The notes beneath the pieces were generated by a model, which worked only from the letters and a program-made list of their open reading frames with translations, was not told the DNA's origin and made no database searches. From Betaproteobacteria bacterium (GTDB taxonomy: Bacteria > Pseudomonadota > Gammaproteobacteria > Burkholderiales > JACQAP01): 64,000 nucleotides of DNA. The position numbers were made by a program, and so were the translations under genes. The stretch's first letter is position 1, and every line of letters starts with the position of its first letter. Location: assembly GCA_016194905.1 (NCBI GenBank), contig JACQAP010000034.1, positions 62,001-126,000 of the forward strand, read 5' to 3'. This document shows, piece after piece, positions 1-64,000 of this stretch.

Positions 1-166
1 TGGCGACGATCTCCTCGGGCTTCTCCACCGTCTCGAGAAGTTTGAGATAGCGCTGCACCAGCAGCTCGGTCTTCCCCGAGCCCGCTGGCGCCTGCACGAT
101 GAACGAGCGGCGCACGTCGAGCGCCGCTTCGCGCTCCTTTTGGTCGGCCGGTGCGCGCTCAGCCAT
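1..166 (-). CDS. UvrD/RecB-type (AddA-like) helicase-nuclease, N-terminal part
   Basis: Reading the minus strand from the ATG at 164-166 gives an open frame that runs off the window edge after 55 codons. It carries a Walker A motif of the UvrD type (QAPAGSGKTELL) about 30 residues in, followed by a QRYLKLL helix, as in AddA/RecB superfamily 1 helicases. Its upstream neighbour in the same direction encodes a PD-(D/E)XK nuclease, the usual AddB-like partner, so the pair probably processes double-strand breaks. Only the N-terminus is visible, so the nuclease domain cannot be checked. Confidence 0.85.
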   Translation of the reverse strand, partial: MAERAPADQKEREAALDVRRSFIVQAPAGSGKTELLVQRYLKLLETVEKPEEIVA

Positions 167-342
167 CACCCTCTCCCCGACCCTCTCCCGTCGAGGGAGA
201 GGGAGCTTTTTGGCCTTTATTAGAGTCCTTCATCATTCGACCTTCGCATCAGAATCCCCCTCTCCCCTCGCGGGACAAGGGAACACTTGGAGCGGAGCGG
301 AGGGCCGGGGACAAGGGAACACTTGGAGCGTAGCAGAGGGGC
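167..342. repeat. Intergenic palindrome and 22-bp direct repeat
   Basis: The spacer between the two repair genes has a perfect 9-bp inverted repeat, CCCTCTCCC at 181-189 and GGGAGAGGG at 195-203, followed on the plus strand by a short T run. A 22-bp direct repeat lies at 273-294 and 309-330, 36 bp apart. I see no gene here. The palindrome resembles dispersed intergenic repeats of proteobacterial genomes; a role in termination or mRNA stability is a guess. Confidence 0.6.
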
Positions 343-3003
343 TCATTCATCGCCGCCCTCCTCGCCTTCCGCCAGCGCATTCACTTTCTCGTACACGCGG
401 CAGAGCGGCTGCAGATCGCAGTAGCGGCAGGTGGCGAGCTGCTTCTTGGGATCCACGCGCGCATCGCCGGAGGCGAAGCCAGTACCCAGGGCTTCGATCT
501 CCTCCTTCCAGCCGTCAACCAGCGCGTTCCAATCCTTCGCCTGCTTCACGTCCGGGATCAGATCCTTCCTATCGGAAAAGCCCATGTAGCGCATCTCGCC
601 GGTCTTGAGCTTGGCGAAGGCGACGGCGGCGATGTCTTCCCTGGCGTTCAGAGCATAGAGCGGCAACTGCGGATCGTCGGGACGCTCGCCGAGCCACTCA
701 TTGGGAGTAGGCCGCCCGGTCTTGTAGTCGATGAGTGCGTGGCCGCCGGCTTCGAGCTTATCCATGCGATCGATGCGGCCGTTCAACTCGAGTCCGGCGA
801 CAGAGAGCTTGCGCTTTTCCTCCATCGCGACGACTTCGAAAGGAGGACGCTCGCGCTCGACTTCGAGCCATTCGCGTGCGAGCTTCGCAAGGCGCTTGCG
901 TTCAAGGCCGGCGAAAGGTTCTTCGAGCTTCGCTTCCCGAACTGCGACAGCGGTTGCGCGCTCGATGACAGGACCACAGTCCCCCTGGATGCCTTCGCTT
1001 CCTTTCAATTCGCTCCACAACTCTTTCATCAAGGTGTGCAACAGCAGGCCGCGGGCACGCGCGTCCAGACCGGCGACGGGTTCTTCCAGACTCTCCGCAG
1101 CCAAACGATGGCGCGCGAAAGCACGAAACGGACAGGCCGCCTGGTCGGAGAGAATCCGGGTTCCACCTCTCGGTGTTTTCGTGGCCAGTGCGGGCGCATG
1201 GCCGTCCTGCACGGTCTCGCTCCTGCGAGCGGCGAAGATGAGATCGCGGTAACGTTCGTAGATCCTTGTCTGTGGCGTCCTCAAGGGGACGGCAGAGATC
1301 AATGGAGAGGCGAGCAACGTCCTGTCCTCTTCCATCGTGGGATGCGAGACGACGACCTCGCCCGCTGCGGCCAGCCAGCCTTCGGTGATGCGCTTACCGC
1401 GCGCCAGGGTCGCTTCCGCGGAAGCCTCGGGAATCCCCGCCTTGCGCTGCAGAGCCGGAGGAATGAAAGGACTGGGCGCGGCGGCCAGCGGCCAGGCCTC
1501 GTCGGTCAGCCCGCTCACCCACAATGCATCGAACTCGAGCCCCGCCGACTCGAGCACGCCGAGCACCTGGATCGGCGCGTCCGGCGTCTCGGGCTGGAAC
1601 AGGGTATCGGTGCAAAGGCGCCGCAATCGTGCGAGCGCCTGTACAAATGACATCTTCGGCGTAACGCGCTCGAGCTTGGCGAACTCGGCCAGCGTCTCGT
1701 TGAACTTGGCTCGGGTCTGGAATTCGTCGGAGTCGAGGCCGCGATCGCCGGGAAAGCCCGCCGCTTCGAGGAGCGCGGAGAAATGCCGCGCCCATTCGTG
1801 CGGCGAGCGCTCGCCGCCGGGTTGCTCCCGCACCATGGCGAAAAGCGCCTCGAGCCCTTGGCGCAGCACAGGCGCGCCTTCGATCAGCGCCACCAGCTTG
1901 CCCAGCGTCACGCGCGCAGGCGCTCGCTTGCGCGACTCCGCGTCGAGCCGCGCACGCTGCGCAAGTTCAGGCTCGGCGCCGGCGAGGAAGGGCGAGCGCA
2001 TCAGCTTGCTCGCCTGCTCAAAGGGAATCTCGCCGGAAGCGAGCTCAAGGACGGAGAGCGCGGCGCGCGTAAGCGGATAGTCGGCGAGCGGTGTGCCGAG
2101 CGAAATATTGATTGGCAGCGCGTTGCGCTCCGCGCCGGGAAGGTTACGGGCCGGGTGCATGACGCGCGCGAACACGCGCGCCACTTCCTTGCGGCGCTGT
2201 CCCAATTCGGGAACCACGATGCCGATGCGCTTTGCGCCTGCTTCCAGTTTTGCGCGCGCCCAGCTTGCCGCCGCTTCCAGCTCCTCGCGCGCCGAGGGGA
2301 AAGCAATGCGGCTCGCCTTCGCTTGCTTTGCCTCTGGCGCGCAACTGCGCACCTCTATGCCCTGCTTCGCGCAGGCATCCAGAAAGTCCCGCACCTGCGG
2401 CGGCACGACGTCGAAGGCGTACGCGACTAAAAGTTTCGGTTTCCTGAGCGCCGCTTCTTTCAGCAGCGGCGCGACGACGTCGGCAACGCGCGCGCCCTCG
2501 GTGTTGCCCTCCTTGTCGCAACGCCTCGCGTAGTCCTTCGCCCACTCGGCAAAGGCTCTGGCGTCTTCATTTCCCGGAAAGCTCCCCAGCACGCCGGCAA
2601 TGCGCCACTCGTGCGCGAGCCCCCAGGCCTTGCGGCAGTCCGCCGCGGCGCGCGGCACGGCAAGGAGCGCCTCGCCCCACTCGCTCGCGCGGATCGCCGC
2701 CTCCCACAGTTCCTGTTCCTGCGCGCCGGTGAGCAGCAGCGGAAGTTGCGCCGCGATATCGGAGTACAGCGCATCTTCGTAGAGCCGCTCGACGAAGGCG
2801 CCGAACGGAAGAATGTCCGCGGTTTCCCAGACGGTGAGGCCGGATGCGATTTGCCACTCGTCGAATTCGCGCGCGAGCGTCTGCGCGAGGCGCCGGTTCG
2901 GGGTCACGACGGCAATGCCCTCGGAATGTCCCCTGGCGAGATGCGCGAAGAGCTCGCGCTTTTGAACAACCGGAAATTCGGCGCCGACAGTCATGGCGCC
3001 CAA
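343..3003 (-). CDS. PD-(D/E)XK nuclease family DNA repair protein, AddB-like
   Basis: The 886-residue protein has the layout of the betaproteobacterial AddB-like repair family: a long degenerate helicase-like region and a C-terminal RecB-type nuclease. Near residues 735-760 GRIDRMDKLE is followed by ALIDYKTGRP, supplying the Asp and D-x-K residues of the nuclease core. The cysteine group CRYCDLQPLC near the C-terminus, with an earlier cysteine in QAACPFRAFA, fits the four-cysteine iron-sulfur staple of AddB nucleases. It lies directly upstream of the UvrD-type gene and is probably co-transcribed. A second ATG three codons in (MTVGAEF) is an alternative start. Confidence 0.85.
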   Translation of the reverse strand: MGAMTVGAEFPVVQKRELFAHLARGHSEGIAVVTPNRRLAQTLAREFDEWQIASGLTVWETADILPFGAFVERLYEDALYSDIAAQLPLLLTGAQEQELWEAAIRASEWGEALLAVPRAAADCRKAWGLAHEWRIAGVLGSFPGNEDARAFAEWAKDYARRCDKEGNTEGARVADVVAPLLKEAALRKPKLLVAYAFDVVPPQVRDFLDACAKQGIEVRSCAPEAKQAKASRIAFPSAREELEAAASWARAKLEAGAKRIGIVVPELGQRRKEVARVFARVMHPARNLPGAERNALPINISLGTPLADYPLTRAALSVLELASGEIPFEQASKLMRSPFLAGAEPELAQRARLDAESRKRAPARVTLGKLVALIEGAPVLRQGLEALFAMVREQPGGERSPHEWARHFSALLEAAGFPGDRGLDSDEFQTRAKFNETLAEFAKLERVTPKMSFVQALARLRRLCTDTLFQPETPDAPIQVLGVLESAGLEFDALWVSGLTDEAWPLAAAPSPFIPPALQRKAGIPEASAEATLARGKRITEGWLAAAGEVVVSHPTMEEDRTLLASPLISAVPLRTPQTRIYERYRDLIFAARRSETVQDGHAPALATKTPRGGTRILSDQAACPFRAFARHRLAAESLEEPVAGLDARARGLLLHTLMKELWSELKGSEGIQGDCGPVIERATAVAVREAKLEEPFAGLERKRLAKLAREWLEVERERPPFEVVAMEEKRKLSVAGLELNGRIDRMDKLEAGGHALIDYKTGRPTPNEWLGERPDDPQLPLYALNAREDIAAVAFAKLKTGEMRYMGFSDRKDLIPDVKQAKDWNALVDGWKEEIEALGTGFASGDARVDPKKQLATCRYCDLQPLCRVYEKVNALAEGEEGGDE

Positions 3004-3044
3004 TTTAATGGAATCCCGATCCTCGTGTTACCCGAAACAAAAAT

Positions 3045-3371
3045 TCAACCACGGTCCAGCAGGCCGACTTTGTCTTTCTTGTCCTTCCAGTCGTCGGCAT
3101 CCGCGGGAGCGTCCTTCTTTTCCGTGAGCGTCGGCCAGGCTTTCGACAACTCCGCGTTCAGTTTCAGGAAAGCCCGCTGGTTCTCAGGCACATCGTCCTC
3201 GGCATAGATGGCCTCGACCGGGCATTCGGCCACGCACAGCGTGCAATCGATGCATTCGTCCGGATCGATGACAAGCATGTTCGGGCCTTCGTGGAAGCAG
3301 TCCACGGGACAGACGTCCACGCAATCGGTGTACTTGCACTTGATGCAACTCTCGGTGACGACGTAGGTCAT
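3045..3371 (-). CDS. fdxA: 7Fe-8S ferredoxin FdxA
   Basis: The 108-residue protein starts [17 protein letters not shown] and holds two cysteine clusters, [17 protein letters not shown] and [12 protein letters not shown], the pattern of seven-iron FdxA ferredoxins with one 3Fe-4S and one 4Fe-4S cluster. It carries electrons in the cytoplasm. I chose the ATG at 3369-3371 because an AGAGGA ribosome site lies just upstream and because the family begins here; the open frame extends 38 codons further but that part is not ferredoxin-like. The acidic, lysine-rich C-terminal tail is typical. Confidence 0.95.
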
Positions 3372-3716
3372 TACTGATCCTCTTAAAACGGGGAAAGCGC
3401 CCTTGAAACCCGTCGATGCACGCACCACATACGACTCAGCGCCTATCTTGTGTGCCGCCGAACGTGGCGCGACGCAACAAACCAAGACTATATTCTAGCA
3501 AAAACTCCCATCCGGACTATCGACGTTGCAGTGATTTTTAGGACTATGTCACGGAAAACCAAGCGGATTTCGCATATCGCACAAATGCGGTGCGGCGCTG
3601 CGCCTGCTTCCCTTCCAAAAACTTTTTCGCTAGCATAGGTCCCACTCTTCAGATCGCAGTTCGTCCGGACCGCGACGTTTCCCGCACTCTTTATCCACTG
3701 CCGAGGCAATCCATAC
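3372..3716. promoter_or_regulatory. Divergent promoter region between fdxA and trxA
   Basis: These 345 bases separate two divergently transcribed genes and contain no convincing gene. They should hold both promoters, but I could not assign unambiguous -35 and -10 boxes. Base composition is visibly more AT-rich than the flanking genes around 3480-3620. Confidence 0.4.
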
Positions 3717-4043
3717 ATGAGCGAGCATATACATCACGTTACCGACGACACTTTCGAACCCGAGGTTCTCCAGTCACAGGTTCCCGTACTGGTGGATTAC
3801 TGGGCGGAATGGTGCGGCCCGTGCAAGATGATCGCGCCGATCCTGGACGAAGTGGCGACCGAGTATTCGGGTCGCCTGAAGATCGCCAAGCTGAACATCG
3901 ACGAGAACCAGGGCACGCCGCCGAAGTACGGCATCCGCGGCATCCCGACACTGATGCTCTTCAAGAACGGAAACATCGAAGCGACCAAGGTCGGCGCCGT
4001 ATCCAAATCGCAGTTGACAGCCTTTATTGACAGCAATATCTAA
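3717..4043 (+). CDS. trxA: Thioredoxin
   Basis: The 108-residue protein has the classic thioredoxin fold elements and the redox-active WCGPCK motif at about residues 32-37, with the cis-proline segment GIPTLMLF about 40 residues later. It reduces cytoplasmic protein disulfides with thioredoxin reductase. It lies upstream of rho, a widely conserved order in betaproteobacteria. Length matches E. coli TrxA. Confidence 0.97.
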
Positions 4044-4178
4044 ACTCGCTAGGCTTCACCTCGTACTGGTCGGCGAACGCGCGAATTAGAACAGCGCCGC
4101 GACCGGTTACGGGCAGGTCCCTTCCCGTTTCACATCTTCCCGATCCTTCCGATTGTCACCCTGTAAGGCCCCCTCTTT

Positions 4179-5438
4179 ATGCATTTGTCCGACCTGAAAA
4201 ACCTCCACGTAACGGAACTCGTGGAGATGGCAATCTCCAACGAGATCGAGAATGCCAACCGGATGCGCAAGCAGGACCTGATCTTCGCGCTGTTGAAGAA
4301 CCAGGCCAAGAAAGGCGAAAGCATATTCGGTGAAGGAACCCTGGAAGTCCTGCCCGACGGATTCGGATTCCTGCGATCGCCGGATACCTCGTACCTGGCC
4401 GGCCCCGACGACATTTACGTCAGCCCGTCGCAGATACGGCGATTCAACCTGCACACCGGCGATTCGATCGAGGGCGAGATCCGCACGCCAAAGGACGGCG
4501 AGCGCTATTTCGCGCTGGTAAAAGTCGACAAGGTCAATGCCGAGCCGCCCGAGAATTCCAAACACAAGATCCTGTTCGAAAACCTCACCCCGCTCTTCCC
4601 CACCGAGCAGTTCATCATGGAGCGGGACATCAAGTCCGAAGAAAACCTCACCGGCCGCATCATCGACATCATCGCCCCGATCGGCAAGGGCCAACGCGGC
4701 CTGCTGGTGTCCAGCCCGAAGAGCGGCAAGACGGTGATGCTGCAGCACATAGCGCATTCGATCGCGGCGAATTTTCCAGATGTCTATCTGATCGTGCTGC
4801 TGATCGACGAGCGTCCCGAGGAAGTGACGGAAATGCAACGCTCGGTCAAGGGTGAAGTGGTGTCCTCGACTTTCGACGAACCCGCCACCCGACACGTACA
4901 AGTGGCCGAGATGGTGCTGGAAAAAGCCAAGCGCCTGATCGAACACAAGAAGCACGTCGTCATTCTGCTGGATTCGATTACGCGTCTCGCGCGCGCCTAC
5001 AACACCGTCGTGCCGGCATCGGGCAAGGTGCTGACGGGCGGCGTGGACGCGAATGCGCTGCAGCGGCCGAAGCGTTTCTTCGGCGCCGCACGCAATATCG
5101 AGGAAGGCGGATCACTGACGATCATCGCCACCGCGCTGATCGACACCGGCTCGCGGATGGACGACGTGATCTACGAAGAATTCAAGGGCACCGGCAACAT
5201 GGAAATCCACCTTGACCGACGCATGGCCGAAAAGCGGATCTATCCTTCGATCAACGTCAACCGCTCCGGCACCCGGCGCGAGGAATTGCTGATCGAGAAG
5301 GAAATCCTGCAGAAGATCTGGGTGCTGCGGAAACTGCTTTACCCGATGGACGAACTTGAGGCTACGGAATTTCTGGTGGACAAGTTGCGGGGTACGAAGA
5401 ACAACGCTGACTTCTTTGACAGTATGCGTCGGGGCTAA
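4179..5438 (+). CDS. rho: Transcription termination factor Rho
   Basis: The 419-residue protein is full length. Its N-terminus ([11 protein letters not shown]) is the Rho helix bundle, followed by the cold-shock-like RNA-binding fold ([20 protein letters not shown]) at about residues 60-85. The ATPase core has the P-loop [11 protein letters not shown] near 183-193, the [13 protein letters not shown] segment and the secondary-site stretch [13 protein letters not shown]. It forms the hexameric RNA-dependent helicase that ends transcription. The C-terminal tail ends DFFDSMRRG. Its 3' coding end is repeated twice just downstream (see 5439-5760). Confidence 0.98.
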
Positions 5439-5458
5439 TGTAGGTCATCGGGTACAAA

Positions 5459-5508
5459 CGCGCGCTACCCGCAAACGGCCGGCTCCGCCGGTAACGAGTC
5501 CGCGCGCG
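5459..5508 (+). other. Structured element, rho copy 1
   Basis: About 20 bp after the rho stop codon an outer 7-bp stem (CGCGCGC at 5459-5465 with GCGCGCG at 5502-5508) encloses the block CCCGCAAACGG (5468-5478, itself a CCG-CAAA-CGG hairpin), a CCGGC-TCC-GCCGG hairpin (5479-5491) and the block TAACGAGTC (5492-5500). The layout resembles a three-way junction. The same layout recurs at 5625-5674, 10245-10290 and 10368-10413. Function is unknown to me; strand is given as that of the host gene. Confidence 0.7.
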
Positions 5509-5513
5509 ACCCC

Positions 5514-5604
5514 ATGGACGAATTGGAAGCGACGGAGTTCTTGGTCGATAAGCTGCGCGGGACCAAGAACAATGCGGATTTTTTTGACTCGATGCGCCGT
5601 GGTT
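5514..5604 (+). pseudogene. Second copy of the rho 3' coding end, recoded
   Basis: Starting at the ATG at 5514, 30 codons encode a peptide identical to the last 30 residues of Rho (MDELEATEF to DSMRRG) and end in a stop. Compared with the true rho end at 5346-5438, most codons differ by synonymous changes (for example CTT GAG GCT against TTG GAA GCG). It has no start region or promoter of its own that I can see. A plain duplication left in noncoding DNA should also collect amino-acid changes, so this tail probably came recently from a functional rho gene. Confidence 0.85.
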
Positions 5605-5624
5605 AGATAGGTACGGGATAAAAG

Positions 5625-5674
5625 CGCGCCCTGCCCGCAAACGGCCGGCGCCGCCGGTAACGAGTCCGGGCGCG
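5625..5674 (+). other. Structured element, rho copy 2
   Basis: The layout is the same as at 5459-5508: outer stem CGCGCCC (5625-5631) with GGGCGCG (5668-5674), CCCGCAAACGG, a CCGGC-GCC-GCCGG hairpin and TAACGAGTC. One outer-stem pair is G-C in copy 1 (5464/5503) and C-G here (5630/5669), a compensatory change that supports a real stem. It follows the stop codon of the recoded rho tail by about 20 bp. Confidence 0.7.
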
Positions 5675-5679
5675 ACCCA

Positions 5680-5760
5680 ATGGACGAGATTGAAGCTACG
5701 GAATTTCTGGCGCACAGGTTGCGGTGTGCGAAAAAAAGCTTATTCAGCTTAGGTACTTAG
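5680..5760 (+). pseudogene. Third, degraded copy of the rho 3' coding end
   Basis: From the ATG at 5680 the sequence starts like the Rho tail (MDEIEATEFLAHRLR) and then diverges (CAKKSLFSLGT, stop at 5758-5760). Its codons match the true rho end (GCT ACG GAA TTT CTG) much better than the recoded middle copy does, so it is probably a displaced and decaying native end. No structured element follows it. Confidence 0.7.
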
Positions 5761-5875
5761 TCCCCGACAGTCGCTTCCTAGCCCTTGAATTCGGGGTTGC
5801 CAATCCCCACGTTCCTGTGGATAATCCGCCCCCTTCGGAAGCGCAAATCCCGCTTCCATCAGATAAGGAACCAAC

Positions 5876-6106
5876 ATGAAACCTGAAATCCATCCCCAAT
5901 ATGCCGATGTCGCGGTGACCTGCAGCTGCGGGAATACGTTCACTACGCGTTCCACGCTGGGCAAACCGCTGCACGTGGAAGTCTGCTCCGCCTGCCACCC
6001 CTTCTATACCGGAAAGCAGAAGATCATGGACACCGCAGGTCGCGTGGAGAAATTCCGCCAGAAGTACAGCAAGGGCAAGACCGACACGAAGACCACCGCC
6101 GCTTAA
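5876..6106 (+). CDS. rpmE: 50S ribosomal protein L31
   Basis: The 76-residue protein matches the zinc-binding form of L31, with CSCG near residue 14, CSAC near 37 and the conserved HPFYTGKQ segment. It binds the central protuberance of the large ribosomal subunit. An AGGAACC ribosome site lies just upstream of the ATG. A strong terminator follows. Confidence 0.96.
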
Positions 6107-6126
6107 GCGGTCGCTTGTGGCCACAG

Positions 6127-6162
6127 CAAAAAAAAGGGCAGCCTTGGCTGCCTTTTTCTTTT
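6127..6162 (+). terminator. Rho-independent terminator after rpmE
   Basis: GGCAGCC at 6137-6143 pairs perfectly with GGCTGCC at 6146-6152 and is followed by a T-rich run. An A run precedes the stem, so it could work in both directions. Confidence 0.9.
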
Positions 6163-6252
6163 CTTCACCGGCTGTCGGGCGACCGATAGAATGATGCATG
6201 CAATTGGGCTGAGGCTCGGCATCCGCATCGAAGAGGTTCGAGGGAAACCGCG

Positions 6253-7137
6253 ATGGAATCAAGCATCCTGGAGTTAGTGTCTCCGACGAATTGGGACCCC
6301 ATCGTCAACGCCATCGAATCCGCGGACGCCACGCAGGCGTTGGAAAGAGGCCGCATCCTTTTGTTCAAGTTTCTGGGATTTTCGCTGACCCCGCGGGAGC
6401 AACGCTTTCTGAGCCCGGAATGCGCCGACCCGCGCGCCAAGAACATCAGCTACGACTCCGGCACCGACAAGGTTCGGGGCACCACTGTGCAAGGTGGAGA
6501 CCGGGAGGACCTGACTGCGATGATGCGCCGGTTCGCCGCCCAGGCGCTGAACTTCGTCAACCAATTGTTGCCCATCTACGCAGAACATTTGGAAATGGGA
6601 CGAACGAGCTACCGGCCCGTGGAAATCCTCGGGCGAACGACCTCGGCCACCAAGAACGATACTCGGCTCCATGTCGACGCCTTCGCGTCCAGCCCGGTGC
6701 AGCGGCGGCGCATCCTTAGGCTGTTCACCAATGTCAATCCACGCGGAGAGCCCCGCGTGTGGCAGGTCGGCGAACCGTTCGAACAGTTTGCTCCGCGCCT
6801 GTTGCCGGACATAGGGCTGCCGCGACCCATTGCCCCCTGGCTGCTGAAGCAACTGCGCATTACCAAAAGTCTCCGCACGCCCTACGATCACGTGATGCTC
6901 AATCTGCATGACCGGGTGAAGCTTGATACCGGTTATCAACGTAATGCGCCACGTGAGCAAGTAAATTTCCCGCCCGGATCGACCTGGATTGTATTCACCG
7001 ATCGCGTGCTGCACGCTGCCCTTGGTGGGCAGTACCTGCTCGAGCAGACGTTCTATTTGCCAGTGCATGCGATGGCAGACGAAAGAATTTCGCCGCTGCG
7101 TATTCTCGAAAGCCACTACGGGCGGCCGCTTGCGTGA
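6253..7137 (+). CDS. kdoO: Kdo hydroxylase, Fe(II)/2-oxoglutarate dependent
   Basis: The 294-residue protein resembles KdoO, which hydroxylates the outer Kdo sugar of lipopolysaccharide at carbon 3 in Burkholderia and Yersinia. The iron-binding motif is seen as LHVDAF (His-x-Asp) around residue 145 with the distal histidine in DRVLHAAL near 255, and the context RRRILRLFTNVNP is typical of the family. It probably acts at the inner face of the cytoplasmic membrane. The next gene is an ArnT-like glycosyltransferase, so both may modify the inner core or lipid A. Confidence 0.8.
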   Translation: MESSILELVSPTNWDPIVNAIESADATQALERGRILLFKFLGFSLTPREQRFLSPECADPRAKNISYDSGTDKVRGTTVQGGDREDLTAMMRRFAAQALNFVNQLLPIYAEHLEMGRTSYRPVEILGRTTSATKNDTRLHVDAFASSPVQRRRILRLFTNVNPRGEPRVWQVGEPFEQFAPRLLPDIGLPRPIAPWLLKQLRITKSLRTPYDHVMLNLHDRVKLDTGYQRNAPREQVNFPPGSTWIVFTDRVLHAALGGQYLLEQTFYLPVHAMADERISPLRILESHYGRPLA

Positions 7138-7225
7138 AATGAAGCCGATGAGCTTCGATGGCAACGACCGCGAGGCGTCGTCCTAGGTCGCCGGCACGAC
7201 ATCCTCCCCCTGCCCTGTCCGCCCC

Positions 7226-8887
7226 ATGCTTCGCCCTGCCCATCTGCTGCGTAACGAGACTATCGCCGCGCATATCACGGAGAATCCGGTCGCGCTGGCC
7301 GTCCTCCTCTGCATAGCCTGGATTCTTCCCGGACTGGTCGGGCACGATCCCTGGAAACCGGACGAAGCGCACACCTTCGGCGTCGTCTATCAACTGCTGA
7401 AGGACGGCGACTGGGTCGTCCCGATGCTGGCCGGCGAACCTTATCTCGACAAGCCGCCTTTGATCTACTTGACGGCGGCTCTGACCGGCACGCTGTTTTC
7501 TCCGATATTGCCCCTGCACGACGGCGCACGCCTCGCCGCCGGCGTCTACATGGCGCTGGCATTCCTGTTCATCGCGCTGACCGCGAAGGAATTGTACGGA
7601 AGCAGCAAGAGCTGGGTTGCCGCGCTGATGCTGCTCGGCTGCGGAGGGTTGCTGGTGCGGGGACACCAGTTGATCGCGGATACCGCATTGCTGGCCAGCC
7701 TCGCGATCGGCCTTTACGCCCTCGCAATCTCGGCACGCCGCCCGCTGATAGCCGGATTGTGGCTGGGGACAGGCCTCGGCGTGTGCATCCTTTCCGAGGG
7801 ACTGGTCGAACCGGTCATGCTGCTGCTCACGATGGCGTTGCTGCCGCTCATGTCATCGCACTGGCGCACCAGGCAGTATTTGCTGACCGTAGTTGTGGCT
7901 CTCGTGGTCGTAACGCCGTGGGCCGTAGTCTGGCCGCTGCTGCTGGAGGCTCGTTCACCGCGCCTGTTTGCGGAATGGTTCTGGGTCGAGAACGTGGAAA
8001 GGCTCAGGGGCATTTTCATTTTCACGGCGGACAAAAATTACTTCTATTACGCGAATGTGTTCCCCTGGTTTGCCTGGCCGGCCTGGCCTTTCGCGCTATG
8101 GGGACTGTGGGTCGAAGGTCGTGCCGGATTGCGAAAACCCGGGATCGTTCTTCCGCTCACTGCATTTGCCGCCTTCTTTCTGTTCCTCAGCATCATCGGC
8201 GAGGGCCGTGACGTTTACGGCATGCCATTGTTACTGCCGATCTCGCTGCTGGCAGTGGTGTCGTTCGAAACCCTGCGGCGCGGTGCCGCCAACCTGTACT
8301 ACTGGTTCGCGATCATCCTGTTCACCTTCTTCGCCATCGTCGGCTGGTTCTACTGGATGGCGATCGACCTCGGCATACCGTTACGACTGTGGACGCACAT
8401 GATGGACATGCAGCCGGCCTATCAGTCGGGTGGTCGTGCCATTGTGGTGATATTGGCCGCGCTGTTCACTTTCGCCTGGCTCCTGCTGCTGTTCAACGTC
8501 AAGCGCAGGCCGGAGAGGCCCGTGATCACCTGGGCGATCGGCATTACCATGCTATGGGCGCTGATCGCGTTGCTGCTGGTCAGATACATCGATACCGGGA
8601 AGACGTACCGCGCCGTATTTACACAGTTATCGCAGGCGATACCGGCGTCGCACGGCTGCATCTACAGCCAGTCGCTGGGAGATCCGCAGCGGGCGATGCT
8701 GCATTACTTCGCGAATATCCTGACCGTGCGCCTTGAAAATCCGGGCAAGCGCCCCGATTGCGATCTGCTGATCATTCAAGACAAGTGGAAGTCACCAACC
8801 CACGTCGACGGTTCCTGGAAACTGATCTGGGAAGGACGCCGTCCCGGCGACAAGGTGGAGCGCTTCCGGCTTTATCGACAATCATGA
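7226..8887 (+). CDS. ArnT/PMT-family membrane glycosyltransferase
   Basis: The 553-residue protein has about 11-12 hydrophobic segments and the N-terminal signature of GT-C lipid-linked sugar transferases: HDPWKPDEAH near residue 40 with a first-loop acidic pair, then GEPYLDKPPLIY. In ArnT the substrate is undecaprenyl-phosphate aminoarabinose and the acceptor lipid A. Neighbouring kdoO supports a lipopolysaccharide acceptor, but the sugar cannot be read from sequence. Its stop overlaps the hslO start by four bases (ATGA). Confidence 0.75.
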   Translation: MLRPAHLLRNETIAAHITENPVALAVLLCIAWILPGLVGHDPWKPDEAHTFGVVYQLLKDGDWVVPMLAGEPYLDKPPLIYLTAALTGTLFSPILPLHDGARLAAGVYMALAFLFIALTAKELYGSSKSWVAALMLLGCGGLLVRGHQLIADTALLASLAIGLYALAISARRPLIAGLWLGTGLGVCILSEGLVEPVMLLLTMALLPLMSSHWRTRQYLLTVVVALVVVTPWAVVWPLLLEARSPRLFAEWFWVENVERLRGIFIFTADKNYFYYANVFPWFAWPAWPFALWGLWVEGRAGLRKPGIVLPLTAFAAFFLFLSIIGEGRDVYGMPLLLPISLLAVVSFETLRRGAANLYYWFAIILFTFFAIVGWFYWMAIDLGIPLRLWTHMMDMQPAYQSGGRAIVVILAALFTFAWLLLLFNVKRRPERPVITWAIGITMLWALIALLLVRYIDTGKTYRAVFTQLSQAIPASHGCIYSQSLGDPQRAMLHYFANILTVRLENPGKRPDCDLLIIQDKWKSPTHVDGSWKLIWEGRRPGDKVERFRLYRQS

Positions 8888-9753
8888 GCGATTCACTGCA
8901 ACGATTTCTGCTGGAGAGCACGCCGGTTCGCGGCGAGATTGCGCATCTGGATGCCACCTGGCGCGCCGTGCTCGAACGGCGGACTTATCCGGCACCGCTG
9001 GAGCGGCTGCTCGGCGAGATGATGGCGGCTGCCGCACTGCTATCGGCGACGCTCAAATTCGAAGGCTCGCTGATCATGCAGATGCAAGGCAGCGGGCCGG
9101 TGCAATTGCTGGTGGTCGAAGCAACCAGCGAACGGACGCTGCGCGCCACCGCAAAGTGGGATGGAGATCTCGCCCAGGGCAACGTGACCGGGCTGCTGGG
9201 CGCGGGACGTTTCGTGATCTCCATCGTGCCGTCCAACGGCAAGCAGACCTATCAGGGCATCGTCAGCATCGAGGGCGAAAGCATCGCGCAGGTCCTGGAG
9301 CACTACATGGCGAAATCCGAACAGCTGGAAACCCGCCTTTGGCTTGCCTCGGATTCGCGTCAGGCCGCCGGAATGCTGTTGCAGAAGCTGCCGGCGGCGC
9401 CGAGCGAAGATGCGGATGCCTGGAACCGTGCGACCCGTCTGGGCGAAACCATCAAGCCCGAGGAATTGCTTCGGCTTCCGGCGCCGGAAATCATCCGCCG
9501 CCTCTATCACCAGGAAGACGTGCGCATTTTCGAACCGCGCCCGGTCGCGTTCCGCTGCTCCTGCTCGCACGAGCGGGTCACGTCCATGTTGCGCATGCTC
9601 GGGCACGATGAAGTGCGCTCCATTGTCGAAGAGCGCGGCAACGTCGAAGTGGACTGCGAATTCTGCGGCCGGCATTATATCTTCGATGCGGTCGATGCGG
9701 AGCAGGTGTTCGCGGCGAACGTCATCACGCCGGCGGAGAAGACGAAGCATTGA
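8884..9753 (+). CDS. hslO: Redox-regulated chaperone Hsp33
   Basis: The 289-residue protein starts at the ATG overlapping the previous stop. The C-terminal zinc switch is seen as CSCSHER followed about 30 residues later by CEFCGRHY, the CxC...CxxC pattern of Hsp33. Oxidation of these cysteines turns the protein into a holdase chaperone. It is followed by hslR, an association also known in E. coli. Confidence 0.96.
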   Translation: MSDSLQRFLLESTPVRGEIAHLDATWRAVLERRTYPAPLERLLGEMMAAAALLSATLKFEGSLIMQMQGSGPVQLLVVEATSERTLRATAKWDGDLAQGNVTGLLGAGRFVISIVPSNGKQTYQGIVSIEGESIAQVLEHYMAKSEQLETRLWLASDSRQAAGMLLQKLPAAPSEDADAWNRATRLGETIKPEELLRLPAPEIIRRLYHQEDVRIFEPRPVAFRCSCSHERVTSMLRMLGHDEVRSIVEERGNVEVDCEFCGRHYIFDAVDAEQVFAANVITPAEKTKH

Positions 9754-9806
9754 TAGAAGCCGTGACGAACTGCTCATTCAAACGGACGCCTTCAGTAACC
9801 GCAGGT

Positions 9807-10205
9807 ATGTCCAATAACGAAACCTCCCGCGTTCGCATCGACAAATGGCTTTGGGCGGCCCGCTTCTATAAAACCCGCAGTCTGGCGGCGGATGCAGTGG
9901 AGGGTGGCAAAGTGCAGGCCAACGGCGAACGCGTGAAACCGGCAAAGGTGCTCAAGGCCGGGGACATGCTCGCCATCCGCAACGGACATTTCACCTGGCA
10001 GATCACGGTGCTTGCATTGAGCGAGCGCCGCGGTTCCGCCACCGAAGCGTCCAAGCTGTATTCCGAATCCGATCAGAGCCGGAGGGAGCGCGAGGAGAAG
10101 AGTGCGCTGCTCAAGATCGAACGCCAGTCGAATCCGTTTCCCGGAGGGCGGCCCACCAAGAAGGCGCGCCGCCAGATCATCAAATTCACGCGGGAGCAAA
10201 ACTAA
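9807..10205 (+). CDS. hslR: S4-domain heat-shock protein Hsp15
   Basis: The 132-residue protein begins MSNNETSRVRIDKWLWAARF, the S4 RNA-binding motif of HslR, which recycles stalled 50S subunits carrying nascent chains. I chose the ATG at 9807 because the conserved RIDKWLW follows directly and a GCAGG site precedes it. The basic tail (GGRPTKKARRQII) is typical, but the last residues KFTREQN are supplied by a 123-bp repeat unit; the probable original ending RFMQDND lies 246 bp downstream. Confidence 0.93.
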   Translation: MSNNETSRVRIDKWLWAARFYKTRSLAADAVEGGKVQANGERVKPAKVLKAGDMLAIRNGHFTWQITVLALSERRGSATEASKLYSESDQSRREREEKSALLKIERQSNPFPGGRPTKKARRQIIKFTREQN

Positions 10206-10410
10206 CAGCTGCGACCAAGTCATATTCCCCGGTGCGGCGCGCTGGCGGCCGTTCCCGCAAACGGGCCTGCGGCTAACGAGTCACGGCCGCGCCGCCAGAT
10301 CATCAAATTCACACGGGAGCAAAACTAACAGCTGCGACCAAGTCATATTCCCCGGTGCGGCGCGCTGGCGGCCGTTCCCGCAAACGGGCCTGCGGCTAAC
10401 GAGTCACGGC
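10165..10410 (+). repeat. Two tandem 123-bp units spanning the hslR 3' end
   Basis: Units at 10165-10287 and 10288-10410 differ at one base (CACGCGGG against CACACGGG). Each unit holds the hslR tail ending in TAA, a short spacer and one structured element. The first 41 bp of unit 1 are the functional end of hslR, so the element provides the gene's present C-terminus. Confidence 0.9.
10245..10290 (+). other. Structured element, hslR copy 1
   Basis: Outer stem GCGGCCGT (10245-10252) pairs perfectly with ACGGCCGC (10283-10290). Inside are CCCGCAAACGGG (a CCCG-CAAA-CGGG hairpin), a short GCC-TGC-GGC hairpin and TAACGAGTC (10274-10282). The inner blocks match the rho elements while the outer stem is different in sequence yet still paired. 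Confidence 0.7.
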
Positions 10411-10413
10411 CGC
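10368..10413 (+). other. Structured element, hslR copy 2
   Basis: This is an exact repeat of the element at 10245-10290, shifted by 123 bp as part of the second tandem unit. Confidence 0.7.
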
Positions 10414-10451
10414 GCCGCCAGATCATTCGCTTCATGCAGGACAACGATTGA
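10411..10451 (+). pseudogene. Displaced alternative 3' end of hslR
   Basis: The third repeat begins with the same 16 bases (CGCGCCGCCAGATCAT) and then diverges, encoding RRQIIRFMQDND and a TGA stop instead of RRQIIKFTREQN. The RF-x-x-x-D/N ending is closer to what I recall of HslR C-termini elsewhere, so this is probably the original end, pushed downstream by the inserted units. Confidence 0.65.
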
Positions 10452-10616
10452 GTCTTGACGAGCGAAACACCATTTTCCGCAAAGCAACATTTTTCTCGAC
10501 AAGTCTCAAAACGCGGGCGTACACTGCGCCCTCCTTTCCGCCACCGTCAGAGAATGCTCAAGACATTCGCCGGTGGCGTTGCCGTTCCAGATGTTCCCGA
10601 GTGAGGAGATGCTCAG
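10452..10616 (+). promoter_or_regulatory. Leader region of phaA
   Basis: This spacer after the repeat block contains no gene. It should hold the phaA promoter; TTGACG near 10454 is a possible -35 box but no convincing -10 box follows at the right distance. A GAGTGAGGAG ribosome site precedes the phaA ATG. Confidence 0.35.
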
Positions 10617-11795
10617 ATGGATGACGTGGTAATCGTCGCTGCATTGCGCACCGGCGTCGGCAAGTTCGGCGGCACGATAGGCAAAATCCCCGCAACAGAT
10701 CTCGGCGCGAAAGTCATTTCCGCGCTGCTCGCCAAGACCGGTGTGAAGCCGGACATGATCAGCGAAGTGTTGATGGGCCAGGTGCTCACCGCTGCCGCCG
10801 GCCAGAACCCTGCACGCCAGGCTTCCATCCGCGCCGGCCTTCCCCACATGGTTCCGGCGATGACCATCAATAAAGTCTGCGGTTCGGGGCTGAAGGCGAC
10901 GCATCTCGCCGCACAGGCGATCAAGGCCGGCGATGCCGGCATCGTCATCGCCGGCGGGCAGGAGAGCATGAGCCTGGCGCCGCATGTGCTGAACGGCGCG
11001 CGCGACGGTTTGCGCATGATGGACGGCAAGTTAATCGACACGATGATCGTCGATGGCCTGTGGGACGTCTACAACCAGTACCACATGGGTGTCACGGCCG
11101 AGAACGTTGCGAAGAAATGGAAGGTATCGCGCCGGGAACAGGACGAGTTCGCCGCCGCCTCGCAGCAGAAAGCGGAAGCCGCGCAGAAAGCCGGCCGGTT
11201 CAAGGATGAGATCGTACCGATCACCATTTCCACCAGAAAAGGCGACGTGATCTTCGACTCGGATGAATACGTGCGCCACGGCACGACCGCCGATGCGCTG
11301 GCGTCGCTGAAACCGGCATTCGACAAGAGCGGCACCGTAACCGCCGGAAATGCATCGGGCATCAATGACGGCGCCGCTGCCGTGATGATGATGAGCGCGA
11401 CCAAAGCAAGGGAACTGGGCTTCAAACCGCTGGCACGCATCAAGGCTTATTCGTCCGCCGGAGTCGATCCGAGCATCATGGGGATTGGTCCGATTCCGGC
11501 GTCGCAATTGTGTCTGAGGAAAGCTGGGTGGACGCCCGGGGAGATCGACCTGCTGGAAATCAACGAGGCGTTTGCAGCGCAAGCGATCGCGGTCAACCGC
11601 GACATGGGCTGGGACACGTCGAGGGTGAACGTCAACGGCGGCGCGATCGCGATCGGCCATCCGATCGGCGCATCCGGCTGCCGCATACTGGTCACACTAA
11701 TTCACGAGATGATCAAGCGCGATGCGAAGAAAGGCCTCGCGTCGCTATGCATCGGCGGCGGCATGGGCGTTGCGCTCGCGGTCGAGCGGGGCTAA
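10617..11795 (+). CDS. phaA: Acetyl-CoA acetyltransferase
   Basis: The 392-residue thiolase condenses two acetyl-CoA to acetoacetyl-CoA, the first step of polyhydroxybutyrate synthesis. The active cysteine lies in [10 protein letters not shown] near residue 88, the histidine in NEAFAAQ and [14 protein letters not shown] segments, and the second cysteine in [11 protein letters not shown]. The sequence [10 protein letters not shown] and overall wording are very close to Cupriavidus PhaA. A second thiolase gene follows and a phasin lies 2 kb downstream, supporting a polymer-metabolism role. Confidence 0.93.
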
Positions 11796-11807
11796 AGACA
11801 AAATCTG

Positions 11808-11967
11808 GAACCACGGAGGACACGGAGATCACGGAGGAAAGGTCAGGAACTGAAGTGAGCCAATGGGATGCAAGGTGGCCATCGCTATCGATTGGATACT
11901 CCGTCGATCTTCCCTTGTCCAGGTAGTCTTCAGCTCTCGAATTTCTCCGTGCCCTCCGTGGTTCAAG
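11808..11967. repeat. Period-9 inverted-arm element 1 (ACGGAG type)
   Basis: The left arm has CCACGGAGG, CACGGAGAT and CACGGAGG in 9-bp steps; the right arm at about 11944-11967 carries the reverse complement (CTCCGTGCCCTCCGTGG). The element fills the gap between phaA and bktB. Confidence 0.85.
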
Positions 11968-11994
11968 AATTGGAATCCGAACTGGAGAAAAGCA

Positions 11995-13182
11995 ATGAAC
12001 AACGGACGTGAAGTGGTAATTATTTCCGGCGTGCGAACCGCGATCGGCGATTTCGGCGGGGCACTGAAGGATTTCGCACCGACCGACCTGGGTGCGCGTT
12101 GCGTGCGTGAAGCGCTGTCGCGCGGCAAGGTGGCGCCCGAGGAAATCGGTCATGTCGTCTTCGGCAACGTGATCCACACCGAAACGAAGGACATGTATCT
12201 GTCGCGCGTCTGCGCAATCAACGGCGGGATCCCGAAGGAAGTTCCGGCGATGACGCTGAACCGGCTGTGCGGCAGCGGGCTGCAGGCCATCGTCAGCGCC
12301 GCCCAGATTGTTGCTCTGGGAGATGCGGACGTCGCGGTTGCGGGCGGTGCGGAGTCCATGAGCCGCGCCAACTATTGGCTGCCGGCTGCGCGCTGGGGTT
12401 CGAAGATGGGCGATCAGGTCGTACTGGATGCGCTGACTGGCGCGTTGTCCGATCCGTTCGATGCGATGCACATGGGGGTAACCGCGGAAAATGTCGCGGC
12501 CAAATACAGCCTGACGCGTGCCATGCAGGACGAGTTCTCGGTCGAAAGTCATCGGCGTGCGGCGAATGCGATACAGAATGGTTATTTCAAGGACCAGATC
12601 CTGTCGATAGAGATCAAGGACCGCAAAGGCACCAAATTATTCGACACCGACGAGCACGTGCGCGGCGACGCGACCGTGGAGAATCTCGGCAAACTCAAAG
12701 CGGTGTTCAAGAAAGACGGTACCGTTACCGCGGGGAATGCTTCCGGCATCAACGACGGTGCAGCCGCAGTCGTTTTGATGGAACGCAAACTCGCGGAAAA
12801 AAAAGGGTTGAAACCGATGGCGCGGCTGGTCGCATACGGCCACGCGGGCGTCGAACCGACGCTGATGGGTCTCGGCCCGATTCCCGCAGTGCAGAACGCC
12901 ATGAAGAGGGCGGGCCTGAAAGTCGCCGACATGGATGTGATCGAATCGAATGAGGCCTTCGCTGCGCAAGCCTGCGCCGTCGCGAAGGATCTCGGCTTCG
13001 ATCCGAAGAAGGTCAATCCGAACGGCGGCGCCGTTGCGCTGGGTCATCCGGTCGGCGCCACCGGCTGCATCCTCTCGGTCAAAGCGCTCTATGAACTGCA
13101 GCGCATCGAGGGCAAGTACGCACTGGTGACCATGTGCATCGGTGGGGGGCAGGGAATCGCTGCGATCTACGAGCGCCTCTGA
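11995..13182 (+). CDS. bktB: Beta-ketothiolase BktB-like
   Basis: The 395-residue protein has the same catalytic set as the preceding thiolase ([43 protein letters not shown]) but is closer to Cupriavidus BktB, sharing REVVIISGVRTAIG, HVVFGNVIHTE and MYLSRV. BktB accepts longer 3-ketoacyl-CoA and supports copolymer synthesis. The ATG at 11995 follows the conserved start; the open frame extends 44 codons upstream into a dispersed repeat and that part is not coding. A perfect inverted repeat spans the stop codon. Confidence 0.88.
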   Translation: MNNGREVVIISGVRTAIGDFGGALKDFAPTDLGARCVREALSRGKVAPEEIGHVVFGNVIHTETKDMYLSRVCAINGGIPKEVPAMTLNRLCGSGLQAIVSAAQIVALGDADVAVAGGAESMSRANYWLPAARWGSKMGDQVVLDALTGALSDPFDAMHMGVTAENVAAKYSLTRAMQDEFSVESHRRAANAIQNGYFKDQILSIEIKDRKGTKLFDTDEHVRGDATVENLGKLKAVFKKDGTVTAGNASGINDGAAAVVLMERKLAEKKGLKPMARLVAYGHAGVEPTLMGLGPIPAVQNAMKRAGLKVADMDVIESNEAFAAQACAVAKDLGFDPKKVNPNGGAVALGHPVGATGCILSVKALYELQRIEGKYALVTMCIGGGQGIAAIYERL

Positions 13183-13197
13183 CGCTCGTAGATCGCA
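13161..13197 (+). terminator. Perfect 15-bp hairpin across the bktB stop codon
   Basis: TGCGATCTACGAGCG at 13161-13175 is the exact reverse complement of 13183-13197; the 7-base loop CCTCTGA contains the stop codon. No T run follows, so it may act as an mRNA 3' stabiliser rather than a terminator. Confidence 0.6.
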
Positions 13198-13317
13198 GCA
13201 GGGGCTAGGGACTAGGGGCTAGGGGGGGAATTTAAGGATTAGCCCAAGTCACAGGCGGCGCCATGCGCCGCTTTTTATTTCTAGCCCCTAGCCCCTGCAT
13301 TTCCCCTAGCCCCTGAG
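13198..13317. repeat. CTAGGGA-type period-7 inverted repeat
   Basis: Tandem GGGCTAGGGACTAGG-like units at 13200-13226 are mirrored by TAGCCCCTAGCCCCTG units at 13281-13317. The right arm lies inside the 3' end of the next gene and encodes its odd C-terminal tail. Confidence 0.75.
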
Positions 13318-13693
13318 CGCCAGCGGACCGCAGCCGCTGCAGCTCATCCAGGCACAGATGGATGAAGGCCAGCGCCGAAAACACCGGCGCCACCAGATTG
13401 AAGGGCGGGATGAAGTACATCACGCCGGTGATGAGCCCGAGCAGGAACAGCCGTCCACGCGCGATTTCGAAAATCCGCCTCATCTCTGCCGCATCGGCAT
13501 GGTCTGACCAGGTGAAGCTGGCGTGGTCCAAAACCGCATTCTGAATAACGGTCGTCCAAGTGCCCCAATAGGCCCAGCTCACGCCGATCCAGACAGCGAG
13601 GGCGATCAGCATCGGCACCAGCAGGATGATCAGAATGATGGGGTGCACAAGAGATCTTGCGGCATCAATCAAAGCCTTAATCACAACGTCCAT
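13232..13693 (-). CDS. EI24-domain membrane protein, internally shortened
   Basis: The 153-residue product has the N-terminal helix (LVHPIILIILLVPMLIALAV) and the C-terminal signature ARGRLFLLGL and YFIPPFNLVAPVFSALAFIH of EI24/CysZ-like membrane proteins. Family members are usually about 250 residues with a central block of membrane helices; roughly 90-110 residues appear to be missing between TTVIQ and DHADAAEMRR. The last 29 residues (GAQGLGEMQGLGA and on) are coded by a CTAGGG-type repeat. It is probably non-functional or a strongly reduced variant. Confidence 0.65.
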   Translation of the reverse strand: MDVVIKALIDAARSLVHPIILIILLVPMLIALAVWIGVSWAYWGTWTTVIQNAVLDHASFTWSDHADAAEMRRIFEIARGRLFLLGLITGVMYFIPPFNLVAPVFSALAFIHLCLDELQRLRSAGAQGLGEMQGLGARNKKRRMAPPVTWANP

Positions 13694-13791
13694 TTGAGCT
13701 CCATGGGTCTTAGGGGACTATATTAAATATATGTTTATATGAAATTAAATTTGAGTTACACGCGAATACGCCAACATTCGCAAATTTTGTG

Positions 13792-13819
13792 TTGACTTAG
13801 CCTGAGAGCCCATTACAAT
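13792..13819 (+). promoter_or_regulatory. Sigma-70-type promoter of phaP
   Basis: TTGACT (13792-13797) and TACAAT (13814-13819) are separated by 16 bases, a near-consensus promoter 88 bp upstream of the phasin start. Confidence 0.75.
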
Positions 13820-13906
13820 GCCATTGTTTTTTGCAGTGCAACAAGCTTCAGCCGCATCACAGGATTCAGTCCCGTAAATCGTTTCGCCTGCTCGAAGGAG
13901 AAAATC

Positions 13907-14437
13907 ATGTACAACGTACCTGAGCAATTGTTGGCCACGAATAAGGAAAGCCTCGAAACTTTCGTTGAATTCGCCGGTATCGCCGCAGCCGGTGCCGAAA
14001 AGCTGCTGGACGTGCAACTGAAGATTGCCAAGGCCGTCTTTGCCGACACCGTGAAGCATGCCAAAACGGTCGTTGCCGCCAAAGATGTCCAGGAACTGAC
14101 CGAAATCCAGACCTCGATCGTCCAGCCCTCCGCTGAAAAAGCGGCTGCTTATGGACGCAGCGTCTATGCCGTCGTCGCTGAGACCCAGACGGAACTGAGC
14201 AAGTTCTTCGAAGTACGCTTTGCCGATGTGAACAAGAACTTGACGACTGCCCTGGACAAGGCCGTAAAAAGCGCACCCGCTGGTTCTGATGTTGCCGTCG
14301 CTGCCGTGAAGTCGGCGCTGGCCGCCGCAAACCAGGCTTACGACGCATTCAGCAAGGCGACCAAACAAGTCGCGGAAGCAACGGAAGCCTCGATCACCGC
14401 CGCCAGCGGCGCGACCACCAAGAAAAAGGCCGCTTAA
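13907..14437 (+). CDS. phaP: Phasin
   Basis: The 176-residue protein is mostly amphipathic helix rich in Ala, Lys, Glu and Val, with MYNVPEQLLATNKESLETF at the start and a basic AATTKKKAA-type tail, as in betaproteobacterial PhaP phasins that coat polyhydroxybutyrate granules. A GAAGGAG ribosome site precedes the ATG. A strong promoter and a strong terminator frame it as a single-gene unit, consistent with an abundant protein. Confidence 0.93.
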   Translation: MYNVPEQLLATNKESLETFVEFAGIAAAGAEKLLDVQLKIAKAVFADTVKHAKTVVAAKDVQELTEIQTSIVQPSAEKAAAYGRSVYAVVAETQTELSKFFEVRFADVNKNLTTALDKAVKSAPAGSDVAVAAVKSALAAANQAYDAFSKATKQVAEATEASITAASGATTKKKAA

Positions 14438-14462
14438 GCGTCCAGTAAACAGATTCAATTCA

Positions 14463-14498
14463 AAGGCCCCCGGAATAGTCCGGGGGCCTTTTGTTTTT
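14463..14498 (+). terminator. Rho-independent terminator after phaP
   Basis: AAGGCCCCCGGA pairs with TCCGGGGGCCTT (14463-14490) and is followed by TTGTTTTT. Confidence 0.93.
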
Positions 14499-14576
14499 GG
14501 AGGGGGCCGTCCTATAGAATCCGGTTTGATTTGGCGTTATCCGTTTTTGGCACTCACCAATCACCAATCCCCGCTC

Positions 14577-16232
14577 ATGCGCCTGACCGACCGCCCGACA
14601 TGGCAAGCCCTGGATGCGCACTCCCGTGACATGGGCGATGCGCGAATCCTCGACTTGTTTGCGCAGGATCCGCAGCGCGCCCAGGCGTTTTCGATCGAAG
14701 CCTGCGGGATGCTGCTCGATTATTCCAAGAATCCGATTTCGGTCGAAACACGACGTCTGCTGGTGGCTTTGGCCGTAGACGCCAGCGTCCCGGCACAAAT
14801 TGCGGCCATGTTCGAAGGCCGACGCATCAACGTCACCGAAAAACGCGCCGTCCTGCATACGGCCCTGCGCAATCGTTCGCAGCGGCCGGTCATGGTGGAC
14901 GGGCAGGACGTCATGCCCGGGATTCGCGCCATCCTCGAGCGCATGCGCGGCATGGCCGAACGTATTCGCGGAGGCATCGCGCGGGGCTGCACCGGCCGAA
15001 CGTTCACCGACATAGTGAACATCGGCATCGGCGGCTCCGACCTCGGTCCGCTGATGGTGACAACAGCGTTGCGGCCCTATGGCTCGCCCGGCCTGCGCGC
15101 CCATTTCGTCTCCAATGTCGACGGCGCGCACCTGGCCGCCACCCTCGCCGGTCTGAATCCCGAGGCGACACTGTTCATTGTCTCGTCGAAGACCTTCACG
15201 ACACAGGAAACCTTAACCAATGCGCGCTCTGCGCGCGAGTGGTTGCTTACTAAACTGGCTGCTTTCGCTCCCGCGGACTTGCTGGTTAAGCATCATTTCG
15301 CTGCCGTTTCGACCAATCTCGAAGCCACCGCCGCCTTCGGCATCATCCCCGAGCGCGTGTTCGGATTCTGGGACTGGGTGGGGGGTCGCTACTCGCTGTG
15401 GTCCGCCATCGGACTGCCGATCGCACTTGCAATCGGCTTCGAACGCTTCGAGGAACTCCTCGTCGGCGCCTACGAAATGGACGAGCACTTCCGCAACACC
15501 CCGCTGCAACGCAACCTGCCGGCCATGGCAGCGCTGATCGGGGTGTGGCACCTCGATTTTCTGGGTCATCCCACGCATGCGGTGCTGCCTTACGCCCAGG
15601 ACCTGTTGCATTTTCCGGCCTTCCTGCAGCAGCTCGACATGGAGAGCAATGGCAAAAGAGTGGATCGGTCGGGCACGGCGACCAACTACTCCACCGGACC
15701 AGTGATTTGGGGCGCACCGGGGACCAATGGCCAGCATGCGTTCCTCCAGCATCTGCACCAGGGCACCCAGGTCACGCCGGCTGACTTCATCGTTGCGGTA
15801 AACGCGGGCGACAACATGCCTGGGCACCACGACATGCTGCTCGCCAACTGCATCGCGCAGACCGAAGCTCTGTTGCGGGGCAAGAGCGCCGACGAAGTCC
15901 AAACCGAACTGAAGGCGCGCGGCATGCAGGGCGAGGAACTGGAGCGACTGACGCCGCATCGCGTGTTTCCGGGAAACCGTCCGAGCAACACCATAGTTCT
16001 CAAGCAACTGGACCCGCGCTCACTCGGTGCGCTGATCGCGCTCTACGAGCACAAGGTATTCGTGCAAGGCGCGATCTGGAACGTGAACTCCTTCGACCAG
16101 TGGGGCGTGGAACTCGGCAAACAGCTTGCGGGTGGCGTGCTGGAGGATTTGAAGGCCGGCAAACCGGGACCGAGACACGACGCATCGACGCAAAGGTTGA
16201 TCGAGTATGTCCTTAAAAACCGTGACGCGTGA
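14577..16232 (+). CDS. pgi: Glucose-6-phosphate isomerase
   Basis: The 551-residue enzyme interconverts glucose-6-phosphate and fructose-6-phosphate. It shows the family segments IGIGGSDLGP near residue 150, SSKTFTTQET near 205, GGRYSLWSAIGLP near 265 and DQWGVELGKQL near 505. The chosen ATG at 14577 gives a length almost equal to E. coli Pgi; the 17 codons upstream do not look coding. Confidence 0.96.
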   Translation: MRLTDRPTWQALDAHSRDMGDARILDLFAQDPQRAQAFSIEACGMLLDYSKNPISVETRRLLVALAVDASVPAQIAAMFEGRRINVTEKRAVLHTALRNRSQRPVMVDGQDVMPGIRAILERMRGMAERIRGGIARGCTGRTFTDIVNIGIGGSDLGPLMVTTALRPYGSPGLRAHFVSNVDGAHLAATLAGLNPEATLFIVSSKTFTTQETLTNARSAREWLLTKLAAFAPADLLVKHHFAAVSTNLEATAAFGIIPERVFGFWDWVGGRYSLWSAIGLPIALAIGFERFEELLVGAYEMDEHFRNTPLQRNLPAMAALIGVWHLDFLGHPTHAVLPYAQDLLHFPAFLQQLDMESNGKRVDRSGTATNYSTGPVIWGAPGTNGQHAFLQHLHQGTQVTPADFIVAVNAGDNMPGHHDMLLANCIAQTEALLRGKSADEVQTELKARGMQGEELERLTPHRVFPGNRPSNTIVLKQLDPRSLGALIALYEHKVFVQGAIWNVNSFDQWGVELGKQLAGGVLEDLKAGKPGPRHDASTQRLIEYVLKNRDA

Positions 16233-16349
16233 CGATCGTGACGACGTGACGAGGTACCAATGAGAACAGCGCGCCATGCGACGCTTTCTTGCGTCCAGGC
16301 TATCCGGTTTTGCATTTGTCCCTGCTCTTACGCCGTCACGGCTCGTCAA
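16221..16349. repeat. GTGACG-type inverted-arm repeat
   Basis: CGTGACGCGTGACGATCGTG and following units at 16221-16254 are mirrored by ACGCCGTCACGGCTCGTCAA at 16330-16349, the last bases touching the orn stop codon. A related repeat occurs at 44931-45130. Confidence 0.65.
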
Positions 16350-16897
16350 CCTTCCAGGTTGAGGAAGTGCTCCCTGTAGTATTTCAATTCCTCGATCGAT
16401 TCATGGATGTCGGCCAGCGCCTCGTGCTTGCCGTGCTTGACGAAGCCGGCCATGATTCCCGGCTTCCAGCGCTTGGCCAGTTCCTTCAGCGTGGAGACAT
16501 CCAAGTTGCGGTAGTGGAAGAAGGCCTCGAGTTTCGGCAGGTGCCGGGCGAGAAAGCGGCGGTCCTGGCAGATTGAATTGCCGCACATCGGCGACGTGTT
16601 CTCCGGCAGGTGCTGCGCCAGGAAAGCGATCAGCGCCGCTTCCACTTCCGCCTCGTTTTCTGTCGCTGCCTTGACCCTGTCGATCAGGCCGGATTTCTTG
16701 TGCGTGGACTTGTTCCACGAATCCATGCGGTCGAAGACGTCGTCAGGCTGATGAACGACCTTGACCGGGCCTTCGGCTACGACGTTCAACTGCGAATCGG
16801 TGATGACGATCGCCACTTCGAGGACACGGTCATTGTCGGGACTCAGCCCGCTCATTTCCATATCGATCCAGATTAGGTTGCCGGGATCCTGTGCCAT
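16346..16897 (-). CDS. orn: Oligoribonuclease
   Basis: The 183-residue enzyme degrades 2-5-nucleotide RNAs. DEDDh motifs are visible: WIDMEMSGL near residue 11, [10 protein letters not shown] near 109 and [12 protein letters not shown] with the catalytic His/Asp near 157-162. The ATG at 16895-16897 fits the family start [15 protein letters not shown]. It is divergent from the M48 protease gene, 62 bp away. Confidence 0.96.
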
Positions 16898-16959
16898 AAT
16901 CTTTTGTGTTTTTTCGAATTTTCCTGACGCCATTCTGTCACAGACCCTAACCGACATCC

Positions 16960-18210
16960 ATGAACACATTTGCCATATTGTTCCTTGCAGCGTTACTGAC
17001 AGCCACCGGTCTGCGTCTCTGGCTGGCGTCGCGCCATGTGCGGCACATCCAGGCGAATCGCGGCGCGGTTCCCGCCGCGTTCTCGGATGACATCGGTCTT
17101 GAGGCCCACCAAAAGGCCGCGGACTACAGCAGCGCGAAGACGCGCCTCAACATGAAGGTCATCGTCTTCGATGCAGCGGTTCTGCTGATTCTGACTTTCG
17201 GCGGCGGGCTGCAGGCAATCGACAATCTCGCGGCGTCTTTTTTCGCGACCGGGATTTTCCGTGGCGTCATGTTCGTCGCGGTCCTGGCGGTGGTCCTGTC
17301 CGTCATCGAACTTCCGTTCGACCTGTACCGCACTTTCGGCATCGAGAGCCGCTTCGGCTTCAACAAGATGACGCTGGCGATGTTCTTCGGCGATCTTGCA
17401 AAACAGGCGGCGGTCGGCACGATACTCGGATTGCCGCTGCTGTTCGCAGTGCTGTGGCTGATGGCGGGAATGGGCGAAACATGGTGGCTGTACGTGTGGC
17501 TGGTGGCGATCGTCTTCATGCTCTTCGTGCAATTCATAGCGCCCAGCGTGATTGCACCGCTGTTCAACAAATTCGCACCGATGCAGGACGGCGAAATGAA
17601 GACGCGGATCGAGAATCTGATCGCCCGCTGCGGCTTCACGTCCAAAGGCCTGTTCGTGATGGATGGGTCGAAACGCAGCAGCCATGGCAATGCCTATTTC
17701 ACCGGCTTCGGAAAATCCAAGCGCATCGTGTTTTTCGACACGCTGCTGTCGCGGCTGGACATCGCCGAGATCGAAGCGGTGCTGGCGCACGAGCTCGGAC
17801 ATTTCCGCATGCGCCACGTGATCAAGCGGCTCGCGCTGATGGCGGCATTCTCGCTGATATTCTTTTTCCTGCTGGGCCAACTCAAGAATCAGGAATGGTT
17901 CTATCAGGGACTCAACGTCGGCTATCCCGCCATGGATGCGATGGCGCTGACCCTGTTCTTCATGGTCATGCCGGTATTCACCTTCCTGCTCCAGCCCCTG
18001 CTTGCGATGTACTCGCGCAAGCACGAATTCGAGGCCGATCAGTACGCCGCGAAATTCACGCCGGCTCGCGACCTCGTTCACGCCCTGGTGAAACTGTACA
18101 AGGACAATGCTTCCACACTGACGCCGGATCCCCTGCATTCGGCGTTCTACGATTCTCATCCGCCCGCTGCTATTCGTATTGCTCGCCTCGAACAACTCGC
18201 AAGAACGTGA
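16960..18210 (+). CDS. M48 family (Ste24-like) membrane zinc metalloprotease
   Basis: The 416-residue protein has several N-terminal membrane segments and the CAAX-protease N-terminal domain ([12 protein letters not shown]). The zinc site [10 protein letters not shown] lies near residue 275 and the third ligand glutamate in EFEADQYA near 348. Bacterial homologues probably act in membrane protein quality control. Confidence 0.92.
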
Positions 18211-18217
18211 AGATCAT

Positions 18218-18367
18218 GAACCACGGAGGGCACGGAGAACAACGAATGGAGATAAAAAACGAACAACGGTCGGACGATTGCCTGAAGCTAACCATATTCC
18301 TGCCCATTTCCCGCTACATTTTCGAACTTTCTATTTAATGCATTCCTCCGTGTTCTCCGTGGTTCGG
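18218..18367. repeat. Period-9 inverted-arm element 2 (ACGGAG type)
   Basis: GAACCACGGAGGGCACGGAG at the left and CTCCGTGTTCTCCGTGGTTC at the right; located between the M48 protease gene and phhB. Confidence 0.85.
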
Positions 18368-18389
18368 AATTTTGAATGAGGTATTCTTT

Positions 18390-18731
18390 ATGAGCGAGAT
18401 ATCGGAAGGACTGGTTCGGAAGAAATGCAAACCCTGCGAAGGCGGTGTGGCGCCGATGACGGAAACTCAGATCGGACACATGCTGAAAGGACTGTCCGGC
18501 TGGGAGTACAAGAACGGATTGGTGCAGAAGACGTTCAAGTTCAAGAATTACCACGAAACCATGGCGTTCGTTAATGCCACTGCATGGATTTCGCATCGCG
18601 AAGACCATCATCCCGACATTGCGGTCGGCTATGGCCAGGCCACCGTCGCCTACATGACGCACGCGATCAAGGGGATTTCGGAAAACGATTTCATTTGTGC
18701 CGCCAAAATAGATGCGCTTTTCGATCTGTAA
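18390..18731 (+). CDS. phhB: Pterin-4a-carbinolamine dehydratase
   Basis: The 113-residue protein has the family motif HREDHHPD with the catalytic histidine pair near residues 69-74, followed by VTVAYMTHAIKGIS-like strands. It recycles the pterin cofactor of aromatic amino acid hydroxylases. The second ATG (18390) has a GAGGT ribosome site at the right distance and is preferred over the ATG six codons upstream, which lies next to the repeat. Confidence 0.93.
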   Translation: MSEISEGLVRKKCKPCEGGVAPMTETQIGHMLKGLSGWEYKNGLVQKTFKFKNYHETMAFVNATAWISHREDHHPDIAVGYGQATVAYMTHAIKGISENDFICAAKIDALFDL

Positions 18732-18737
18732 ATCAAT

Positions 18738-18877
18738 CACCGCAGAGGACGCAGAGGGCGCGGAGGAAGAGCAAGAACAGGAGCGAACAACAAATGCGCA
18801 CCGAATCGTCCGGCAGATTGCTCCTTCTTCCGCTTTAAGGTTTTGTTCCGCTATTCCTCCGCGTCCTCTGCGGTTGG
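18738..18877. repeat. Period-9 inverted-arm element 3 (GCAGAG type)
   Basis: CGCAGAGGACGCAGAGGG at the left is mirrored by CCTCCGCGTCCTCTGCGG at the right. Both arms carry the GCAGAG flavour rather than ACGGAG. Confidence 0.85.
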
Positions 18878-18896
18878 CGTTGGTCTTGAATAAGCG

Positions 18897-19793
18897 TTGA
18901 GTGCGCCGCAGACCTTGCATCACGGCCTCGTAGTCGGCACTTTCGGCCGGCAATATCTGGTCGAACTCCCCGGTCCCGAAATCCTTACCTGTTTTCCGCG
19001 CGGCAAACGCAGCACGCTGGCCTGCGGCGATCGTGTCGAAGTCGCTCGCACAGCGCCCGACCAGGGTGTCGTCGAAGCCATCGATCCCCGCTCCGCATTG
19101 CTGTATCGCTCCGACCAATTCCGCCAGAAACTGATTGCCGCCAACGTCACGCAGATCGTCATCGTGCTGGCCGTCGTCCCCAGTTTCTACGAAGAGTTGC
19201 TGAATCGCTGCATCGCGGCCGCCGAAAATCAGCGCCTTTCATTGGTCATCGTATTGAACAAGTTCGACCTGGCGGAAGAAAGCACCGGCGCGATGGATCG
19301 CCTGATCCTGTATTCCGATCTCGGCTATCGCGTCATCCCGCTATCGGCCAAGCGCGACATATCGCCGCTGCGTCCCGCGCTGAGCGGACAGGTGAGTGTC
19401 CTGATCGGTCAGTCCGGCATGGGAAAATCCACGATCATCAACGCGCTGATTCCCGGAGCCGGAGCCACCACCGCGGAGATTTCGGCGGCGCTCGATTCGG
19501 GCCGGCATACGACGACTCACGCCAGGCTCTATCACCTCGATCCCACCTGCGATCTGATCGACTCTCCCGGGATGCAGGAATTCGGCCTGCATCACCTCAC
19601 GCAGCAGGACATTGCCGAAGCATTCCTCGAATTCAGGCCATTGCTGGGCCATTGCCGTTTCCACAACTGCAGGCACCTGGTGGAGCCCGGGTGCGCGATC
19701 GCGCAGTCGGAAGCCGAAGGAAAAATCGATGCACGGCGGCTCGACGCCTATCGCAAACTGGTCAGGGAGATCGACTCGGGCAGGAAGTTTTAG
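18897..19793 (+). CDS. rsgA: Ribosome small subunit-dependent GTPase RsgA
   Basis: The 298-residue protein is a circularly permuted GTPase that helps mature the 30S subunit. An N-terminal OB fold is followed by G4 (LNKFDL), the P-loop GQSGMGKST near residue 172, DSPGMQEFG and the C-terminal zinc knuckle with CRFHNCRHLVEPGCA. The start appears to be TTG at 18897, because an in-frame stop lies six bases upstream and the first conserved residues follow soon after. Confidence 0.94.
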   Translation: MSAPQTLHHGLVVGTFGRQYLVELPGPEILTCFPRGKRSTLACGDRVEVARTAPDQGVVEAIDPRSALLYRSDQFRQKLIAANVTQIVIVLAVVPSFYEELLNRCIAAAENQRLSLVIVLNKFDLAEESTGAMDRLILYSDLGYRVIPLSAKRDISPLRPALSGQVSVLIGQSGMGKSTIINALIPGAGATTAEISAALDSGRHTTTHARLYHLDPTCDLIDSPGMQEFGLHHLTQQDIAEAFLEFRPLLGHCRFHNCRHLVEPGCAIAQSEAEGKIDARRLDAYRKLVREIDSGRKF

Positions 19794-19859
19794 TGTCCTG
19801 TTCCGCTGGTTCGTCGCTGAAAACCCGACGAGAATCGGCGGAACGGGGTACTGGGCACG

Positions 19860-20786
19860 TTACGCGCCCACCCAGCGCGCGACGGTGACCAGCGCGATGA
19901 TGAACATCCACAACACCAGTGTGCGCCACATCATTCCCACCGCGCTTGTCATCGTGTTCACATCGGCGTCATCGCCGAGTCCGAGCTCGGGACGAAAACT
20001 CACGGTGCCATGATGATGCAGCGTTTCGCCGAGCCGAACTCCCAGCGCACCGGCGCCGCTCGCCAGAACCACACCCTGCTCCGGATCCATCCATGTCGTC
20101 GCCTGCGAGCGCCAGCAGTACACGGCATCCTCGAAGTCGCCGGCAACGGCGAAACTCATTGCCGTGAGCCGCACGGGAATCCAGTCGATGTAGTAAAATA
20201 TCTTCTGCGCGAATTTCCCGAAATCGCCGTAATCCTGTCGCGAACGCGAACCCCATTTCTGATCGAGGATCCCGGACAGGCGATAGAGCACCACGCCGCT
20301 CGGGCCGGGCAGGATCAGGAACCAGAAGATGACGCCGAACACATGGCGATGCGAATTGATCAGGCCTTCTTCGATGGCCACCTTGGCGATCTCGGTGCCG
20401 TTGTACTCTACCGCCGATTCGCCGCGCCAATCGGTCAACAGCACCCGCGCCCGGTCCAGATCGCCGGTGCGCAACGCTTCGACGATTTCGGTGAAGGCAT
20501 GACTGAACTGGCGGAATCCCATGGCGAGATAGAGCACCGCGACGTTCCACACCCATGCCGCGGCGATACTGACGTCCAGAAGGAAATAATGAATCGCCAG
20601 CGAAACCAAAACCCAAGGCAGCATCGCCAGCAGCCAGGCGACCATGCCCTGATCCTGCGCGCCGGCATTGAAATGATTGCCCAACGAATTGACGTAGCGC
20701 AGATACCAGCGATAGACCGCATTGCGCGAGCTGAGCGGCCGAACCTGCTCGATCAGCAGCGTGAACAGAATAGAGAGGAATGACAT
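19860..20786 (-). CDS. CobD/CbiB (AmpE-like) family membrane protein
   Basis: The 308-residue protein has four to five membrane segments and features of the CobD/CbiB-like proteins of betaproteobacteria: LLIEQVRPLS at the start, then HRHVFGVIFWFLILPGPSGV and WIPVRLTAMSFAVAGDF. True CbiB attaches aminopropanol to cobyric acid, but no cobalamin gene is nearby, so an AmpE-like role is equally possible. Confidence 0.75.
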   Translation of the reverse strand: MSFLSILFTLLIEQVRPLSSRNAVYRWYLRYVNSLGNHFNAGAQDQGMVAWLLAMLPWVLVSLAIHYFLLDVSIAAAWVWNVAVLYLAMGFRQFSHAFTEIVEALRTGDLDRARVLLTDWRGESAVEYNGTEIAKVAIEEGLINSHRHVFGVIFWFLILPGPSGVVLYRLSGILDQKWGSRSRQDYGDFGKFAQKIFYYIDWIPVRLTAMSFAVAGDFEDAVYCWRSQATTWMDPEQGVVLASGAGALGVRLGETLHHHGTVSFRPELGLGDDADVNTMTSAVGMMWRTLVLWMFIIALVTVARWVGA

Positions 20787-20848
20787 TGCGAAGTCGGATC
20801 ACCGTTCCAGCCCGCATCTTACCGGATCGCAGCGCAACGGCCGGGACT

Positions 20849-20925
20849 GGCGCCCCGTCACGCTGACTTCGCCCCGGCAGTCACTTCGCTCCGGCACTAG
20901 CTTGGCGGTGCGGTGCCGGGGCGCC
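20849..20925. repeat. Long imperfect palindrome
   Basis: GGCGCCCCG at 20849-20857 pairs with CGGGGCGCC at 20917-20925, with a GC-rich interior. It lies between two divergent genes and has no coding content. Confidence 0.6.
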
Positions 20926-21089
20926 ATTTGTGTGCGACGGGTTTTACTCCAGCTCTTCGGCGCCGGTAGTGCAAGTCTATCAACCGGAAACACTTTTTTG
21001 GCTCACCGCCGGATTGGCACCGCTATTGCTTTGATAGCGTGCAGACGGAGAATGGTCTTGCTGCCCGAAAGCAGCATGATCCGGTAGGG

Positions 21090-21182
21090 ACACTAGGGTT
21101 CCGACCCGAAAGGGTGACTGGTCCGAGAGTGGCCCGGCCTCATGATGAGGCTCCACGGAGGGATAAAAGCCCGGGAGAGCGA
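21090..21182 (+). promoter_or_regulatory. Guanidine-I (ykkC) riboswitch 1
   Basis: The conserved blocks of the guanidine-I aptamer occur in order: CTAGGGTTCCG, ACTGGTCCGAGAG and CACGGAGGGATAAAAGCCCG, then GGAGA. In this class guanidinium binding switches expression on. The aptamer ends 44 bp before the start of a periplasmic binding protein gene. A second copy lies at 56682-56782 on the other strand. Confidence 0.95.
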
Positions 21183-21225
21183 GACTGCTCTCCATCGCTT
21201 TTTCTACCCGAATGAGGAGTTCAAC

Positions 21226-22230
21226 ATGCAAGGCCTGCTCACTGTAGTCACGCGTCGCGTTACGCAGTCCCTCGTCGCCATCCTGCTTCTCGCCGGGAGC
21301 GGCGCCTTCGCCGCGGGAACGGCAAAAATCGGCACGGTAATCTGGATCGGCTACGGGCCCTACTACGTCGCCGACGCGCTCGATCTTTACAAGAAGTCCG
21401 GCCTCAAAGTCACGCTGCAGGTCTTCAGAGATCCCGCGCTGATTCCGCCCGCGATCGAAGGCGGCTCGGTGGACGGCGGCATGCTGACTTACGACCAGGT
21501 CATCGGCCAGGTCGCCAAAGGCAGCACCCAGCGTGTAGTCAGTCCGATCGATTATTCCGCGGGCGGCGACGCGATCGTCAGCAGCGTGGACATCAAGAAG
21601 GTCGCCGACTTCAAGGGCAAGAAAGTGGGCTTCAATCCACTGTCGCCCTCGGACTTTCTGTTGTCTTACGCGCTCAAGGTCAACAAGCTGAGCGAGAAAG
21701 ACGTCCAGCCTGTCAACATGACGCCGGAAGCGATCCCTGCGGCGATGGCCTCCGGCGCATTGCCGATCGGCGTGACCTACGAGCCCAACGTGTCGCAGAT
21801 CACCGCGCTCGAAGGCGGGAAGAAATTCCATGTGGTGTATTCGTCCAAGGATGCCCCCGGCCTGATCACTGACGTGATGGTGTTCAAGAAGGAGGTCATC
21901 AAGGCCAAGCCCGAGGTCGTCAAGGCGCTGATCCAGGGTTACATCGACGGGCTCGACTACATGAAAAAGAATCCCGACAAGGCCGCTGAAATCATCGGCA
22001 AGGCGCTCGGGGTGTCCGCCGCCGAAGTGAAGGAACGACTGTCCGGGGTGTACAACATGCTGCCAAACGAAATGACCAAGGTCTTGGCGAAAGGCAAGGA
22101 CACCACCTCCCTCTACGTCAGCGGCGCGCTGATCGGCGAAATTCTGAAGGCAAAAGGCCAGATCACCGCGATACCGAAAATCGAGGATACCTACGACGAC
22201 TCCATCCTCAGGACGATGATGAAGAAGTAA
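21226..22230 (+). CDS. ABC transporter substrate-binding protein, probably for guanidine
   Basis: The 334-residue protein begins with a signal peptide (about residues 1-31, VAILLLAGSGAFAAG) and has the NitT/TauT-type fold start IGTVIWIGYGPYYVADALDL. It sits directly behind a guanidine-I riboswitch with a GAGGAG ribosome site. The matching permease and ATPase are 33 kb away behind a second guanidine-I riboswitch and lack their own binding protein, so the three probably form one transporter. Confidence 0.88.
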   Translation: MQGLLTVVTRRVTQSLVAILLLAGSGAFAAGTAKIGTVIWIGYGPYYVADALDLYKKSGLKVTLQVFRDPALIPPAIEGGSVDGGMLTYDQVIGQVAKGSTQRVVSPIDYSAGGDAIVSSVDIKKVADFKGKKVGFNPLSPSDFLLSYALKVNKLSEKDVQPVNMTPEAIPAAMASGALPIGVTYEPNVSQITALEGGKKFHVVYSSKDAPGLITDVMVFKKEVIKAKPEVVKALIQGYIDGLDYMKKNPDKAAEIIGKALGVSAAEVKERLSGVYNMLPNEMTKVLAKGKDTTSLYVSGALIGEILKAKGQITAIPKIEDTYDDSILRTMMKK

Positions 22231-22235
22231 CCGGA

Positions 22236-22260
22236 GCGGGCCCGCGCACGCGCGGGCCCT
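22236..22260 (+). terminator. GC-rich hairpin between binding protein and desaturase genes
   Basis: GCGGGCCCGCGC and its mirror GCGCGGGCCC form a strong stem followed by only two T. It may be a partial terminator that keeps the binding protein mRNA more abundant than the downstream gene. Confidence 0.55.
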
Positions 22261-22279
22261 TCAGGGGCAATCCAACGAC

Positions 22280-23293
22280 ATGCCGAAACAGTTCTTTCGC
22301 TCTCCCGACGGCGCCTGGCTGAATATCGTGGCGCTGTCTTATACGCTCCTGGGATGGGCATTCGGCATCGCACTGATGACCGCCGACGCCTGGTATGCAA
22401 ACCTGGTCGGCGTGCTGCTCGCCGGGCATTGCCTGACCTACAGCGCCTACTTCGTGCACGAGTTCGCCCACCAGAGCATTTTCAAGTCTGCGGCCGCGAA
22501 CAACCGCTGGGGCGTGCTGATGAGCTGGATCAACGGCAGCTGCTACGCGTCTTTCCAGGCGTTGCGCCGCAAGCACATGCGCCACCACATCGATCGCGCC
22601 GATGTGCTGACTTTCGACTACAAGAAATTTCTGCGGGTGTCTCCCGCCTGGTTCCGCGGACTGGCGATCGCCGCCGAATGGCTGTACATCCCGGCAGTGG
22701 AACTGATCATGCACGCTTACGTGATGGTGCTGCCGTTCGTGAAGCCGGCGCGACATGCCGAGCGGCCGCGCGTACTCGCGACTGTCGTAATCCGGCTCGC
22801 TGCGTTCGCGGCGCTCGGCTGGTATGCGCCGCAGGCGCTGGTGCTGTATGCCGTTGCCTACTTCATCATGCTGCACGCGCTGCGTTTTACGGACGCGTAT
22901 CAGCATACCTACGACGCCTTCGCGGTACTCGAGGAAGGCGATATTCCGGACGACAAGGTTCGCGATCGCCGGTACGAGCAGGCCAACACCTATTCCAACC
23001 TGGTTTCGGTGGTCCACCCCTGGATGAACCTGCTGTTGCTGAATTTCTCTTATCACAATGCCCATCATGAGCGCCCGATCGTGCCATGGCATGATTTGCC
23101 GGCGCTGGACGCACAACTGTTTCCATCGGACCACGTGCAGGTCATGCCGATGAGTGAACTGCTCAAAGGCTATCACCGCGACCGTGTCGCCCGCATTCTG
23201 TCCGACGACTACGGCGAGGTCGCCACCAGTGGTCCCCACAAGGCGGACGGCTTTCTCGGCGCTGCAGGTGTCTCCTTCCTCACCGCAGTGTGA
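22280..23293 (+). CDS. Fatty-acid-desaturase-family membrane diiron protein
   Basis: The 337-residue protein has the three histidine boxes of membrane diiron desaturases and hydroxylases: HEFAHQ near residue 61, HMRHH near 98 and HNAHHERP near 258, with membrane helices between them. It follows the riboswitch-controlled binding protein gene by 49 bp in the same direction. The family includes fatty acid desaturases, alkane and carotenoid hydroxylases. A role in oxidising a substituted guanidine is my inference from context only. Confidence 0.8.
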   Translation: MPKQFFRSPDGAWLNIVALSYTLLGWAFGIALMTADAWYANLVGVLLAGHCLTYSAYFVHEFAHQSIFKSAAANNRWGVLMSWINGSCYASFQALRRKHMRHHIDRADVLTFDYKKFLRVSPAWFRGLAIAAEWLYIPAVELIMHAYVMVLPFVKPARHAERPRVLATVVIRLAAFAALGWYAPQALVLYAVAYFIMLHALRFTDAYQHTYDAFAVLEEGDIPDDKVRDRRYEQANTYSNLVSVVHPWMNLLLLNFSYHNAHHERPIVPWHDLPALDAQLFPSDHVQVMPMSELLKGYHRDRVARILSDDYGEVATSGPHKADGFLGAAGVSFLTAV

Positions 23294-23301
23294 TATAGGG
23301 G

Positions 23302-23532
23302 ATGAACCCGAACTACGCGCTTGCCGGCAAGGCCGTCATGGTCACCGGAGCGGCCCGCGGTATCGGCCACGCCATCGCGCGCGGTGCGTACGTTGTTGCC
23401 GTTGCTGGGATCGGGATCGAGCATCATCAATCAGGCCTCCATCTGGGGCCTCACCGGCGTATCGGGTTTCTCCGCCTACGTCGCCAGCAAACATGCGGTG
23501 ATCGTGGTTTCCAACGGCGAAGTGATGCACTG
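23302..23532 (+). pseudogene. Short-chain dehydrogenase remnant with central deletion
   Basis: The start encodes an SDR nucleotide-binding segment (AVMVTGAARGIGHAIA). After about 28 codons the frame is lost; a second frame then shows the SDR active-site region IINQASIWGLTGVSG followed by FSAYVASKHAV, containing the Tyr-x-x-x-Lys pair. About 100 central residues are missing and the two halves are out of frame. It cannot make a working enzyme. Confidence 0.8.
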
Positions 23533-23537
23533 AATCG

Positions 23538-24473
23538 ATGACCACCATTTCCCTCGAAGGCAAGACCGCGCTGGTCACGGGCGCTGCGACCGGCATCGGG
23601 CGGGCCATTGCCGTCGCGCTCGCGGCGGCCGGAGCGCGCATTGCGGTCAATCACCTGGGGCGCGCCGCCGAAGCGCGGCAAGCGGTCAAGGAAATGGCCG
23701 CCGCCGGCGCGAGCGCCATCGAGGTCGACGCCGACATCACCAAGGCCGCCAAAGTCGAACGCATGGTCAACAAGGTCAGAGATGCGCTGGGACAGATCGA
23801 CATCCTGATCAACAACGCCGGCGTGATCCTCGAGAAACCGTTGCTGGAAACCAGCGAGGAGGACTGGGACTTCGTGCTCGACACCGACCTCAAAGCCGTT
23901 TTCCTGTGCTAGCGCGCGGTGCTGCCGGCGATGGTCGAACGCGGCGGCGGCCAGCATTTTCCCGGCACCACCAGCCTCGACGCAATGACGCTGGCGCATA
24001 CCGTGCGCGACACCGTGCGCGAGTTCGCGCGACATGGCGTGAAAAAACTCGTCATCGTCAACGGCCACTACGAAAACCAGTGGTTCCTGATCGAGGGCAT
24101 CGATCTGGCGATGCGTGAATTGGGCACAACGCCGCTGACGATCATGCGCTTGGAGTACTGGGATTTTTTCACTCCAGCAACGCTGGCGAAAGCGTTTCCC
24201 GATGGATTTCCCGGCTACGCGCTGGAGCATGCGGCCGTGCTCGAAACTTCCATGATGTTGCACTACCATCCCGAACTGGTCCGGCTGGACCGCATCCCGA
24301 ACGATCCGCCGGCGGATTTCCCGCCTTACGACATTTATCCGACCCGAACCGAATGGGTGCCGCCGTCCGGCGTGTTGTCATCGGCGAAAGCCGCGACCAA
24401 GGAGAAAGGATCGGCGATGGCGCAGGAACTCACGACATTGATCTCCGGCGCGGTGCGCAAGGAGTTTTCGTGA
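23538..24473 (+). pseudogene. SDR N-terminus fused to creatininase C-terminus, with an internal stop
   Basis: Codons from 23538 encode the first half of a short-chain dehydrogenase (ALVTGAATGIGRAIA, DILINNAGVI, DTDLKAVFLC), interrupted by TAG at 23910-23912 where homologues have serine. The frame continues RAVLPAMVERGGG and then switches, at about 23950, into creatininase: GQHFPGTTSLDAMTL, VIVNGHYENQWFLIEGID, YALEHAAVLETSMML. Creatininase normally has GGGNHFPGTTS, so the junction is the shared GGCGGCGGC. The first creatininase metal ligands are lost. Creatininase opens creatinine to the guanidino compound creatine. Confidence 0.85.
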
Positions 24474-24481
24474 TCCAACCC

Positions 24482-24698
24482 CCTACACCCAACACAGAGG
24501 CACAGAGGGCACGAAGAAAAACAATAACAGAGGAAAAACCGCTGCGAGTTGGAGATACCAGTGTATGCAATCGTCGGAGCGGGTCGACAGAAATTCACAC
24601 CTCCAAGAAATATTCATTCCGTCTTCCTCTGTGCTCTCTGTGTCCTCTGTGCCTTAAGGTGCAACACTTACGGCCGAAGCTGCTGTGTTGGGTGTAGA
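24482..24698. repeat. Period-9 inverted-arm element 4 (ACAGAG type)
   Basis: Outer arms CTACACCCAACACAG and CTGTGTTGGGTGTAG match exactly in reverse; inner arms carry ACAGAGG / CCTCTGT repeats. An A-rich stretch follows the left arm. Confidence 0.85.
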
Positions 24699-24710
24699 TA
24701 AGGTGTAGAC

Positions 24711-25373
24711 ATGAACCTTCTTGAAGGTTTGGCATTGGAGCGCACGGCGCTGCTGGTCATCGACATGCAGCGCGACTTTCTCGACCCGCGCGGCTACGCG
24801 GCAAAGGCCGGGCTGGATATTGCGCCGTTGCAGACCGCCATCGCGCCGGTGCGCAAGCTGCTCGATGCCGCACGCGCCGCCGGACTGATGATCGTGCACA
24901 CCCGCGAGGGACATGTCCCCGATCTGTCCGATTGTCCGCCGGTCAAGCTTGCCCGCAGCCGCAACGCCGGCGCGGAAATCGGCAGCCCCGGTCCGCTCGG
25001 ACGCCTGCTCATTCGCGGCGAACCCGGACACGATTTCATCGATGAATTGCAGCCGGCCGCCGCAGAGATCGTGATCGACAAACCCGGCTACAGCGCCTTT
25101 GCGCACACCGACCTCGATCACCGGCTGCGCGTGCGCGACATCGAAACGCTGTTGTTGAGCGGCATTACCACCGAGGTCTGCGTCAGTTCCACGCTGCGCG
25201 ACGCGGTGGATCGTGGTTACCGCTGCATCACCATCGGCGACGCCTGTGCATCGGCATTTCCCGACCTGCACGACGCAGCCCTGCGCATGATCGCCGTCGA
25301 AGGCGGCATCTTCGGGTCCGTCTCGAGCAGCGAACAAGTTGCCGCTGAACTCGCTGGCAGAATGGTCGCGTGA
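24711..25373 (+). CDS. Isochorismatase-family cysteine hydrolase
   Basis: The 220-residue protein has the catalytic triad of the family: Asp in [10 protein letters not shown] near residue 18, Lys in VIDKPGYSAF near 121 and Cys in GITTEVCVSS near 155. The HTREGHVPDLSDCPP segment places it with biuret and triuret hydrolase relatives rather than true isochorismatases. It is one of five family members in this window. It follows the decayed creatininase, so it may hydrolyse an amide of a ureido compound; the substrate is unknown. Confidence 0.85.
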   Translation: MNLLEGLALERTALLVIDMQRDFLDPRGYAAKAGLDIAPLQTAIAPVRKLLDAARAAGLMIVHTREGHVPDLSDCPPVKLARSRNAGAEIGSPGPLGRLLIRGEPGHDFIDELQPAAAEIVIDKPGYSAFAHTDLDHRLRVRDIETLLLSGITTEVCVSSTLRDAVDRGYRCITIGDACASAFPDLHDAALRMIAVEGGIFGSVSSSEQVAAELAGRMVA

Positions 25374-25400
25374 CCGCGGCCACAGAATTCACCCGAATAT

Positions 25401-25598
25401 TTACACCCAACGCAGAGGCGCGGAGTGCGCGGAGTGCGCAGAGAAAAACAAACGGGGATAGAAACTGCAACAAGTTCGAGCGTCAGATATACACAATCAT
25501 CGGAGCACATTGGCAGGAATTAAGCCCGCCACGAACCAATCATATTTCTCTTCCTCTGCGTCCTCCAGCCTTTCTCTGCGCCTCTGCGTTGGGTGTAA
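25401..25598. repeat. Period-9 inverted-arm element 5 (GCAGAG/GCGGAG type)
   Basis: Outer arms TTACACCCAACGCAGAGGCG and CGCCTCTGCGTTGGGTGTAA are exact reverse complements of 20 bp, with GCGGAGT repeats inside the left arm. Confidence 0.88.
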
Positions 25599-25605
25599 TC
25601 CTTAG

Positions 25606-26295
25606 ATGGTGATCCAGCTTCAGCCTGGTCCCCCAGTACCGCCGGCGTATATAGGCGTATGGAAACGAACGCTGCTGCGCACGCCGGAGATCGAGGACAC
25701 GACTACGCAGGTGGTCTGGATGCAGACGCAATCGTGGCACGCCGACATTCGCGTACCCGCCGGCCGTCCAGCTTTCGCGGGCAAAGCAGGGCCGGATCAG
25801 TTGAACCGCACCGAGTTGCTGGAGCTGGCGAGGCAACAGGGATTCTGCGGCACGACGGTCGTGGACGAGGATATCTGCAGATGGTTGCGGCGCCACGACT
25901 TCCAACCGCCGAGCGGCGCCAACGACATCGGCCGCATGGTGTTCGACACACCGGACCGCGTGTTCGAATATGGCGTCGAAACCGATTACTTTGAGATCTG
26001 GGAACGTGTACCTGTGAGCGCCGGGGAAAGCTCTGCCAATCAATTGTCAGCCGACCCTCTGACCCTGCTACTGACGATGGGCCCGTTCTTCATGATCGTT
26101 CGCCCGCGTGCAATCAGGCTGCCACAGGCGACCTGCCTTGCCGACTTCGCGGCAGAAAAATGCAGTGCCGAGCTGCGGCAACTGGTGGATTTCGAGATCT
26201 CGTTCGGAAGGCGCGGCAACTGCAGCGACACGTGGCGGATAGAACTCTCGACGTTGCCGTGGCAGGAGGGCGCCGATATTCCAATGGATGCCTGA
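25606..26295 (+). CDS. Conserved hypothetical protein
   Basis: The 229-residue protein is soluble, without a signal peptide or membrane segment. It contains VVWMQTQSWHADIRVPAGRP near residues 38-57 and YGVETDYFEIWERV near 125-138, an arrangement that suggests a small beta-rich fold, but I cannot assign it to a named family. The start lies eight bases after a dispersed element, and the next genes form a toxin-antitoxin pair. Confidence 0.6.
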   Translation: MVIQLQPGPPVPPAYIGVWKRTLLRTPEIEDTTTQVVWMQTQSWHADIRVPAGRPAFAGKAGPDQLNRTELLELARQQGFCGTTVVDEDICRWLRRHDFQPPSGANDIGRMVFDTPDRVFEYGVETDYFEIWERVPVSAGESSANQLSADPLTLLLTMGPFFMIVRPRAIRLPQATCLADFAAEKCSAELRQLVDFEISFGRRGNCSDTWRIELSTLPWQEGADIPMDA

Positions 26296-26358
26296 TCAGC
26301 GCAATGGCATTGCCGGAATGTGCATAATACATAATTACCATACACACGGAGACAATCG

Positions 26359-26550
26359 GTGCGGACCAACATTGTCATTGACGAAAAACTGATCGCGGAT
26401 GCAATCAAGGCTACCGGAGCACAAACCAAGCGAGAGGCCGTGGAGCTTGGACTCAAAGCCCTGATTCGGCTTAAGGAGCAGGAGGCGCTCAAGGGATTTC
26501 GCGGCAAGCTCAAGTGGCGGAGTGATCTGGACCGCATGCGAACCGACTGA
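26359..26550 (+). CDS. vapB: VapB-type antitoxin
   Basis: The 63-residue protein, starting at GTG, begins RTNIVIDEKLIADAIKATG, the ribbon-helix-helix DNA-binding start of VapB antitoxins with DUF2191 features, and ends in a basic region. Its stop overlaps the toxin start by one base (TGATG). It should neutralise VapC and repress the operon. Confidence 0.92.
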   Translation: MRTNIVIDEKLIADAIKATGAQTKREAVELGLKALIRLKEQEALKGFRGKLKWRSDLDRMRTD

Positions 26551-26951
26551 TGCTCCTGGTCGATTCCGGCGTATGGGTGGATTATTGCAACGGTCGGATT
26601 ACGGAGGAAACCGACCGCCTTGACGCACTTCTCGGGACCGAGCCTGTAGCGATTGGCGACCTGATACTAGCCGAGGTGCTGCAGGGATTCCGCAATGATG
26701 CCGACCATGCGACCGCAAAGCGGCTAATGACCAGTCTGACGATTTACGACCTGCTGGGAGCCACGCTGGCGCTCAAGACTGCCGACAACTATCGGGCGCT
26801 TCGAAAAAAAGGCGTCACCGTCCGCAAGACGACGGATGCAATCATTGCCACGTTCTGCATCGAAAACGGGATCCCGCTTTTATATTCCGATCGCGATTTT
26901 GATCCGTTTGTTAAACACCTCGGACTGAAGACGGCTCTTCGTCGCATTTAA
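26550..26951 (+). CDS. vapC: VapC-type PIN-domain toxin ribonuclease
   Basis: The 133-residue protein has the PIN acidic residues: LLVDSGVWVDY at residues 2-12, AEVLQGFR near 48, TTDAIIATFC near 98 and LYSDRDFDPF near 114. VapC toxins cleave specific RNAs. All key acidic residues appear present, so the toxin is probably active. Confidence 0.93.
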   Translation: MLLVDSGVWVDYCNGRITEETDRLDALLGTEPVAIGDLILAEVLQGFRNDADHATAKRLMTSLTIYDLLGATLALKTADNYRALRKKGVTVRKTTDAIIATFCIENGIPLLYSDRDFDPFVKHLGLKTALRRI

Positions 26952-27007
26952 GAAATCTATCGAACATCGGGCCCGCCATCAGCACAGGAAAAGGCGGTTG
27001 CCGCGCG

Positions 27008-28285
27008 TCAGTCGTTGATGGCCTGATACACCATTTGCTTGAACAGATAGCGGTCGTAACGTCGCGGCATGCCCGGCTGCCCTTGAGTCATCCATACGCA
27101 AATCAGTTCCTCTTTCGGATCGACGTAGAAGCCCGTGCCTGCCGCCCCCGCCCAGTAGTATTCGCCGGCCGAACCGGTAACTTCGAACCGGCCTGTTTCC
27201 CGTCTCACGGCGAAACCGAGCCCGAAGCCGGTGCCCGCCGGCAGCGTTGTCAGTCCCGAGGCTTTGGTGTCGCCGAGATGGTCCGCAGTCATGTACTGCA
27301 CGGTGGTGCGGCTCAACAACCGCACGCCACCGAGTTGGCCGCCGTTGATCATCATCTGCAGGAAGCGGGCATAGTCCGCGGCGGTTCCCACGCTGCCCGC
27401 GCCGCCAGCATCGTTCTTCTGGGGTACCGTAACATCGAGGAGGTTGATGGGGGTATTGGTCGCACGATCGGTGGCGAAGGGTTGCGCGAGCCGGTCGAGC
27501 TTTTCTTTCGGCACGATGAACGCCGAATCCGTCATGGCAAGCGGCGTGAAGATGCGCTCCTGGAGGAACTGGCCGAGGGGCATGCCGGATATCGCCTCGA
27601 TCACGCGCCCGAGCACGTCAGTCGACAAACTGTATTCGAATGTGCTGCCCGGCTGGTGCGCGAGCGGCACCTTCGCCAGGCGCTCGATCTGCTCGGTGGG
27701 CGTCACGTCCTTCCAGTCGACGCCTTCCTTCGCGTAAAGCTCCTTGACCTTGGGATGCGCGGTATAGGCTCCATACACGAACCCCGATGTGTGCCGGAGC
27801 AGATCCTGGATCGTAACCTCGCGATCGACCGGAACGTTGAAATATTTCGCCACCCCGGTGTAGGGGTCCGTCGAGGCGACGCTGACCTGCAGATTGGCGA
27901 GCGCCGGAATATATCTGGAGACGGGATCGGTCACGCGCAGCCGCCCCTCCTCCATCAGCATCATGGCCGCCACCGAGGTATACGGCTTGGTCATCGAGTA
28001 AAGACGGAAGATCGCATCCTTCGTCATCGGCTTGCCGCTCGCGGGGTCGAGTTGCCCGAAGCTCTCGAAGTAGACGATCTGACCTTTGCGCGCAACCAGT
28101 ATCACCGCACCCGGGTATTGTCCTTTCTCGATCTCGCCCTTGATTGCGGGACCGATACGCGCCAGACGCTCTGAGGAAAATCCGAAATCTTCAGGTGAAG
28201 CCGACGGCAGATCCGCCGCCCAGGTTGCAGCCATTACGGAAAATACAACCATCAAACACCCGAAGAGATTACGAATTCCTGTCAT
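27008..28285 (-). CDS. Serine hydrolase, beta-lactamase/class C family (S12)
   Basis: The 425-residue protein has a signal peptide (GCLMVVFSVMAATWA), the SxxK motif in LYSMTKPYTS near residue 102 and a tyrosine motif YSLSTDVLG near 211. These features match EstB-like esterases and D-alanyl-D-alanine carboxypeptidase relatives. It is probably exported. The ATG at 28285 is chosen because it starts the signal peptide; upstream codons are not coding. Confidence 0.85.
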   Translation of the reverse strand: MTGIRNLFGCLMVVFSVMAATWAADLPSASPEDFGFSSERLARIGPAIKGEIEKGQYPGAVILVARKGQIVYFESFGQLDPASGKPMTKDAIFRLYSMTKPYTSVAAMMLMEEGRLRVTDPVSRYIPALANLQVSVASTDPYTGVAKYFNVPVDREVTIQDLLRHTSGFVYGAYTAHPKVKELYAKEGVDWKDVTPTEQIERLAKVPLAHQPGSTFEYSLSTDVLGRVIEAISGMPLGQFLQERIFTPLAMTDSAFIVPKEKLDRLAQPFATDRATNTPINLLDVTVPQKNDAGGAGSVGTAADYARFLQMMINGGQLGGVRLLSRTTVQYMTADHLGDTKASGLTTLPAGTGFGLGFAVRRETGRFEVTGSAGEYYWAGAAGTGFYVDPKEELICVWMTQGQPGMPRRYDRYLFKQMVYQAIND

Positions 28286-28331
28286 GTCCGTCCCTCGATA
28301 ATTATTTAGTAGCGTATTTTTCTTAAGAGAC

Positions 28332-28892
28332 TCATCCAGCGGCGAGTCGTCCTGAGAACGTCTTGAGGTCCACGACTTCACCGTAGGCCGAGGCCAGAGC
28401 CGCCATGAACGCGCCGTGCACCAGCGTTGCGGGAATGATGTTGCCGCCGAACTCCAGATCGCAGGCTGCGCAGGCATCTTCGATCACCGTACAGCGATAA
28501 CCCATGTCGAATGCCGCTCTCACGGTGGCGTCCACGCACAGGTTGCTCATCGCGCCGCAGAAGAACAGTTCTTTCGCCCCGAGCACGTGGATGATCTTGG
28601 CCAGCGTAGTATCGCGAAACGCATTCGGATAATTCTTGGTGATCAGCATGTCGTCGCCCTGCGGCGTGACCCGCGGATCGATCTCTACGCCGGAAGTCCC
28701 ATCCAGTAGAAATCCGACTGCCGGATCCCTCTCTACATGCCGCACGTGAATGACCGGCATGCCTTGGGCACGGAACAGTGCGATCAGTGACGCGGCCCGC
28801 TCGACCGTGCGTTCGATGCCGGGTAGCACGAATTTGCCATCAGGAAAATAATCGCGCTGCAGGTCAATGACGATGAGGGCGGTGTCGAACAT
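28332..28892 (-). CDS. Isochorismatase-family cysteine hydrolase
   Basis: The 186-residue protein has Asp in LIVIDLQRDYF near residue 10, Lys in ITKNYPNAF near 85 and Cys in GAMSNLCVDATVR near 118. It is shorter and distinct from the biuret-hydrolase-like members of this window, closer to nicotinamidase or streptothricin-hydrolase relatives. It stands alone on the minus strand next to an XRE regulator. Confidence 0.85.
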   Translation of the reverse strand: MFDTALIVIDLQRDYFPDGKFVLPGIERTVERAASLIALFRAQGMPVIHVRHVERDPAVGFLLDGTSGVEIDPRVTPQGDDMLITKNYPNAFRDTTLAKIIHVLGAKELFFCGAMSNLCVDATVRAAFDMGYRCTVIEDACAACDLEFGGNIIPATLVHGAFMAALASAYGEVVDLKTFSGRLAAG

Positions 28893-28916
28893 CGTTTCAG
28901 GTAGCAGGTAGGAAAG

Positions 28917-29201
28917 TCAGGCAGCGAGGCGCATTTTCACCGGTATGCCCGCCTTGGCGCACAAGCCGACCAGATAATCGAGTGAAAGCAGCTCCACCTT
29001 GCCCCGCGTGATCTCCGATACGCGAGGTTGCGTAATGCCCAGTCTTTTTGCGGCATCCGCCTGAGTAAGAGCGCTATATTCCATCCACCCCCGCAATGCC
29101 TCGGCAAGTTGCGCACGCAGCAGCATGACAGCCGCCTCATGGGGCGGGAATCCCAGGTCGAGGAACACGTTTCCGCTGGATTTCGAAATTTTTGTGGTCA
29201 T
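28917..29201 (-). CDS. XRE-family helix-turn-helix regulator, antitoxin-like
   Basis: The 94-residue protein has an N-terminal FPPHEAAVMLLRAQL helix and the HTH segment LTQADAAKRLGITQPRVSEI near residues 45-64, as in HigA/XRE antitoxins. I see no intact toxin partner. A 16-bp perfect palindrome lies upstream and may be its operator. Confidence 0.85.
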   Translation of the reverse strand: MTTKISKSSGNVFLDLGFPPHEAAVMLLRAQLAEALRGWMEYSALTQADAAKRLGITQPRVSEITRGKVELLSLDYLVGLCAKAGIPVKMRLAA

Positions 29202-29306
29202 CGTCCAGCCCTTTTTTAATCGCGACCTTCATGTCCGCGCGAATCGTCTTCTGCTTTTCTCTCTTGGAAAGCATGCAGGACATAGCAGTAGCTTCACGCG
29301 ACGATT

Positions 29307-29322
29307 ATACGAATATTCGTAT
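29307..29322. promoter_or_regulatory. 16-bp palindrome, probable operator
   Basis: ATACGAATATTCGTAT is a perfect palindrome 106 bp upstream of the XRE regulator start, in an AT-richer stretch. It suits a dimeric HTH repressor. Confidence 0.6.
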
Positions 29323-29543
29323 CGACGTCAAGCATCGAGACATTAACGGCGCCCATGGTGCAGCGCATCCAGCCGCCCGGTTCTGGACTTGGCGGTCGGG
29401 CGGGTGCATGCTTTTCAGCCTGCCCGGTCGCGGGCGGGGACCTATGACGGCGCCATCGCGCACACGCTGCGCTCGCGCCACGGTCCGCGTCGCCTTATTT
29501 CGGCCGGAGAGAACAGAAGAATCGACTACGGGAGGGGAAAACC
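29323..29543. other. Region upstream of the NCS2-like permease
   Basis: No gene is supported here. The only clear signal is the GGGAGGGGAAAACC ribosome site directly before the permease start. Confidence 0.4.
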
Positions 29544-31088
29544 ATGAGTGCTGCCGGATCTGCTGCAAACCCGCGCTGGTGGGTGGCGGGCGACTGGAAC
29601 GGGTTCTTCGGTCTTTTCACCAACGTCCTGCTGAATGTCATTGTCCTCACCACGCTGTGCCTGTATGTCGTGCAGCTTCCGCCCGACACGGTGTACGGAC
29701 GGGTGCTGCCGGCGCTGGGCATTGCGCTGCCGATCGGCAACCTGTTCTACGCCTGGCTTGCCTACAAGCTGGCGAAGGAGACCGGTCGCTCCGATGTCAC
29801 GGCGATGCCGTACGGCCCGAGCGTGCCGCACATGTTCATCGTGGTGCTGGTCGTCATGCTGCCCACCTATCTTTCCACCAAGGACCCGATGATCGCCTAT
29901 GCCGCAGGGCTGGCCTGGTGCTTCATCATCGGCGTGATCGTTCTGCTCGGTTGCTTCGTCGGGCCGTGGATCCGCAAGATGACCCCGCGCGCCGCGATGC
30001 TCGGCACACTGGCCGGCATTTCCATCGCCTTCATCTCGATGCGCCCGGCCTTCCAGATGTGGGAAGTGCCCTGGATCGGCTTCGTCTGCTTCGCCATCGT
30101 GCTCATCGCCTGGACCGCCAACATCCGGCTCCCGGGCGGCGTTCCCGGCGGACTGGCCGCGGTGATTGTGGGCGCGGCGATCGGCTGGCTCGCCGCGGCC
30201 TTCGGCTGGAGCGACTACATGAAGGGCGCCGAAGTCGGCAAGGCCTTCGAGCAATTCGGCCTGCACCTGCCGTGGTTCTCCGCCGATGTATTCCGCGGTC
30301 TGGCGGGCATTGCCCCGCTGCTGGCCACCGCCATCCCGCTGGGGATCTACAACTTCACGGAAGCGATGAACAACGTGGAGAGCGCCTCGGCGGCGGGCGA
30401 CAACTACAACCTGCGCAAAATTCTCGCGGCGGACGGTATCGGTGCGATCGTCGGATCGATGCTGGGAAGCCCGTTCCCGCCGGCGGTGTATATCGGGCAT
30501 CCGGGCTGGAAGTCGGTAGGCGGGCGCATCGGTTATTCGTTCGCCACCGGTATCGCCATTGCGCTGGTCTGCTTCCTCGGACTCACCGCGCTGTTGCTGA
30601 ACCTGATTCCGCTGGTGGCGATCCTGCCGATCCTGCTGTACATCGGCCTGGTCATCGGCGCGCAGGCATTCCAGGCCAGCCCGGCAAAGCACGCGCCGGC
30701 GGTGGTGCTGGCCATCATCCCGAACATCGCCGAATGGGCCAAGATCAACATCGACGGTGCGCTCGGCGCGGCGGGCACCAGTGCCGACAAAGTCGGCATG
30801 GCCGCGCTCGGACAAGTGGGCGTCGTCTATCACGGCCTTGCCACACTCGGAGGCGGATCAGTGCTTGCCGGCATGGTGCTGGGTGCGATGGCAGCCTTCA
30901 TCATCGACTCCAAGCTGACCCACGCCGCCATCGTGGCGTTTGTCGGCGCGGCGTTCGCCTTCATCGGCCTGATCCACGGTCCGCAACTCGGCTGGATGGT
31001 GTCGCCGCTGGTCTCGCTCGGCTATGTGATGTTCGGCGCGGTGTGCCTGCTGATGTCGCGACAGGAGACGCCGCCCGCCGCGGCGTAG
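29544..31088 (+). CDS. NCS2-like (xanthine/uracil type) permease
   Basis: The 514-residue protein has about 12 membrane segments. Motifs such as DVTAMPYGPSVPHMF near residue 88, GIYNFTEAMNNVESASAAGD near 268 and LGSPFPPAVYIGHPGWK near 310 resemble the substrate-binding helices of nucleobase permeases and their distant relatives. It stands next to the carbamate kinase/FdrA operon on the opposite strand, so it may import the ureido or nucleobase-like substrate of that operon. Confidence 0.78.
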   Translation: MSAAGSAANPRWWVAGDWNGFFGLFTNVLLNVIVLTTLCLYVVQLPPDTVYGRVLPALGIALPIGNLFYAWLAYKLAKETGRSDVTAMPYGPSVPHMFIVVLVVMLPTYLSTKDPMIAYAAGLAWCFIIGVIVLLGCFVGPWIRKMTPRAAMLGTLAGISIAFISMRPAFQMWEVPWIGFVCFAIVLIAWTANIRLPGGVPGGLAAVIVGAAIGWLAAAFGWSDYMKGAEVGKAFEQFGLHLPWFSADVFRGLAGIAPLLATAIPLGIYNFTEAMNNVESASAAGDNYNLRKILAADGIGAIVGSMLGSPFPPAVYIGHPGWKSVGGRIGYSFATGIAIALVCFLGLTALLLNLIPLVAILPILLYIGLVIGAQAFQASPAKHAPAVVLAIIPNIAEWAKINIDGALGAAGTSADKVGMAALGQVGVVYHGLATLGGGSVLAGMVLGAMAAFIIDSKLTHAAIVAFVGAAFAFIGLIHGPQLGWMVSPLVSLGYVMFGAVCLLMSRQETPPAAA

Positions 31089-31120
31089 CGCCGTAAGGCG
31101 AGGCCGCGCAGCCGATATCT

Positions 31121-32074
31121 TCAGGCCGGCACGACGTGAGTGCCGGATGCGCCTGAAAGCGCGCGCCCGAGGTTGGGCGGATTGGTGATCAGTGCGCGAT
31201 CGCCGCCGCCTTCGAGGAAAGCGATGATCGCCTCGATCTTGGGACCCATGCTGCCTTTCGGAAACTGCCCCTCGGCGAGATAGCGCCGCGCGTCGGCGAG
31301 CACGATGCGCTCCAGCCAGCGCTGATCCGGCTTGCCGAAATTGACGGCCACCTTTTCCACGCCGGTGGAAACCACGAACAGCTCCGCACGGATGTCGCGC
31401 GCCAGCAGGCTGGACGCGAAATCCTTGTCGATCACCGCTTCCAGGCCCTGCAACCCGCCGTGTTCGTCGCGCAGCACGGGAATGCCGCCGCCGCCGCAAG
31501 CGATGACGATGTAGCCCAGGTCGATCAGCGCCTCGATGATGTCGCGCTCGATGATTTCCTGCGGCAAAGGCGAGGCCACCACCCGCCGCCAGCCGCGGCC
31601 GGCCTCCTCCTTCACGGTCCATCCCAGATCCTGTGCCAGCGACTTGGCGACGTCCTCGGTCATGTACGCACCGATCGGTTTGGTCGGAGCTTTGAAAGCC
31701 GGGTCGTTCGGATCCACCCGCACCTGCGTGACGATCGCGACCACCTTGCGCTTGAGTTTGCGGCGCTGAAATTCGTTGTAGAGCGCGCGCTGGAACATGT
31801 AGCCGATCGCACCCTGGGTGTCGGCGTCGGCATAGTCCACCGGCACCTCCGGCACGACGCCCTTGGCAATGCCCGAGCGGCGCAGGATGAAGCCCACCTG
31901 CGGGCCGTTGCCGTGGGTGAGCACCACCGTCCAGCCCGCCTCGACCATGTCCGCGACATACTGCGAAGTCATCGTCGCAGCTTTTACCTGGTCAGGAATC
32001 GATTGATGCTGATCGTCCAGGATGAGCGAGTTGCCGCCGACTGCCACGACCGCTGTGCGATTGCGTTTGCTCAT
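31121..32074 (-). CDS. Carbamate kinase
   Basis: The 317-residue protein has the amino-acid-kinase segments AVGGNSLI near residue 12, LTHGNGPQVGF near 54, CGGGGIPVL near 214 and KVAVNFGKPDQRWLE near 265. It transfers phosphate from carbamoyl phosphate to ADP, giving ATP, ammonia and CO2. It is the last gene of a minus-strand operon with DUF1116, FdrA and DUF2877 genes, the set known in E. coli as oxamate carbamoyltransferase plus its kinase (AllFGH, AllK). Confidence 0.94.
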   Translation of the reverse strand: MSKRNRTAVVAVGGNSLILDDQHQSIPDQVKAATMTSQYVADMVEAGWTVVLTHGNGPQVGFILRRSGIAKGVVPEVPVDYADADTQGAIGYMFQRALYNEFQRRKLKRKVVAIVTQVRVDPNDPAFKAPTKPIGAYMTEDVAKSLAQDLGWTVKEEAGRGWRRVVASPLPQEIIERDIIEALIDLGYIVIACGGGGIPVLRDEHGGLQGLEAVIDKDFASSLLARDIRAELFVVSTGVEKVAVNFGKPDQRWLERIVLADARRYLAEGQFPKGSMGPKIEAIIAFLEGGGDRALITNPPNLGRALSGASGTHVVPA

Positions 32075-32089
32075 CGCGGTGCCCTCTGT

Positions 32090-33529
32090 CTAGGACCGAG
32101 TGGACCGAACAATGCCGGGCACGGCCACGCCGACCCGGGACGCCAGCGCAATGACGGCCTGCGTGAAACACTCCAGCGGTGCACGCGTGATGCCCGCGCC
32201 GATCTGGCCGACGCCGGCTTCCTTGTGGGCGATGCCGGTGTTGATGATCGGCGTGATGTTGGTATCAAGCACGCGGCGGGCATCGATGCCCGCAGGCGTG
32301 CCGCTGAAATTTATCGCCGGCAGCGTGAACGCGCTGTTGCGGCCGAGCGTGATGTGGCGCATTTCGCGCGTGCTCGCGATCGCATCCTGCGGCGTACCGC
32401 CTACGAACTGCACGATGGCAGGCGCGGTGGCCATGGCAAAACCGCCGAGACCGGCGGTCTCGGTGATGGAACTGTCCCCCATGTCCGGCGCCGCGTGCTC
32501 CGGCCCATAGCTCGGGAAGTAAAGTCCGCCCACGACCGGGGAAGGCGCTTCGAACCACTGCTCACCGGTGCCCGAGAGGCGGATGCCGAAGCGCACGCCG
32601 TTACGCGACATGGCGGTGACCAGACTGCTTCCCGGCACGCCATGTGCGGCATCGAGCATCGACTTGCAGGCTGCCATCGACAGATTCAGAAAAAAATGGT
32701 CGTTGCCGGCGATGAACGTCACTGCGTCGGCGATCGCTGCCGCGTCGAAACCGGAATGCAGCGCCGCGGGCACGATCTTCTTCAGGAACAGCGAAGACGC
32801 CGCGGCGTTGCGGTTGTGGACTTCGTCGCCCATTTGCAGCGCCTGCGCGATCAGCGGCTTCAGCTCCAGCGGTCCGGACTTCGCGAGGGCGGCAGCCAGC
32901 GCGGGGGCGAGCACCTCGGCCATCCATCGCAGGCGTTTGATCACTTCCGGGGAATTGGCGCCGAAGCGCAGCACCTTGCCGAGACCCTCGTTCATGTTGG
33001 AATACGCGCGATTGCTGCCGGCGGCGTTTTCGATCACCCACACCGGCATCGACGGGCTGATGACCCCCGCCATAGGTCCCACCGTGGCGTGGTGGTGCGC
33101 AGATTCGAATGCGATCGTTCCGCCTTCGGCCAGCCGGCGGGCCGCCTCCGCGTCGGCGGCCCAGCCTTCGTACAGGATCGCTCCGATCACTGCGCCCTGC
33201 ATCGGCCCGCACATTTCCTGCCACGCGATCGGCGGCCCGGCGTGCAGGACCATGCGGCCGTCCATTCCCGGCATCTGCGCGCGGGCAACGCCGATCCCGG
33301 CAAGCACCGGTTGGGCGGCGAGAAAAGCCGCGTAGGCTTTTTCATTGGCGTGCTCCACCGCCGGGTGATTGAGCAGTTGCGCGAGGCTCCAGCCGGCGAC
33401 GCGGTTGCCGCCCGCCGGCGGCGTCCAGTCCACCTGCACCGATTTGCCGCCGGCCGACACGATGGAATCGGCAAACGACTGCAACCCGACGTTGATGATG
33501 CGTTTGTCCTCACGAAACAGCGTGCTCAT
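32090..33529 (-). CDS. DUF1116 (AllG/YlbE-like) carbamoyltransferase subunit
   Basis: The 479-residue protein resembles DUF1116 proteins found next to FdrA, with segments such as RVAGWSLAQLLNHPAVEHAN near the start and VGQIGAGITRAPLECFTQAV near the end. In E. coli the homologue is a subunit of oxamate carbamoyltransferase. It lies 15 bp upstream of the carbamate kinase gene and 21 bp downstream of fdrA, consistent with one transcript. Confidence 0.88.
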   Translation of the reverse strand: MSTLFREDKRIINVGLQSFADSIVSAGGKSVQVDWTPPAGGNRVAGWSLAQLLNHPAVEHANEKAYAAFLAAQPVLAGIGVARAQMPGMDGRMVLHAGPPIAWQEMCGPMQGAVIGAILYEGWAADAEAARRLAEGGTIAFESAHHHATVGPMAGVISPSMPVWVIENAAGSNRAYSNMNEGLGKVLRFGANSPEVIKRLRWMAEVLAPALAAALAKSGPLELKPLIAQALQMGDEVHNRNAAASSLFLKKIVPAALHSGFDAAAIADAVTFIAGNDHFFLNLSMAACKSMLDAAHGVPGSSLVTAMSRNGVRFGIRLSGTGEQWFEAPSPVVGGLYFPSYGPEHAAPDMGDSSITETAGLGGFAMATAPAIVQFVGGTPQDAIASTREMRHITLGRNSAFTLPAINFSGTPAGIDARRVLDTNITPIINTGIAHKEAGVGQIGAGITRAPLECFTQAVIALASRVGVAVPGIVRSTRS

Positions 33530-33550
33530 CGAATCCTCATTCTCTTCATT

Positions 33551-35161
33551 TCAGTGTCCGCTGCGCGGCTGCACACCCGCGGCGACGATGGCGGCGGCGA
33601 GCCGCACCGCCTGCGCATTGCTCTCAGTGAGCAGCATGCCGGCTTCGGTCAGCGCCCGGCTCTGGCGGGCGAGGTCCTGCGGGTCCGCGGCCGTGCCGCA
33701 GATTTGCCCGACGAACGCCACGCTGCGGCCCTGCGCGGCGGCGGCTGCGCGCGCGCGATGAATCGCCGGCACGAACTCGCTGGCCGGATCCATGTGGCTG
33801 CCATGGCCCAGCACCACGTCGAGAAGGATGACCGCCGTTTGCGGGTCCTCGGCCTCCTTCACGATACGCTCGGTGCGCAGACGGTAGTCGATCATCGGAT
33901 GCGGGCGGCCGCGGGTAAATACGTCATCGCCGAGGTCGACCAGCGTGTGATGATGGCTCTGCCAGACATCGGCGAGTTCGTGCGCATTGCGCGTCGGTGT
34001 ATTCGAGTGCACCCCGGCCAGAAGTTCGCCGAGCAGCAGCGTCGCCTCGTAGCAGAACGTGCCTCCGCTGTAGAGTCCGCGCAGGTAGCGTTGCGATTCG
34101 GCAAATTTCGGCAATCCGGCAGGCAAATCCGGCACGCCGGTGTAACTGTCGCGCGGCTTTTCTCCCTTGACGATGGCAACTGCCGCGCGGGCGGCGTCCT
34201 CCAGGGTCTTCACCGCGTGCACGCCCTTGCGCGCTATGCTCGCGGGATCGGCGCCGAGGAACACCACCACCACCGGCTTGCCCGCCTTTGCTGCCTCGGC
34301 CAGCACTCGCTCTGCCACATCGGGTGAAGGCGGCTTCGAGATCAAGACCACGACCTGCGTCGCGGGATCGGCAGCGAGATCCTTGAGGCCCTTCAGCATC
34401 GAGATGCCGCCGATCTCCCGATGCAGGTCGCGCCCGCCGGTGCCGATCGCTTGCGAGATGCCCGAGCCGAGGCGATCGACCAGCACGCTCACCTGTTGCA
34501 GACCGGTGCCCGAGGCGCCCACCGCGCCGACCGGGCCGCGCTTCACCACGTTGGCGAAGGCAAGTGGCGTGCCGTTGATGATGGCGGTGCCGCAGTCCGG
34601 CCCCATGACGATGAGGTCGCTATCGCGCGCGAACTCCTTGAGCGCGAGCTCTTCCTCCACCGACACGTTGTTGCTGAACAGCATGACGTTGAGCCCGAGC
34701 CGCAACGCCTTCATCGCTTCCGCCGCCGCGTAATCGCCGGGCGTGGATATGAGTGCCATGTTGGCATCGCCGGCGACTTTCAGCGCCATCTGAATGCTGC
34801 GCGGACGCAGCGCCGCGTGCGTCTCGCCGCCGTCGTCCTCGGCCTGCCGGGTGAGGCTCTTCATCGCCTCCTCGATCGCCGCGGGCAGGGCTGATTTCTC
34901 GCCCTGCACCACGATCAGCAGGTCGCTTGCGTGCGCACCCTTCGCGTCGACGCGCAAGCCGGCTTCCGCCAGCAGCGCCAGGTTGTTCTCGGTGGCCATC
35001 ACCGCCGAGGCCTGTTCCACGCCCGGCAGCCTGCCCAGCATCGCCGACAGTTGCATCAGCGACACCGAGTCCCGGTATTCTCGGGAAACGATTTTCACCA
35101 GAATGGCAGACAAGTCACGCTCTCCAGATTCATCAGGCGACTGCGGCCGTTCGGCCGGCAT
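33551..35161 (-). CDS. fdrA: FdrA (AllF-like), acyl-CoA-synthetase-fold carbamoyltransferase subunit
   Basis: The protein of about 536 residues starts near VKIVSREYRDSVSLMQLSAM, as FdrA does, and contains an SCS-like fold with GPDCGTAIING near residue 180 and GVHSNTPTRNAHELAD. In E. coli FdrA is part of oxamate carbamoyltransferase. The given start is the ATG at 35161, which overlaps the upstream gene by 29 bp; a TTG or GTG some 20 codons later, behind a GGAGAG site, is equally plausible. Confidence 0.88.
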   Translation of the reverse strand: MPAERPQSPDESGERDLSAILVKIVSREYRDSVSLMQLSAMLGRLPGVEQASAVMATENNLALLAEAGLRVDAKGAHASDLLIVVQGEKSALPAAIEEAMKSLTRQAEDDGGETHAALRPRSIQMALKVAGDANMALISTPGDYAAAEAMKALRLGLNVMLFSNNVSVEEELALKEFARDSDLIVMGPDCGTAIINGTPLAFANVVKRGPVGAVGASGTGLQQVSVLVDRLGSGISQAIGTGGRDLHREIGGISMLKGLKDLAADPATQVVVLISKPPSPDVAERVLAEAAKAGKPVVVVFLGADPASIARKGVHAVKTLEDAARAAVAIVKGEKPRDSYTGVPDLPAGLPKFAESQRYLRGLYSGGTFCYEATLLLGELLAGVHSNTPTRNAHELADVWQSHHHTLVDLGDDVFTRGRPHPMIDYRLRTERIVKEAEDPQTAVILLDVVLGHGSHMDPASEFVPAIHRARAAAAAQGRSVAFVGQICGTAADPQDLARQSRALTEAGMLLTESNAQAVRLAAAIVAAGVQPRSGH

Positions 35162-36140
35162 TGCTTTCGAATTGAGCGGCGCGCGGGAGCGGATGCCTCG
35201 GTGGACGATCCGGCGACGGCGCCTCCTGCGTCGCCAGGTCCGGCGCATAGCCGAACAGCAGGCCGCACAGCGTATCCGCGCCCGAGCTGTGTCCGCTCGC
35301 CAGCGCACGCGCGGTCGCCTCGACGACATCGCCCGCGCCCGAGATCGCAACCGTCACATCGACCAAGCGCTCGGCGAATCGCCCCTGCGCCGCGTCGCTC
35401 AGCATCTGGCGGCTGATTGCATTGGTGCGCAGGACAAGCGGCGCGAGCGAATCGGCCAGCGACCGCAGCATCGCGTCGATGCCGCTTTCGAAGCCGGCAC
35501 GGCTCCGGAGCGCCGCCAGATAGCCGGCGATGAAGTCGTCACCCGAAGGCGTCAATCCAGGACCGAGCCCCACGAGTCGCGCCGCCGCCCCGGCGACGGC
35601 CGTGACGTCATGCCGTTCGGTTGCCCGCGCGAGCATCGGCAGCGTGTGCGAAAGCCGGGTGGCGAATGCGCGTTCGACCGAAGAACGCGCACTGGCGGGA
35701 GCGGCAAGCAGCGGCCCAAATCCCCGCTCCGGCGCGCGTTCGACCAGGGTCGCGCGCAACTCGTGCAGCGCCACCGCGATGGCGGCGCCGCCAGGATCCA
35801 TCGAGACGGCGGCGACGGCGCCGCGCCAGACGGCGGCACCGGACAGGTCGACGGTAATGCCCGCGTTGGTTATGCGCAGCGCCGCATGATCGAGAATCGC
35901 ACTCTGCCCCGGAATCAGCCAAGACTCGAATGACGCGACCGGGCTGGCCAGCCGGATGCCGTGCGGAAGGTTGCCCAGATCGCTCGCCAGCAGGGTTACC
36001 AACTCGCCCGCATCCGTTTCGATGTTGCAGGCGCGGCGGAAGACGCTGTGCAGCCGCCCGTGGGCGCGCGCGGGCACAAGATCTCCAACGCAGTCCGAGA
36101 TTTCGGTGTCGGACACGAGGTCGCGCGGATCGCGGCTCAC
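35133..36140 (-). CDS. DUF2877 (AllH/YlbF-like) carbamoyltransferase subunit
   Basis: The 335-residue protein has the DUF2877 signature LVGLGPGLTPSGDDFIAGYL near residue 190, a glycine-rich loop conserved in the family. Together with FdrA and DUF1116 it should form a carbamoyltransferase that phosphorolyses an N-carbamoyl amide. It starts 16 bp downstream of an isochorismatase-family gene in the same operon. Confidence 0.88.
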   Translation of the reverse strand: MSRDPRDLVSDTEISDCVGDLVPARAHGRLHSVFRRACNIETDAGELVTLLASDLGNLPHGIRLASPVASFESWLIPGQSAILDHAALRITNAGITVDLSGAAVWRGAVAAVSMDPGGAAIAVALHELRATLVERAPERGFGPLLAAPASARSSVERAFATRLSHTLPMLARATERHDVTAVAGAAARLVGLGPGLTPSGDDFIAGYLAALRSRAGFESGIDAMLRSLADSLAPLVLRTNAISRQMLSDAAQGRFAERLVDVTVAISGAGDVVEATARALASGHSSGADTLCGLLFGYAPDLATQEAPSPDRPPRHPLPRAAQFESNAGRTAAVA

Positions 36141-36156
36141 TACGGCATCGCAGCGC

Positions 36157-36828
36157 TCACGCGCCGATGGCGGCCAGCGCGCGCCTGGAGTCCGATACCC
36201 AGCCGAAAATCCCGCCTTGTGCCTTGATCATCGCCAGCGCGGCCTTCTGGAACTCCGGGAAGTACGACCCGACGCAATCGGACAGCACCACGCATTCGTA
36301 GCCGCGGTCGTTGGCTTCGCGCACGCTGGTGTTGACGCAGACCTCGGTGGTGACGCCGCAGACGATCAGCGTCTTGATGCTGCGGTCGCGCAGGATCAGT
36401 TCGAGATCGGTGGCGTAGAACGCGCCCTTGCCGGGCTTGTCGATCACCGGCTCGCCGGCCCGGGGATACAGTTCCGGCACGATGTCGTGGCCGACCTCGC
36501 CGCGCACCAGGATGCGCCCCATCGGGCCGGGATCGCCGATGCGCGTCTTGCCCCGGCCGCGCACCAGCTTTGAAGGCGGGCAATCGGTGAGATCCGGCCG
36601 ATGGCCTTCGCGGGTGTGCACCACCAGCATCCCCCGCTTACGTGCCGCCTCCAGCACGCGCGCGGTCGGCGCGATGGTCGCCTGCAGCGGCGTAACGTCG
36701 TTGCCCAGGGCCTCGCCGAATCCGCCGGGCATGACGAAGTCCCGCTGCATGTCGATGATCAGCAGCGCGGTCGTCTTCGGATCGAATTCGAGTTCGTACG
36801 GTTCCGCTTCGATTGCCATGTTCGCCAT
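36157..36828 (-). CDS. Isochorismatase-family hydrolase, biuret/triuret-hydrolase-like
   Basis: The 223-residue protein has Asp in [11 protein letters not shown] near residue 25, [18 protein letters not shown], Lys in [17 protein letters not shown] and Cys in [20 protein letters not shown]. It heads the operon of DUF2877, FdrA, DUF1116 and carbamate kinase, behind an AGGGAGG ribosome site. It probably deaminates or hydrolyses an amide to feed the carbamoyltransferase. The divergent gene is an allophanate hydrolase. Confidence 0.87.
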
Positions 36829-36886
36829 GTCGCCTCCCTTGCACCGTTCTCGCTGCGCGACGGTGGATTCCGCGCGGCGTCCGTGG

Positions 36887-36904
36887 GTATACTCAATGGT
36901 ATAC
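36887..36904. promoter_or_regulatory. GTATAC-N6-GTATAC site, probable GntR operator
   Basis: Two GTATAC palindromes separated by six bases lie between the divergent isochorismatase and allophanate hydrolase genes. Read on the minus strand the second is TTGTATACCA, fitting the T-x-GT-N3-AC-x-A pattern of FCD-type GntR regulators. A GntR/FCD gene is the second gene of the rightward unit. Confidence 0.65.
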
Positions 36905-36933
36905 AAGATGCCACACGGGGGAAAGCAGTGTCC

Positions 36934-38724
36934 ATGACCCTATCGTCGCTCCTCACCGATTACCGGCTGGCAAAGCGCACACCATCCGAAGTGATCGAAT
37001 CGCTGCGCCCCGCGCAGGACGATGCGTATGCCTGCGCATGGATCTGCCGAGTCGGCCCCGATGCGCTTGCCCGACGCGCACGGCAACTCGAACAGATGAC
37101 GCGCGAGGATTCGCGGACCCTGTCCCGTCTGCCGCTGTACGGCATTCCGTTCGCAGTCAAGGACAACATCGACGTGGCTGGCCTGCCGACCACCGCGGCC
37201 TGCCCCGCGTTCTCCCATGTTCCCGAGCGCTCCGCCACGGTGGTCGAGAAGCTGGAGGCAGCCGGCGCCATCCTGGTCGGCAAGACCAACCTCGATCAGT
37301 TCGCCACCGGGCTGGTCGGCACGCGCTCGCCCTACGGCGCCGTGCCCAATGCATTCCGCCCCGAATACATCTCGGGCGGCTCGAGTTCCGGGTCGGCGGT
37401 CACGGTCGCACGCGGCGCGGTCAGTTTTTCCCTCGGAACCGACACCGCCGGCTCGGGCCGTGTGCCGGCGGGGCTGAACAACATCGTCGGCTTGAAACCC
37501 AGCCGCGGCCTCATCAGCGCGCGCGGCGTGGTGCCGGCCTGCCAGTCTCTCGACTGCGTATCGGTGTTCGCGCTTACCGTTCCCGACGCGGTCGCGGTGC
37601 TCGAGGCGGCGCGCGGCTACGATGCGGAAGATCCCTGGTCGCGCGAATTGGCATTGTCCGCGCCGAGACTGCCGGAGCGTTTCACCTTCGCGCTCCCCGA
37701 GCCACTCGAATTCCATGGCGATGCCCATGCGATGCACGCGTTCAACGAAGCGGTGGACCGGCTCGAAGGCCTCGGCGGCAAGCCGGTCCGCGTCGACTTC
37801 TCGATGTTCCTCGAAGTGGCGGGGCTGCTCTACGAAGGCCCGTGGGTGGCGGAACGGCTCGCTGCCATCCGGCCGTTCTTCGAAAAGCACGCCGACCAGG
37901 TGCATCCGGTGGTGCGCAGGATCATCGAAGGCGCCGCGAAGTATTCAGCGGCGGACCTGTTCGCCGGGCTGACCCGGATCGAGGCGCTGAAGAAGACCGC
38001 AGCGCGATTGTGGAACCGCGCCGACGTCATGGTGGTGCCCACCGCACCGACCGCCTACACCATCGAGGAACTCGTCGCCGAGCCGTTCCTGAACAATCGC
38101 AGGCTCGGGCATTACACCAATTTCGTGAACCTGCTCGACCTCGCAGCCTGCGCAGTCCCCGCGTCGATGCGTCCGGACGGGCTGCCCAGCGGCATCACGC
38201 TGATCGCACCGGCGCGCAGCGATCTCATGCTCGCCGATCTCGCGCAACGCTTCCACCAACTCACCGGCCTCAAACTCGGCGCGCTCGACGAAACGCTGCC
38301 GCCGCCCGAACCCGTCGCATTCGCCGACGATAGCGTGCGCATCGCGGTGGTCGGCGCGCACCTCTCGGGGTTGCCGCTCAATTACCAACTCATCGAACGC
38401 GGCGGCCAGCTGGAGAAAGCGGCGCGCACCAGCGCGCAGTATCGCCTCTACGCGCTGCCGGGCACCACGCCGCCCAAACCCGGAATGGTGCGCGATCCCG
38501 GTCATGGCGGCGCCATCGAACTCGAAGTGTGGCACCTGCCGGTCAGCGAGTACGGCTCGTTCGTGGCCGGCATCCCGTCGCCGCTGGGCATCGGCCGTGT
38601 CGAACTCGAAGACGGCGAATGGGTGCAGGGCTTCGTCTGCGAGGGCTGGGCGGTGCAGGGTGCCGAAGAGATTTCGCAGTTCGGCGGGTGGCGCGCGTTC
38701 CTCGCGCAGAAAGCCGCGCATTGA
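36934..38724 (+). CDS. atzF: Allophanate hydrolase, complete
   Basis: The 596-residue enzyme converts allophanate to ammonia and CO2. The amidase-signature triad is complete: Lys76 in FAVKDN, the cis-serine in GGSSSGS near 151 and the nucleophile Ser174 in GTDTAGSGR. The C-terminal AtzF domain (about 430-596, [15 protein letters not shown]) completes the decarboxylative half. The ATG at 36934 follows a GGGGAAAG site. The stop overlaps the GntR gene start by four bases. Confidence 0.93.
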
Positions 38725-39461
38725 ATCGCGCGGCGAGTCGAGCGCCGGCGAAGAAGGCGGACGGAGCCCGGCGGCGAACGGCCGCGGCGCCCGACGAGGC
38801 GCGCAAGCCGTCGTTGGCCGATTCCGTGTATCTGGGCATCAAGCAGAGCATCTTCGATTTCCGGCTGCTGCCGGGTGACCGCTTCACCGAGAACGAAATC
38901 GCCGCGCGATTGCATGTGAGCCGCACGCCGGTGCGCGAGGCGCTTTACCGGCTTGAGCGCGAAGGCTACCTGCAGGTGCAGTTCCGCAGCGGCTGGAACG
39001 TTCGCGAACTGGATTTCAGGCAGTTCGACGATCTGTACGACTTGCGCATCGCGCTCGAAACCGCCTGCGTGCGAACCTTGTGCGATCGCCCCGAGCAGCC
39101 TAGCCTCAATGAACTGGAATCGATCTGGCTGGTCGTGCCGAAACGCAGGCTGCGGGACGGCGAGCAGGTATGCGCGCTGGACGAGGCCTTTCACGGCACG
39201 CTGGTCGCCGCCACCGGCAACCGCGAGATAGCGCGCTGCCATCAGGAAGTGACCGAGCGCATCCGCCTGCTGCGCCGGCTCGATTTCACCGAAGAAGGCC
39301 GCATCACCGCCACCTACGATGAGCATGCGCAAATCCTGCGCGCGGTGTTGCGGCGAAGCGCCGATCGGGCGATCCAGTTGCTGCGCAACCACATCGAAAC
39401 CAGCAAGGCCGAGGTCAAGAAAATCAGCCTGCACAAACTGTATTCCGCCCGGCGCCGTTAA
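38721..39461 (+). CDS. GntR-family regulator with FCD domain
   Basis: The 246-residue protein has a winged helix with FTENEIAARLHVSRTPVREA near residue 53 and a C-terminal FCD domain with histidines in DEAFHGTLVAATGN near 155 and RNHIE near 225, as in metal-dependent ligand sensors. The start is probably TTG at 38721, overlapping the allophanate hydrolase stop. It likely controls the divergent promoters around 36829-36933. Confidence 0.85.
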   Translation: MNRAASRAPAKKADGARRRTAAAPDEARKPSLADSVYLGIKQSIFDFRLLPGDRFTENEIAARLHVSRTPVREALYRLEREGYLQVQFRSGWNVRELDFRQFDDLYDLRIALETACVRTLCDRPEQPSLNELESIWLVVPKRRLRDGEQVCALDEAFHGTLVAATGNREIARCHQEVTERIRLLRRLDFTEEGRITATYDEHAQILRAVLRRSADRAIQLLRNHIETSKAEVKKISLHKLYSARRR

Positions 39462-39502
39462 GACTTTCGGCGGCCGGGTATCGAAAGATCCATGATCCAA
39501 AT

Positions 39503-39682
39503 CTCAACGCAAAGGCGCAAAGAGCGCAAAGGGATGCAAAGAAAGGCAAGAACTGATTGATGCGGAAATTCCGAAGTCAGAATTGTTGTGGGCGGCAACC
39601 ATTTGCTCCTTCGCTCTTCTATCTTCATGTCTTGTCTTCGTTTTCCTTTGCGGCCTTCGCGTCCTTTGCGTCTTTGCGTTGA
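39503..39682. repeat. Period-9 inverted-arm element 6 (GCAAAG type)
   Basis: TCAACGCAAAGGCGCAAAG at the left is mirrored by CTTTGCGTCTTTGCGTTGA at the right. It lies directly after the 3' end of a carboxylase remnant, the same position as element 7 after the complete carboxylase gene. Confidence 0.87.
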
Positions 39683-39691
39683 GGTGTTGCC

Positions 39692-39809
39692 CTAAGCCGC
39701 TTCGAGAACGATCAGGTCCTGCCCCGCCGACACCTGCGAGCCTTCCTGGCAGAACACCTGCAGCACCTTGCCGTCGCAGGGCACGGCAATCGGGAATTTC
39801 TTCTTCATC
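39692..39809 (-). pseudogene. 3' remnant of a second guanidine/urea carboxylase
   Basis: Thirty-eight codons encode [19 protein letters not shown] and a final VLEAA, nearly identical to the last residues of the carboxylase at 49375-52989. The biotin-attachment MKM is changed to MKK and everything upstream is missing, replaced by the end of an isochorismatase gene. It shows the cluster once held a second carboxylase. Confidence 0.85.
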
Positions 39810-39827
39810 GCGCCACGATACCGAATT

Positions 39828-40493
39828 TCACTTGTGAATCGCGGCGGCCAGTTGGTCGCAGGTGGCGGTCCAGCCGACGATCGCACCTTGGGCGCGGATC
39901 ATGTCCATGGCAGCGCGCTTGAACTCGGGAAAATAGCTTTCGGTCGCATCCTCGATCAGTAGTGAATCGTAGCCGCGGTCGTTTGCCTCGCGCATGGTGG
40001 TCTGCACGCAAACCTCGGTGGTCACGCCGGCAAACAGCAGATGTGTCGTACCACGCAGGCGCAGGATGTCGCCGAGCGGTGTGGCGTAGAACGCGCCCTT
40101 GCCCGGCTTGTCGATCACGATTTCGCCGGGCAGCGGCGCGCAGCCGGGCACGATATCGTTGCCGGGTTCGCCCGCAATCAGGATGCGACCCATCGCACTG
40201 GGGTCGCCGATGCGCAGCTTGGGATTGCCGCGCTTGAGTTTCGCCGGCGGCAGATCGGACAAGTCGGGACGATGCGCTTCGCGTGTATGGATGATGGTGA
40301 TACCGGCCTTGCGGCAGGTATCGAGCAATCGCTTTACCGTCGGCACGATGGCGGCGAGCAGCTTGACGTTGTTGCCGAGCGTCTCGCCGAAGCCGCCCGG
40401 TTCGATGAAATCGCGCTGCATGTCGATGACGACGAGGGCCGTCGACGGGACGGAAAATTCGTAGTCGAACGGTTTCGCCTGTACCTTTGCCAT
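39828..40493 (-). CDS. Isochorismatase-family hydrolase, biuret/triuret-hydrolase-like
   Basis: The 221-residue protein has Asp in [26 protein letters not shown], Lys in [13 protein letters not shown] and Cys in [20 protein letters not shown]. It starts one base after the end of the ABC ATPase gene, so it is the last intact gene of the biuret-transport operon. The close match to the member at 36157 suggests recent paralogues with different substrates. Confidence 0.87.
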
Positions 40494-40494
40494 G

Positions 40495-42105
40495 TCAATA
40501 ATCCTTCGCGGTTTTGGACGAGCCGGTGGCGGCAGCGCTGCCGCCGGCATGGCCCGCCATGCACGGGCCGATCACGCCGATGTCTGCCCGGGCCGTCGGC
40601 GTTTCATGGACGATGCGGCCGTCGAAGATCACCAGCAGCCGGTCGGAAAGTTCCAGCAACTCGTCGAGATCTTCGCTGACCAGCAGCACTGCGGCGCCGG
40701 CATTGCGCGCGGCGAGGATGCGATCGTGGATTTCCGCGACTGCGGCGAAATCCAGGCCGAACACCGGATTGGCGACAATCAGCACCGAAACATCTTCGGA
40801 CAGCTCGCGCGCCAGTACCGCGCGCTGCACATTGCCGCCGGACAAGGTCGCGATGGGCGCGTCCGCGCCCTGGGTCTTGACCTTGAACTCCCCGATCCAG
40901 CGCTGTGCCTGCTCCAGCATTGCGCCGCCGCGCAGCCAGATGCCGGAGGCGAGCGGCGACTGATCGAAGTTGCGCAACGCCATGTTTTCGGCGACGCTCA
41001 TCCCGGGCACGCAGGCATTCCTGAGCGGCTCCTCCGGCAGGCTGAATGCGCGGTGCAGGCGAATCTCGCCGCGCGAAGCGGCATAGGGCTTGCCATTGAC
41101 GTGGACCGAGCCCGCGACCGGCTGGCGCTGGCCGATCAGCGCTTCGACCAGTTCGCGCTGCCCGTTGCCCGACACGCCGGCGATGCCGACGATCTCTCCG
41201 GGGCGCACGTCGAGCGAAAAATCCTCTACCGCGGGCAGGCCGGTGTCATCTTCCACCACGAGATTACGCACGGAGAGCCGCGGCTCGTCGGCAGCCGTCC
41301 CGGCTTTGGTGCCGTGCGCCTGTGGAATGTCGCGCGATCCGACCATCATTTCCGCCAGCCTGGCCGGAGTCAGGTCGGCGATGCGCCCTTCCCCGGTGAG
41401 CTTACCCCGCCGCAGCACGGAGGCCGCGTCGGCGAACGCCATCACCTCGCGGAATTTGTGGGTGATCATCAGGATGGTCACCCTGTTCGCGCGCGTCATG
41501 TCACGCAGCATGCCCAGCACTTCGTCGGCTTCCGAAGGCGTCAGCACGGAAGTCGGTTCGTCCAGGATCATGAAGCGGCGATCGAGGTAGATCTGTTTGA
41601 GGATTTCCAGCTTCTGTTTCTCGCCGGCCGCGAGCTGCGACACCGGTTTATCCAGCGGCACCTTGAACGGCACCGTCTCCATGAAGGCGGCGAGGCGCGC
41701 CCGTTCCCGCCGCCAGTTGATGACGGCCGGCACATCCGTGCGCGACATCACCAGATTCTCCGCCGCGGTCATGCTCGGCACCAGCGTGAAATGCTGGTAG
41801 ACCATGCCGATGCCCAGAGCATGCGAATCGTGCGGCGAATGGATCGAGCGTTCGCGTCCATCCACCGAAATCTGCCCGGCGGTCGGTTCGTAGAAACCGA
41901 CCAGGCATTTCACCAGCGTGCTTTTGCCCGCGCCATTCTCGCCCAGCAGTGCGTGGAAAGACCCGGCCGCCACGCGCATCGATACATCGTCGAGCGCGGT
42001 AAACGCGCCGAAACGCTTGGTCATGCCGGAGACCTGCACCTCGAGCGCGTGGTCGAGCACGATCTCGTGCTCGGGCTTGAACCGCATCATTTCCGATTCG
42101 GACAT
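40495..42105 (-). CDS. ABC transporter ATPase with two nucleotide-binding domains, BMP/sugar type
   Basis: The 536-residue protein has a complete first domain (GENGAGKST near residue 45, signature [12 protein letters not shown], Walker [10 protein letters not shown]) and a second domain with degenerate Walker A (GVSGNGQRE) and Walker B ([12 protein letters not shown]) but a good signature [12 protein letters not shown]. This asymmetry is normal in nucleoside/sugar-type importers. It works with the two permeases and the BMP-type binding protein of the same operon. Its start overlaps the biuH stop by one base. Confidence 0.9.
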
Positions 42106-42824
42106 CAGACGACCGCCTTGATCGCTTCGATCACCGCGGTGGAACTTCCGACCGCGCCGAACACGCCGCCCTGCATCGTCACCATTTTCAGCGCCGCGAG
42201 GTGATTGCCCCGGTCGGTGGCCGCGGTGCAGTCCGACAGGATCAGGCACTCATAGCCGCGGTCGTTGGCGTCGCGCATGGTCGTGTGTACGCACACATCG
42301 GTGGTAATGCCGGTGAGAATCAAATTTCGGATGCCCCGGGTATGCAGGATCAGATCGAAATTGGTGGCGTAGAACGAACCCTTGCCGGGTTTATCGATCA
42401 CCGGTTCGCCCGGCAGCGGCGCAAGGTCGGAAATGATTTCCCAGCCGGGCTCGCCGATGGTCAGGATGCGCCCGCACGGCCCGACGTCGCCGATGCCGAT
42501 GCCGCCGGTGCCGATCTGCCGCGATCGCCAGCGTTTGTTGGCGGGCAAATCCGACAGATCGGGCTTGTGGCCTTCACGCGTGTGGATGACCGTGTAGCCG
42601 CCCTTGCGCATCGCGGCCAGCAGTTTCTTGAGCGGCTCGATGGGCTTGCGCGTGAGCGAGATGTCGTAGCCCATCTTGTCGACGTAGCCGCCCTCGCCGC
42701 AAAAGTCGACCTGCATGTCGATGACGATCAGCGCGGTATTGGCCGGCGTCAGGTTGCCGTCGTAAGGCCAGCGGTACGGGTCGGCGTCGACGTAGCAGCC
42801 AAGATTCCTGGTTTCGTCACGCAT
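42105..42824 (-). CDS. biuH: Biuret hydrolase
   Basis: The 239-residue protein closely resembles rhizobial BiuH, which converts biuret to allophanate and ammonia: [15 protein letters not shown] at the start, [50 protein letters not shown] and the nucleophile cysteine in [28 protein letters not shown] ribosome site precedes the ATG. It overlaps the formamidase gene by 8 bp. The product allophanate would go to the complete hydrolase at 36934. Confidence 0.9.
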
Positions 42825-43851
42825 GTTTGCGCCTCCTCGGCATGTCCCGGACAGCGGTGTCCGGCCGGTAGTCACGCACTGGCGCGGGAAAGCCGCAGGA
42901 TGTGCCGTCGATCACTTTCACATCGCTTTCCCAGGGCAGCCGGTAGCGGCCCGCGACCATGTCCTGCATGTAGGTATAGGGACAGTCCTGCGCGCCGCCT
43001 CTCACCGCGACATAGCCGCGATGACCGAACTGGTAGATGTTGTTTTCCACGCCCCATTGAACACGGGCTTCGCGCACCAGATCCGGACGTAGTTCGCAGG
43101 TGATGATTTCATCGGGCCGGTCGCCGCCTTCCACCAGCAGCGTGCCGTCGAAGTTGACGAACATGCCCTCGCCCATCGAATCGAAGCTGCCGTCGCTGCC
43201 GCACATGCACACGCTCGCGGTATAGATCAGGTTACAGAACGCGTTGGCCTGGTTGGTGACCTTCCACGTGTGGCGGATCGGCGCCGTGTAGCCGGCGGTG
43301 CGGATCATGATGTCGGCACCCTTGTACGCGGATTCGCGCGCCATCTCCGGGAACATGCCGTCATGGCAGATGATCAGCGCCAGCTTCGAGCCGTTCGGTC
43401 CGTCGCACACCGGGATGCCGAGGTCGCCCGGTTCCCAAGGTTCCACCGGTACCCATGGATGCAGTTTGCGGTAGTAGAGCTTGATCGCGCCCTGATCGTC
43501 GATGATCAGCCCGCTGTTGAAGGGATTGCCGTTCGGATTGAATTCCATGATCGAGAAGCAACCCCAGATCCTGTTGTCGACGCAGGCGAGTTTGAACGCG
43601 GCGACCTCCGGCCCGTCCAGGCGGCACATGATTTCCGGATTGGTATCCATCGACAGGCCGTGCAGTGAATACTCCGGAAACACCACCAGGTCCATGGTGG
43701 AGAGGTTGCGCCTGGCCTTGGCCACCATGTCGCAGATCTTCGTCGTCTGCACCGCAAGATCCAGCGGCGTTTTGACCACGGGCAGTTGCAACTGCACCAT
43801 GCCAAGCACTACGCCGTGAGGAGATTTGTTCAGTCCGCCCAGTCCGCTCAT
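42817..43851 (-). CDS. Formamidase / aliphatic amidase (nitrilase superfamily)
   Basis: The 344-residue protein has the Glu-Lys-Cys set of AmiF/Ami[10 protein letters not shown] near residue 60, [17 protein letters not shown] near 134 and [20 protein letters not shown] near 166. Segments [11 protein letters not shown] and [14 protein letters not shown] match formamidases. It releases ammonia from a small amide. It lies between an ABC permease gene and biuH in one minus-strand unit. Confidence 0.9.
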
Positions 43852-43885
43852 GGTTCCACCTCCGTGTCTGTTGGTGCGATGCACA

Positions 43886-44821
43886 TTAGCGATTGATGCT
43901 CAATTCGCCCGGCGCGCCGGCCAGCGTGCGTCGCGTCGAGCAGGTCGCGATCATGATGCCGAGCGTCAGCACGTAAGGCGCGGCATTGAACAGGTAGTAG
44001 CCGCTGGTGATGCCGACCGACTGCAGCGCGGGGCCGAGCGCGCCGGCGCCCCCGAACAGCAGCGCCGCGTAAAAACAATACAAGGGATTCCAGCGCGCGA
44101 AGATCACCAGCGCCACCGCCATCAACCCCTGCCCGCTGGACAGGCCTTCGCTCCAACTGCCGGGATAGTAAAGGGACAGGAAAGAGCCGCCGATGCCCGC
44201 GAGGAATCCGCCCACCGCCGTGGCCAGCGTGCGCACCACCGGTACCCGAAAGCCCATCGCGCGCGCCGCATCGGAACTGTCGCCGACCATGCGCACAATC
44301 AGTCCCCAGCGTGTGTTGCGGAACGCCCAGGCAAGCAGGATCGCAAGCACGATGCCGATGATCAACAGCGGATTGACTTGAAGCGCTGCCTGAATCTGCG
44401 GCGAATCGCTCCAGTTGCCGAACGGAATCGACAGCAGCGTCGGCGCCTTCGGCTGCACATAAGGTTTGCCGAGGAAGAATGCGAGGCCGGTGCCGAACAA
44501 CATCAAACCGATGCCGACCGCGATGTCGTTTACGCGCGGCAAGTTGCAGATCAGGCCATGCAACAATCCGAGCAGCAGTCCGGCAACGCCGGCCGCCAGC
44601 ACGCCCAGCCAGGGACTGCCCGAAACGTACGACACCGCGTAGCCGCTCATTGCGCCCATCACCAGAATGCCTTCGAGGCCGAGATTGATGCGGCCGCTCT
44701 TCTCCGTAATGCACTCGCCGAGACTCACGAACAGGAACGGCGTGCTGACGCGGATTGCACCGCCCAGCACTGCGATCGGGACACCCCACCAGCCGAGTTC
44801 CATCTTTAGATTCCGTGACAA
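43886..44821 (-). CDS. ABC transporter permease, BMP/sugar type (second)
   Basis: The 311-residue membrane protein has about eight helices and the family loop ITEKSGRINLGLEGILVMGA near residue 35, as in nucleoside-type ABC permeases. It pairs with the permease at 45117. The ATG at 44803 (MELGWWG) is an alternative start. Confidence 0.88.
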   Translation of the reverse strand: MSRNLKMELGWWGVPIAVLGGAIRVSTPFLFVSLGECITEKSGRINLGLEGILVMGAMSGYAVSYVSGSPWLGVLAAGVAGLLLGLLHGLICNLPRVNDIAVGIGLMLFGTGLAFFLGKPYVQPKAPTLLSIPFGNWSDSPQIQAALQVNPLLIIGIVLAILLAWAFRNTRWGLIVRMVGDSSDAARAMGFRVPVVRTLATAVGGFLAGIGGSFLSLYYPGSWSEGLSSGQGLMAVALVIFARWNPLYCFYAALLFGGAGALGPALQSVGITSGYYLFNAAPYVLTLGIMIATCSTRRTLAGAPGELSINR

Positions 44822-45130
44822 TCGTGAAAACGGCCAGCAATTATGGCCGTTTCAGTGAAGGGTAACGTTTGCGAAGCCAACGTTATGCCGGAACTACAAT
44901 TCATTCGCACGCGGGCAACGCCCGCATATTGTGACGGCGTGACGATCGTAAATGCGGAATGGTTCGAGCTCACTCTCGCCTTAGTCCCGTGCCTTACATG
45001 CGACGTCATACCTCACCCCTTTCGTCTTACCTGCTACCGAACACGTCGTCACGACCATCACGATTATGGCGAAGCCGGTTATGGCAACGCCGGTATCCCT
45101 TGGGAACGCCCGCGCGTCACGCCGTCACGG
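44822..45130. repeat. Hairpin-rich spacer with GTGACG-type repeats
   Basis: This gap inside the transporter operon has several hairpins, for example AAACGGCCA with TGGCCGTTT (44827-44852), GCGGGCAACGCCCGC (about 44910-44925), and GTGACGGCGTGACGATCGTAA (44931-44951) mirrored by GTCGTCACGACCATCACGAT and GCGTCACGCCGTCACGG up to 45130. The last repeat encodes the tail of the next permease. No gene is supported. Confidence 0.6.
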
Positions 45131-46184
45131 TCTTTTGTTGAAAGACGCGAAAGCGTCCATACAACGTTTCCGCTGCGAGAACCAGCATGAAAGCCATGCC
45201 CTGCAGCACGAGCACGGTCGCGTCCGGCATGTCGAGGCGCCGCTGCAGCATGCCGCCGCTCGCGGAGATGCCGCCGAGCAGCACCGCGACCGGCAGGATC
45301 GCCAAAGGATTCTGGCGTGCGATGAAGGCGACCAGGATTCCCGTGTAACCGTAACCTGCGATCAGCGATGCGTTCGCTGCGCCATGCACCGCGGCCACTT
45401 CGGCCATGCCGGCCAGGCCGGCGGCGCTGCCGCCGAGGAAACACGCGGCCAGCACCAGCTTGCTGACGGGCAGCCCGGCCAGACGTGCGGCACGCGCATT
45501 GCCGCCGACGATGCGCAGCGAAAATCCCATCGTGGTGTGCTTCACCAGCACGTACATCGCAATGCAGAACACGATGCCGAAACCAAGGCCCCAGTGCACG
45601 TCGAGACCGAAAAAGGGTCCGAGCATGTTGGCATCGCCGATCGGGTACGTTGCCGGCTTGTTGAGGCTGCCCGGATCGCGCAGCAACCCCTCGACGAAGT
45701 GATTGAACAGCGCGATGGCGATATAGGTCAGCAGCAGGCTGGAGATGGTTTCGTTCACGCCGCGATATTGCCGCAGCGCGCCCGCCAACGCGATCCACAT
45801 GCCCCCCAACAGCATCGCGAATACGGCCATCGCAAGCTTGACTACGAACGGCGGCATGCCGGTCAGCAGATGTCCGGCCACCGCGGCGGCCAGCCCACCC
45901 AATACCAGCGCGCCTTCTCCGCCGATAATCATCAGTCCCGCCTGTGCCGGCAGCGCGACGCAAAGCGCGGTGAGAATCAGCGGCGCGGCTCGCACCAGCG
46001 AGTTCTGCCAGGCGAAGCCGCTGCCGAATGCGCCCTGGTACATCAGCGCATAGACTTCCCGCGGATTCTTGCCGAGCACGGCGACGAACAGTCCGAACAG
46101 GGCCATCGCCGCCAGCAGCGCACCGACCGGAATCGCAAACGCTTCTAGCGCCCGGCCGAGGCGGCCGGAACCGGAGAAGGCCAC
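45117..46184 (-). CDS. ABC transporter permease, BMP/sugar type (first)
   Basis: The 355-residue membrane protein has multiple hydrophobic helices and the segment PAQAGLMIIGGEGALVLGGL near residue 80, the equivalent of the INLGLEG loop in the partner permease. It begins 9 bp after the binding-protein stop. Its last residues overlap a GTGACG-type repeat. Confidence 0.88.
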   Translation of the reverse strand: MAFSGSGRLGRALEAFAIPVGALLAAMALFGLFVAVLGKNPREVYALMYQGAFGSGFAWQNSLVRAAPLILTALCVALPAQAGLMIIGGEGALVLGGLAAAVAGHLLTGMPPFVVKLAMAVFAMLLGGMWIALAGALRQYRGVNETISSLLLTYIAIALFNHFVEGLLRDPGSLNKPATYPIGDANMLGPFFGLDVHWGLGFGIVFCIAMYVLVKHTTMGFSLRIVGGNARAARLAGLPVSKLVLAACFLGGSAAGLAGMAEVAAVHGAANASLIAGYGYTGILVAFIARQNPLAILPVAVLLGGISASGGMLQRRLDMPDATVLVLQGMAFMLVLAAETLYGRFRVFQQKTVTA

Positions 46185-46193
46185 GGTATGCCT

Positions 46194-47309
46194 TCAGACC
46201 TTGCCGCTGACGCCTTCAACCAGGTAATTCATCTGCTCGAGCACCGGATCCGTCTGCTTCAATGCGTTACCGGATTCGATCACGGTCTTGCCGGTGTTGT
46301 CCTTCAGCGGGCCCTTGAAGATCACGTACTCGCCTTTCAGCATTTGCGCCTTGATGCCGTCGGCCTTTTTCTTCGCCGCATCGGGCACCGCCTTGCCGTA
46401 CGCCGACATTTTCACGAATCCGTCCTTGAGCCCGCCGCGCACGAAATTCTTGAACGGCGCCGCGGACATCGCGTCCTTGACGTGCATGCTGTAGACCGTC
46501 AGCCAATTCCACTCGGCACCGGTGAGATAGCCCTTTGGCGCCAGCGCGGATTGGTCCGCGTGATAGCCGCAGACGTAGATGCCGCGGCGTTCGCAGGTCT
46601 CGACGATGACCTTGGGGCTGTCGACGTGACAGGTGATCACATCCACGCCCTGGTCGACCAGGCTGTTCGCGGCTTCGGCTTCCTTGACCGGCAGCGACCA
46701 GTCGCCTGTGACGATCAATTGCGTGGTGATCTTCGGGTCGACGCTCTTCGCGCCGAGCGTGTAGGCGTTGATGTTGCGCAGCACCTGCGGAATCGGTTTG
46801 GCGGCGATGAAACCCAGTTTCTTGCTCTTGCTGACGTGACCGGCGATCACGCCGTTCAGGTACTGGCACTCGTCTATGTAACCGAAATAGCTGCCGGTGT
46901 TCTTGGGGTGTTTGCCTTCGGTCCACAGGCCGCCGCAATGGGCAAAGCGAACTTTCGGATATTTCTCCGCCATCTTGATCATGTGCGGATCGAAATAACC
47001 GAAGGAAGTCGGGAATACCAGCGCCGCGCCATCCTGCTCGACCATCGACGCCATGGTTTTCTGCACTTCCACGGTTTCCGGCACTTTCTCCTGCTCGATC
47101 ACCGTTACGCCCGCCATTTTCTTGATCGCCGCGGCAGCCTGGGCCTGCGCCTGGTTATAGCCGTAGTCGTCGCGCGGACCGACATAGATCACGCCGACGA
47201 CCAGTTTGTCGGCGGCGAAGGCGGGCGAAGCGAGCCATGGTGCCGAGCCCACGGCGCCGGCCGCACCGAGCATTTTCAATACATCGCGACGATTGAAATT
47301 CCTGGACAT
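46194..47309 (-). CDS. BMP-family ABC transporter substrate-binding protein
   Basis: The 371-residue protein has a twin-arginine-like signal (SRNFNRRDVLKMLGAAGA) and the BMP fold start KLVVGVIYVGPRDDYGYNQA. Segments GYIDECQYLNGVIAGHVSKS and GYHADQSALAPKGYLTGAEWNW are typical. It is the first gene of the operon with permeases, formamidase, biuH and ATPase, so biuret or a related compound is the likely ligand. Confidence 0.9.
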   Translation of the reverse strand: MSRNFNRRDVLKMLGAAGAVGSAPWLASPAFAADKLVVGVIYVGPRDDYGYNQAQAQAAAAIKKMAGVTVIEQEKVPETVEVQKTMASMVEQDGAALVFPTSFGYFDPHMIKMAEKYPKVRFAHCGGLWTEGKHPKNTGSYFGYIDECQYLNGVIAGHVSKSKKLGFIAAKPIPQVLRNINAYTLGAKSVDPKITTQLIVTGDWSLPVKEAEAANSLVDQGVDVITCHVDSPKVIVETCERRGIYVCGYHADQSALAPKGYLTGAEWNWLTVYSMHVKDAMSAAPFKNFVRGGLKDGFVKMSAYGKAVPDAAKKKADGIKAQMLKGEYVIFKGPLKDNTGKTVIESGNALKQTDPVLEQMNYLVEGVSGKV

Positions 47310-47551
47310 GTTCTGAGTCTCCTCTAGGTATGTGGTGTGATTGGAATGAAACACGTTCGCCCCGCAGGCGGTGGGTTCGGCGTTTTTTCCGTGATCTATT
47401 CCGCAAGAGCCATGCCAAACGCCGCAGCCGGCGCATCAAGCGCTTTACCAGCAGGTACCCAGAGTTGCGGACCGGGATCGACCGACCTGCGAACTGCACG
47501 CGACGGCCATTAGTGGTGCACGCAAAGTGGCGCATGCGCCGGTCTGGTGCG
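47310..47551. promoter_or_regulatory. Upstream region of the BMP transporter operon
   Basis: These 242 bases lie between the broken allophanate hydrolase and the transporter operon. No gene or repeat stands out; the operon promoter should be here, read leftwards. A GAGGAGACTC ribosome site precedes the binding-protein start. Confidence 0.4.
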
Positions 47552-49153
47552 TCAGGGAGAGGCAATGTCCTTGGCGGCGAGCCAAGCGCGCCAGCCGCCG
47601 TGAACGGTGATGTCGGTCGCCCCGGCCGCCGCATGCGCCTCGCACACGAAACCTTGTACCCTCGAACCATCGGCGAGTTCTATCGTGCCGATGCCGAGCG
47701 GCGCTGCGATACCGGCGACGAAGCTGCCGAATTCTTTCGCGGGCAGCTCCCAGACTTCGAGTTCGATCGCCTTGCCGCCGTCGCCTCGCACCATGCCAGG
47801 CCGGTGCGGCGGCCCGCCGGGCAACGCATATAGCTTGTAGTGCGGCGCACTGCTCGTGGCGCTGACCAGACGTGCTCCGCGGCTCAGCAACTGATGATTC
47901 AGCGGCAGGCCCGACAGATGGGCACCGCACACTGCGACCTTCACCTGGCCGGACGGCGACGGCGTGACGCCGACCGGTTCCGCGGCAGGCAGCGGCCGGT
48001 TGGTCGCGCCGGCGGTATTCACGCAGGCGCGTTGTAGTTTCGACGCAAGGCGCAGCAGCGGCACGTCCTGGTGCGCGGGCGCGAAGAGCGTTACGCCCAG
48101 CGGCAAACCGTTGGCCTCGAACCCGGTCGGGACCGCGGTCGCGGCGTAGTCCAGCAGGTTCATGAAATTGGTGTAGTAGCGGAGATTGGAGTTGAGCTGG
48201 ATCGGATTAGCCTCCAGTTCCGCGATCGTATAAATCGTCCCCGCCGTCGGCGTCACCACGACATCGACTTCGGTCCAGACCTTGTCCGCGAGGCGCTTCA
48301 GTTCCCGGAGTTTGTACAGCGCGGCATAGGCGTCGGCCGCAAGCCAGTTGCGGCTCTTGCCGATGATTTCGCGCGTGACCGGAAACAACGCATCGGCATG
48401 GTCGTCGAAGAATTCGCGGATCGCGGCGTAACGCTCCGCCACCCACGGGCCGTCGTACAGCAACCGCGCAGCGTCGAGAAAAGGTTGCAGGTCGATTTCC
48501 ACCGTGCTGCCGCCCAGTTCTTCGAGTTCCTCCACGGCCACCCGAAACAACCGTTCGCATTCGGCGTTGTCGAAGAAATGCAGGTTCGCTCTCTTCGGCA
48601 CGCCGAACCGGAATGTCGGCGCGGCACCGAAATCGAAACCGTAAGGCTCCGCCGCGCGCGAGAACGGATCTGCGGCATCGAATCCCGCCGCGACTGCGAC
48701 CGCCGAGCCGGAACTCGACCCGCCGGAAATGTAGTCCGGGTTGAAACTGTTTCGGCAGGCGCCATAGGGCGAGCGCGTACCGACGAGTCCGGTCGCAAAC
48801 TGGTCGAGGTTGGTCTTGCCGATCGGAATCGCGCCGGCATCGATCAGCCGTTGCACGACCACCGCACTTGCTTTCGGCGTGTACGCAAACGCGGGACACG
48901 CGGCCGTCGTCGACACGCCGGCCAGATCGATGTTGTCCTTGATGGCGAACGGAATGCCATACAGCGGCAGCGTCTCAGGTTTCTTGTCGTCGAGCGCCTT
49001 CGCGTACTCGCGCAGCTTCTCCACCGGCAGGCGATGGATCCAGACGCGATTCGGATCTTCCGCCGTGCGCCCGGCGATTTCCTCGATCGATGCAGAAGGT
49101 TTCAGCTCGCCCCTGAGGTAGCGCTGGCGCAGGTTAGTTATCGATAGGTCCAT
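47552..49153 (-). pseudogene. Allophanate hydrolase with in-frame deletion of the catalytic serine
   Basis: The frame is open for 533 codons and the ends match the complete enzyme at 36934. Lys72 (FAIKDN) and the GGSSSGS loop are present, but AVAVAAG runs directly into FDAADPFSR. Compared with the complete copy about 67 residues are gone, including GTDTAGSGR with the nucleophile. The amidase half must be inactive; the C-terminal decarboxylative domain is intact. It is the last gene of the guanidine operon, which may therefore depend on the other copy. Confidence 0.88.
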
Positions 49154-49175
49154 ACTAAATAGTCTCAAAAAATCT

Positions 49176-49359
49176 TCAACGCAGAGACGCAGAGGAGAAC
49201 GGAGGGCGCAGAGATAAACCAAGAAGAATGAATATGCGCATTGGAACGTAATTGCGGATGATCGCCATAGTGACCTCTGCTGCCATCTGTTGGTTCTCGT
49301 CTTTCATCTCAAAGTCTTTCTCTGCCTACTCTGCGCTCTCCGCGCCTCTGCGTTGGGTT
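49176..49359. repeat. Period-9 inverted-arm element 7 (GCAGAG type)
   Basis: TCAACGCAGAGACGCAGAGG at the left is mirrored by CTCCGCGCCTCTGCGTTGGG at the right. It fills the gap between the carboxylase and allophanate hydrolase genes. Confidence 0.87.
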
Positions 49360-49374
49360 TAGACAGCGTTGGGC

Positions 49375-52300
49375 TTAAGCAGCTTCGAGGACGATCAGGT
49401 CCTGGCCGGCGGAAACCTGCGAGCCCTCGCGACAGAATACCTGCAGCACCTTCCCGGCAAAAGGCGCGGCCACCGGAAATTCCATTTTCATGGACTCGAC
49501 GATGACCAGCGGATCGCCTTCCGAAACCTTGTCGCCGGGCTTGACCGATATCTTCCAGACGTTGCCGGCCAGATGCGTCGCCACGGCGCGGCCGTTGGGA
49601 GGAAGCCTGTGTTCGCTGTCCGTGGCGGATCCGGCCATGGCGGCTTCCGCCGCATAGTCCGTCTGACCGGCGTCGCGCCAGCGTTCGCGTTCCGCCTCGA
49701 AGGCGGCCTGCTGGCGCGACTTGAACGCGGTGATCGACTGCGCATTGCCTCGCAGAAAATCGTTGTAGTCGCGCAGTGAAAACACCGATTCCTCGATCCG
49801 CAGCGGATAGCGGCCGAGCGGAAAATCCTCGCGAATCTTCAGCAGCTCCTGTTCGGTGACCGGGAAAAAACGAATCTGGTCGAAGAAGCGCAGCAGCCAG
49901 GGCTTGCCTTCGGTGAACGCGTCCGTCTGCTTATAGCGATTCCACATCTGCAGCGTGCGGCCGACGAACTGGTAACCGCCCGGCCCTTCCATGCCATAGA
50001 CGCAGAGATAGGCGCCGCCGATGCCGACGGCGTTCTCCGGCGTCCAGGTGCGCGCCGGATTGTATTTGGTGGTGACCAGCCGATGGCGCGGGTCCACCGG
50101 TGTCGCCACCGGCGCCCCGAGATAGACGTCACCCAGGCCGAGCACCAGATAGGAGGCGTCGAATACGAGTCGGTGCACATCGTCGATCGAGTCGAGTCCG
50201 TTGATGCGGCGGATGAACTCGATGTTACTCGGACACCACGGCGCATCCTTGCGTACCGACTGGGTGTATTTTTCGATGGCCAGCCGCGTCGCTGCGTCGT
50301 CCCAGGACAACGGCAGATGGACAACCCGCGTCGGCACCTCCATATCGTCGATCGATGGCAGTTCCTTTTCCGCCGAGATCAGCAGATCGAGGAGTCTCGC
50401 CAACGGCAAGCGGCGGCCGTCGAAATGCACTTGCAACGAACGGATGCCCGGCGTGAGATCGATGACGCCGGGGATGTTCTGTTCCTGCACCCAGCACATC
50501 AGCGCATGCACGCGAAAGCGCAGGTTCAGATCCAGCACCAGCGGTCCGTATTCGACCAGCAGGTAGCGGTCGCCGGCTTGGCGGTAGAGCACCTCAATCT
50601 GCCGCTTCGTCGCTGGGCTCCTATGCAGCAGAGGTGAGGCGTGAGGGGTGAGGGGTGAGGGATGAGGAAATTCTCGCTGCGCTGGCATCGAGAGGGTCTC
50701 GATCGCCTTGTCAACGGCAGCAGACATTTGCGCCGCCCACTCCTGGCTCACGCGCGTGAAGCGTACATGGTCGCCTGGCTTGAGCTGCCCCATTTTCCAC
50801 AGTTCGCAATCGACGATGACCGCCGGGCAAACGAATCCGCCCAGGCTCGGTCCGTCCGGACCGAGGATCACCGGCATGTCGCCGGTGAAATCGATTGCGC
50901 CGATCGCATAGGCGTTGTCGTGGATATTCGACGGATGCAGTCCGGCTTCGCCCCCGTCATGGCGCGCCCACTTCGGCTTCGGTCCGATGAGCCGCACGCC
51001 GGTACGGCTGGAGTTGTAGTGCACCTCCCACTCGGTGGCGAAAAAAGTTTTTACGTCGTCCGTCGTGAAGAAATCCGGCGCGCCGTGCGGGCCGTATAGC
51101 ACGGCGATGTCCCAGTGATCGAAATAGTGCGGCAGCAATGCTGGCGGCGGGGTCACGCCTGCTTGCGGTAATTTCTCGCGTTTTGCGAGATGCAGCATGT
51201 CACCCACGCGCAACGTGCGCCCCGCATGACCGCCGAAGCGGCCGAGGGTGAAGGTCGCCTTGGCGCCGAGATAGTCCGGCACGTCGACACCGCCGGCGAC
51301 CGCGAGATAGGTGCGCAAGCCCGCGCCGGTAACGCGGCCGAGTTTCAGCACGGAACCGGCTTTGACGGCATGCGAACTCCATAACGCGAGCGGCTTGCCG
51401 TCGAGCGTCGCCTCCATCGGCGCGCCGGCAATCGCAATCACGGTATCCGAATGGAATTTCAGCACCGGCCCCGCGGCCGTGCACTCCAGCGCCGCCGCGC
51501 CCTGATCGTTTCCCAGCAGGCGATTCGCAAGACGCAACGCAAGTGCGTCCATCGGCCCCGAAGGGGGCACGCCGACGTCCCAAAACCCAAGCCGGCCCGG
51601 CCAATCCTGCACGCTGGTCTGCACGCCGGGCTCGATCACCTCGACGGCGCGCGAACGGTACACCAGGCTTGCGAGCATGCCCGTGGTCTGCCGGCCTTGC
51701 GCGAACGTCGCATCGGTCACGACCTGGCGCAGATAGTCGAGATTGGTCTCGATGCCGGCCACGCGCGTATCGGACAGAGCGGCGGACAGTTTCTTCAGCG
51801 CGGCGCGCCGATCCGGCGCGCGCACGATGATCTTGGCGATCATCGGGTCGTAGTAAGGCGGCACCTCGGTACCCTGCTCGACCCAGGTCTCCACGCGCGC
51901 ATTGCGCGGAAACGTCGCGGCGGTAAGCGTGCCGCTGCAAGGCTGGAAGTTCCGGCCCGGATCTTCGGCATAGAGCCGCACCTGGATCGATGCGCCTTGT
52001 GGAACGGGTTTGATTGCATCGAGCGGCGGCAGATCGCCGGATGCGCACTTCACCATCCATTCGACCAGATCCACGCCGGTGACTTCCTCGGTCACGCCGT
52101 GCTCGACCTGAAGCCGGGTGTTCACTTCGAGGAAATAGAATTCGCCGGTCGCCGCGTCGAGCACGAACTCGACGGTCCCTGCGGAGCGATAGCCGACCGC
52201 CTGCGCCAGGCGGACCGAAGTGTCGAGCAGTTGTACGCGTACCGCGTCCGAAAGATTGGGGGCCGGCGTTTCCTCGATGACTTTCTGGTTGCGGCGCTGG

Positions 52301-52989
52301 ACCGAGCAATCGCGTTCGCCGAGGGCGATGACCTTGCCGTGGCCGTCGCCGAATATCTGCACTTCCACATGGCGGGCCTGCTCGACGTATTTTTCCAGAT
52401 AGATGCCCGCATCCTTGAAGTTCGCGCGAGCCAGGCGATCCACTGACGCGTAAGCCTCGGCGAGTTCGTTTTCGGTCCGGATCAAGCGCATGCCGATGCC
52501 ACCGCCGCCAGCCGTGCTCTTGAGCATCACCGGATAGCCGATGCGCATGGCTTCGGCACACGCCTGTTCCATATCGGGCAGCAGGCCGCTTCCCTGCAGC
52601 AATGGCACGCCATTCTGCCGGGCCAGTTCGCGCGCGCGATGCTTCAACCCGAATGCGCGCATCTGCTCCGACGACGGGCCGATAAAGGCGATCGCGACCC
52701 GCTCGCAGGCTTCGGCGAAATCGGCGTTCTCCGACAGGAAACCGTAGCCCGGATGGATGGCCTGCGCTCCGGTCGCACGCGCGACTTCCATGATCTTCTC
52801 GCCGCGCAGATAGCTTTCCGCAGCCGGCGCCCGCCCGATACACACCGCCTCGTCTGCCTGCGCCACGTGCAACGAAGCCAGATCGGCTTCGGAGTAAACC
52901 GCCACCGACTTGATGCCGAGCCTCTTCAGCGTGCGGATGATGCGGCAGGCGATGGCGCCTCTATTCGCGATCAGGACCTTCTCAAACAT
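49375..52989 (-). CDS. Biotin-dependent guanidine/urea carboxylase
   Basis: The 1204-residue enzyme has a biotin carboxylase domain ([27 protein letters not shown] near residue 165, ECTA-type allophanate-hydrolase-like subunits AHS1/AHS2 in the middle) and a C-terminal biotinyl domain with ESMKMEF near 1168. It carboxylates guanidine or urea with ATP and bicarbonate. The riboswitch and the two deiminase-type genes upstream favour guanidine. A proline-rich stretch ([15 protein letters not shown], about residue 780) is coded by a period-7 repeat. Confidence 0.9.
50631..50667. repeat. GTGAGGG period-7 repeat inserted in-frame in the carboxylase gene
   Basis: GAGGTGAGGCGTGAGGGGTG and following GTGAGGG units interrupt the coding sequence and encode [14 protein letters not shown] on the minus strand. 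Such repeats are normally intergenic. Confidence 0.75.
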
Positions 52990-53017
52990 TTGTCTTTGAC
53001 TCTCACACTAGACCTGT

Positions 53018-53255
53018 GAACCACGGAGGACACGGAGAAGAGCAAGAATAGTTATAGGGAGATTTCGTTGTGCCGATTGGAACTGGAGCACAAAAGAGCG
53101 GGCGCCACCGCTCGTACGTTATCCTTGCGCAATCCTTCTTCCCGTCGGTCATCCATAACTCCCATTTCTTGTTATCTGATTTCTTCATGTACTTCCTCCG
53201 TGTCCTAAAAGGGTACTCCACGCTTCGCGAGGGTATCCGTGCTCTCCGTGGTTCG
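53018..53255. repeat. Period-9 inverted-arm element 8 (ACGGAG type), interrupted
   Basis: GAACCACGGAGGACACGGAG at the left and CTCCGTGGTTCGG at the right. The right arm is split by about 30 bp (53207-53236) that starts TAAAAGGGTACTCC and ends GAGGGTA, flanked by GGGTA direct repeats. Confidence 0.85.
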
Positions 53256-53275
53256 GGACTTTCGTTCTTTGATCG

Positions 53276-53926
53276 CTAGTCCACCGTTACATCCCATATC
53301 AGCAACCGGATAGGAGTCGGGTTATACGCATTGCACGGATTGTTCAACTGCGGACAGTTGGAGATCAGGCAGATCACGTCCATTTCCGCGCGCATTTCGA
53401 CATACTTGCCCGGGGCCGAGATGCCGTCTTCGAACGTGAGTCCGCCTTCCGGCGTAACCGGCGCATTCATGAAGAAGTTGATGTTGTGCGTGATGTCGCG
53501 CTTGCTCATGCCGTGCGTGTGGTCGTGCTGGATCGCGGAGATGAAGTTGTCGCGGCAGGCGTGCATGAAGCGCTTGTCATGCGCGTAACGTATGGTGTTG
53601 CTCTCCTGCGCGCAGGCGCCGCCGAGCGTGTCGTGCCGGCCGCAGTTGTCGGCGACGATAGTCAGCATCGCGTTGCCTTCGGTGGAAATCAGTTTGGTGC
53701 CGACGCCGAGGTAGAGGTTGCGCTGACGCTGGATGGTGTCGATCGCGCTGTAACGCTCTTCGGGGTCGTGCGCGTTGTAGAACAGCGTATCCACGGCCTG
53801 GTTGCCTTCGAGATCGAGGATGCGGAAGACCTGGCCTTTACGGATCTCCCTCATCCAGGGCTCCCCCGCCGCGCAGATTTCGCTGACGACGGCGGTTTTT
53901 GGATCCAGCCTGCTTTCGACCAGCAT
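53276..53926 (-). CDS. Urea-carboxylase-associated / carboxyguanidine deiminase subunit (second)
   Basis: The 216-residue protein has the UAAP2-type segments [38 protein letters not shown] and [18 protein letters not shown]. In guanidine operons these paired proteins (CgdA/CgdB) remove an amino group from carboxyguanidine to give allophanate. The ATG at 53926 lies in a run shared with the family start (MLVESRLDP). It sits 14 bp after its partner. Confidence 0.9.
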
Positions 53927-53940
53927 CGGTGCGTTTTCCT

Positions 53941-54678
53941 TCAATCGGCAAAATAGCGGGCGGTGTTCTCGAACGCCCTCTGGTTTTCGCCACGGAAATT
54001 TCGGCAGTAGTCGTCGGCTGGCGCAATGCCCGCGCGCCACGCGGACAGACGCACCGGCTTCGGCTCGTAGGCGGAGTTCGGATCGAGTGGATGCGGACAG
54101 GTGGAAATGGCAAGCAGTACGTCCATGTCGAAGCGCAGGTCCGTAAAAGTGCCGGCCGGCTTGCCCGCAACAAAAACCAGATTGCCCTCGATGTCGGCGA
54201 TCACTTTGCTGAAGAGATTGACGTTGGCGTGCAGGTCGCGTTTTTCCAGACCCCAGCGTCCCATTTCCTTGAGCAGCCCTTCCTTGCCGCTGCGCTGCAT
54301 GGCGTTGCGATGCTCCTGGAAGCGCTTCGTGCCGAAATGCTGGTTCATGAGGACATCGTCCATGACGCCGCACACCGTGTCGTGCCAGCCCGCCGTATCC
54401 TCGACGATGGAAAACAGGACGCGGCCCATATCGGAAAAACCGCAATGCCCGCGCGTGAGGAACGCCGTGCGCTGCGCCTTGAGCGTATCGGGCATGTTGT
54501 AGCGCTCGTTCTTTTCTTCGAAGTTCCAGAACAGCGCCGCGACATTCGCTCCGCCTTCCAGGTCGGTGAAGCGCAATGCGGTGCCACGGCGCATGACGCC
54601 GGACCAGTGCGCCCCTCCTGGCACAATCTCCTCCCACAGCACCGGTCCCGCTGGCGCACTATTCGAAACTTTCTGCAT
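53941..54678 (-). CDS. Urea-carboxylase-associated / carboxyguanidine deiminase subunit (first)
   Basis: The 245-residue protein matches UAAP1-type proteins: [49 protein letters not shown] and [18 protein letters not shown]. It shares a fold with the next gene product and should form the other half of the carboxyguanidine deiminase. An AGAGGGAC ribosome site precedes the ATG at 54678. Which protein is CgdA and which CgdB I leave open. Confidence 0.9.
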
Positions 54679-54706
54679 CAAGTCCCTCTGAAGGAAAACC
54701 TTAGAT

Positions 54707-54899
54707 CCTGAACCACGGAGAGCACGGAGGACACGGAGAACACAGAGGAAAACAGGAAAGAGGGAGAAATGAGTTTGTTCCCCGGTAGGTGGCAGTAGCA
54801 ATCGAAAGGTCCGGTATCGAGAGGCAACCAGATGCATAGACATTTATCGTTCATCGACATGGTCTTCTCCGTGTCCTCCGTGCTCTCCGTGATTCAGGA
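54707..54899. repeat. Period-9 inverted-arm element 9 (ACGGAG type)
   Basis: TCCTGAACCACGGAGAGCAC at the left is mirrored by CTCCGTGCTCTCCGTGATTC at the right. It lies between the ABC ATPase gene and the deiminase genes inside the guanidine operon. Confidence 0.87.
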
Positions 54900-54906
54900 C
54901 TTAAAT

Positions 54907-55782
54907 TCAGGTTTTCAGTTGCCCGCAGAGTTTTTCCAGCAGATCCAGGTCGGTCTTCATGCCGGATGTTTCGCGAATGCGCTCGACGATTTCCCGCTTC
55001 AGGCGGATGAACTCGGGCGAAAGCTTCATGTCCTGGAAGCGTTGCGCCGGGAGCGGCACGTCGTAGATGCTGTCGATGCGGCCTGGGCGCGGCGCCATGA
55101 CGACGACGCGCTGACCGAGGTAGATCGCCTCCTCGACGTCATGCGTGACGAAAACGATCGTGGTCTTTTCCAGGTGGAAGACATACTGGATCAGGTCGTG
55201 CATGACTTCGCGCGTCTGCGCGTCGAGCGCACCGAACGGCTCGTCCATCAGCAGGATCGGCGGCCGCGGCATCAGTGCGCGCGCGATGGCGACGCGCTGC
55301 TGCATGCCGCCGGACAGTTGGTTTGGAAACGAATCCACCGCCGCTTGCAGGCCCATCAGATTCAGCAACGTGTCGGCTCTCCCGGAGGCAGCCTCGACTT
55401 CCGCCGAGGTGAAGTCGCCGCGGTTCGCGGCGAGCTTGCGGCTGAAGCGGATGTTTTCCGTCACCGTGAGCCAGGGAAACAGCGAGTACTGCTGGAACAC
55501 CATGGCGCGGTCCGCGCCCGGCCCGGTCACCGGTCTGTCGTTGGCGATGACCTCGCCTGCGGTGTGAAACTCGAGACCGGCGACGATGCGCAACAACGTG
55601 GACTTGCCGCAGCCCGACGCGCCGACCAGCGTGACGAAACTGTGTTCCCCGATGTCGAGATCGATGTTCTGCAGCGCGACCGTGGCACCGGGGCCTTCGC
55701 CGAAGATTTTCGACAACCCCCGAATCGAGACTTTGGGAGCGAGGCTGCCGACTTCTGCGCTCAGGACTTCCGAACCATCCAT
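54907..55782 (-). CDS. ABC transporter ATPase, NitT/TauT type, guanidine importer
   Basis: The 291-residue protein has Walker A GASGCGKST near residue 53, signature NQLSGGMQQRVAIARAL near 156 and Walker B ILLMDEPFGALD near 177. It overlaps the permease gene by 22 bp. The matching binding protein is at 21226. Confidence 0.92.
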   Translation of the reverse strand: MDGSEVLSAEVGSLAPKVSIRGLSKIFGEGPGATVALQNIDLDIGEHSFVTLVGASGCGKSTLLRIVAGLEFHTAGEVIANDRPVTGPGADRAMVFQQYSLFPWLTVTENIRFSRKLAANRGDFTSAEVEAASGRADTLLNLMGLQAAVDSFPNQLSGGMQQRVAIARALMPRPPILLMDEPFGALDAQTREVMHDLIQYVFHLEKTTIVFVTHDVEEAIYLGQRVVVMAPRPGRIDSIYDVPLPAQRFQDMKLSPEFIRLKREIVERIRETSGMKTDLDLLEKLCGQLKT

Positions 55783-56573
55783 GGGAATGCCTTGCGGTGT
55801 GCCAGTCGGAAGAACTGGTCGGTGATGAGGCCGATCAACCCGATGATGATGATTCCGCCGAAGATCTTGTCGGTCTGCAGGAAGCGTTGCGCCTTGAGGA
55901 TCGAATAGCCGAGGCCCGAGTTCGCCGCCACGAGTTCGGCCACTACCAGATAGGTCCAGGCCCAGCCCATGGTGATGCGCATGGTGTCGAGCAATGCCGG
56001 CTTGGCCGATTGCAGCAACACCAGTTCCATCAGTTCCCGGCGGTTCGCGCCCATGGTCTGCGCCGCTTCGACCTGGGCGACGGGCACGCGGCGCACATCC
56101 TCCGCCACCATCAGGATCATCTGGAAAAACGTGCCGATGAAAATGATGGCGATCTTCGACGACTCGTCGAGGCCGATCCACAACATCACCAGCGGGATGA
56201 ATGCAACCGCCGGCATGTAGCGGATGAAATCGGTCAGCGGTTCCAGCAATGCCTGCACCGGACGGAAAGTGCCGATCATCAGCCCGATCGGCAATGCAAA
56301 GACTGCGGACAATGCCCAGCCGGCGGTGACGCGATAGACGCTGATCTGCGTGTCGCCTGCCAGGTTGTCGCGGTTGAACCAGACCAGCGCGCGCGACAAT
56401 ACCTGGCCAGGTCCGGGCATGAACACCTTCGAGACCAATCCGCTCGATGCAACCGCCCACCAGGCGATGAGCGGCGCGAGCAGTCCGACAGCGGCGAACA
56501 CCCAATAGGTGCGCTGACTCATCGGACCGCGCACCGACCAAAGGCTCGGGCGGGCGCTGTTACGCGTGGCCAT
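55761..56573 (-). CDS. ABC transporter permease, NitT/TauT type, guanidine importer
   Basis: The 270-residue protein has six membrane helices and the EAA-type loop VEAAQTMGANRRELMELVLL near residue 170. It is the first gene after the minus-strand guanidine-I riboswitch. In most such operons the binding-protein gene comes first; here it is missing. Confidence 0.9.
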   Translation of the reverse strand: MATRNSARPSLWSVRGPMSQRTYWVFAAVGLLAPLIAWWAVASSGLVSKVFMPGPGQVLSRALVWFNRDNLAGDTQISVYRVTAGWALSAVFALPIGLMIGTFRPVQALLEPLTDFIRYMPAVAFIPLVMLWIGLDESSKIAIIFIGTFFQMILMVAEDVRRVPVAQVEAAQTMGANRRELMELVLLQSAKPALLDTMRITMGWAWTYLVVAELVAANSGLGYSILKAQRFLQTDKIFGGIIIIGLIGLITDQFFRLAHRKAFPWMVRKS

Positions 56574-56681
56574 TTGGTTTTGCGGCCGCGATGCGGCTAC
56601 GAATGAACGACGGAGACTTCACGGTCGGGAGTTGTCCACGGTTAATAATCACCAGCCAATGAGAGGACGAACGTTGCGCTC

Positions 56682-56782
56682 GGCCTCCCGGGCTTTTATC
56701 CCTCCGTGGAGCCCCGCGTGATCAGGCGGGGCCGTCGGCTCTCGGACCAGTCGGCCCTCGCGAGCCCGGAACCCTAGCCGAC
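56682..56782 (-). promoter_or_regulatory. Guanidine-I (ykkC) riboswitch 2
   Basis: On the minus strand the aptamer blocks appear in order: CTAGGGTTCCG, GACTGGTCCGAGAG and CCACGGAGGGATAAAAGCCC, then GGGAGG. The variable stem GCCCCGCCTGATCACGCGGGGC lies between the second and third blocks. About 108 bp of leader separates it from the permease start. Confidence 0.95.
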
Positions 56783-57020
56783 AACGACAAGAAGCGCTGC
56801 GCAGATCGCTCCTCTCGCTTTACTGCTTTGCAATCCGTGTGCCACCCAGGGAAAGGGGCGTCGTTCGGGGATGAATCAGAAAATTCGGGAGAAGAATGCC
56901 TCGGAGTGAAGCATCAAGATGGGGCAATGCACCGGGGCGGTGCGAAAGATCAAGGATAGTACATAGGAAAAACGCTCATAGCAGTTGCACTCTGAGCCTC
57001 TTCTCTGAGTTGTTGGCTTT
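56783..57020. other. Spacer between riboswitch 2 and the SIR2-like gene
   Basis: No gene is visible. The promoter of the guanidine operon must lie here, reading leftwards, but no clear -35/-10 pair could be fixed. Confidence 0.4.
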
Positions 57021-58130
57021 TCAGCCTGCCCTTTTGCTGCTCAAGTAATTCCTTAGAGACAGATACTGATTTTCAATTGGTACTCGAATCTTGAATGATT
57101 GTTCGAATCGCTTCGCCAATTCAGCCGCATTGGGATCGACAATATCAACCTCTGGAAACCGACCAGTCGACACCTTCATTCTCGAAATCGCGCGCCGCAA
57201 CATATTGTTGACTGCGAAGTCTGCTGGTGGAAATGAATAGCCAACAAACACTAAGCGACGACAGTTCGCTATTTTTCCTTCTGCCTCTGACCAAAGCCGT
57301 GGGTAAAAATCTTCCGAAACGTTATCGTTGCCACTCGATGCCTCACCCATATTGCCGTTCGCTCGCGCTCCCCAGATTTCAGGCTTTATCATCTTTGGAG
57401 GCATCATAACCACATCCCCAAGCTCGCCCGTCGGTTTCCAACCACTATGTACCACTCGTTTCGTAACGCCGTTCTCCGCGAAAGCCACCCAATTTATTGA
57501 TCCATGCAACTTAAGAAGCCGAGGATACTTCTTTGGTATTTGTGGAGGTCTTCGAGTAGATGACGTGAATTCCTCTCGAACCGTCTTCCCATAACCCCAT
57601 CCCGGGTGCCACTCGTACTTCCTTTGATTCGCCAAGGCTCTGTCAAGAATAGTATCCCAATTGAAAGTGACGACTAAATCTGTCTGCGCAAGTCGCTGCG
57701 CAAACATTCTCAATAGTTGATTCTGACCAGGGCTTCCATGAGTAGAGAGATAACTAATTAGTTCAACAGTGAGTTCTTGTAGCTCGTCCGCTACCGTTTC
57801 CACATTTTCATAGCCTTCCTTTTTGTTAGTAACAATCTCGTCAAAGAAAGTCACTATTTCTTCGACTGAAAGTCCAAAAAGGTCGCTATGACGAGCGCTT
57901 CCTTTTCCACGCGTTGCTCGATATGTACTCTGGTTGAAATATTGACGAATTGACTTCGCAATTTGATCCAGCTTCTTAATTTTTCTATAGTGAAACCTAC
58001 ATAGTTCCTCGAATAGAGAGAACTGCAATGGCATTCGTACTCTATGCTTACCAACAGGTGCCGAATGATTGCTCCCAAAAGAAAATCCTGCGCCAAGGAC
58101 ATATGCAATTTTTCTGCTGGACGTCGCCAT
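57021..58130 (-). CDS. SIR2-like domain protein, possible defence NADase
   Basis: The 369-residue protein has the SIR2-like nucleotide site YVLGAGFSFGSNHSAP near residue 10, the catalytic-type VTFNWDTILDRAL near 150, LLKLHGSINW near 205 and FVGYSFPPADF near 295. Bacterial SIR2-like proteins often consume NAD in antiphage systems. The gene is clearly more AT-rich than its neighbours and stands alone, suggesting transfer. No partner gene of a known system is visible. Confidence 0.8.
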   Translation of the reverse strand: MATSSRKIAYVLGAGFSFGSNHSAPVGKHRVRMPLQFSLFEELCRFHYRKIKKLDQIAKSIRQYFNQSTYRATRGKGSARHSDLFGLSVEEIVTFFDEIVTNKKEGYENVETVADELQELTVELISYLSTHGSPGQNQLLRMFAQRLAQTDLVVTFNWDTILDRALANQRKYEWHPGWGYGKTVREEFTSSTRRPPQIPKKYPRLLKLHGSINWVAFAENGVTKRVVHSGWKPTGELGDVVMMPPKMIKPEIWGARANGNMGEASSGNDNVSEDFYPRLWSEAEGKIANCRRLVFVGYSFPPADFAVNNMLRRAISRMKVSTGRFPEVDIVDPNAAELAKRFEQSFKIRVPIENQYLSLRNYLSSKRAG

Positions 58131-58270
58131 TCTTGGAACACCTCACGGCTGACTCAGAAGCGATGAATTTGGTGCAGCCCGCCGGACTCTGAGTCCGGGT
58201 CGGACCACGCCAAGATGCCACGCCAAGATGCCAAATATTCTGCTTTTTTCCTCCTGGGAAGGGTGATGTC

Positions 58271-58570
58271 GTGCCTTAGCGGATCGTTTTCGCCGGCCGA
58301 ATTGCACGCCTAAGCAACGGTGGAGCGTCGCAACCCAAATCAGGACCCACGCGAACGAACTATTTCCCGCTTTGCTTGCCTGCTCTTTTTCGAAGTCGGC
58401 GCAGGATCGACATCGCCGTCGGAAGAAAATTGATCCGATGCACGGCGTTGAGCTCGCCAGCCCGCCGGAGCGGGCCCCGCTCAGACGACGGAAATCCCGA
58501 TCCCTTGCAGACGAACAAGATCCTATTCTCAGGATCCTCGGAAGAGACGGACACCACCTGATCGTCAAAA
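58271..58570 (-). pseudogene. Duplicated 3' end of a spermidine-synthase-like gene
   Basis: The reading frame FDDQVVSVSSEDPENRI and AVHRINFLPTAMSILRRLR, together with about 90 bp of downstream DNA, is homologous to the end of the gene at 60201-60989. The first two thirds of the gene are missing. The metallophosphoesterase gene lies between the two copies. Confidence 0.8.
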
Positions 58571-58690
58571 TTGCTCTCCTTTCCAGGAAATATCGCCTGA
58601 CGCCTTGATTCCGGGCGCGGCCATACGGGCAATCGTCTTTGCAATTCACCCGGTTTAGAATCACTAGATCATCTACAAGTGTTATGACGC

Positions 58691-58718
58691 TTGCAATTGC
58701 TTCAGAGTGACCTATAAC
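58691..58718 (+). promoter_or_regulatory. Sigma-70-type promoter of the metallophosphoesterase gene
   Basis: TTGCAA (58691-58696) and TATAAC (58713-58718) are spaced by 16 bases, 35 bp upstream of the ATG; a GGGGGAGAGA ribosome site follows. Confidence 0.65.
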
Positions 58719-58752
58719 AATCAAAGGAAATATACTTGGGGGAGAGACAAGA

Positions 58753-59934
58753 ATGACTACCGCGAAGAGACGGCATCCGCATGTATTCGGTCGCACACGA
58801 CCCTCCAGCACCGGCGGCCATCCGCTACATCTGACGCCGAAGCGGGATACCCACTACCGCGAACTTCCGAAGCCGACGGGAAGTGCACCTTTCCGCCTCG
58901 ATCTGAAGGACATCATCCCTGAGGAGAATTACCGCACGATCGTGCGCAAGAAGAAGCTCATCTTTCATCTCAATGGCGACATGGGCGGAATCCAGTACAG
59001 CGTTCCACAGGAACTGGTCGCGAAGGGCATGGAATCGGACTTCGCTTCAGGCGCTGATACCAGCGAGAAGGCGGCGTTTCTCTACATCACGGGCGATTGC
59101 GTCTACTTCAACGGCGAGGTGAAGGAGTACTACAAGCAGTTTTACCAGCCGTATGAATTCTATAACGGCCCGATCTTTGCCGTGCCTGGGAATCATGACG
59201 GGGAAAATCTCGAAGGCGACAATTCCCTATACGGCTTTGTCAGGAACTTCTGTGCTCCGACCGCCGTGAAGATGCCGGAGTCGGGCGACTCGTATCGCAC
59301 GGCGATGGTGCAGCCCAATGTCTACTGGACACTGCTGACGCCGATGGCAAACATCGTGGGCCTGTACAGCAATGTGCCGGCGGGAGGGGACATCCGCGCA
59401 CCGCAGACGGATTGGCTCGTCAAGGAACTCAAGACTCTGCCCAAGTCGGTCCCGCTTCTGGTCGCGTTACACCATCCAATCTACTCCGCAGACGACCATC
59501 ATTCGGGAAGCACCGTCATGAAAAAGGTACTCGAGGATGCCGCCAAGAAGGCCGGCAGGCACCCGGACCTGATCCTGGCCGGGCACGTTCACAACTACCA
59601 GAGACTGACGAAGAAGATGAGCAACGGTTCGCTCGTGCCTTATCTCGTGACGGGGGCCGGCGGCTATCACAATCTGCACCAAATCATGAAAGTGGATGGC
59701 GAGCACATGATTCCGCCGGTGGAATTCGACGACAAGAAGGGAGACCCGGTGACCCTGGAACGGTACTCCGCCGACCATCACGGCTTCATGCGGATGGAAG
59801 TCACGCCAACTCTCATTACGGGGCGCTACTACATGGTTCCGCGACCCCAAGAACCTTATAGCAAGCCCAGTCAACTGATCGATTATTTCGAGTTCGAATG
59901 GCGTAAAAAGAAGTATGTGCCGAATTCGCTTTAG
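58753..59934 (+). CDS. Calcineurin-like metallophosphoesterase
   Basis: The 393-residue protein has the dimetal motifs HLNGDMGG near residue 73, YITGDCVYFNG near 111, VPGNHDG near 145, LLVALHHPIYS near 235 and LAGHVHNYQR near 275. No signal peptide is visible, so it is probably cytoplasmic. It is related to purple-acid-type phosphatases, but the substrate cannot be inferred. Confidence 0.85.
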   Translation: MTTAKRRHPHVFGRTRPSSTGGHPLHLTPKRDTHYRELPKPTGSAPFRLDLKDIIPEENYRTIVRKKKLIFHLNGDMGGIQYSVPQELVAKGMESDFASGADTSEKAAFLYITGDCVYFNGEVKEYYKQFYQPYEFYNGPIFAVPGNHDGENLEGDNSLYGFVRNFCAPTAVKMPESGDSYRTAMVQPNVYWTLLTPMANIVGLYSNVPAGGDIRAPQTDWLVKELKTLPKSVPLLVALHHPIYSADDHHSGSTVMKKVLEDAAKKAGRHPDLILAGHVHNYQRLTKKMSNGSLVPYLVTGAGGYHNLHQIMKVDGEHMIPPVEFDDKKGDPVTLERYSADHHGFMRMEVTPTLITGRYYMVPRPQEPYSKPSQLIDYFEFEWRKKKYVPNSL

Positions 59935-60200
59935 CGCCGCAAAACATTAATGCGAGCGTGAAGTGATGGTACTGCTCAAGCGCGGTCCACGCAGCGTCTC
60001 GCTTACCGAGCCGTTTCGAAATCGAAGCCGTTGATGTGCCGAGGATTCCGGGCCGGGCCTCGTCAAGATTCAGAATACTTCGAGATTTTCGTTACAGGCA
60101 GGGTGCATTCACTCCTTGGACGATCAATTTCACCGCCCGAATTGCATGTCTAAGAAACCCCAAGTGCGTCGCAGCCCGAATGAACGCTCGAGCGAACGAT

Positions 60201-60989
60201 TTAATTCCCGCTCTGCTTGCCGACACGTCTTAGCCGGCGCAGGATCGCCTCGGCGGTCGGCGTGAAATTGATCCGGTGCACGGCGTTGAGCTCGCGAGCG
60301 CGCCTGAGAAGCTCTCGCTCCGGCGGCGGGTACTCCGGCCCCTTGCAGGCGAACACGATCCTGTTTTCGGGATCCTCGGAGGAAACGGACACCACCTGAT
60401 CGTCGAAACTGCGGCGCAAACGCGAGATGCAGGCGCCATACTGCACGTCGCTGCCCCACAAGTTGGTAACTAGGACGCCGGTTTCAGAAAGCCGCGCATT
60501 GCACTGGTCGTAGAAATCTTGGCTGCATAGCTGGGGCGGCTGTCCGCTTAGGTCGAAACCATCGACGATCAGCGCATCCGCCCGGTGCGAAGCGTCGCCC
60601 ACCCAATCAGCGCCGTCGCCGCAAATGATGCGAAACCGCTCGCTGTCGGGAGGAATGGCGAACTCCGATCGGAAGGCGATCACCTCGGGACTGATTTCGA
60701 TGGCCGTGAAATCCACCGAGGGCAGGGTTCGAAGGCAGTGCTTCGCCATCGAACCGCCGCCCAATCCAATCATTGCGATGCGGGCCGGGGCAGGCTGAAA
60801 CAGCAGGAATGACATCATCGCCTTGGTGTAGCCGAGCACCAGTTCATCCGGCGCATGACGCTGCATCCGGCTCTGTATGGTCTCGGGTCCGAAATGCAGC
60901 GACAACTCTCCCCGATACTCGTGCAGGAACGGCTTGCCGTCAGGCGATCCCGCCTGAAGCCCGGAGAGGTACTCGACGAGGTCGTTCAT
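60201..60989 (-). CDS. Spermidine-synthase-like aminopropyl/methyltransferase-fold protein
   Basis: The 262-residue protein has the SAM-fold motif IAMIGLGGGSMAKHCL near residue 75, TAIEISPEVIAFR near 98 and ICGDGADWV near 120, as in spermidine synthase-like proteins. The acidic residues of true SpeE sites are only partly present, so the reaction is uncertain. The ATG at 60989 is the first with family similarity downstream of it. Confidence 0.8.
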   Translation of the reverse strand: MNDLVEYLSGLQAGSPDGKPFLHEYRGELSLHFGPETIQSRMQRHAPDELVLGYTKAMMSFLLFQPAPARIAMIGLGGGSMAKHCLRTLPSVDFTAIEISPEVIAFRSEFAIPPDSERFRIICGDGADWVGDASHRADALIVDGFDLSGQPPQLCSQDFYDQCNARLSETGVLVTNLWGSDVQYGACISRLRRSFDDQVVSVSSEDPENRIVFACKGPEYPPPERELLRRARELNAVHRINFTPTAEAILRRLRRVGKQSGN

Positions 60990-61238
60990 GGCTCTCTGGC
61001 GAGAACGATGAGGTGAGGCCTCAGTGATGGCACAAGACACCATTCCCGAATCCTCACGGCTGAAGAAGGTTCACCCCACATAAAGCGCTATCGCCCGATA
61101 GCCCTCGCCCTCCGGACCGCACCGGAGCATCTTCGCGGTGCTCGAACGGCGATCCGCTCCAGCGCCTGGACGCCAAGACAGCCGTTCGTCACACTTTCCC
61201 CCGCACCGAGTGTGGCGAACCAGTCAAGCGGATTGGCG

Positions 61239-62072
61239 TCATCTATCTCTGACCAGCATGTAACCAAACCGGATTTGATCGTTTCGCCGGACGTTGTAGT
61301 CGAGCAGTGTCTCTCCGTACCCGGTGAACATCTGGCCGTAGAAGTATCCTGGCACTCCACTGAATATTCTTTCGATTGGATAGGATATATCCAGTTGCGC
61401 GCTCCCTTTGTCGAAGTCCTTCCCCACTCTTGCGGTCACACCGAATTCCCACGCCCTGTCGTGACGATAGACTACGGCAAAATCCCCATAACCCCGGTAT
61501 TTGGCTATATCGGAGTTGTTTTCCTCTTTCGTTATGTATCCATACAGCTTGGGCGCTATACGCCAGTGGTAGTCGTCGTCGGGTCCTACTCTCAATTGGG
61601 GTTGCACGAAACCGATCCACATGCTGCGTGAATCGACACCGCCTTTGCCATTGGACTCATGTTCAATACCCGCTGCCAGCCCAACCGTGCCAAATGATGG
61701 CGTCACTAGGTCAGGTTTGTAGTAGAAAAACGCCGGTCTGTGGCTGGTGTCATGAAAAGGCGCGGAAGGCTTCCCAAGATCCCACACATTGGTCTGAGAA
61801 TAACTGACGAAAAAATCACTGAACAGGCGCACTTTCAGGCTCAATTGAAACTTGGCATCGAAGTCCGCTGAATCCCCACCCGCTATAAAGTAGATTTTTT
61901 CATGCTCGTAGATTTCGGAGCCCAGACGCTCCTTCTTCAAGTGCTCCGGCTCGTCTATTCTTTTGAAAAGGTCTGCCACTCCATCAGCAGCTCGCGCCGC
62001 CATGTCACCCGAAGCGGTAGTCCACGCAAAGACGAGGGCAACGCTTATCACCACCCATTTTCCTATCTGCAT
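61239..62072 (-). CDS. pldA: Outer membrane phospholipase A
   Basis: The 277-residue protein has a signal peptide (VVISVALVFAWTTASGDMAA) and the OMPLA signature GIEHESNGKGG near residue 134, with catalytic His and Ser, followed by a beta-barrel pattern and PKLYGYITKEENNSDIAKYR. The SYSQTNVWDLG segment also matches. It hydrolyses phospholipids that reach the outer leaflet. Confidence 0.92.
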   Translation of the reverse strand: MQIGKWVVISVALVFAWTTASGDMAARAADGVADLFKRIDEPEHLKKERLGSEIYEHEKIYFIAGGDSADFDAKFQLSLKVRLFSDFFVSYSQTNVWDLGKPSAPFHDTSHRPAFFYYKPDLVTPSFGTVGLAAGIEHESNGKGGVDSRSMWIGFVQPQLRVGPDDDYHWRIAPKLYGYITKEENNSDIAKYRGYGDFAVVYRHDRAWEFGVTARVGKDFDKGSAQLDISYPIERIFSGVPGYFYGQMFTGYGETLLDYNVRRNDQIRFGYMLVRDR

Positions 62073-62280
62073 GATGTTCCTCTCCGTAATTCGCTCTCAT
62101 AATCGACTGCCATCTGCACGTGGTTGCTCCACCATTTGCCGATCATCTCGGGCGGCCCGCTCAGTGGCTCGATCACCGCGATTCGCACGGTCTCCGCGAA
62201 ATGGCCGGGGTCTGCCAGACAGGTATACAGCAGGAAAGCGTGAATAGCGAAACGGAATTGTGGATCATGACGTCCCCCCT
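62065..62280 (-). pseudogene. N-terminal fragment of a LivK-type binding protein
   Basis: On the minus strand the frame ETVRIAVIEPLSGPPEMIGK and NHVQMAVDYES matches the start of branched-chain amino acid-type periplasmic binding proteins. The signal peptide region is out of frame with the nearest ATG and the protein stops at the pldA start, about 300 residues short. Confidence 0.55.
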
Positions 62281-62354
62281 CTGCCCCCGCTCCGCAAATA
62301 GCATCTTCACCCAACCCTGCAAAGCTTGCATTTACTTGACGGCGCGGTGCGCGC

Positions 62355-62614
62355 TCAAACAACGATCTTGTCGTACTCCGCGTGAGTACCGATCCAGAAC
62401 CAATGAATTCCGCCCGGCACCTCGTGCCCGAGGGCGCGATAGCGATCACCGATTCGCACAGACCAGACTTTGCCGATGCGTTTGAAATGGAGCGAGGGAT
62501 GCCGAGAATCAACCTTGAGGAGTTGGAAGTTCTTGTCCGCCGTTTCGCGCACATCCTGCCCTGCGGCAGCGCACCGTAGAGCGCCCAGAATCGGGAAGAT
62601 GCGGTGTGTTTCAA
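62355..62614 (-). pseudogene. RelE/ParE-type toxin gene, frameshifted by a 5-bp duplication
   Basis: The gene starts MKHTASSRFWALYGALPQ, then a duplicated CAGGG (CCGCAGGGCAGGATG) shifts the frame. Removing five bases restores QDVRETADKNFQLL, followed by RHPSLHFKRIGKVWSVRIG and HWFWIGTHAEYDKIV, a standard RelE-like toxin. The start overlaps the antitoxin stop (ATGA). The toxin should be inactive. Confidence 0.85.
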
Positions 62615-62811
62615 AGGGAGCGCGTCTTGCCCGCCTTGTAATCGGCCATCGACTCCTCAATGAGGCGGTCGAGTTTGCCGGCCCCGGAGTCGGCCTCGAT
62701 CTGACGATCCCATGCTTGGGCATCAAACTCCGCAAACCAGGCCCGAAACCTGGCCAATTCCTCGGCGGAGAGTCTCTTGACCCGGTCTTCGATTTTCTCC
62801 ACCTCGCTCAT
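62611..62811 (-). CDS. Antitoxin of the RelE/ParE-type pair
   Basis: The 66-residue protein MSEVEKIEDRVKRLSAEEL with ARFRAWFAEFDAQAWDRQ and an acidic-to-basic tail is the usual partner of this toxin type. The frame is intact, so the antitoxin has outlived its toxin. Confidence 0.88.
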   Translation of the reverse strand: MSEVEKIEDRVKRLSAEELARFRAWFAEFDAQAWDRQIEADSGAGKLDRLIEESMADYKAGKTRSL

Positions 62812-62912
62812 TTGAACCCTCGGCTCATTTAAACCCTCGCCCTTCGCGCCGGCAAATTGTACGCCGCCACCCATTTGCAGAACAGATACGGATTGGCCGA
62901 CGCCAAGTCCGG

Positions 62913-63125
62913 TTACGCCGAATTCGACTCCCACCGGTCATGCCGTTCCTGCCGTTCCTGCCGACAGCTCGTGATTTCCACACGAATGCCGTCCGGATCG
63001 TTGAAGAACGTCGCCCGGTAATCGGGAGCATAGTCGGGACGGGGCTTCGGTTCCGTCACTTCCACCCCCGCGGCACGCATGTCTCTCGCCGCCGCAACAG
63101 CGTCTCCAATCGAGTCCACGCGCAT
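62913..63125 (-). pseudogene. C-terminal fragment of a VOC/glyoxalase-family gene
   Basis: Codons for DSIGDAVAAARDMRAAGVEV and FFNDPDGIRVEITSCRQERQ match the second half of VOC-family dioxygenase/glyoxalase proteins. The first half is absent and no ribosome site lies before the nearest ATG. Confidence 0.7.
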
Positions 63126-63174
63126 ATATGATGTGGATGCAGGTTGTCCCGGAAAACCTTGCTGGAGGAGGGCG

Positions 63175-64000
63175 ATGAAGATGATGCGGCTTGCGGCTTA
63201 TGTCATCGGTGCGGGAATGTCGTGGGCACTGGCGGCACCGGCGATGGCGGCAGTCGCCGGAACAGTCGACTCGTTGTCCGGAGCGGTGAGCATCTCCAGG
63301 AATGGCGCGGCCGCGCAGCCGCTCGCCGTCGGCGCCGCCGTCAACCAGGGCGACTTGGTTGCCACGGCGGCGGATGCCTGGGTTTTGCTCGAGATGGCGG
63401 ACGGCGGTTCCCTCACGCTGAGAGGGAAAACTCGGTTGCGCATCGACGCCTATGTTTATTCGGAGACCGACAAGGCCGGCAGCAAAAGCTGGCTATCGCT
63501 GCTGGAAGGCGCGATGCGTTCGGTGACCGGGGCGATAGGCGCGTTCAACCCGCCGAGCTACCGGCTCACCACGCCGGTCGTCACCCTGGGCATACGCGGG
63601 ACCGACCATGAGACCGCCTATTACCCCCAGGGGTCGACGGAGCCGGGCGTCGAGCCCGGCGTCTACGACAAGGTCAACGAAGGCGAGACTTTCCTGCGCA
63701 CACCGCGCGGCGAAGTGAGCCTCAAGGCCGGACAAGCCGGATTCACCGATCATAAGGGCGCACAGGCGCCGCGAGTGCTGCCGGCCGTTCCCGCGTTCTA
63801 CCGGCGCCACGCCGAGATCGACCGACCGCTGGCCAACCGCATGCGAGCGATTCAGTCTCGGCGCGAGAAAAAACTACAATTGCTGAAACAGCGCTTCGAG
63901 CATCGCGTGGAAGCCACCCGTGGCGAGCACGCACGGCTCCGGGAACATCATCCGGATGGAAAGGCGGCGAACGAGAGCACCGGGATCCGGCGACAGCGCG
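63175..64000 (+). CDS. FecR-domain protein, 3' end beyond the window
   Basis: From the ATG at 63175, behind a GGAGGAGGGCG ribosome site, the frame is open to the window edge (275 codons). A signal peptide (LAAYVIGAGMSWALAAPAMA) is followed by a FecR-type domain: VSISRNGAAAQPLAVGAAVN, SLTLRGKTRLRIDAY and TTPVVTLGIRGTDHE near residue 140. The last part is rich in charged residues and probably helical. It is likely a periplasmic signalling or surface protein. Confidence 0.85.
   Translation, partial: MKMMRLAAYVIGAGMSWALAAPAMAAVAGTVDSLSGAVSISRNGAAAQPLAVGAAVNQGDLVATAADAWVLLEMADGGSLTLRGKTRLRIDAYVYSETDKAGSKSWLSLLEGAMRSVTGAIGAFNPPSYRLTTPVVTLGIRGTDHETAYYPQGSTEPGVEPGVYDKVNEGETFLRTPRGEVSLKAGQAGFTDHKGAQAPRVLPAVPAFYRRHAEIDRPLANRMRAIQSRREKKLQLLKQRFEHRVEATRGEHARLREHHPDGKAANESTGIRRQR

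Follow-up and report, generated by a model that had tools for sequence, protein, structure and literature searches.

A short hairpin element between duplicated gene ends at hslR and rho, and a possible route for the exchange of gene ends between related bacteria

Background

The gene hslR of a Betaproteobacteria bacterium (assembly GCA_016194905.1; genome G000 below) runs at its 3' end into a tandemly repeated 123-bp unit, beyond which a further, dissimilar version of the same gene end is found. This raises the question of where the present C-terminus of the protein came from, and what part the short hairpin carried by each unit, which we term element E, might have had in placing it there. We addressed this by analysing the 64,000-nucleotide stretch of contig JACQAP010000034.1 that contains the locus (hereafter the window, with positions counted from its first nucleotide) together with related genomes and other loci that carry the element.

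Results and Discussion

The repeated unit supplies the present end of HslR

The hslR array is made up of the following features:

9807-10205, + strand: hslR (Hsp15-like S4 protein), the last 25 bases of which (10181-10205) come from unit 1
10165-10287, + strand: unit 1, with the hslR 3' end (...RRQIIKFTREQN and stop), a spacer and the hairpin element
10254-10282, + strand: hairpin element core of unit 1
10288-10410, + strand: unit 2, with one silent mismatch relative to unit 1
10377-10405, + strand: hairpin element core of unit 2
10411-10451, + strand: older hslR 3' end (...RRQIIRFMQDND and stop), joined to the native 3' flank

The hslR product has a Pfam S4 match above its cut-off and scores 117.7 bits against the NCBIfam Hsp15 model, under the cut-off of 148. 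The tandem repeat noted in a preliminary description of this DNA is real: the two 123-bp units are 99% identical (Tandem Repeats Finder score 517) and are distinguished by a single G/A mismatch at 10190/10313, which on direct reading is silent (ACG/ACA, both Thr). Each unit comprises roughly 12 codons of the hslR 3' end with their stop, followed by a spacer and a single copy of E. Read in frame, the unit ends in RRQIIKFTREQN and the third copy in RRQIIRFMQDND, each followed by a stop codon. As had also been described, all three copies begin with 16 common bases, those of the third copy being 10411-10426. With two mismatches allowed, CGCGCCGCCAGATCAT occurs three times in the window, every time inside the hslR array, and a count of three was reached in 0 of 100 shuffles. 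Over the 25 positions that follow the common 16 bases, the unit and the third copy agree at 13 and differ at 12 (counted by hand), and their stop codons coincide; hence, their homology extends past the 16 bases. The suggestion that these bases are an insertion target is accordingly not upheld, as they belong to a longer duplicated gene end, of which they are the portion without differences. At the other loci described below no common 16-base target was seen, the duplicated stretch being in each case the gene's own end.

The surroundings of the third copy identify the older ending. The flank that follows it aligns to the flank downstream of hslR in two congeners, G002 and G003, with scores of 73 and 83 (shuffled maxima 10.0 and 11.5), and hslR in both ends in RFTRDTD, with no unit at this place. 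The third copy is thus the ending in its native surroundings, and it is separated from the gene body by the units. This agrees with the preliminary description, in which the present C-terminus KFTREQN was held to be supplied by the repeated unit, and the probable original ending RFMQDND to persist downstream as a third copy. A survey of HslR in relatives (60 genomes searched, 41 with a match; 30 loci fetched, with 27 readable endings including the window's own) found KFTREQN at the end of none of the 26 other readable loci. The unit's ending has the usual length of the HslR tail and the usual position of the phenylalanine, with KF or RF as in many relatives, which indicates that KFTREQN is another version of HslR's own end. 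The proposal that the element changes the end of a host protein therefore stands insofar as the unit supplies that end, and falls insofar as the ending is an HslR homologue and not made from the element's own sequence.

Among 31 genomes searched, the full-length unit was found at this locus only. Neither a plasmid collection nor a phage collection contained a match to the two units, and we rejected an origin from either on this ground. Likewise, derivation of the unit spacer from the native hslR flank was rejected, since its homology to the compared hslR flanks is unsupported (P 0.83, 0.96 and 0.30).

Structure and distribution of the hairpin element

Element E is a short double-stem hairpin that consists in order of an outer stem, CCCGCAAACGG, an inner hairpin, TAACGWGTC and the other side of the outer stem; in the hslR unit it reads CCCGCAAACGG-GCC-TGC-GGC-TAACGAGTC. 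In the 133 sequences whose cores are 33 nt long, the motif does not vary whereas the stems covary: the inner stem is paired in 97% and the outer stem, in the best of nine registers, in 92% of cells, against shuffled means of 76% and 57%, respectively. Copies of E sometimes occur in inverted pairs.

A search with the strict core pattern gave 10 matches in this genome. Of 200 genomes searched from the order, 10 have it, with 0 matches to the reversed pattern, as does one of 369 drawn from the class, namely this one. The named carriers among the matches listed are mostly Betaproteobacteria (e.g., Gallionella and Sideroxydans), and some titles on metagenome bins (Chitinophaga, a Bacillota, Bordetella) look misassigned. 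A looser pattern, for which some overlapping readings are counted twice, gave 15 cores in G000, 14 in G001, 10 in G002, 8 in G003, 28 in G028 and 52 in G074; its reversed control also matched, four times in G000, once each in G001, G002 and G148, three times in G048 and twice in G031.

No description of the element was found among the open PubMed Central papers listed by our searches, and strings of 11-12 bases from it retrieved no open PubMed Central paper that, judged by title, concerns such an element. Rfam has no gathering-level match on the hslR or the rho array: the sole match at 10100-10500 is to a snoRNA (E-value 4.9, far under its gathering score), and five element loci gave no match at an E-value of up to 1. 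Given the lack of a gathering-level match, the identification of E with a known RNA family was rejected.

A second array at rho shows silent divergence

A second array in the same window contains three rho 3' ends, with one element between each neighbouring pair:

4179-5438, + strand: rho, whose current 3' end (type A) begins at 5341
5468-5500, + strand: element core between the first and second rho ends
5509-5606, + strand: second rho 3' end (type B), with the same amino acids as the first
5634-5666, + strand: element core between the second and third rho ends
5675-5735, + strand: third rho end, decayed and closer to type A

In each of the congeners G002 and G003 an element separates two rho ends, and G001, of the same genus, has a single rho end followed by a truncated element. 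The first two ends in G000 differ at 21 of 31 codons (stop included), all silently and with no replacement, and the two ends in G003 show 20 silent and no replacement differences, also in 31 codons with the stop; the rho bodies of these two genomes differ silently at a mean of 5.9 and a maximum of 11 positions per 31 codons. Identity among G000, G002 and G003 is 91-94% in the rho bodies and drops to 73-90% over the last 120 bases. An excess of codon differences over saturation (20/30, P 0.07; 19/30, P 0.14) is no more than suggested. The two ends of G002 show one silent and four replacement differences in 28 codons, which looks more like decay than import.

In a tree of the rho ends, built on 93 bases and with bootstrap values that are not settled, the type-B ends (the second of G000, the first of G002 and the second of G003) follow the body tree, and the type-A ends (the first of G000 and of G003) cluster together, near G001 with weak support. 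As the type-B ends track the body tree, the native rho end of G003 is the downstream one. Types A and B encode identical amino acids, which argues against a distant donor; the end in G001 differs from them at 3 of 31. A search for a donor of the type-A end in 369 genomes of the class, a list without the other members of the genus, gave as the best match outside this genome 80% over 75 bases, which is uninformative. Codon adaptation, relative to the codon use of this window, is 0.55-0.68 for the array ends, 0.72 for the G001 end, 0.80 for the G000 rho body and 0.90 for rho in G031, a genome with no rho array. A repeated rho end also occurs in another family: in G052 (L116, C15) it is present three times downstream of the gene, accompanied by another hairpin, one without the core motif.

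Duplicated ends of other genes and their common orientation

Both 5' and 3' gene ends are found duplicated beside E. Gene names in what follows, except for rho, hslR, hslO and thiolase, were read from translations and not from a search. Duplicated 5' ends belong to an SDR gene in G002 and to MalT-like and CoA-ligase-like genes in G001, the CoA-ligase-like end being duplicated also in G148 and CP070775. Further cases are thioredoxin (L166), ddl (G074 and G028), an unnamed gene (L156), the hslR 5' end in G001 and rho in G028. What is duplicated changes from locus to locus, being another gene end each time and mostly longer than at hslR.

We compared 14 arrays from about 10 loci, hand-picked for a recognisable gene end; three loci with a repeat and no clear gene (L021, L180 and L239) were omitted, and so was the duplicated hslR 5' end in G001 with its inverted pair of elements. 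All share one order, namely gene body, current end, hairpin and old end, and one hairpin orientation: E is forward in 14/14, with the gene body on its CCCGC side, and is thus directed away from it. In 13 of these arrays the longer open frame agrees with this placement of the body; at L166 it is on the opposite side (304 vs 418 nt), and this array was placed by eye from the translation.

We screened the 192 elements for which 120 nt or more of sequence was available to either side. Flanking direct repeats with a score of 27 or above were found at 20 of them, as against 2 of 958 swapped controls. The other 172 elements have no flanking repeat at this score, and two or more of the 20 seem to be repeats of some other kind. 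In 15 of the 20 the second copy starts 7-11 nt past the core, the search having begun at 7, and the first copy ends 8 to 232 nt ahead of it.

The degree and kind of divergence between copies varies among loci. In G001 the MalT-like copies show 14 silent and one replacement differences in 22 codons and the CoA-ligase-like copies 17 and 3, respectively, in 31. The thioredoxin copies (L166) show 13 silent and 8 replacement differences in 31 codons, which again looks more like decay than import. The SDR copies of G002 are nearly identical, as are two copies of about 156 nt in G148 that surround a 44-nt insert (lengths by hand). By eye, the right arm of the G148 element (L015, 1342-1697) is complementary to a host GTCGCG within the duplicated target, so part of its outer stem seems to be host sequence. 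The near-purely silent divergence at rho and at two other loci in the genus suggests that both copies have probably served as working ends there. Import of an end from a close relative, or long use of both ends, fits this pattern better than decay in place.

Candidate enzymes and comparison with known systems

Among RAYT and DUF559 candidates we found no mobilising enzyme linked to E. There are four Y1_Tnp matches in this genome, and the exact core piece is present in none of the four fetched loci; an element lies near one of the eight DUF559 loci checked out of 15 matches. Both were rejected as the enzyme of E for want of a consistent link. At one locus of G003 (L091, C371, 1336-1852), a DUF559 endonuclease-like gene with flanking inverted repeats adjoins an element copy.

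The arrays resemble integron cassettes in having a coding piece followed by a structured site, in tandem units, and apparently also in having the newer unit beside the expressed body. An integron integrase scores over the curated cut-off in G000-G003 but not in G028, G074 and G148, which are also element carriers; E is common in G028 and G074. The integrase of G000 lies at C19:264616-265557, with counterparts in G001, G002 and G003. Near it, no attC-like site was found with a strict pattern in 35 kb or with a looser one within 8 kb. As the attC boxes RYYYAAC and GTTRRRY are both present in 0 of 224 elements on either strand, we rejected E as an integron attC site.

A likeness in outcome is offered by gene hybrids of fungal mitochondria. 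One study attributes those of Glomus atp6, atp9, cox2 and nad3 and of Allomyces atp6 to mobile endonuclease ORFs, and describes an inserted element that brings a new expressed C-terminus and strands the native end downstream, with DNA that diverges far more than the protein, i.e., silently (PMC3630166). Mostly silent divergence together with a new end on the body is likewise seen at rho in G000 and G003 and at the two G001 loci, though not at rho in G002. The present arrays differ in that a short hairpin is involved, on a bacterial chromosome, and at 5' as well as 3' gene ends. Moreover, there is no endonuclease gene in the 123-bp unit, and the E arrays are therefore not members of the mitochondrial mobile-ORF hybrids.

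REP palindromes and their dimers, of the GTAG and CGTC super-families, are characterised in another study as short, dispersed and bacterial, and often in inverted pairs (PMC3733652). Element E is similarly a short dispersed chromosomal palindrome for which inverted pairs are seen; however, its conserved part is an internal loop with covarying stems, and copies of gene ends lie beside it. Within 14 nt outside the core, GTAG is found at 1 and CTAC at 4 of 181 33-nt cores (repeat loci included), CGTC at 19 to the right and 1 to the left, and GACG at 12 to the left and 6 to the right. The GTAG and CGTC tags are not a constant feature of E.

The double-hairpin elements of fungal and algal mitochondria, which are GC-rich and thought to be mobile, share their double-hairpin form with E. 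Rickettsial palindromic elements are short palindromes that can sit inside reading frames; unlike these, the copies of E at hslR and rho follow the stop codon and add no element peptide. In one gene of this genome, presumably QueG (L083, G000:C15 ~107069), an open frame runs through an element that has a reverse partner; this copy appears to lie in frame and to add an extra stretch to the protein.

A mobile hairpin and its alternatives

Taken alone the hslR array is modest, but a general process is suggested once the array at rho and the common orientation are taken into account. The explanation that we favour, with confidence evenly balanced, is a mobile hairpin whose insertions duplicate gene ends, which are then exchanged between relatives. 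E would insert beside a gene end and leave a long duplication of that end, by virtue of which the gene would survive. The arrays would subsequently recombine between related strains or species, and a diverged working end from a relative could become the expressed one. At hslR, a unit of gene end plus E would have been joined to the gene somewhere in the stretch of 16 identical bases, so providing the C-terminus from then on, and would have undergone a single tandem duplication. From comparison of sequences we infer the mobility of E, the duplication on insertion (clearest in G148), the exchange or import of ends and the later tandem copying at hslR. The sharp step at hslR, where 16 identical bases are followed by 12 differences in 25, is more easily reconciled with a recombination joint than with even decay. 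The tandem pair is consistent with one unit having been duplicated later, with the repeated insertion raised in the preliminary description as a further possibility. Mobility has as its counter-evidence that no donor and no mobilising enzyme were found, and a foreign end would hardly be expected to encode the same amino acids, as types A and B do, when G001 of the same genus differs at 3 of 31.

More tentatively, we consider a homing process for bacterial gene ends in which the element carries no gene. A hairpin some 40 bases long may travel with a silently recoded end of a host gene, re-enter the same gene in relatives, replace its working end and strand the old one; the same ends (rho and CoA-ligase-like) are found in more than one lineage, and silent divergence to codon saturation might prevent the copies from being lost by recombination.

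The strongest alternative, which we nevertheless regard as rather unlikely, has no import: E inserts near a gene end and duplicates a target of up to about 160 bp, after which the copy on the body stays functional and the other decays. The nearly identical copies that surround the insert in G148, the nearly identical SDR copies of G002 and the predominance of replacements at rho in G002 speak for it, and the hslR locus taken by itself is compatible with it. It sits poorly, however, with the near-purely silent differences at rho in G000 and G003 and at the MalT-like and CoA-ligase-like loci, and with the abrupt fall at hslR from 16 identical bases to 52% identity.

It is also conceivable, but decidedly improbable, that E is an old palindrome fixed downstream of genes, and that slippage or template switching at the hairpin duplicates the adjoining gene end. 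Such a process would account for tandem units and for the rho-end array of G052 with its different hairpin. Yet at rho in G002 and G003, as well as in G148, the element is present only between the copies and not after the last one; the arrays examined have a single orientation and involve both 5' and 3' gene ends; and the silent divergence would be left unexplained.

The possibility that the element carried its own coding sequence and replaced the C-terminus by insertion at a 16-base target is very remote: the unit does supply the present ending, but this is homologous to HslR endings (RFTRDTD in G002 and G003), and other loci, with no common 16-base target, duplicate their own gene end. An assembly artefact at hslR, where the array is known from one assembly only, is hardly credible given that its copies are not all identical and that similar arrays with diverged copies occur at rho in other assemblies.

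If the mobile-hairpin explanation is true, tiny palindromes, which are usually treated as repeats or regulatory hairpins, can allow related bacteria to swap the ends of essential genes, rho among them, while the genes stay intact. To our knowledge, a comparable route to changed protein tails is otherwise known only from fungal mitochondria. The succession of body, new end, hairpin and old end in one orientation would then be a testable signature, and the stranded ends would preserve earlier states of the genes.

Other features of the window

The window also contains two Guanidine-I riboswitches, at 21082-21179 (+ strand) and 56683-56788 (- strand). Another dispersed short repeat, of the kind CCACGGAGGACACGGAGA, is present in both orientations at 11801-11828, 11944-11971, 18211-18241, 54703-54751 and 54862-54899.
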